A stretch of 22,205 nt of DNA from a virus, in the IMG/VR virus record IMGVR_UViG_3300025655_000326, positions 1-22,205 of that record, one strand, 5' to 3'. Both the position numbers and the translations under genes were made by a program. Position 1 is the stretch's first letter; the number at the start of each line of letters is the position of its first letter. The notes below the pieces were generated by a model, which saw nothing but the letters and a program-made list of their open reading frames with translations, did not search any database and was not told the origin of the DNA. Of the stretch, positions 1-22,205 are shown in pieces.

Positions 1-46
1 CATATATCAAAAGTATGTAGTGAACCTATATAGAAGTCTTTTCTAT

Positions 47-214
47 TCATTTGCTCATCCTAATTCTAATAAGTTCTTCTTCTACTCCCTTGTTATATCC
101 TTCTCTGAATCCAATTTCATACTCATCTGCTCGTACCCTGCGGATTAAACCGCATAGAGAGCAGTTAGTCATAGTAGGATCTGCTTTGTTCATACAATAC
201 TTGTCGTGCTTCAT
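47..214 (-). CDS. Small Cys-containing phage protein, HDxxC / CxxC type
   Basis: 55-residue protein, no assigned function. Near the N-terminus it has HDKYC, then DP, then a CSLC pair followed by a basic helix and the pattern GFREGYNKG, which suggests a small zinc-binding knob. It is a paralogue-like match to the gene at 1001-1321 (HDEFC, DP, CSIC, RxDE). A longer reading from a TTG at 229 is possible, but the ATG at 214 is preferred: it overlaps the upstream TAA as TAATG and has GGGAGAG five bases before it. It is translationally coupled to the 214-435 gene. Function is unknown; coding status is fairly sure from spacing and paralogy. Confidence 0.75.
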   Translation of the reverse strand: MKHDKYCMNKADPTMTNCSLCGLIRRVRADEYEIGFREGYNKGVEEELIRIRMSK

Positions 215-435
215 TACTCTCCCTTCCAATAAGGATGATCTTTCTTACATTCAACACATAGTGAAGCAGTTGTTCCTCCTACACCACAAAGAGTGCATTT
301 ATTTGTATAGTGCTTTTCTGCATCTGAATACCCTGCCAAATACCCTTGTGCATATGCGGCCTCTATTTCACGATTAGGGGCAACGCTAGTTGCAGGATAT
401 TCGTGTTCTGTGCCGCAGGACCAACATCTAAACAT
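214..435 (-). CDS. Small protein with three CxxC-type knuckles
   Basis: 73 residues. Three cysteine pairs are visible: CWSC at residues 4-7, CTLC around 47-50 and CVEC around 61-64. The last two pairs could form one zinc ribbon, and the first may join with another ligand. The middle holds AYAQGYLAGY, a Gly/Tyr helix pattern also seen in neighbouring small genes. The start ATG has AGGA seven bases upstream and overlaps the end of the 428-634 gene by 8 bases, so the genes form one leftward operon. No function can be assigned; DNA, RNA or protein binding through zinc is a guess. Confidence 0.75.
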   Translation of the reverse strand: MFRCWSCGTEHEYPATSVAPNREIEAAYAQGYLAGYSDAEKHYTNKCTLCGVGGTTASLCVECKKDHPYWKGE

Positions 436-634
436 TAATTGTTCCTCTATTTTCGCGCCGAACTAAAAGAGTTAATTCGTGGCAATGATTGCATTGGCAA
501 TAACTATATATTTCCTTAGCAATCTCATCTCGCCAATACCCCTCAGACTGATTTCGAACTGCTTGCTCAAAGTTATCCACAAGCATTCGTGCCTGTACGT
601 CTACATAGGGATTACGAAAGATATTAAATCTCAC
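428..634 (-). CDS. Hypothetical protein with C-terminal CxCxxC motif
   Basis: 68 residues, GTG start overlapping the upstream gene by 11 bases. AAGGA lies about nine bases before the GTG. The N-terminal half is predicted helical; the C-terminal half carries CQCNHCHE (around residues 46-53), a possible metal site. It belongs to the same run of overlapping small genes. No family recognised. Confidence 0.65.
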   Translation of the reverse strand: MRFNIFRNPYVDVQARMLVDNFEQAVRNQSEGYWRDEIAKEIYSYCQCNHCHELTLLVRRENRGTINV

Positions 635-848
635 CGATAAAGTCCTTTTCTGTTAGTGTGGGTTTGCTAAAAGCAATAGACATATACTGGAATGATTCAT
701 GTAGTTCTCTTATGTCTACCCCCACACATCCTACAGGATTCTTTGTACGACTAACAGGCTTTCCATCATTGTCATAATAGACTTCATAGACTCCATATTC
801 AGACTCATCCTCGTAGTCTAGTCGTACTACTCTATAATTCCAAGTCAC
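624..848 (-). CDS. Conserved small protein of the WNYRV...YEVYYDxDGKP type
   Basis: 74 residues from a GTG that overlaps the upstream stop as GTGA. The sequence WNYRVV, then YEVYYDNDGKP, then a C-terminal stretch with a Leu-rich helix and a Pro-Thr end fits a short protein family I recall from bacteria and phages, whose function is unknown. It probably folds as a small beta-sheet plus one helix. It is coupled to the 38-residue gene before it, and both would be read from the promoter at 968-996. Confidence 0.75.
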   Translation of the reverse strand: MTWNYRVVRLDYEDESEYGVYEVYYDNDGKPVSRTKNPVGCVGVDIRELHESFQYMSIAFSKPTLTEKDFIGEI

Positions 849-961
849 TTTGTCATCCTTACTGATAATGGCAGTTTATGTTCTTTACAGGTATATTCTT
901 TATAGTCAAGATCTATCCATATCCATGTGGCTACCCTGCCACAATAGCAATGGAAGTTCAT
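845..961 (-). CDS. Cys-containing microprotein (38 aa), probably leaderless
   Basis: Short reading frame of 38 residues beginning MNFHCYCGRV and containing a second cysteine in YTCKEH; CxC plus C-x2-H could bind one zinc. It ends in an ATGACAAAGTGA arrangement whose last four bases are the GTG start of the next gene. No ribosome-binding site precedes the ATG. Instead a TATACT -10 box ends exactly six bases upstream, so the mRNA is predicted to start on the ATG itself. It fills what would otherwise be a 150-base gap. Function unknown. Confidence 0.7.
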   Translation of the reverse strand: MNFHCYCGRVATWIWIDLDYKEYTCKEHKLPLSVRMTK

Positions 962-967
962 AAGATC

Positions 968-996
968 AGTATACTAGCATAGCCCTATAATTACAA
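968..996 (-). promoter_or_regulatory. Sigma70-type promoter, leaderless start
   Basis: Read on the minus strand: TTGTAA at 991-996, 17 bases, TATACT at 968-973, then six bases and the ATG at 961. The -10 matches consensus at five of six positions and the -35 at four of six. The spacing places transcription start at or within a base of the ATG. Confidence 0.7.
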
Positions 997-1000
997 GTCA

Positions 1001-1321
1001 CTACTTTCCTCCCAAAAACCTATACAAATCATAAAGAGCATTTACTTCCTGCATATTAAGAGTAGCCATCTTGTCTTTAATGTAATTACCTACAATATCG
1101 GGTGACATTTGGGTTTTAGGAGTATCAACTTTGGATGGTTTTTCCTTTTTCCCTGCATCGAATCCACGAGCATAGGCTTCTTCTGTGATGGACTCACGAT
1201 CCATCTCTTCATCACCGCTGAACTTGTCTTGTTCGTCTCTGCGAGCCATCTTTAAAAGAATACAGATTGAGCAATCCTTTAATTCTGGATCTGGATTAGG
1301 GCAAAATTCATCATGCATCAT
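1001..1321 (-). CDS. Small Cys-containing phage protein, HDxxC / CxxC type (longer paralogue)
   Basis: About 106 residues. It starts MMHDEFC, then has a DP pair, CSIC and a basic RRDE segment like the protein at 47-214, followed by AYARGFDAGKK and a C-terminal helical extension. These features resemble small actinophage proteins with HDxxC, CxxC, RxDE and a GY/GF-xxG helix; function is unknown. Start choice: ATGs at 1336, 1327, 1321 and 1318 are all in frame. I choose 1321 because GGA lies six bases upstream and it aligns with the paralogue. It overlaps the end of the hidden gene at 1311-1478. Confidence 0.75.
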   Translation of the reverse strand: MMHDEFCPNPDPELKDCSICILLKMARRDEQDKFSGDEEMDRESITEEAYARGFDAGKKEKPSKVDTPKTQMSPDIVGNYIKDKMATLNMQEVNALYDLYRFLGGK

Positions 1322-1478
1322 TTTCATTCCAATCATTCACTAAAGTCCATATTTTATGGACAAGTTCTTCTTTGCTGTCGGCAACACCTATGTATTCGCC
1401 AACCTCATACGACCAAAGCCCAAGTAGTTCGTCAAACGTGATAGCAATGGGGGTGTATTCGTTTCCTCGTTCTTCCAA
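1311..1478 (-). CDS. Hidden overlapping small gene (55 aa)
   Basis: A third minus frame is open from a TTG at 1478 to TGA at 1311. It encodes an acidic, amphipathic protein beginning MEERGNEYTPIAITF and ending VNDWNENDA. GAGGA sits seven bases before the TTG. Its composition looks like a normal globular small protein, and it fills the gap between the 1388-1855 and 1001-1321 genes. The oddity is that its first 91 bases overlap the 3' end of the HNH-like gene in another phase. Either this is a true out-of-phase overlap, or the HNH frame was extended by a recent stop loss or frameshift. Confidence 0.55.
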   Translation of the reverse strand: MEERGNEYTPIAITFDELLGLWSYEVGEYIGVADSKEELVHKIWTLVNDWNENDA

Positions 1479-1855
1479 CTGCTGTTCCTCGCTTCATCTA
1501 GGAGACCCTCTAAGCGTTCTCTAAAATCCTCCTCACCATACGCTCCCCTACCTCTATTAGCAAAGCGAGAGGCTATCACAACGTTGTTTTGGACATATCC
1601 TAGAGCATTGTCAAGCCTTTCTACGCTTGGAGCAAATGGAGAATCCTTAATTTCTAAATCTTCAAGGTTCATTTTAATTCCAAGCCAATAGCAACGTCCT
1701 TGCTGTTGTGCATAGATGTCTTTTATTTCTTCTAGAGTTATGGTGAGTTCGCGCTTACTTTCGCTACTTCCTTTGTGTACTCTGCCTCCCCCTGCACCAT
1801 ATCGTGCAGAGAGTTTAACATTTGCCCAAAGAATTTTCCAATACTTTTCTTCCAT
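1388..1855 (-). CDS. HNH-like endonuclease
   Basis: 155 residues. An N-terminal basic part with a Gly-rich turn is followed by EIKDIYAQQQGRCYW (around 43-57) and then PSVERLDNALGYVQNNVV (76-93), ending in ASRFANRGRG. This order (G-x-C-x-W, then PSxxRxDxxxGYxxxNV) is the layout of phage HNH and endonuclease VII-like proteins with a beta-beta-alpha metal fold. The classical first histidine is not obvious, so catalysis is uncertain. The last 30 residues, rich in Asn, Thr and Leu, overlap another reading frame and look less like a conserved domain. Such enzymes may act in mobility, recombination or packaging. Confidence 0.7.
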   Translation of the reverse strand: MEEKYWKILWANVKLSARYGAGGGRVHKGSSESKRELTITLEEIKDIYAQQQGRCYWLGIKMNLEDLEIKDSPFAPSVERLDNALGYVQNNVVIASRFANRGRGAYGEEDFRERLEGLLDEARNSSWKNEETNTPPLLSRLTNYLGFGRMRLANT

Positions 1856-1861
1856 TTTAGT

Positions 1862-2134
1862 TTAATTTTCCACGACAAAGCCAATGTTGCTGGCGGCGAT
1901 CTGATCAACTATCTTAGACTCTCTAAAATTTGAAACGATAGTCCTCAGTTGATCAATTGTTTCATTAGAAAGGATGTAATTCCCACTGCTTACGGCAAAC
2001 AGTCTGGTAATGTCATCATAATTAAACAATAGTACAAAGTCACAGTCTAGGCGAAATTCGCTAGGGATGTGGGTAAAATAACTTTCTTCTGAGTTAAACT
2101 CAAAATCTTCTACTGATGTTTCCATATTACTCAT
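1862..2134 (-). CDS. Hypothetical acidic protein
   Basis: 90 residues starting MSNMETS. A longer frame exists, but the start at 2134 has GGAGG five bases upstream, a strong ribosome site, so the extra four residues are rejected. The protein is acidic, with a predicted mixed alpha/beta pattern (FVLLFNYDDITRLFAV, then a helix). No family recognised. It lies 36 bases after the ABC-GNAT fusion gene and is probably cotranscribed with it. Confidence 0.65.
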   Translation of the reverse strand: MSNMETSVEDFEFNSEESYFTHIPSEFRLDCDFVLLFNYDDITRLFAVSSGNYILSNETIDQLRTIVSNFRESKIVDQIAASNIGFVVEN

Positions 2135-2170
2135 TAGTACCTCCATATTTAAATTGCTACTTACATTCTA

Positions 2171-3238
2171 TCATTTACCGATATATTCATGCGAGAAAGT
2201 CCATCTATCTGGATTAATTTCCCACCTTGTATTGCCTGCTCCATCTTTACGCTTCATATGATTCTTGCTAGTAGGCTTCCAAAGAGGGCTGCTATCCCTG
2301 TACCCCCCGAGCCTAGGATGAGCAGTCTTGGCAAAATAACGCTTTCCATTATCAACATAGTGCTGTGCTACCGCCTCACTGATTTTTGGACCGAAGCCGA
2401 ATCCCTGATAGTCAGGATGTACGACAAGACGATGACCCCTATAAGCATTTTTATAATTACCGTTCGGGGCGGTAATTGCAGAATTAAACGCAACTAACTG
2501 TCCTTCCCAGATCCCAACATAACAATGTGCTGATCTGTTGATCTTTCCTGTGAGGTAGTGGTATGGAGCAAAGTAGTCCCAAAGGGAGTAGTCGCACGAA
2601 TGAATTGTGAGATCCAGTTTAGGTCGGTGAAGCCACCTCCCGTTAGTCCATGTTCCCTTATCAGTATCTATTACCCAATCAGGTTCTAGAAACGGAAGAA
2701 TGTCACGATGAACAGTAGCCACCACAACATTATGTATATTGTTCTTGCGTACATAACGGGCCATCGCCGTAGAAGCAGCACAGGCCACATTCCTATCCAC
2801 AACACTAGTAAATTCATCGATAACGGCATTATCTTTTATGCTCCTTGCTAAATCAGCCCTAAACTGCTGACCATTGCTAAGAACCTGATATGGCTTTACC
2901 CACTCAGGAACACTCATCAGTCCTGCTGCTGCAAGACGCTCGCTTGCTTCCTCTGCGGTGTCAAAGTGCGAGGCAATAGATGAAAACTCTTTCCACACAT
3001 GCTTCTCTGGAGAGCCAAACTCCTTCAATAGAGTAGACTTTCCAGTGCCACTTGCACCAACGATAACCCCAATGCCCCATTGCAAAGGTAGGTCTGCTGG
3101 AATTTCATATGGGTAAAACTTTTCTGTTCCATCAGATTCATAATCAAAAGGGTTAATCAGAGTAGCAGTGATGCTGTCCATCTCAACCTGACTTACCTTT
3201 GGGATATCTTTGCGCTTAAGCGTATTCCACTGTGACAC
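2171..3238 (-). CDS. ABC-type ATPase fused to a GNAT-like acetyltransferase domain
   Basis: 355 residues. The N-terminal half is a soluble ABC ATPase: Walker A GASGTGKS at 61-68, signature LSNGQ at 120-124, Walker B AVIDEF at 138-143 and H-loop histidine near 177. There are no membrane segments. The C-terminal half (about 205-345) resembles GNAT acetyltransferases: a beta strand YVGIWEGQLVAF, then RLVVHPDYQGFGFGPKI at 270-286, the place of the acetyl-CoA loop (Q-x-x-G-x-G/A type). This architecture matches the rare class described as an ABC-type ATPase fused to a predicted acetyltransferase (COG2401). GTG start with AAGGAG five bases before it; own consensus promoter. Substrate unknown; an ATP-dependent modifying enzyme or defence-related role are possibilities. 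Confidence 0.85.
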   Translation of the reverse strand: MSQWNTLKRKDIPKVSQVEMDSITATLINPFDYESDGTEKFYPYEIPADLPLQWGIGVIVGASGTGKSTLLKEFGSPEKHVWKEFSSIASHFDTAEEASERLAAAGLMSVPEWVKPYQVLSNGQQFRADLARSIKDNAVIDEFTSVVDRNVACAASTAMARYVRKNNIHNVVVATVHRDILPFLEPDWVIDTDKGTWTNGRWLHRPKLDLTIHSCDYSLWDYFAPYHYLTGKINRSAHCYVGIWEGQLVAFNSAITAPNGNYKNAYRGHRLVVHPDYQGFGFGPKISEAVAQHYVDNGKRYFAKTAHPRLGGYRDSSPLWKPTSKNHMKRKDGAGNTRWEINPDRWTFSHEYIGK

Positions 3239-3286
3239 AAGTTCTCCTTAATAGACTGCGGGGGCAGGACTTTTACCTACCTCGCA

Positions 3287-3315
3287 ATCATACTACTTAT
3301 TGCTGTCCTTGTCAA
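3287..3315 (-). promoter_or_regulatory. Consensus sigma70-type promoter for the ABC-GNAT gene
   Basis: Minus strand: TTGACA at 3310-3315, exactly 17 bases, TATGAT at 3287-3292. Expected transcription start is near 3280, giving a leader of about 40 bases that ends in AAGGAG before the GTG at 3238. Confidence 0.8.
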
Positions 3316-3327
3316 GAGCCGATAGCA

Positions 3328-3507
3328 TTACTTACCCTTTGAGTCATTAGAATAAAATCCAGAACCCTTGAAAGTAATTCCAGTTGGATAAAATACTTTT
3401 TGCATATCTCCCCCGCACTCACAACTATCAGAGTACTTATCATTGAATCCGTGAACTACATCTTCTGTCTTAGAACACTTAATACATTTATAGGAGTATG
3501 TAGGCAT
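3328..3507 (-). CDS. FmdB-type zinc ribbon protein
   Basis: 59 residues from MPTYSYKC. The pattern MPTYxYxCxxC, then a CECGG pair, then a C-terminal FKGSGFYSND segment is the FmdB / CxxC_CxxC_SSSS regulatory-type zinc ribbon family. Zinc is expected at the two cysteine pairs (CIKC and CEC). These proteins are widespread in Actinobacteria and their phages, with no settled function. The start at 3507 is chosen over the ATG at 3513 because it overlaps the upstream TAA as TAATG, has AGGA seven bases before it and matches the family N-terminus. Confidence 0.85.
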   Translation of the reverse strand: MPTYSYKCIKCSKTEDVVHGFNDKYSDSCECGGDMQKVFYPTGITFKGSGFYSNDSKGK

Positions 3508-3677
3508 TACCATATCCTAACAATGGTACAACATGGATCTTCTCCAGCATCCCACATGGCATCTTCTTCTGCGGTTATTGGGGTTATATCGTGTGTCTCG
3601 CAAACAATACCGCTACACCATCCCATATCGATTCCATAGTTTAGCCAATCAACAAAGTCCATGCCTAAATCTTCCAT
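3507..3677 (-). CDS. Small conserved protein of the GWCSxxxCxTHD...DPC type (56 aa)
   Basis: 56-residue frame starting MEDLGMDF. It contains GWCSGIVCETHD in the middle and GEDPCCTIVRIW at the end. I recall this arrangement (WCS-x3-C-x-THD, then acidic region, DPC and VRxW) from short proteins of actinobacteria and their phages with no known function. Two Cys and one His near the centre plus a CC pair near the end could coordinate a metal. The start overlaps the preceding microgene as TGATG and the stop overlaps the FmdB start as TAATG, so it is translationally coupled on both sides. Confidence 0.75.
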   Translation of the reverse strand: MEDLGMDFVDWLNYGIDMGWCSGIVCETHDITPITAEEDAMWDAGEDPCCTIVRIW

Positions 3678-3742
3678 CAGTCATCGTCCTCATCAATATT
3701 TTCAATGCCATGCATGAGGTACAAGTCTTTAATCTTTCCCAT
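3677..3742 (-). CDS. Possible microgene (21 aa)
   Basis: A 21-residue frame, MGKIKDLYLMHGI followed by an acidic tail. Its ATG overlaps the upstream TAA (TAATG), its TGA overlaps the next ATG (TGATG), and a run of six G lies about eight bases before the start. The tight coupling on both sides argues for translation. It could instead be a coupling leader for the gene downstream. Function unknown. Confidence 0.5.
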   Translation of the reverse strand: MGKIKDLYLMHGIENIDEDDD

Positions 3743-4131
3743 TACAGATACCCCCCGCGCTTCCACTCTGAATACTCCAGAGCATCCTTAGGGTAAAGAG
3801 GGTCTTCCTTCTCAATATTAGGACTAATCTCTTCATCTATTGGCAACACATGGGCGTGCTCTGAAGAGGTAGATGCGCTTGCCCAAGAGTAAGAAACGTT
3901 CTTAGATAGGTTGGTGCTTTGCATCATTGCATTCTTTAGTTCCTTCTTGACCCCATACTCCTTATTGATAGCCCACTCCATAGCAGCGCCAATTGTTTCA
4001 GCGGTAGAAGTAAAGGCAGCAACAATATCTGCTGGGTGACTCTTCATACCCTTTTTAAAATAATTCTGATCATCAAGAGCATCCACAATCATTGCAGCAA
4101 ACTCTTCTGTTGTCATATAAAGATTACTCAT
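3742..4131 (-). CDS. Hypothetical protein, helical N-terminus
   Basis: 129 residues from MSNLYMTTEEF. The first two thirds are predicted helical (EEFAAMIVDALDDQNYF, then IVAAFTSTAETIGAAMEWAI); a Ser/Ala-rich linker follows, then an acidic tail ending KRGGYL. A longer start at 4143 is rejected because GGAGG lies five bases before the ATG at 4131 and that ATG forms an ATGA overlap with the upstream stop. No family recognised. It is the second gene behind the consensus promoter at 4417-4446. Confidence 0.65.
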   Translation of the reverse strand: MSNLYMTTEEFAAMIVDALDDQNYFKKGMKSHPADIVAAFTSTAETIGAAMEWAINKEYGVKKELKNAMMQSTNLSKNVSYSWASASTSSEHAHVLPIDEEISPNIEKEDPLYPKDALEYSEWKRGGYL

Positions 4132-4376
4132 TGTTTCCTCCATGGTCTTGGATCGTCGCTATTTGCAGCGGAACTGTTTTCTTCTTTTGTTATTTGTGTT
4201 TTTTGTAATTTAGAAAGTGTGTGACATGTGCATCCACATTTTCCATGATTAAATTGATACTTGCATCCTTCATGATCTTCTGTCATACACCATCCAGATG
4301 GGTGCTCTAGTTGCCTTTCAGGTGTATGTGGGTAAGCAAGGTAGTCTGATTCTTTACGACTATTTCTTCTTGCCAT
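4128..4376 (-). CDS. Small Cys/His-rich protein
   Basis: 82 residues with a basic N-terminus (MARRNSRKE) and a central cluster: WCMTEDHEGC, then CGCTCH. Together these give about five cysteines and two histidines, likely a zinc site. The C-terminus is low-complexity and polar. GGGAG lies five bases before the start. It is the first gene after the promoter at 4417-4446 and overlaps the next gene as ATGA. I do not recognise a named family; similar CxCxxH ends occur in small actinophage proteins. Confidence 0.7.
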   Translation of the reverse strand: MARRNSRKESDYLAYPHTPERQLEHPSGWCMTEDHEGCKYQFNHGKCGCTCHTLSKLQKTQITKEENSSAANSDDPRPWRKQ

Positions 4377-4416
4377 CTTTACTCCCGTATCTCAGTGCGC
4401 CAGTTTCCGTATGAAC

Positions 4417-4446
4417 ATTATATCGGAATAATGCTATTGTTGTCAA
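4417..4446 (-). promoter_or_regulatory. Perfect-consensus sigma70-type promoter abutting tRNA-Asn
   Basis: Minus strand: TTGACA at 4441-4446, 18 bases, TATAAT at 4417-4422. The -35 box starts at the base directly after the CCA end of the tRNA-Asn gene. It would start transcription near 4410 for the small-gene operon beginning at 4376. Confidence 0.8.
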
Positions 4447-4521
4447 TGGCTGGTCTGGTAGGATTCGAACCTACAACCCATCGGTTAACAGCCGATTGCG
4501 CTGCCGTTGCGCCACAGACCA
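4447..4521 (-). tRNA. tRNA-Asn(GTT), CCA encoded
   Basis: Acceptor arms TGGTCTG and CAGACCA pair fully. The anticodon loop is CTGTTAA (anticodon GTT) and the T-loop has GGTTCGAATCC. The discriminator is G, followed by an encoded CCA at 4447-4449. It lies between the halogenase gene and the promoter at 4417-4446, probably cotranscribed with the halogenase. Confidence 0.95.
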
Positions 4522-4539
4522 CTGAGTAAAAATTATACC

Positions 4540-6000
4540 CTATACAAAAATTTCTCTAATCATTTTTATGTGTGACTTATGAGTAATTGTTGCAATACTT
4601 TCTTCAAATCTTTTTTGATTTAACGATAGTTCATCTGCGGCAGACTTAACTATTGCAGACTGCATCATGAATTCCTTTCTAATTGATGATCTATCAAATA
4701 AATCTAATCCCTCTAAGACTAGCGTATAATTGCTTGCACTAAACAAAACATAGTCAGATTCCCCAAAGAAGTCCTCGCTGATTGGCAAATGGTGCTTCCA
4801 ACGCTTTAATCTTTTTGAAAGAGAATCTGGCAAAGGCATTTCTGCAACATCTCTCCAAAACTGTGTATCTCTTCTTGGAGTTACATAGTGTAAACAAATA
4901 AAGTCACGAATGTTTTCCATTATGTTAGCAAAACTTTGGTTATATGACTCAATAGATGTTTCATCATAGTTAGAAAGTCTATGCGAAAGCAAAAATGCTT
5001 GCTGAATTGTAGTTCCAATAGATGTTGCTTCAAGTGGCTCTACAAAAGCAGCCGATAATCCAACGGCAAAGCAATTCTTTATCCAACTATTCTCAAGATA
5101 TCCAGGATCAAAGGAAAAAGTTTTTCCTATTGTAATTTCTCTTCCAAGATAGTCTTCTACTTCCTTCTTTGCCTCATCTTCTCCAATATAGTTTTTGTCG
5201 TAGATATATCCATTTCCTACATGATCCCAAGTTGGAAGTCTAAACATCCATCCATAGTCCATGCCTCTTGCTAAAGTTGTTATTGAAAAGTTTTCTTCAT
5301 CCTCATGCTCTGTTTGAAAGGTTATGGCAGAATTCATCTTCATGTATTCTCCAAAAGACTTCCACTTAGCACCAACCCTACCAATCAACATCCTTTTGAA
5401 TCCTGTGGCATCTACATAAAAATCATACCTGTAATCTTTTTGCTTACCCTTTACACGACCTATCTGACCACCTTCTTTTAATATAACATCAGTGATCTCA
5501 TCATCATAAATATTAATACCCATCTGTTCTGCCACAACAGAAAGATAATCGTTCATCATGTGTGTGTTAAAGTGGAACTGATTTGTATTCCATTCCTCCC
5601 TTTGATTTACAAACCATCTATTTACCCTGTTTTCCCAGTTTAATTCAGCACAAAGTTTTCTGTGGTTGTTTGAAGAAATCTCTTTCCCATAAAGGTATGG
5701 ATATTGACCAGCAAGTTCATCATATTCCTTGCCAACGCTATGAATGTAGGATCTTTCTGGGTTCCAGTTCTCAAACTTGATGCCAATTTTAAGAGTGGCA
5801 TTGGTATTACGAATAAAGTGATACTGATCTAGACCAATAGTTTTTAGGAATGTAGCAAAATGCTCTGTAGAGCCCTCACCCACACCAACAATTCCAATAT
5901 CCTTTGATCTAACAACATCCACTTCAACATCTAGTTTGCGTTTTAGAATCAATGCTGTTACTAATCCAGCCGTTCCGCCGCCTACTACTAAAACCTTCAT
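4540..6000 (-). CDS. Flavin-dependent tryptophan-halogenase-like enzyme
   Basis: 486 residues, close to the usual 500-540 of PF04820 enzymes. The FAD-binding GGGTAG is at 7-12 and GVGEGST at 39-45. ATLKIGIKFENW (68-79) is the region of the catalytic lysine, probably K71 by motif position. YVDATGF at 195-201 is the second FAD motif. GWMFRLP at 250-256 stands where the family signature WxWxIP lies, with two aromatic changes. FVEPLEATSIG at 319-329 holds the glutamate-containing active-site stretch. Family members use FADH2, oxygen and halide to make HOX, which is passed to lysine and then to an aromatic substrate. The altered WxWxIP means substrate and even halogenation need testing. A marine viral halogenase, VirX1, is a known precedent. 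AGGA lies six bases before the ATG. Confidence 0.9.
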   Translation of the reverse strand: MKVLVVGGGTAGLVTALILKRKLDVEVDVVRSKDIGIVGVGEGSTEHFATFLKTIGLDQYHFIRNTNATLKIGIKFENWNPERSYIHSVGKEYDELAGQYPYLYGKEISSNNHRKLCAELNWENRVNRWFVNQREEWNTNQFHFNTHMMNDYLSVVAEQMGINIYDDEITDVILKEGGQIGRVKGKQKDYRYDFYVDATGFKRMLIGRVGAKWKSFGEYMKMNSAITFQTEHEDEENFSITTLARGMDYGWMFRLPTWDHVGNGYIYDKNYIGEDEAKKEVEDYLGREITIGKTFSFDPGYLENSWIKNCFAVGLSAAFVEPLEATSIGTTIQQAFLLSHRLSNYDETSIESYNQSFANIMENIRDFICLHYVTPRRDTQFWRDVAEMPLPDSLSKRLKRWKHHLPISEDFFGESDYVLFSASNYTLVLEGLDLFDRSSIRKEFMMQSAIVKSAADELSLNQKRFEESIATITHKSHIKMIREIFV

Positions 6001-6020
6001 AACTTTTCCTATCTACTATG

Positions 6021-6101
6021 TACCCAAGAAGGGATTCGAACCCTCACGCCTTGCGGCATTCGATTTTGAGTCGAACGTGTCTGCCATTCCACCACTCGGG
6101 C
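6021..6101 (-). tRNA. tRNA-Leu(CAA)
   Basis: Acceptor GCCCGAG pairs with CTTGGGT. The anticodon loop CTCAAAA gives anticodon CAA, reading UUG. A long variable arm marks a class II tRNA. The discriminator is A; no CCA is encoded. It is the last of three tRNAs in tandem, 20 bases before the halogenase start. Confidence 0.95.
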
Positions 6102-6105
6102 AATG

Positions 6106-6177
6106 CTCCCCACCAAGGATTCGAACCTCAACTCTGTGGACCAGAACCACATGTCCTGCCAATTAGACGAATGGGGA
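6106..6177 (-). tRNA. tRNA-Gln(CTG)
   Basis: Acceptor TCCCCAT pairs with GTGGGGA. The anticodon stem is TGTGG/CCACA with loop TTCTGGT, so the anticodon is CTG. The T-loop is GGTTCGAATCC. The discriminator is G and no CCA is encoded. It sits four bases from tRNA-Leu and ten from tRNA-Thr. Confidence 0.95.
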
Positions 6178-6187
6178 TTGATTTTCG

Positions 6188-6259
6188 AGCCCAATATCCG
6201 ATTTGAACGGATGACATCTTCATTACAAGTGAAGCACTCTACCACTGAGTTAATCGGGC
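6188..6259 (-). tRNA. tRNA-Thr(TGT)
   Basis: Acceptor GCCCGAT pairs with ATTGGGC. The anticodon stem is CTTCA/TGAAG with loop CTTGTAA, so the anticodon is TGT, reading ACA. The T-loop is CGTTCAAATCG. No CCA is encoded. It follows the DUF7455-like gene by 11 bases, and the three tRNAs are probably processed from that operon transcript. Confidence 0.95.
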
Positions 6260-6270
6260 GTGTGCAGAGG

Positions 6271-6519
6271 TTAGTCTGCGTTTGCTGCGCTAGATTCACG
6301 CTTTACTTCTAGTTTATGTCGTTCATCAATAATTTCAAATGCATAGGCACGGATTTTTTCTTCAGACTTACTGAAATGATGACCGCAAAAAAGCAAGTCG
6401 CCAGAGATACCATTTACCCAAACATAGGCTTGGGCATTGCAAGAATCACACCTATCGGTGGCATTAAGAGTATCGGTTTCAGTTGTCTCTGATACTTCTT
6501 CAACAATTGCTGTTTCCAT
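6271..6519 (-). CDS. DUF7455-like zinc-binding protein
   Basis: 82 residues. An acidic Thr/Glu-rich N-terminus is followed by TDRCDSCNAQAYVWV (22-36) and DLLFCGHHFS (41-50). The pattern CDxCxAQAYV...LLFCxHH is the DUF7455 family, common in Actinobacteria and their phages. Zinc is expected at C24, C27, C45 and H48. Function is unknown. Start: an ATG at 6549 lies only nine bases from the -10 box. I prefer 6519, which has GGAAGG seven bases upstream and gives a normal leader of about 33 bases. Confidence 0.85.
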   Translation of the reverse strand: METAIVEEVSETTETDTLNATDRCDSCNAQAYVWVNGISGDLLFCGHHFSKSEEKIRAYAFEIIDERHKLEVKRESSAANAD

Positions 6520-6558
6520 ATTTTTGCCTTCCGTTGTAGGATCTTGCATTATGTGTAT

Positions 6559-6588
6559 ATTATACTCTGCCTTGTGCTATTTTGTCAA
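6559..6588 (-). promoter_or_regulatory. Perfect-consensus sigma70-type promoter
   Basis: Minus strand: TTGACA at 6583-6588, 18 bases, TATAAT at 6559-6564. Predicted start near 6552. It would drive the DUF7455-like gene, tRNAs Thr, Gln and Leu, and probably the halogenase and tRNA-Asn. Confidence 0.8.
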
Positions 6589-6596
6589 ATCTATTG

Positions 6597-7301
6597 CTAC
6601 TCCTTCCATCCCCTACCCCTTAAAAAATCATATACGTTCTGAGTAGATTTATCTGTAAGGACAAACTGAGATTGCATTTCTTGAATCTTCATGCCATGTT
6701 GATGGGCAAAGAAGTTTACCGCATCTTTTATCTCACCGTGCTCAAAGTAATAGTAATCATCCCCACAAATAATCTTTGATCCTATTTTTCTTGCCCCGTT
6801 CAAATCATTAAGAACAGAGTTGTAATCATGCGAGGCATCTATATAGGTAATGTCTGGTGAAATGTCTGACTTATTTAAAAGAATGAAAGCCTGATTAGAA
6901 TCAATTGGGATAGCAATAACATGCTCTTCCAAACCATTGTTTCTTATTGTAGTAACAAATGTCTTATAGATGGATGGATATCCGTCTTCTAGAAAAATTC
7001 TTTCTCTCTGCCACTCACCACTTGGAAGTGCGTTCTCATAATGCTCTGTACTTCCAAGCCAAGTGTCTACGCATATAAGCATTCCATCGTGCTGCTTTGC
7101 CACTTCCCCCCAAGAAAGGGCAGACCTTCCCTCCCAACTTCCAATTTCAAGAATTATTTTTGGCTCAATTAACTCTGATAGAGAATAAAATAAATCAAAC
7201 TCACGTTTTACAACGTTTGGCCTATTGTATGTAGGACCGCTACCTAGTGTCGATAGTCCAAAATTAGAGAAGAACTTGTTTTTTAAATCAATTGATGACA
7301 T
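6597..7301 (-). CDS. Class I SAM-dependent methyltransferase (Methyltransf_24-like)
   Basis: 234 residues. Motif I is LEIGSWEGRSA (51-61), followed by the motif II acidic strand CVDTWLGS (77-84), ITYIDASHDY (151-160) and ICGDDY (178-183). These are the landmarks of the Methyltransf_24 / cephalosporin-hydroxylase-like branch of Rossmann methyltransferases, often found beside glycosyltransferases and sugar-modifying genes. The substrate cannot be told. AAAGGAG lies five bases before the ATG. The gene starts 21 bases after tRNA-Tyr and stops nine bases before the -35 box of the next promoter, so it probably closes the transcript begun at 8215-8243. Confidence 0.8.
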   Translation of the reverse strand: MSSIDLKNKFFSNFGLSTLGSGPTYNRPNVVKREFDLFYSLSELIEPKIILEIGSWEGRSALSWGEVAKQHDGMLICVDTWLGSTEHYENALPSGEWQRERIFLEDGYPSIYKTFVTTIRNNGLEEHVIAIPIDSNQAFILLNKSDISPDITYIDASHDYNSVLNDLNGARKIGSKIICGDDYYYFEHGEIKDAVNFFAHQHGMKIQEMQSQFVLTDKSTQNVYDFLRGRGWKE

Positions 7302-7322
7302 CTGTACTCCTTTTCTGTCAAG

Positions 7323-7403
7323 TGCCTGATGCTGGAATCGAACCAGCCATGCGTTACCGCGACAGATTTACAGTCTGCTGTCCCACCTTGGAACATATCA
7401 GGC
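7323..7403 (-). tRNA. tRNA-Tyr(GTA)
   Basis: Acceptor GCCTGAT pairs with ATCAGGC. The anticodon loop CTGTAAA gives anticodon GTA. The long variable arm is typical of bacterial tRNA-Tyr, and the T-loop is GGTTCGATTCC. The discriminator is A and no CCA is encoded. Confidence 0.95.
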
Positions 7404-7439
7404 TTGTATCAAACTATTTTTATAGTCTGATTACATTTA

Positions 7440-7997
7440 CTACCAAGCGCCGTTCTTTCCACGATCCTTCTTCTTCTTCTTCTTTTTCTTTGTTGGCTGT
7501 TGAGATCCGTAAGAACTCACTTCCTTTAAATTTGCAGATCTATTGAGCAAAAAACCTTGTGCCTGCTCCATAGTCAAACCGTAGTCCTTCATGATTATCT
7601 GAAGAAGAAGTTTGATTATCTCCTTATCTAACTGATTTCCTGTTTCAGATGAGGAAATAGTATTTAGATTATTGTTATTGTTGTTTATATTGGTAATATT
7701 TGGTCCAGTAGGAATGTTTATGTATGTATTGTATGCTGGAGGAACGTAATATGGATACTGATTCCATAGATAAACATACTTTGGTTCTTGTGGAGGGGTG
7801 TATATTGGCCTAGGACTTTCAGTTGGTGTTGGGCTAGGAGACGGTGTTGGCTCTACCGTTGGCTCTGGTGTTGGCTCTGGTGTTGGCTCTACAACCTCCT
7901 CAACTACTTCTTCTGTTTCGTTATCAACTGCGTAAGCAGACTGAGCAGGAATTATTAGCCCTGCTGCAACAATAATTGTTAGTATAGACTTCTTCAT
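7440..7997 (-). CDS. Secreted Pro-rich protein with poly-Lys tail
   Basis: 185 residues. Signal peptide: MKKSILTIIVAAGLIIPAQSA, with a likely cleavage after A-Y-A at 21-23. Then an acidic stretch, a Pro/Thr/Glu linker of PTPEP units (about 37-70), a Tyr/Pro-rich segment (YLWNQYPYYVPP), an Asn run and a helical segment (EIIKLLLQIIMKDYGL). The tail has eight consecutive lysines (170-177) and ends GKNGAW. The layout suggests a protein exported by the host and spanning or binding the cell wall, with the basic tail touching a polyanion such as teichoic acid, or DNA. It could serve in lysis, exclusion of other phages or virion decoration. No family recognised. GAAAGG lies seven bases before the start. 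Confidence 0.75.
   Translation of the reverse strand: MKKSILTIIVAAGLIIPAQSAYAVDNETEEVVEEVVEPTPEPTPEPTVEPTPSPSPTPTESPRPIYTPPQEPKYVYLWNQYPYYVPPAYNTYINIPTGPNITNINNNNNNLNTISSSETGNQLDKEIIKLLLQIIMKDYGLTMEQAQGFLLNRSANLKEVSSYGSQQPTKKKKKKKKDRGKNGAW
7843..7890 (-). repeat. Four tandem 12-bp units coding the Pro-Thr linker
   Basis: On the plus strand, three copies of ggtgttggctct and one variant accgttggctct stand head to tail. They encode four-residue units of the PTPE/PTVE type. Near-identity of the units suggests recent expansion by slippage, so linker length may vary between related phages. Confidence 0.8.
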
Positions 7998-8024
7998 TTT
8001 TTTACCTTTCGTTTATGTTACCCT

Positions 8025-8100
8025 TGGTCTGCGTGGAGGGATTCGAACCCCCAACCCACAGGGTAGAAACCTGTTGCGCTATCCATTGCGCCACACGCAG
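8025..8100 (-). tRNA. tRNA-Arg(TCT), CCA encoded
   Basis: Acceptor CTGCGTG pairs with CACGCAG. The anticodon stem is ACAGG/CCTGT with loop TTTCTAC, so the anticodon is TCT, reading AGA. The discriminator A is followed by CCA at 8025-8027. It lies 32 bases after tRNA-Gly and is transcribed with it. Confidence 0.95.
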
Positions 8101-8132
8101 TAGATGTTTATGCTTTATTTATTTGTTAAGCG

Positions 8133-8203
8133 AGCGGCTGACCAGAATCGAACTGGCGATTAAAACTTGGAAGGATTTCGTGTTACCTCTACACTACAGC
8201 CGC
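8133..8203 (-). tRNA. tRNA-Gly(TCC)
   Basis: Acceptor GCGGCTG pairs with CAGCCGC. The anticodon loop CTTCCAA gives anticodon TCC, reading GGA. The anticodon stem AAATC/GTTTT has one T-T mismatch, so the stem is weaker than usual. The T-loop is AGTTCGATTCT. No CCA is encoded. Its 5' end is about five bases from the predicted transcription start of the 8215-8243 promoter. Confidence 0.88.
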
Positions 8204-8214
8204 GAACAAGTACA

Positions 8215-8243
8215 AGTATACAGAACACTTGTCCTAATGTCAA
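8215..8243 (-). promoter_or_regulatory. Consensus promoter for the tRNA-Gly/Arg transcript
   Basis: Minus strand: TTGACA at 8238-8243, exactly 17 bases, TATACT at 8215-8220. Predicted start near 8208, just before tRNA-Gly. A 6-bp inverted repeat ACAAGT-N9-ACTTGT spans the end of the spacer and the -10 box. Confidence 0.75.
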
Positions 8244-8245
8244 CA

Positions 8246-11029
8246 CTAAGCCTGTGCTTCAGTCCAAGAAAGTCTGGTGAATACGCTGGTGGCGGTGGAG
8301 GAGATATTTGTGGCAATGATGGTTAGCGTATCTGGACCATCAGGATAGATCTCTTCATTTGAATATAATCCTCCGCCACCCAATATAGAATTACCCAAGT
8401 CTCTCAACTGTGATAAGTCAAGTGCTGCTGCTCTTCCTTGAACAAAGAAGCCTCCAACGGTCTCTCCACCATTAATGTTAGCGTTGACTGGAGAAAGGTC
8501 ACAGACCTGAGAAAGGCTAGAGTTTGCAACACCCACGACATTTCCTACGGCATCCGTCCATTGTCTTTGTACTGTTGGTACTCCATTAAGAATTGCACGC
8601 ACAAGAATATATGCGGTAGCGCTAGAGGCAACAAGCCCCAATTCTCTAACTACCAACTGCATTCTATTAACCAACTCTCTCTGACCAAAGAATGCAGAAA
8701 TGCTATTGTCTACAGATGGAGCCACTCGGATGGAAAGAAGGGCTCTTGTTTGTCCTGCGCTAAGAGTTACGGCGTTGGTCTGTCCATAGGTGAAGATCAG
8801 GGACTTGTCATCATCGAATCTTCCATCCATGATTACTGAAGTACCCCAATGGCTTACGGAAGGACCAAAGGTGGGCCAAGCGTTCTCCACAGTAATGGGA
8901 TTTGACTCCAAGTACTGAAAAATTTGTGCTGCGACAGAGCCCATGGGAGCAATATTGACTAATGGGTCGGCAGCAGTTACTGCTTGGCTAAGTACAATTT
9001 CATTCTCAGTCCCCTCTTCTGCATTTCCTGGAACAATTGATGAAATAAAAGTTCCATCAGGAACTGCGGCAGCAATAACCCTTTGACCAACCTGAAGACC
9101 AGTAAGGCTTGCAAGATAAGCCCTATTGGTATTTGCAGCAATAATTAACTGAACATCTCGCCTTCCTGCCTGCGCTCTGACAAGACCCCTAAAACTATTT
9201 TCTGACTTGCTTGAATAGTTGATGTATTCGTTTGTCGTTGAGTTTCTTACAAGAATAGTTCCAGAATCAGCAAATCCATCCGTAGTTTGTACATAGATCT
9301 CATCGTCAAGAGTTCCAATTCCTTGTGTAGCAAAAGTATATTTTGGATCTGTAGAAGACTCATATCGTGCAGGCACGTTACCAGTTCTCATATAGGCTTG
9401 GTCATTAACGTTGTTGTTAACAATTTTGTTGCAATACATTACTTGACCATCTGGTCCACGCAATCCAAATCTAATATATCCAGCACCATACCAAGTATAG
9501 TCAATGTAAAACATCTGCATTTTGGAAAGGTCTAGGTCATATCCTGATGGCCCATTGCCATCCATAGTATCAATGTTCCACTCATCCTGAGGAACTCTAA
9601 GATCAATAGTTTTGGTAATTACCGCGTACTGAGCATTCTCCCCTCTGTATGCTGGAGTAATTGTCAAACTTTGGTCACTGGTCAAAGATACAACGCGATA
9701 TGACTGACCACGAATTACAATTCTATCTCCAGGAATTAACTGCTTGGAAAAAATTGTTGGAAACGCTGGATCTGTTTGAGTAACTGTCTCTGATCCCTTG
9801 TTTATAGAAATTTTACCAGCAATCTGATATGTAGATGACCTACGAACAGTCCAAAGTCTCTTTCCATCAAACTCAAAGAACATCCCGTTTTGATCATCAA
9901 ACATTCCAAGCCTGTTGGCAGAACCATACCATTCTAAAACAGCCATGCTATAGTTTCCTGATGCTGGAGACTTTGCTGGCTCAAGGTAGGTCTCATACTC
10001 AAAAGTATTGTATCCAGTAATAGAAGAAATAACAAAGTCACCATTGTATGGTGGCTCATTTGCGCCAAAGACCCTTACAATAGCCCCAGGTTGCAAGTTG
10101 TGCTGCTCTTTTGTTTGAACAGTGATTGTGGTTCCGTTTGCTCTAATCTGATCAATTTGTAGGTTTGGCTTAAGAACAGATCCAGATGACATCTGAATAG
10201 ACTTACCTGACTGATATCGGAAGTAACGACGAGTTTGACGAACGGCAGTCTCAAAGTTAGCGTTACCGTTAGATGTGAAGATTACCCCACCGTCTAGCGG
10301 TCTGTGAAGGAACTGTCCCTGTGGACGCACATATATGCGAGCGTTTGTGGTATTAAGAGTTCCTGTTGGATCAGAAAGTACATAGAAGTCAAAGGTCGTA
10401 GCGTTTTGTACGGTTGCAACAATATGTGCGCCGACTGGAGCATTGGTTCCATCTGTTGTCACTCCGCTTACTGCAATTTCGTTACCAATGGAAAGACCGT
10501 GTGGAACTGTAGTGACTACTGTAACTCTGTCACCATCATAGGACATTGCAGGAGCGCCACCAATAGATGAGTTAATATAAAGATTTCCTTGATATACGGC
10601 AGTCTTGTAATCATCAAAGATGTTTGTTACGGATGTGGTGTTAAGAACACGACCCGTATAGGTAAAGTTATTTGTTCCTCCGCCAGAATCAACAATGAAG
10701 TTTCCATTGGCGATGTTTAGGAATGTATCTTGTACCGTAATTGGTGTTCCATTGGGTGGACCTACCCCAGAAGATAGGGTGATGGTTACCGTTCTGCTGA
10801 ACTGAGGCATTGACATCTCAGAGATGTTGGCAATGGGGGCAGGGGATTGGTAGGCAAATGGCCTGTTATTAATTAAAGTTAAGTTTTCCCACTTAGTCGT
10901 CTGGGTTCCATATTCAAAGTCGGTGTCGATAAGTGATTGCGGAGTGGTAACACGCAACTTATCTGTGGCATCGACAAACTTGTCATCAAACTCAATCATT
11001 TCTTTAAAATTAGATAAGTACTGTGTCAT
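8246..11029 (-). CDS. Large virion structural protein with FCCH-like repeats
   Basis: 927 residues, beta-rich and low in cysteine, as usual for tail or neck proteins. Two modules share one pattern: VPHGLSIGNEIAVSGV (about 175-190) and QHNLQPGAIVRVFG (about 309-322), each followed by a strand ending near FxFY/FEYE. This is the HxLxxGxxVxVxG repeat seen in phage particle proteins, often annotated as an FCCH-like domain. Between them TRRYFRYQSGKSIQMSSG (266-283) matches a segment I recall from structural proteins of environmental tailed phages. The C-terminal third is Ala/Val/Ser-rich. It starts one base after the fibre gene's stop. Role in neck, baseplate or adhesion cannot be separated by sequence alone. 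Confidence 0.8.
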   Translation of the reverse strand: MTQYLSNFKEMIEFDDKFVDATDKLRVTTPQSLIDTDFEYGTQTTKWENLTLINNRPFAYQSPAPIANISEMSMPQFSRTVTITLSSGVGPPNGTPITVQDTFLNIANGNFIVDSGGGTNNFTYTGRVLNTTSVTNIFDDYKTAVYQGNLYINSSIGGAPAMSYDGDRVTVVTTVPHGLSIGNEIAVSGVTTDGTNAPVGAHIVATVQNATTFDFYVLSDPTGTLNTTNARIYVRPQGQFLHRPLDGGVIFTSNGNANFETAVRQTRRYFRYQSGKSIQMSSGSVLKPNLQIDQIRANGTTITVQTKEQHNLQPGAIVRVFGANEPPYNGDFVISSITGYNTFEYETYLEPAKSPASGNYSMAVLEWYGSANRLGMFDDQNGMFFEFDGKRLWTVRRSSTYQIAGKISINKGSETVTQTDPAFPTIFSKQLIPGDRIVIRGQSYRVVSLTSDQSLTITPAYRGENAQYAVITKTIDLRVPQDEWNIDTMDGNGPSGYDLDLSKMQMFYIDYTWYGAGYIRFGLRGPDGQVMYCNKIVNNNVNDQAYMRTGNVPARYESSTDPKYTFATQGIGTLDDEIYVQTTDGFADSGTILVRNSTTNEYINYSSKSENSFRGLVRAQAGRRDVQLIIAANTNRAYLASLTGLQVGQRVIAAAVPDGTFISSIVPGNAEEGTENEIVLSQAVTAADPLVNIAPMGSVAAQIFQYLESNPITVENAWPTFGPSVSHWGTSVIMDGRFDDDKSLIFTYGQTNAVTLSAGQTRALLSIRVAPSVDNSISAFFGQRELVNRMQLVVRELGLVASSATAYILVRAILNGVPTVQRQWTDAVGNVVGVANSSLSQVCDLSPVNANINGGETVGGFFVQGRAAALDLSQLRDLGNSILGGGGLYSNEEIYPDGPDTLTIIATNISSTATSVFTRLSWTEAQA

Positions 11030-11030
11030 A

Positions 11031-11825
11031 TTAAACTACCTTCCATCCCATTGTATCATTGACATACATAAAAACCATCGTTGCTCCAGCAACGTTTATT
11101 GCAAACACTTCATCTTTTCCATGAATATTTTTTCCATTTCCATCTACAAAAATTGGCTCTTTGAAGGCCATCTCTGTTGTATCAACAATATAAATTATAT
11201 CACCTACGGAAACCTCTTCTGGAAGCCCCACGGTCAAAGATCCTGCTGTAGTATCTGCAAGAATCTGATAATCCTTAAGGGCATTTATGTCCTCTGATGT
11301 CTCTACAACTACATATTGTGTTTTTCTATCTAACTGATCTTGGATTGATTCTGTTGCTCCATCCAAGTATGAAATCTCTGTAGCACTTATGTTTCCGATG
11401 CTTGTTGTGCTTGGTAGAGATACCGTTCCTGTAAATGATGGAGATATCTTTGGTGCATATGTGTTAACGGCAGTGGTAATATTTAAATATAGATTATCTG
11501 CATCTGCTTGCGTAAGAAATAATTCATCAGCAGAGGATGCCGTTAAGTATGTGCTAGATGCCTCAGTTTTTGATAGGTATACCTCGCCAGCATTGGTGAT
11601 TGTTAGATATGTTGCCGCAGCACTTCCCTGAGTTAAATATGTAGAGGCTGCTTCAATTTTTGTTAGATAGGGGGTGAGGTCAATATTTGGAAAATCTTCC
11701 CACATTCCATTTTCTGGATCACGATACTGAAGTTTATTTGTTTTAGGGTTGTAATGAAATCTAACCCCATTCCCTAAAGAGGTGGGCGTGGTATCAGAAA
11801 TAAAGATTTGCCAAAAGCCATTCAT
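11031..11825 (-). CDS. Tail fibre-like protein with 10-residue repeats
   Basis: 264 residues. The N-terminus (MNGFWQIFISDTTP) may attach to the tail. Residues 53-122 are seven tandem 10-residue repeats opening YLT or a variant and rich in Ala, Ser and Thr, typical of trimeric fibre shafts. Then SFTGTVSLP and ISATEISYLDG...SIQDQL (to about 167), a segment common in fibres of marine phages, and a beta-rich C-terminal head of about 95 residues ending GWKVV. No chaperone domain is visible. It has no ribosome site; a TGG-TATAAT box ends exactly six bases before the ATG, predicting a leaderless mRNA that also carries the large structural gene. Confidence 0.85.
   Translation of the reverse strand: MNGFWQIFISDTTPTSLGNGVRFHYNPKTNKLQYRDPENGMWEDFPNIDLTPYLTKIEAASTYLTQGSAAATYLTITNAGEVYLSKTEASSTYLTASSADELFLTQADADNLYLNITTAVNTYAPKISPSFTGTVSLPSTTSIGNISATEISYLDGATESIQDQLDRKTQYVVVETSEDINALKDYQILADTTAGSLTVGLPEEVSVGDIIYIVDTTEMAFKEPIFVDGNGKNIHGKDEVFAINVAGATMVFMYVNDTMGWKVV
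11460..11669 (-). repeat. Seven 30-bp coding repeats of the fibre shaft
   Basis: Encodes seven consecutive 10-residue units (residues 53-122), each beginning with an aromatic residue, Leu and usually Thr. The nucleotide units have diverged, so this is an old protein repeat rather than a fresh DNA duplication. Confidence 0.8.
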
Positions 11826-11831
11826 ATTGTA

Positions 11832-11840
11832 ATTATACCA
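11832..11840 (-). promoter_or_regulatory. Extended -10 promoter, leaderless, for the fibre gene
   Basis: Minus strand: TGG directly before TATAAT (11832-11837), then TACAAT and the ATG at 11825. No -35 box lies at the proper distance. The transcript is expected to begin on the start codon. Confidence 0.7.
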
Positions 11841-11844
11841 CCGA

Positions 11845-12321
11845 TCACGCTAGTTTATTGTTGTAGAATAGCGTGTGCGTAGGCCAGAAATAATTGCAGC
11901 GATCACAGCAAATAAAGTTCTGCGAGCCATTGAAATAATAATAATGGTCACTATCCTTACGATACAAATTAAACTTATGAGACTCATGAACTCTATGGTC
12001 GCCCCACCATGCAGGCATTACGGTCTTGTCCCCACGATGCCAATTTGACTCATGCATCTTCTCAATGGCGTCCCAATTCTTGTCTGCCTTGATGTCTCTC
12101 ATTATGCATTCTTCGTAGATAGCAACTAGGTATGCGTAGAGTCCCATATCATAGTTACGCCACATCTTAACAGCGGGGTGATTTACCCATGCTCCTGTGC
12201 GCTTGCTGCTAGACAAAATGCCGTAAATTTGTCGGCCTTCTAGCAGTTGCTTGTTAAGTCTCTTGTTGTCTAACGATGCAGCAGACTTATCAAGATCTTC
12301 AAATGGAACAAATGTTTGCAT
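11845..12321 (-). CDS. MSMEG_6728-like / pyrimidine dimer DNA glycosylase-like protein
   Basis: 158 residues. MQTFVPFEDLDKSAASLDNK (1-20), then RLNKQLLEGRQI and GAWVNHPAVKMWRNY (43-57) match the actinobacterial MSMEG_6728 pattern (MQTFLPYPDFxxSAxxLDxxRLxKQ...NHPAxxMW). That family has been linked with the pyrimidine dimer DNA glycosylase fold (PF03013), which would make it a base-excision repair enzyme removing UV lesions. The C-terminal half (PAWWGDHRVHESHKFNLYRK) also fits. A short CCDRC near the end is extra. Catalytic activity is not proven by these motifs. The start has AGGA six bases upstream. It lies behind an unusual promoter with an inverted repeat. Confidence 0.75.
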   Translation of the reverse strand: MQTFVPFEDLDKSAASLDNKRLNKQLLEGRQIYGILSSSKRTGAWVNHPAVKMWRNYDMGLYAYLVAIYEECIMRDIKADKNWDAIEKMHESNWHRGDKTVMPAWWGDHRVHESHKFNLYRKDSDHYYYFNGSQNFICCDRCNYFWPTHTLFYNNKLA

Positions 12322-12345
12322 GTTATATCCTATCGATAGAAATGA

Positions 12346-12383
12346 AGAACCACCTACAAATTATAACGTCTGTAGGTGGTTCT
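12346..12383 (-). repeat. Perfect 13-bp inverted repeat around a -10 box (operator-like)
   Basis: Plus strand arms AGAACCACCTACA (12346-12358) and TGTAGGTGGTTCT (12371-12383) are exact reverse complements separated by 12 bases. The loop contains the TATAAT of the minus-strand promoter, and the right arm fills most of the -35/-10 spacer. Arms of this length and position fit a repressor or activator operator. As RNA it would form a strong hairpin in read-through transcripts only, because the predicted start lies within the left arm. Confidence 0.8.
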
Positions 12384-12388
12384 GTCAA
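12360..12388 (-). promoter_or_regulatory. Perfect-consensus promoter inside an inverted repeat
   Basis: Minus strand: TTGACA at 12383-12388, 17 bases, TATAAT at 12360-12365. Predicted start near 12353, with a leader of about 30 bases to the ATG at 12321. Confidence 0.78.
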
Positions 12389-12393
12389 TACTC

Positions 12394-12567
12394 TTAGTAT
12401 CCTGCGCGTGAGAAGATTGCATCAATCTCGTCAACATGGTGTGGACCGTATTGTGCGGCTAGGCTTCTTTGCTTAGTCCACTCACGATAGATGTCTTGGT
12501 TTCTTTTTTCCTCTACACTTTTGGTGCTTGTGAAAAAAGTAACAAATACATTTTTAAGTCTCTTCAT
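12394..12567 (-). CDS. Small basic hypothetical protein
   Basis: 57 residues starting MKRLKNVFVTFF. The N-terminus is short, hydrophobic and basic; the rest is charged and helical (EEKRNQDIYREWTKQRSLAA) and ends VDEIDAIFSRAGY. I recall the closing EIDAIFSR pattern from small actinobacterial proteins, which would suggest host origin, but no function is known. A three-residue longer start would overlap the ribosome site AAGGAG, so 12567 is chosen. It has its own promoter at 12599-12627. Confidence 0.65.
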   Translation of the reverse strand: MKRLKNVFVTFFTSTKSVEEKRNQDIYREWTKQRSLAAQYGPHHVDEIDAIFSRAGY

Positions 12568-12598
12568 GAAAATCACTCCTTTTGGGGTTTATGTCTCT

Positions 12599-12627
12599 AT
12601 TTTATCAAAATTATGTCACAGAGTCAA
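12599..12627 (-). promoter_or_regulatory. Sigma70-type promoter
   Basis: Minus strand: TTGACT at 12622-12627, 17 bases, TAAAAT at 12599-12604, each one base from consensus. It drives the small gene at 12394-12567. Confidence 0.72.
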
Positions 12628-12655
12628 CTCACCCTTAGAGGGATAGTGATCAAGA

Positions 12656-13360
12656 TCATGCTTCTGGATTTGAAATCTTTAGACTCTTCCAAATAGACTT
12701 GTGGGTCTTTGCATCATATTCTCTTCGTGTCCAGCCCATGTAGTCCTGCATAGCACGAATGCCATTCTTAGGATACTTCTGCTGTCCTTCTGGTGCTACG
12801 TTGCCTTGGTAAAATCCAAGTTCCTTAAGCCTGCAAGCAAGTCTCCATGTAGCCTTATTTGCTTCTCCAGACCTAATGGCATCCTGAAGAGTGTCAAAGT
12901 ACGGCGTCTTTCCGTCCCATACCCCTGACTTACCATCTGTAAGGATTGGTATCTCAAAGGGTGTGGAATCTGTTTGACCATGAGTGGTAAAACTAATATG
13001 CATGTGCATTTCGTGACCATAGTGATCTCCTCGCCATGTCCAGAAATGATTTGCATATGTTCCTGAGGCAATCTGGTTTTCATAAACTACATACTTGAGT
13101 CTTCCTGATCCTCCACGCTTCATACGAGCATAAGCAATGATCTGATCTGCTAACCAAATGTTGTCATTCTTAGATCCTCGCAGATCCTCATCGATATCTA
13201 CCGCGTGGACATAGCCCTGAGAATCTGGATTATGATCGCTGATTCTGGCTTGATGGGCAGAATCTCCCAAAACTCCGTCGCTTCTCTTGTCTCTATTTTC
13301 CCAACGCTTATTAATTTGGTCTCTCATTATTGTAAGACCTGATACTGGCTTCCAACTCAT
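12656..13360 (-). CDS. Endolysin, peptidase M15-like
   Basis: 234 residues from MSWKPVSG. The N-terminal catalytic domain has RSDGVLGDSAHQARISDH (26-43), then VHAVDIDED (51-59) and GHEMHMHISF (115-124). This gives the zinc-binding layout of M15-type peptidases in phage lysins: H43, D55 or D57 and H119 or H121. It would cut peptide cross-links of peptidoglycan at the end of infection. The C-terminal part (about 145-230) is helical with two Trp residues, perhaps a wall-binding domain. No signal peptide, so export needs a holin. A longer start at 13396 is rejected because AAGGAG lies just upstream of the ATG at 13360 and the longer start would overlap the upstream gene. Confidence 0.85.
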   Translation of the reverse strand: MSWKPVSGLTIMRDQINKRWENRDKRSDGVLGDSAHQARISDHNPDSQGYVHAVDIDEDLRGSKNDNIWLADQIIAYARMKRGGSGRLKYVVYENQIASGTYANHFWTWRGDHYGHEMHMHISFTTHGQTDSTPFEIPILTDGKSGVWDGKTPYFDTLQDAIRSGEANKATWRLACRLKELGFYQGNVAPEGQQKYPKNGIRAMQDYMGWTRREYDAKTHKSIWKSLKISNPEA

Positions 13361-13382
13361 TGACTGTCTCCTTCTTTCATTT

Positions 13383-13565
13383 TTAAATATCTTCATTCTT
13401 ATTCTCCATCATTTTTAAAATCTTTCTAACGTCTGCTGCCCAATTTGAAATTAAGTGCTGCTCACCCTCATTACAAGGGCAAAGAGTCTGGTGCGTTATG
13501 CAAACATAATTCTCAAAATCTTCTTCTGGGCATACACATTCACAGTTTTCGCAGCAATTGTTCAT
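13383..13565 (-). CDS. Cys-rich small protein, leaderless
   Basis: 60 residues. The first half is packed with cysteines (MNNCCENCECVC, then CITH and LCPC), about nine in the first 31 residues, enough for two zinc sites. The second half is a single helix (WAADVRKILKMMENK). No ribosome site is present; TGA-TAAAAT ends six bases before the ATG, predicting a leaderless start. It lies directly upstream of the endolysin and may be cotranscribed with it. Function unknown. Confidence 0.7.
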   Translation of the reverse strand: MNNCCENCECVCPEEDFENYVCITHQTLCPCNEGEQHLISNWAADVRKILKMMENKNEDI

Positions 13566-13571
13566 AAAACT

Positions 13572-13580
13572 ATTTTATCA
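13572..13580 (-). promoter_or_regulatory. Extended -10 promoter, leaderless
   Basis: Minus strand: TGA directly before TAAAAT (13572-13577), then AGTTTT and the ATG at 13565. No good -35. Likely start for the Cys-rich gene and endolysin transcript. Confidence 0.65.
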
Positions 13581-13591
13581 TGTATGGGTTA

Positions 13592-13804
13592 TTAAGAGGG
13601 ATCTTTCTTTGCTGGCTTTGATTTAATTGTCTCTAACTCAGAACGCAAAAGATCTATTTCCGTTTGCTTTGATTCAATTTCATTCTGCAACTTAAAAATC
13701 TCAGCACTAAGGTTAACAATCTCAATTTCATAGTTCTGTGCCTGTTTCGATGCCCTCTGAACTGTTGCATTAAGTGTTTGTGTTATAACTTGCATGTCAT
13801 CCAT
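13592..13804 (-). CDS. Coiled-coil protein
   Basis: 70 residues. From about 24 to 62 the sequence shows heptads of Ile, Leu and Val (YEIEIVNLSAEIFKLQNEIE and onward), a dimeric or trimeric coiled coil, with a Lys-rich end. GGAGG lies six bases before the start, and the gene overlaps the upstream one by 8 bases. It is the third gene behind Dps. It may be a small scaffold, oligomerisation or holin-associated factor; nothing in the sequence decides. Confidence 0.7.
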   Translation of the reverse strand: MDDMQVITQTLNATVQRASKQAQNYEIEIVNLSAEIFKLQNEIESKQTEIDLLRSELETIKSKPAKKDPS

Positions 13805-14003
13805 CGATAACCTCCAACTTTCTTTGTGTGAATAGGGTTTTTCCTATTTCTTTATATATCCATCTATAGCCTCTGCCATGAAGGACAAACCTTTTTGTTG
13901 ATATTTCTTTTACTTCGTGGGTCATCATAATATCAGACCATTCTTTTTCAAATAAAACTACTCTCCAGAGAAGCGACTCTCTGTAAAATTTAGCAACATA
14001 CAT
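13797..14003 (-). CDS. Hypothetical basic/aromatic protein
   Basis: 68 residues starting MYVAKFYRESLLWRVV, with FVLHGRGYRWIYKEIGKT in the second half. The pattern predicts a compact beta-rich fold. No cysteines and no recognised family. It begins two bases after the Dps stop with AAGGA six bases upstream, so it is translated from the Dps transcript. Confidence 0.65.
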   Translation of the reverse strand: MYVAKFYRESLLWRVVLFEKEWSDIMMTHEVKEISTKRFVLHGRGYRWIYKEIGKTLFTQRKLEVIDG

Positions 14004-14005
14004 TA

Positions 14006-14446
14006 TCAGTCCTTAAGGGATGATCGCAACTGCCAAGCCCACTTCTTATGCTCAGCATCACGCTCAGCCAAGAAATTAGCAATACCCTGCTCATTAGCGG
14101 AGTTGGCTAATGCAAATGCGCGGTTAACGCAGACAATAATCTGGTCAGTAGCAAGCAGAAGGTCCATCAACATTGAGTGACAGTCTGTGCTGATCTCTGT
14201 CTCCCTGACGGAAGACATTTCTAGGAATCTGCTCATCTTAAATGGAGCATATGCCTTCTGTGCCCTAATGTATTCTGCTAGGGGATCTGTGGCAGAATAT
14301 ACATCATCAGCAATTTCTCCAAAGAGATCATGGAACTGGACGAAATGAATTCCTTCTACATTCCAGTGATAGCCCTTTGCCTTGAAGTATAGCGAGTAGG
14401 AGTCTGCAAGAACCTCCTTTAGCGCATTAACAAGTTCTTCGTTCAT
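14006..14446 (-). CDS. dps: Dps-like ferritin (DNA protection during starvation)
   Basis: 146 residues, a little shorter than bacterial Dps. KGYHWNVEGIHFVQFHDLFG (24-43) and the following SATDPLAEYI (51-60) carry all four intersubunit ferroxidase ligands with family spacing: H27, H39, D54 and E58. It should form a 12-mer that oxidises Fe(II) with hydrogen peroxide and stores iron. The Lys-rich N-terminal tail of E. coli Dps is missing, so DNA binding is uncertain. Phage copies may protect phage or host DNA from oxidative damage. It starts without a ribosome site, six bases after a TGA-TATACT box (leaderless prediction), and heads a three-gene operon. Confidence 0.9.
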   Translation of the reverse strand: MNEELVNALKEVLADSYSLYFKAKGYHWNVEGIHFVQFHDLFGEIADDVYSATDPLAEYIRAQKAYAPFKMSRFLEMSSVRETEISTDCHSMLMDLLLATDQIIVCVNRAFALANSANEQGIANFLAERDAEHKKWAWQLRSSLKD

Positions 14447-14452
14447 GGTTAC

Positions 14453-14480
14453 AGTATATCAGAAAGTTGTCAATAGTCAA
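14453..14480 (-). promoter_or_regulatory. Dps operon promoter, leaderless
   Basis: Minus strand: TTGACT at 14475-14480, 16 bases, extended -10 TGA-TATACT (TATACT at 14453-14458), then six bases and the ATG at 14446. Confidence 0.75.
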
Positions 14481-14489
14481 TGATATAAT
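14481..14489 (+). promoter_or_regulatory. Divergent extended -10 promoter for the plus-strand glycosyltransferases
   Basis: TGA directly before TATAAT at 14484-14489. The ATG begins at 14499, nine bases after the box, so the leader would be one to three bases. The box adjoins the Dps -35, so the two promoters compete for the same DNA. Confidence 0.68.
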
Positions 14490-14498
14490 TGCCCTATC

Positions 14499-15242
14499 AT
14501 GGCGACTTTTGGATCTCTGTGGGTTGGTGGACCACTAAAGAAATTGCAGGAAACCTGTCTTGCATCTTTTGTTTATTACGGACATGATATCACCCTTTGG
14601 GTTTATGATCTAGACATGCAAGTTCCTAGAGGAGTAAAGAAAAGGGACGCAAGAGAACTAATTTCCGAATCAAATATATTTTTAGTTAAGAATACCTATG
14701 CAGCATTCTCAGATGTTTTCAGATATAGAATGGTTGATGCTTTTGATATGATTTGGGTAGATGCAGATACATTATGCTGTTCAGAGGACTGGGATTTCTT
14801 TGATGATGACCTTCTTTTTTCAAGGGAATATGGTGGTCCAGAAAATTACTTTGTTGGTGGGGTAATGAAACTTCCAAACAACTCTCTTGTTAGCAAGTAT
14901 ATTGTAAAAAAGTCACAAAACTTTAATTCAGGAAACGTTAAGTGGGCTGAGGTTGGACCCCTGTTGTTATCTAGCGTTGTGCAAAAGTTTGGTTATGAAA
15001 GTTATGCTCAAGATCCCAAGGTTCTTTGCATGATAACCATGCAAGAAGCACCTAAGTTTTGGAATGAAAGATATAGAAACGATATCATAAAAAGAACTAG
15101 CAACAAAGAAACCAAAAGCGCTTCTCTGTATAATGGAATGCTTACCGTTTTTGGCAATGGAAGAATAGACACAAACGTTTTGCCCAGAAACTCAGCCATG
15201 GAATACTTTTATAATAAATATGTAGTTGAAGGAAGCAAATGA
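14499..15242 (+). CDS. Glycosyltransferase with DxD motif (GT32/capsular-type)
   Basis: 247 residues. The N-terminal Rossmann-like half (SLWVGGPL, SFVYYGHDITLWVYD) leads to SDVFRYRMVDAFDMIWVDAD (71-90). This is the region in which DxD glycosyltransferases bind nucleotide-sugar and Mn2+, with D88 and D90 the likely ligands. SxxxRYxMxD before the DxD is the GT32-like Gly_transf_sug arrangement. It probably transfers a sugar to a host surface or virion glycan; donor and acceptor are unknown. It is the first of only two plus-strand genes in the window, almost leaderless, and overlaps the next gene as ATGA. Confidence 0.78.
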   Translation: MATFGSLWVGGPLKKLQETCLASFVYYGHDITLWVYDLDMQVPRGVKKRDARELISESNIFLVKNTYAAFSDVFRYRMVDAFDMIWVDADTLCCSEDWDFFDDDLLFSREYGGPENYFVGGVMKLPNNSLVSKYIVKKSQNFNSGNVKWAEVGPLLLSSVVQKFGYESYAQDPKVLCMITMQEAPKFWNERYRNDIIKRTSNKETKSASLYNGMLTVFGNGRIDTNVLPRNSAMEYFYNKYVVEGSK

Positions 15243-15850
15243 ACATTGATTTAAGAGAAATACCCACCAAGTATATTAATCTAAATAGACATCCAGAGCG
15301 TAATGAAAAGATGGGCCAATTAATAGAAGCCGTTAAGTTTAATGATATTGAAAGAGTTCAGGGGGTAGACATGCCAAATGACTCAATGGCTGGTTGCGCT
15401 TCTTCTCACTTGCAGATTTTTTCCTCTATGTCTGGACCTACAACAATTCTTGAGGACGACTGTGAACTAAGGAACAAAAATTATTTAATCGATATTCCTG
15501 ACAACACAGATGCGCTTTATCTTGGACTAAGTTCTTGGGCTCTAAATGTTGAGTCAGGTATGCAGTGGATTCATTCTTTTGTCCCTGTTGATGGATACCC
15601 TCACTTAACCAAAATAAACAACATGCTTGCAACACACGCAATTCTTTATGTTAGTGATGAATATAAAGAAATGTGTATTCGTGCAGCAAAGTACTCTGCT
15701 AGAAATAGCGTACATGTTGATGTTAGTTTTGCTAGGTTCCAAAGATTTTATAATGTCTATGCCCTGAATGATCCAATATTCTATCAATCAAGCAATACTA
15801 AAGCAACTGACATTACGTTTGATCAAATTAAAAACCGTAAACATAAGTAA
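15239..15850 (+). CDS. GT25-like glycosyltransferase
   Basis: 203 residues. KYINLNRHPERNEKM (11-25) is the GT25 opening (INLxRRxDRxxxM). GCASSH at 52-57 and TTILEDDCEL at 68-77 are the family's GCxxSH and ILEDD motifs; the acidic pair binds the metal and nucleotide-sugar. GT25 enzymes include lipooligosaccharide galactosyltransferases. It is shorter than typical members (about 250). GAAGGAAG precedes the ATG, which overlaps the preceding TGA. It meets the minus-strand GT32 gene head-on with only three bases between the stops. Confidence 0.8.
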   Translation: MNIDLREIPTKYINLNRHPERNEKMGQLIEAVKFNDIERVQGVDMPNDSMAGCASSHLQIFSSMSGPTTILEDDCELRNKNYLIDIPDNTDALYLGLSSWALNVESGMQWIHSFVPVDGYPHLTKINNMLATHAILYVSDEYKEMCIRAAKYSARNSVHVDVSFARFQRFYNVYALNDPIFYQSSNTKATDITFDQIKNRKHK

Positions 15851-15853
15851 TGT

Positions 15854-16480
15854 TCATCCTGTCCACGAACCACTCCAGTGATGTATAGCAAAAGTGTTTT
15901 GATTAACGGAAAAATCTTCCGTGGCCCTATCCTTTTCCGTCCAATGATATGGATAGAACGATTCTGGCTGCAAAAGCACTACCTCTGGATTGCCTCTCCA
16001 TAATTTAGTTATTACTGATGGGCTAAACATTTTTAGATGACCCCCATAAGTAATTTTTCCATCACTTGATTCAGTTTCTATTGCACCAATGCAATATAGA
16101 ATTAGGTCAAGTACCTGTGGATTTTTAGGTGGAGATCCAATTACCGCTGAACCAATAGTGTCGTTGCTTTCCCATGCAGCAAATGGATATCTATATTCTA
16201 AGAAGTGATCAAAAGGTCTTATAACCTCTATATCTGTATCTATATAGATCCCTCCCGTATGATAAAGAATTTCCAATCTCATTAGGTCTGATTTAAATGC
16301 AAATGCTGGGGACATACTTAAGAATCTTCCGATTAACGGATATTCCTCCAAGTTTGAATCGTCATGGGTGATATGTCCCCAGCCTATGTTGTGCATTTTG
16401 GAAGTCTCCCAAAAATATTCGGCAAAAGGATCTTTTGGACCCATGTGAACTCTATGAATAATCTTGGGAATGGTTTCCAT
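15854..16480 (-). CDS. GT32-like glycosyltransferase (DxD sugar-binding family)
   Basis: 208 residues. IPKIIHRVHMG (4-14) is the classic opening. AFKSDLMRLEILYHTGGIYI (61-80) followed by DTD (81-83) is the Gly_transf_sug / OCH1 motif with D81 and D83 as metal ligands. The end HHWSGSW matches the C-terminal HxxxxSW element of the family. It transfers a hexose or similar residue from a nucleotide-sugar. No clear ribosome site at normal distance, so it may depend on coupling to the small gene three bases upstream. Confidence 0.87.
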   Translation of the reverse strand: METIPKIIHRVHMGPKDPFAEYFWETSKMHNIGWGHITHDDSNLEEYPLIGRFLSMSPAFAFKSDLMRLEILYHTGGIYIDTDIEVIRPFDHFLEYRYPFAAWESNDTIGSAVIGSPPKNPQVLDLILYCIGAIETESSDGKITYGGHLKMFSPSVITKLWRGNPEVVLLQPESFYPYHWTEKDRATEDFSVNQNTFAIHHWSGSWTG

Positions 16481-16482
16481 AA

Positions 16483-16653
16483 TTAACGATACTTCCTCTT
16501 TAGTCTTGGCTTCAGTCCAGCCTGAACTGCTCTGGCATAAGCAATGCCATATGCCTTTTCAGATCCCTCTCCAGCCTTGCCTCCTGTTCCTCTACGAACT
16601 GCTGTTGAAGCAGACTCAAGGTTTCGCAGGATCTTCTCATTTTCATCTGACAT
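16483..16653 (-). CDS. Small basic hypothetical protein (56 aa)
   Basis: 56-residue frame beginning MSDENEKILRNL. It has a Gly-rich middle (RRGTGGKAGEGSEKAYGI) and a basic C-terminus (GLKPRLKRKYR), with predicted helices at both ends. The start overlaps the upstream glycosyltransferase stop as TAATG and AAAGGAT lies six bases before it. It sits between two glycosyltransferase genes and is surely cotranscribed. No family recognised. Confidence 0.7.
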   Translation of the reverse strand: MSDENEKILRNLESASTAVRRGTGGKAGEGSEKAYGIAYARAVQAGLKPRLKRKYR

Positions 16654-17699
16654 TATTTATCCTTTCGGTGACATTCACATTTACATAAAAGTTCTTCACA
16701 TTCTTTGTGAAGACCCTCAACACAATACATTGTTTTTACTGGTGTGTCAAGGAAGTCTATTTCCTCCACAAGAACACTCATGTTTTCTTTATAATTAATC
16801 TTTCCAGACATATAGAATTCATGGAAGTCTATTCCAATTAAATCCTGATACTCAAAGTATCTGTCATAGTCTGATATTCCATAGATACCCTTCTCTTTTC
16901 CAAGAAGAACATCTTTTTGTATCCTGTTTGATTCTGCCTCAATATTCATCCACTTGTTTACAGACTTAAGATTCCATACTTTTGGATCTTCTGATCTGGT
17001 ATAAAAGTGCCAAAGAAGCATTTCATTTGGAGCGTATATTTCCCATCCCCTTGTGTAAGCGCGAATGGCAAAACATATTTCTTCCCCCATAAACGATATT
17101 CTTTCGTCATATGGTATATCTTCTACTATTCTTCCTGGAGCAAATATATATCCAGCAAGAACTGTTAGGGACTTATGAGGCTTTGTCTTGTCTTCAATCT
17201 TTTGCCTTAGACCCCCCCAAACCCCTTTGTTGGTATTAATTGGTTTTGTCCAAGAGGGTTCGTCCCAAACATGTGGATCTTTTTTGGGAAAATAATCTTT
17301 ACCATCTGATCCAACAAAGTATGGTGCGGGAAACTGACTGAGAATTACCTTTTCTGTTTTCGAATCTTTTTGTGCCTCAGAAAGCATTCTCTTTAGTTTT
17401 GTATCCCAACCTTTAGCAAATCTTGTATGCGAGTCTATCTGAAAGAAATAATCTTCTCCATCGTATAACTCCATGGCAAGTTTGCGAGCATACCCTGCAC
17501 CTTTTGCATCTTTTGCATGAATCTCTACAAATTTAACTTGATCTCCAAGCCAGTCTACCCTTTTATGCTTATTGTTTAGATCCTGAGAAATAATTCCAAC
17601 AATCAACTCTTCTTTACTGTCTGCATTTTCATATAAACTCTTGACAGTCTTAGGAAGTTGGCTATCACGATAGGAGGCAATAGATACAAATATACTCAT
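16653..17699 (-). CDS. GlcNAc-type glycosyltransferase (PF11397-like)
   Basis: 348 residues. IFVSIASYRDSQLPKTVKSL (3-22) is the diagnostic start of the GlcNAc family. KGAGYARKLAMELYDGEDYF (66-85) and FQIDSHTRFAKGWD (86-99) hold the metal-binding DxH (D89, H91). Homologues such as the slime-mould Skp1 enzyme attach GlcNAc to hydroxyproline; bacterial and viral members have other, mostly unknown, targets. The C-terminus after about residue 320 is an added Cys-rich tail (CVEGLHKECEELLCKCECH), which looks like a fused zinc knob and is unusual. It overlaps genes on both sides (ATGA and TAATG). Confidence 0.87.
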   Translation of the reverse strand: MSIFVSIASYRDSQLPKTVKSLYENADSKEELIVGIISQDLNNKHKRVDWLGDQVKFVEIHAKDAKGAGYARKLAMELYDGEDYFFQIDSHTRFAKGWDTKLKRMLSEAQKDSKTEKVILSQFPAPYFVGSDGKDYFPKKDPHVWDEPSWTKPINTNKGVWGGLRQKIEDKTKPHKSLTVLAGYIFAPGRIVEDIPYDERISFMGEEICFAIRAYTRGWEIYAPNEMLLWHFYTRSEDPKVWNLKSVNKWMNIEAESNRIQKDVLLGKEKGIYGISDYDRYFEYQDLIGIDFHEFYMSGKINYKENMSVLVEEIDFLDTPVKTMYCVEGLHKECEELLCKCECHRKDK

Positions 17700-17950
17700 G
17701 ATATCTGTTGCGTTCCAGGAGAATCATATATTGGATCTAGAGTAGACTCAATGCCAGCGTTTTTTAACATTCTTTTAATAACCTCAAAATACGCAGCCAT
17801 CTTTAATCTTTCTGATTCACTTATGTGTGACCACTCGCTTTCATAAAATCTGATTCCTAAGTAATTGCCATAGTCAACAATGTCTACGGTTATTTCTACT
17901 GGTATCTTTACTGAGCGAATAGCCATACTTATTTCAGGAGTATAAATCAT
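17696..17950 (-). CDS. Hypothetical protein
   Basis: 84 residues from MIYTPEISMAIRS. Alternating strands (VKIPVEITVDIVDYG, YLGIRFYES) are followed by a helix (SERLKMAAYFEVIKRMLKNAG) and a flexible end. The longer start at 17989 is rejected: the ATG at 17950 overlaps the WhiB stop as ATGA and has GGAGG four bases upstream. It bridges the WhiB and glycosyltransferase genes. No family recognised. Confidence 0.65.
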   Translation of the reverse strand: MIYTPEISMAIRSVKIPVEITVDIVDYGNYLGIRFYESEWSHISESERLKMAAYFEVIKRMLKNAGIESTLDPIYDSPGTQQIS

Positions 17951-18228
17951 TCTACCTCCATGGTCAGTGCTTCCCAAGTGGTAAACCAATCGTCTTTTGT
18001 TTTATGAGAATTAAACTCACGATCAATCTTGCCATCCTTTAAGTAAACACCGCCCCAGACGCCCCATTCTTTTTGAGAAACTCCCCAAGCAAAACACTCT
18101 TGGTTGATTGGACATCTTTGGCATATGTGATCTACAGATTTAGAGATGTGTTGATCTTCTTCATATTTGTCAAAGAATAGATTGGTATCCATTCCCAAAC
18201 ATTCAGCCTTATCCCTCCACCCGTGCAT
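17947..18228 (-). CDS. whiB: WhiB-family iron-sulfur transcription regulator
   Basis: 93 residues from MHGWRDKAEC. All four cluster cysteines are present with family spacing: C10, C36, C39 (CxxC) and C45 (C-x5-C). The GVWGG turn (56-60) and a basic C-terminal stretch follow. WhiB proteins bind a 4Fe-4S cluster and the housekeeping sigma factor to tune transcription, and are confined to Actinobacteria and their phages, which is the best host clue here. A TTG four codons upstream is possible, but GGGAG sits before the ATG at 18228. Phage WhiB proteins are known to act on host whiB genes and in superinfection exclusion; that role is possible here. Confidence 0.92.
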   Translation of the reverse strand: MHGWRDKAECLGMDTNLFFDKYEEDQHISKSVDHICQRCPINQECFAWGVSQKEWGVWGGVYLKDGKIDREFNSHKTKDDWFTTWEALTMEVE

Positions 18229-18439
18229 GACCGCTCCCAATATTGTTAGGAAGATGCCAGCCCTGCTCTGTTAGGGGAAAGATCTTCTTTTTCATCCATT
18301 TACCGTCACGGAGAACGCCTGATGAAGAATACTGTGCGTTGTGTCCCTGACTGTAACGGACAACATCCCATCCATCCCACGACAAATCCTGTCGTGAAGA
18401 AACGATGTGTTCCATCTTATCTAGATTAGTTACTAGCAT
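18209..18439 (-). CDS. Hypothetical Trp-rich protein
   Basis: 76 residues. DLSWDGWDVVRYSQG and KIFPLTEQGWHLP give a repeated Trp pattern, with GVLRDGKWMKKK between. This could be a small beta-barrel or nucleic-acid-binding fold, but no named family is recognised. GGAGAG lies seven bases before the ATG. It overlaps the deaminase gene by 14 bases and the WhiB gene by 20, so it is part of the same operon. Confidence 0.68.
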   Translation of the reverse strand: MLVTNLDKMEHIVSSRQDLSWDGWDVVRYSQGHNAQYSSSGVLRDGKWMKKKIFPLTEQGWHLPNNIGSGHARVEG

Positions 18440-18812
18440 AATTTATCTCTCCTGCTTCCATGGTAAAGATAACTCGCTTAATTCCCACCTTCTCAATAAG
18501 AGAGGCGCACTTTGAACAAGGCTTGCTATCTCTATCGTAACCATTCTTATTTACGCGAGCCACATATATGACCGCGCCTCTTACATTATCCTCCCCTGCA
18601 ACTCGGATTGCAACTTCTTCTGCATGAAAAGAGCAATCCGTCTTAATGTTTTCGGGAGAAACATTTGTTGGATGGTTTCTATCCTTATTCCATCCTGTAG
18701 CCATAACCCTTCCAGACTTCACAATTACAGCACCATGAGTATTTCTGGAACTAGACTTAGTGGCAAAGTATCTTGCAACATTTAAGTAAGATCTATTTGT
18801 CTTTGATAGCAT
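18426..18812 (-). CDS. Cytidine/dCMP deaminase-family protein
   Basis: 128 residues. The zinc site is intact: FHAEEVAI with H63 and the catalytic proton-shuttle E65, and PCSKC with C99 and C102. N-terminal NTHGAVIVKSGRVMATGWN (24-42) is the usual substrate-side strand pair. Size and layout fit the dCMP/cytidine deaminase superfamily; phage members usually make dUMP for thymidylate synthesis. The shortness, and the absence of an obvious dCTP allosteric insert, leave free-cytidine, base or RNA substrates open. AGGA lies six bases before the ATG. Confidence 0.85.
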   Translation of the reverse strand: MLSKTNRSYLNVARYFATKSSSRNTHGAVIVKSGRVMATGWNKDRNHPTNVSPENIKTDCSFHAEEVAIRVAGEDNVRGAVIYVARVNKNGYDRDSKPCSKCASLIEKVGIKRVIFTMEAGEINYASN

Positions 18813-18820
18813 CTTATATC

Positions 18821-19165
18821 CTAATATCGGAATATGCCAACCTCTACACCATTCAATTCAGCAGACGCTACCAACTTGGACGGTCGCTGATTCGGGGTGG
18901 AAAGGAAAGCAAGGTAGTTGATTTCTTCAAAATTGTCTTCAATCCATGATGGAGGAACTTTGAAGAATTTAACCTTAATGTTGCGCCTCTTTAATCCTTG
19001 TTCGGAAAGATTACAAAACTCTGCGGTAAAAGAGTTAATTGTTGCTGGACCAGCAGTATAAACATTAAACTCTCCATCATTACATTCTGATAGGGCTACA
19101 CCCATTGCACGCATAAAAACGTTGTAATCAGAAAACTCTTTGGTTCCCTGTACTGCCACGTTCAT
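18821..19165 (-). CDS. Possible SLOG/Rossmann-like nucleotide-binding protein
   Basis: 114 residues from MNVAVQGTKEFSDYNVFMRA. The opening VAVQGTKEFSDY resembles the VxVTGSRxFxDY start of YspA/DUF2493-like SLOG proteins, where the G-S/T turn binds a nucleotide. FNVYTAGPATINSFTAEFC and NIKVKFFKVP are consistent with alternating strands and helices. The match is weak and by eye. The long start at 19249 lies inside the upstream gene; the ATG at 19165 is chosen because GAGAGG stands just before it and the upstream stop ends two bases away. Confidence 0.6.
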   Translation of the reverse strand: MNVAVQGTKEFSDYNVFMRAMGVALSECNDGEFNVYTAGPATINSFTAEFCNLSEQGLKRRNIKVKFFKVPPSWIEDNFEEINYLAFLSTPNQRPSKLVASAELNGVEVGIFRY

Positions 19166-19166
19166 T

Positions 19167-19514
19167 TTAATCCCTCTCGTTGTCTTCTTCCAAATCGTCA
19201 AGAATTCCCAATAACTTATTGACATCTTTTTTAGGCAGTGCCATAACATCTACTGGTCTTGCTGTTTCAAATGCTGGCTCTTTTGTTGTTTCTGATTCAT
19301 AAAGCACATTTTGATATACCCAATATGCTTTATCTTCATATACGGCAACCTTTATTCTTGCTTGACCAGATTCAATTTCATCTTGTATAAAATCTCCGTC
19401 TTCTTCATAATCATGATTTTCGTAATCCTCTGTATCTCTTACCATTATAAACAATAACGTGCCAACTGTCAATACCCACGGAATTATTGCTATTAAATAC
19501 AGCAAATTAATCAC
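19167..19514 (-). CDS. Membrane-anchored acidic protein
   Basis: 115 residues. One transmembrane helix covers about 3-24 (LLYLIAIIPWVLTVGTLLFI). A strongly acidic linker (DTEDYENHDYEEDGDF) and a soluble region with strands (ARIKVAVYEDKAYWVYQ) and a C-terminal helix follow. A signal anchor is more likely than a cleaved signal, since there is no A-x-A site. The annotated GTG is very close to the upstream AAGGA; a TTG a few codons in would be better spaced. It could be a membrane partner in lysis or exclusion. No family recognised. Confidence 0.65.
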   Translation of the reverse strand: MINLLYLIAIIPWVLTVGTLLFIMVRDTEDYENHDYEEDGDFIQDEIESGQARIKVAVYEDKAYWVYQNVLYESETTKEPAFETARPVDVMALPKKDVNKLLGILDDLEEDNERD

Positions 19515-19518
19515 ATCC

Positions 19519-19794
19519 TTATCTTAGTTTAAAAGAAGAGCCTTGCCAAAACTTTTCTTCTTTTTCTACAGGAATGCAGTTGGGCACAGGTTTTCCATCT
19601 TTACCAGGTTTCGTACCTCTTTGAACATAACCCTGCCAACAAGGATTTCCTGCCTTTTTTGCATCAGGGACATTAGCATACAGAGCCCTTTGATGATTAA
19701 TAGCCTCTTGCTTGGACTCATGTGTTCCCACAACGCTTCCACTATCATCCACTACAACGTAGTTAGATCCTCTACGTTTTACATCATATGGCAT
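19519..19794 (-). CDS. Small conserved phage protein, NPCWxGYxQ...VPNC type
   Basis: 91 residues. The N-terminal 40 residues look like a short DUF2188-like module (YDVKRRGSNYVVVDDSGSVV, GTHESKQEAINHQRALY). The second half has GNPCWQGYVQRGTKPGKDGK followed by PVPNCIP. I recall the motif NPCWxGYxQxGTKxKxGKxVPNC from many phage virion or prohead-region proteins, where its role is unknown. A near-perfect ribosome site (AAAGGAGGTG) lies five bases before the ATG, the strongest in the window, suggesting abundant translation. It heads the operon that continues through WhiB. Confidence 0.75.
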   Translation of the reverse strand: MPYDVKRRGSNYVVVDDSGSVVGTHESKQEAINHQRALYANVPDAKKAGNPCWQGYVQRGTKPGKDGKPVPNCIPVEKEEKFWQGSSFKLR

Positions 19795-19816
19795 AAGAGC
19801 ACCTCCTTTCTAAACA

Positions 19817-19822
19817 ATTATA
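19817..19822 (-). promoter_or_regulatory. Probable -10 box for the 19794 operon
   Basis: Minus strand TATAAT between tRNA-Ile and the strong ribosome site. No -35 match at 16-18 bases (that DNA is the tRNA 3' end). Transcription from here would give a leader of about 16 bases. Confidence 0.5.
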
Positions 19823-19837
19823 CTACTTAAACTATTT

Positions 19838-19915
19838 TGGTACGGCGAGTGGGATTTGAACCCACGACTGACGGCTTATAAGACCGCTGCCAAAACCAGA
19901 CTAGGCTATCGCCGC
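19838..19915 (-). tRNA. tRNA-Ile(TAT), CCA encoded
   Basis: Acceptor GCGGCGA pairs with TCGCCGT. The D-stem is GCC/GGC; the anticodon stem GCGGT/GCCGT encloses loop CTTATAA, so the anticodon is TAT, reading AUA. The T-loop is GGTTCAAATCC. The discriminator A is followed by CCA at 19838-19840. UAU-type isoleucine tRNAs are uncommon in bacteria, which usually modify a CAU anticodon to read AUA. Confidence 0.92.
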
Positions 19916-19921
19916 TTGAAC

Positions 19922-20101
19922 TTACAGCGTAACTATAGCGATGATATTCCATGTAAGTATAAGTAAAGTTATTATTACACTTATTAAATTAATAACTGGA
20001 ATCTTCCTTGTTTCTGAAAAATTTAATCCTACAACAATCAGTGTTACAACGAGATTGATCGTAAATATGATGAGGGTTGCGACAAGAAATCCAATAATCA
20101 T
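19922..20101 (-). CDS. Two-helix membrane microprotein (holin candidate)
   Basis: 59-residue frame starting MIIGFLVATLII. Two strongly hydrophobic segments, about residues 2-25 and 37-58, are joined by a short polar loop (NFSETRKIP). There is no signal cleavage site. Size and topology fit class II holins, which form lesions that let endolysin reach the wall, but also fit many phage membrane proteins. It lies 12 bases after the terminase stop and six before tRNA-Ile. The usual ribosome site is missing. The endolysin is about 7 kb away, so a lysis role is only a suggestion. Confidence 0.6.
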   Translation of the reverse strand: MIIGFLVATLIIFTINLVVTLIVVGLNFSETRKIPVINLISVIITLLILTWNIIAIVTL

Positions 20102-20113
20102 GAGAGAATTCTA

Positions 20114-21901
20114 TCAGAGCATTCCGAATGAGTCAAGATAGTCAGCAACATCGTCTGGCATCTCTTTTGGTTCCCACCTAACGTTGTCTTCCTCTTCTTG
20201 ACGGTTTTTCTTATTAGCAGACTTCCAATCATGGATTTCAATCTCCTGATTAGCATTACGAGGAGTATGTGCTATTGCGTTGTATACCGCTCCTGTAACG
20301 GCGTCAGACAAGTCCTTAGAGCCTTTACGGGGGTGGTCTACCTTCTTGTCGGATACAATACGCAACTCGCTCATTTCCTGCAACAAGATGTCTAGGTGTG
20401 GCATAAGGACACGATCCTCGTAATAAAGCATTGCAAGGTCTTCGTAATGCTTTTTACCTACAGAAAGAGTGTCTGTTTTAATTCCAACAGTTTGAAGTTC
20501 TTGCTGAATATCAAACGATTGCCAGCGGTCAAAGGTTACTAGACCTAACCTGAATCCCTGCCTTCTAAAGTTTACAATCCAATCTTTTACTTCTGAAAGG
20601 TTTACTGGACCTTCTTTTCTTGGTTCCCACCAAACAACAGCATCGACAATTACAAATGGATGAACCTGAGTATAGTCGTTGAAGGTTCTTACCTGAACCC
20701 ATTTATCCACATGAGCAATAGCAATAGCGCATTTGTCATGTTTTTGGGCGAGGTCTGCGTGCAAGAAATATCTAATATCCTCTTCTGGTTTCCACCTCTC
20801 CTCAATTCTCTTAAAAGAGTCAATTGGGTTTGGCAATACCATTGCACGCTCTAGCGCTTCCTTGTTCTTAAAGAATGAATCGGAGGAGAATGATGGCATA
20901 CAAGCAAATCTTTGCATGGCGTCTGCATAGTCTGTCATAAAAGCAATCTTAAAATCTGTTATATTTCTTGTTGGATTTGCCTCCCAAGTTGGCCTTTTAA
21001 TAGCAAACACTCCAGGATACTTATAAGACAAGATGTGATCCTCAACCCATTCAATTGAAAATTGATTATCTGGATCGTTTTCTGGTAGGTCTGGGTTAAT
21101 CGTAAAGGTATAACTCTTTAACTCAACATCTTTTTCAGCAACTACTTCGTCATACCTCTTAGAAATAAAGTCTCCTGGATAGCGAGGAAATGAAAGAAGA
21201 ACCACCTTGCCAAAATCTGGGAATCGTGAATCTACGGAAGCACGGAATGCCTTATAAATAGCATCACCTGTTTTGGCATTTTCGTTTCCTGATGCAGAGT
21301 CTTGTGCAAACCCAGAAATCTCATCAAGGATGGCTAGAATAAGGTTAAGTCCCTCATGACTCTCCCTTTCTGAGTGACCTGAGTAAACAGTAACTGCCTT
21401 ATCAAATTCAATGCTGTCTGCCTTTGCTTCAAACCTTCCAGCAAACCATGGAGACCTGTTTATTTTTCCCTTAAGTCCTTTAAAAAAAACATTTCTAGCC
21501 TGCTGTGCGTTAATTGCAACGTTAATGATATCAATTGCGTCTCCAGGAGGCTTACCAAAGTATCGCGCTGGATCTTTTAAACACAGTAGTTTATAAACTA
21601 AATAGGCACAGCCAATAGTGGAAGTGTGGTCTTTCCCTGAACCCTTTCCTAATTGAAGTAAAACTTCTGCCTTAGTATATTTTTTAAAATGTTCATGGCC
21701 CTTTTTCTCTCCCATGAATCTAATAAGATCTTCTTCTCTATAAATTTGACTCATTGCTTCAACCAAATCTCTTTGAATCTGAGAAAGTTCTGGCTGATCT
21801 AGATATTGTGGATCATGAAGGAATGTATCTAGGTCTACTGGATCTTCTTCAAAAGGAGAGTCATCAAGTGCTCCAAGAAAATCATCAAAATTAAGACTCA
21901 T
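20114..21901 (-). CDS. terL: Terminase large subunit
   Basis: 595 residues. ATPase domain: Walker A GKGSGKDH at 85-92 (K90) and Walker B LILAILDE at 187-194 with catalytic E194. RNase H-like nuclease domain: D383 in YFLHADLAQ, D458 in VTFDRWQS and the KDLSDA acidic pair (D530, D533). The protein couples ATP hydrolysis to DNA translocation into the prohead and cuts the genome at packaging. Length fits large actinophage terminases. It overlaps the upstream gene by 11 bases, which supports that gene as the small subunit. Which packaging mode (pac or cos) cannot be told. Confidence 0.95.
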   Translation of the reverse strand: MSLNFDDFLGALDDSPFEEDPVDLDTFLHDPQYLDQPELSQIQRDLVEAMSQIYREEDLIRFMGEKKGHEHFKKYTKAEVLLQLGKGSGKDHTSTIGCAYLVYKLLCLKDPARYFGKPPGDAIDIINVAINAQQARNVFFKGLKGKINRSPWFAGRFEAKADSIEFDKAVTVYSGHSERESHEGLNLILAILDEISGFAQDSASGNENAKTGDAIYKAFRASVDSRFPDFGKVVLLSFPRYPGDFISKRYDEVVAEKDVELKSYTFTINPDLPENDPDNQFSIEWVEDHILSYKYPGVFAIKRPTWEANPTRNITDFKIAFMTDYADAMQRFACMPSFSSDSFFKNKEALERAMVLPNPIDSFKRIEERWKPEEDIRYFLHADLAQKHDKCAIAIAHVDKWVQVRTFNDYTQVHPFVIVDAVVWWEPRKEGPVNLSEVKDWIVNFRRQGFRLGLVTFDRWQSFDIQQELQTVGIKTDTLSVGKKHYEDLAMLYYEDRVLMPHLDILLQEMSELRIVSDKKVDHPRKGSKDLSDAVTGAVYNAIAHTPRNANQEIEIHDWKSANKKNRQEEEDNVRWEPKEMPDDVADYLDSFGML

Positions 21902-22205
21902 TAATTACTACCGCCTGACCATTTGGTCCTGATACCTCCGCAAGACGAGAAACTATTTCATTCTTAATGCTTGGATATTTAGATGCAACATCTTTTAATA
22001 TTCCCATGATTAATTCTTGCTTTCTTTCTGTTTCTAGTAGTTGTTCTGACAATTCCTTGTTTTCAAGAAGTCCAGCCTTTTGAAGCATCTCTATTCTACG
22101 AGTCTCAATGTCAAGAACTAATTTAATCGCTCCCGTTTTTGCAGATAGATTGCTTGTTGTGGTTGCCTCTTCAATGACTTCATAGGCTTGCTTGATAAGT
22201 TTAGA
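21891..22205 (-). CDS. Probable terminase small subunit or partner (5' end outside window)
   Basis: The frame is open to the window edge, so only the last 104 residues are visible. It is helical and charged (SKLIKQAYEVIEEATTTSNL, then LVLDIETRRIEMLQKAG and ELSEQLLETERKQELIMGIL), with no cysteines. Position directly before the large terminase with an 11-base overlap is typical of small terminases, whose helices bind packaging sites. No helix-turn-helix is visible in this part. An ATG inside at 22088 is unlikely to be the true start because the coding pattern continues upstream. Confidence 0.65.
   Translation of the reverse strand, partial: SKLIKQAYEVIEEATTTSNLSAKTGAIKLVLDIETRRIEMLQKAGLLENKELSEQLLETERKQELIMGILKDVASKYPSIKNEIVSRLAEVSGPNGQAVVINES

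Follow-up and report, generated by a model that had tools for sequence, protein, structure and literature searches.

The window analysed here is the whole of the 22,205-bp IMG/VR fragment IMGVR_UViG_3300025655_000326 (positions 1 to 22,205). ARAGORN identified eight tRNAs in it, all of which were also found by Rfam, and seven of them lie at 4.4-8.2 kb. Both programs bear out the placement, given in an initial annotation of this DNA, of a halogenase-type gene between tRNA-Leu and tRNA-Asn. The features of the window are as follows.

4417-4446, minus strand: perfect TTGACA-N18-TATAAT promoter directly after tRNA-Asn, the putative start of the next transcript
4447-4521, minus strand: tRNA-Asn(gtt) (ARAGORN and Rfam), downstream edge of the slot, 18 nt after the halogenase stop codon
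4540-6000, minus strand: flavin-dependent halogenase-family gene (486 aa, ATG start, no internal stop)
6020-6101, minus strand: tRNA-Leu(caa) (ARAGORN and Rfam), upstream edge of the slot, 19 nt before the halogenase start codon
6105-6177, minus strand: tRNA-Gln(ctg) (ARAGORN), on the same putative transcript as the halogenase
6187-6259, minus strand: tRNA-Thr(tgt) (ARAGORN), on the same putative transcript as the halogenase
6271-6549, minus strand: conserved 92-aa ORF, 57-73% identical in relatives lacking the halogenase, first gene after the promoter
6559-6588, minus strand: perfect TTGACA-N18-TATAAT promoter, the putative start of the halogenase-bearing transcript
6597-7301, minus strand: class I methyltransferase (PF13578), possible further cargo
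8246-11029, minus strand: cyanophage-type virion structural (fibre-like) protein (phrog_5838), 43% identical over its full length to Synechococcus phages
17947-18240, minus strand: WhiB (PF02467, E 2.9e-14), a host marker for actinobacteria
20114-21901, minus strand: terminase large subunit, 54% identical to Streptomyces phages and up to 90% to IMG/VR contigs

WhiB is a marker used for freshwater actinophages (PMC6802176). Because the window encodes WhiB together with a terminase 54% identical to those of Streptomyces phages, we regard it as a fragment of a freshwater-type actinophage, that is, a virus of water-dwelling actinobacteria, in agreement with the earlier assignment as a probable actinophage.

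The product of the halogenase gene matches positions 1-446 of the 458-position PF04820 profile (E 6.5e-92; 309 bits against a curated cut-off of 21) as well as phrog_2928, 'tryptophan halogenase' (E 1.3e-102). It carries the FAD-binding GxGxxG motif (GGGTAG, residues 7-12), the lysine region (NATLKIGIKFENW) with K71, and the EPLEAT stretch (FVEPLEATS, 319-327) with E324, all as initially described; the FX[DE]PX[EFL] motif is likewise present, as FVEPLE (319-324). In PrnA, the catalytic Lys and Glu are K79 and E346, to which K71 and E324 correspond by alignment; alignment A2 shows no variation at these two positions or at the FAD site. Among the non-redundant viral representatives, the lysine is found in 157 of 158 and the glutamate in 154 of 158. 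The length and the E-values exclude a chance ORF, and a degraded gene was ruled out in view of the complete reading frame and the retained catalytic residues. The GC content of the gene, 36.1%, is below that of most of its neighbours, and there is a plausible AGGA ribosome site.

An AlphaFold model built from 29 aligned sequences (mean pLDDT 89.2, pTM 0.90) aligned over residues 1-483 with flavin-dependent halogenases, and the top full-length matches were all halogenases: SttH (Z 43.5), PyrH (43.1), Xcc4156 (42.8), PrnA (40.9), the peptide halogenase MibH (38.3) and VirX1 (36.6), after which Z drops to 26 for the next fold group, CndH and Bmp2. The comparison with PrnA and VirX1 that had been suggested as a check thus gave full-length matches to both; the structural support consists in whole-fold agreement, the Lys-Glu pair being placed by sequence alignment. 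PrnA, PyrH, SttH and Xcc4156/BrvH share the full-length fold (Z 40-43) and the catalytic pair with the window enzyme, but they are only 22-28% identical to it, have the WxWxIP of bacterial enzymes and in most cases carry Phe where Trp is stacked. By homology, then, the ORF is an intact-looking member of the flavin-dependent halogenase family, and it is on this basis that we call it a halogenase. The enzyme is probably catalytically competent, and we consider it quite likely that its chemistry is that of a halogenase, the family placing chlorine, bromine or iodine on aromatic rings.

At the position of WxWxIP, the window enzyme reads GWMFRLP (250-256; W251-M-F253-R-L255-P256), which departs from the strict motif, a diagnostic that is not required for membership of the flavin-dependent halogenases. 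The substitution noticed in the initial annotation is real, but it is no peculiarity of this protein. Phe replaces the second Trp in 54 of 158 viral and in none of 80 bacterial representatives, the latter being the nearest 80 and not all bacteria, which disposes of GWMFRLP as a unique oddity. A FastTree phylogeny, also proposed at the outset, placed the window halogenase in a clade (SH-like support 97) of 43 sequences, all of them viral and all with Phe; just 6 changes of the Trp/Phe state suffice for the whole tree.

The tunnel motif FxxPxxSxG, which, like a charged variant of it, has been reported for active enzymes and does not define the family, is altered as well: FVEPLEATS has Ala for Ser and Ser for Gly, changes also seen in many viral and bacterial relatives. 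The Trp sandwich of PrnA (H101/F103) is retained in H87, whereas its Phe is replaced by V89. This stacking position holds Ile, Val or Leu in 93 of 158 viral representatives, whereas the 80 bacterial ones have Phe (73) or Ile (7). Segment 88-140, which falls outside the alignment, lacks some 20 residues relative to AbeH. Because the stacking Phe is replaced by V89, we do not class the enzyme as a Trp halogenase. The changed motif and pocket, together with the retained catalytic pair, suggest that the substrate site has been remodelled, which argues against a free-tryptophan halogenase without naming a substrate; a target other than free Trp seems likely.

Several phage enzymes invite comparison. 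VirX1 of cyanophage Syn10 (PDB 6qgm), which has been characterised as a viral iodinating halogenase, shares the PF04820 fold, GxGxxG and the catalytic Lys and Glu, and is likewise phage-borne, but it is only 21% identical to the window enzyme and has NGWVWNIP and EPLESTG in place of YGWMFRLP and EPLEATS. Its gene adjoins another halogenase gene downstream of large 'hypothetical' genes that look fibre-like. The PrnA-like proteins of cyanomyoviruses (P-SSM2, S-H38; phrog_2928) are 38-42% identical, belong to the same length class and have EPLEATSIG; they differ in their intact WxWxIP and cyanobacterial hosts, and the S-H38 gene differs further in the weak 2OG-oxygenase matches of both flanking genes. 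Actinomycetia phage DSL-LC01 (OQ999401) is, like the window, a freshwater actinophage with WhiB, a glycosyltransferase and a phrog_5838-type fibre. Its halogenase, however, is 23.5% identical, carries GWVSKIP, and has EPLD, so that the catalytic Glu is Asp; it lies beside collagen-like fibre genes, whereas that of the window lies in a tRNA array.

The tRNA-Leu/tRNA-Asn slot was compared in IMG/VR relatives with terminases 66-90% identical to that of the window. PF04820 was found in none of 37 terminase-relative contigs, and the relatives lacking the halogenase are syntenic with the window. In L386, the interval between the two tRNAs is about 500 bp and encodes a 130-aa secreted-looking protein. 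The slot of L382 is filled by a block of four genes, for glycosyltransferases and an FkbM-type methyltransferase, and that of L381 by short fibre-like genes (functions of the slot genes in these three contigs were read by eye). The window halogenase is a lineage-specific, exchangeable cargo of this slot, and the initial idea of a cargo gene is thereby upheld.

Six further contigs of the same phage group carry halogenases. The shorter contigs L217 (terminase 90%) and L248 have VirX1-type enzymes, 23-26% identical to that of the window, upstream of the terminase, the L217 enzyme (23%) sitting in another slot. L145-L147 and L156, assigned to the group by their terminases (65-66%), have window-type halogenases (50% identical, WxFxIP), but these occupy a second slot, after a RuvC-like gene and before the terminase, outside the tRNA slot. 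Because different halogenases and different slots occur within one phage group, halogenases must have been gained more than once, and this repeated gain is, in our reading of the sequences, the strongest sign that halogenases matter to these phages. Nor does the window provide the first actinophage example: besides these six contigs, DSL-LC01 is already annotated with a tryptophan halogenase. A recent joint transfer of the halogenase and the phrog_5838 fibre from cyanophages was considered and is not supported (identities 25-42% and 43%, respectively). Among related actinophages, the fibre has a strong match only in DSL-LC01, and only 4 of 50 fibre-relative contigs carry a halogenase. The methyltransferase at 6597-7301 had no match as a linked partner in 36 actinophage records, in a search run without a positive control.

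Four perfect TTGACA-N17/18-TATAAT sites occur in the window (4417-4446, 6559-6588, 12360-12388 and 19444-19472), against 0.08 expected, and all are on the minus (main coding) strand; several relatives have sites matching at 11 or 12 of 12 positions at equivalent places. We infer that the 92-aa ORF, tRNA-Thr, tRNA-Gln, tRNA-Leu, the halogenase and tRNA-Asn are co-transcribed. Because a similar site (12388) precedes fibre genes, the promoter type cannot separate early from late roles.

Viral halogenases had been called rare, a view that the databases contradict: phage halogenases were found in 70 INPHARED records, and at least 582 IMG/VR stretches match. Inventories of cyanomyovirus genes have for many years included tryptophan halogenases, to which a role in antibiotic protection has speculatively been ascribed (PMC2984593). 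Across 104 non-redundant viral halogenase loci, 2OG-oxygenase-type genes are concentrated near the halogenase: there are 5.62 of them per 10 kb at distances of up to 1.5 kb but 0.13 at 8-10 kb, and 74 of the loci have such a gene within 5 kb (search profiles were built from clusters c0, c2, c5 and c3, of which c0 matches a 2OG family in Pfam, c3 corresponds to DUF6445, and c2 and c5 were judged by eye). No 2OG oxygenase was found in the window itself. Two to five halogenases occur in 26 of the 104 loci; in L002-L008 and L140-L163, 2-5 divergent paralogues lie in tandem or close together among 2OG oxygenases and DUF6445 proteins. Fibre-like ORFs, called by composition, make up 20-43% of the long ORFs around halogenases, compared with 11% in terminase loci; this enrichment is at the module level only, and a sharp gradient within 10 kb was sought and is absent. 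In S-SRM01, the halogenase has a tail-fibre block on one side and an adhesin tip gene on the other; the order in S-SZBM1 is structural genes, halogenase, 2OG oxygenases, and in DSL-LC01 collagen-like genes, halogenase, glycosyltransferase. About 30 (redundant) T4-like contigs have halogenase relatives between the sliding clamp and the clamp loader, far from fibres. In many T4-like contigs (L009-L040; e.g., L024:9319-13651), the gene lies exactly between gp45 and gp44, followed by gp62 and RegA, and is an accessory enzyme inside the replication operon. Given prior work, the co-occurrence of halogenases and 2OG oxygenases is not new; what we contribute are statistics on distance, the recognition of WxFxIP as marking a phage-only clade, a comparison of slots among actinophages and the evidence of repeated gain.

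Our preferred hypothesis, held with moderate confidence, is that the window gene encodes a probably active flavin-dependent halogenase, an exchangeable cargo of the tRNA slot, that would modify an aromatic group of some bulky target, perhaps part of the virion or a surface. The gene would be transcribed together with the tRNAs from a housekeeping-type promoter. FADH2 would be supplied by a flavin reductase of the host, because PF01613 reductases were absent from 36 phage records while being found in 13 of 14 control genomes. Flavin, O2 and halide would yield HOX, which would travel to K71/E324 and there halogenate an electron-rich aromatic group. This group would most likely belong to a bulky virion or surface component rather than to free tryptophan, as suggested by the two changes in the pocket (Trp to Phe, Phe to Val) and by the relatives' gene company, namely 2OG oxygenases, fibre modules and the glycosyltransferase/methyltransferase alternatives in the slot. 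A target on the virion or a surface is itself tentative, and we would place it somewhat below an even chance. The T4-like halogenases between clamp and clamp loader imply that a single virion role does not fit all, and a literature search found no phage halogenase with a virion target. More speculatively, and to our minds doubtfully, a phage-owned WxFxIP branch, acting with 2OG oxygenases, could modify the phages' own fibres or an encountered surface, the window being its actinophage outpost; if so, halogenated and hydroxylated virion proteins would be a widespread means of varying attachment.

A serious rival follows a proposal made for clusters of jumbo cyanophages in which a halogenase, 2OG oxygenases, carbamoyltransferases and HAD phosphatases occur together (PMC7824862): the enzyme would take part in the synthesis or decoration of a capsular glycan or a small secondary metabolite from which the infected cell profits. 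A carbamoyltransferase (PF16861) and a HAD hydrolase adjoin the halogenase in marine relatives, and sugar-decorating genes fill the tRNA slot in relatives of the window; the window fragment, however, has no biosynthetic set, and clusters of the L183-L191 type run into a gp10-like baseplate-fibre connector, which is also compatible with a virion target. We regard this explanation as possible but rather unlikely. Halogenation of the host's free tryptophan or indole, as PrnA and PyrH do with tryptophan, would accord with a fold nearest to that of Trp 5- and 6-halogenases and with the retained pocket His (H87), but V89, a position at which viral and bacterial enzymes largely differ, and the shortened segment 88-140 make it quite improbable.

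Alternatively, the enzyme might be a flavin monooxygenase (hydroxylase) that has lost halogenation. WxWxIP has been proposed to block monooxygenation, yet some active halogenases have a variant of it or lack it altogether (PMC8407142). Although F253 and weak partial NCBIfam matches to QhpG and LodB would allow this interpretation, K71 and E324 are kept across the clade, as is W251, the first Trp, and we consider it unlikely. That the gene is a passenger without function in this phage, as its single lineage-specific copy and low GC content might hint, is very improbable in view of the complete ORF with its ribosome site and catalytic residues, and of the recurrent independent acquisition in the group.

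Should the target be a virion protein, this would mean a new kind of phage protein modification; a metabolite as target would mean a new phage-made compound. Halogenases are in demand for selective C-H chemistry, and the usual route to them is via antibiotic clusters; the present survey shows them to be frequent in phages, where they have an active-site variant confined to phages, were acquired repeatedly within one actinophage group and lie in close association with 2OG oxygenases.

Several neighbouring genes deserve mention. Two related families without a Pfam name (hhalign 97%; L138:7883-8635 and 9288-9986, L051:16493-17281, L218:3480-4217) occur close to halogenases, at no more than 1.5 kb in 31 of 38 cases, and one comes immediately after VirX1; a model resembles dUTPases (Z 8.9, weak), and one of the families fills the RuvC-terminase slot in halogenase-less actinophages. 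The 'DNA endonuclease V' genes flanking the S-H38 halogenase (L047:13335-13967, 16377-16868) look misannotated, as they match the 2OG-Fe(II) oxygenase family PF13640, weakly and under the curated cut-off. In DSL-LC01, the 'ALK tyrosine kinase receptor' (L046:1876-10437) has phrog_5838 virion-protein matches and is a misannotated fibre. MAG contigs labelled Maricaulis, Gammaproteobacteria, Actinomycetota and Verrucomicrobia (L057, L058, L059 and L068) resemble phage DNA and are probable binning errors, given the fibre- and virion-type genes beside their halogenase and 2OG oxygenase. In the window itself, a 185-aa protein (7440-7997), for which no Pfam match was found, appears to have a signal peptide, contains Pro-rich repeats as well as a stretch rich in Tyr and Trp (YVYLWNQYPYYVPPAYNTY), and is an aromatic-rich candidate target near the halogenase. 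The window also carries a Dps/ferritin-like protein (PF00210) at 14006-14446 and four glycosyltransferase-like genes at 14499-17699; two of these four (247 and 203 aa) are on the plus strand, opposite to all other genes of the window, and L228 contains homologues of both.
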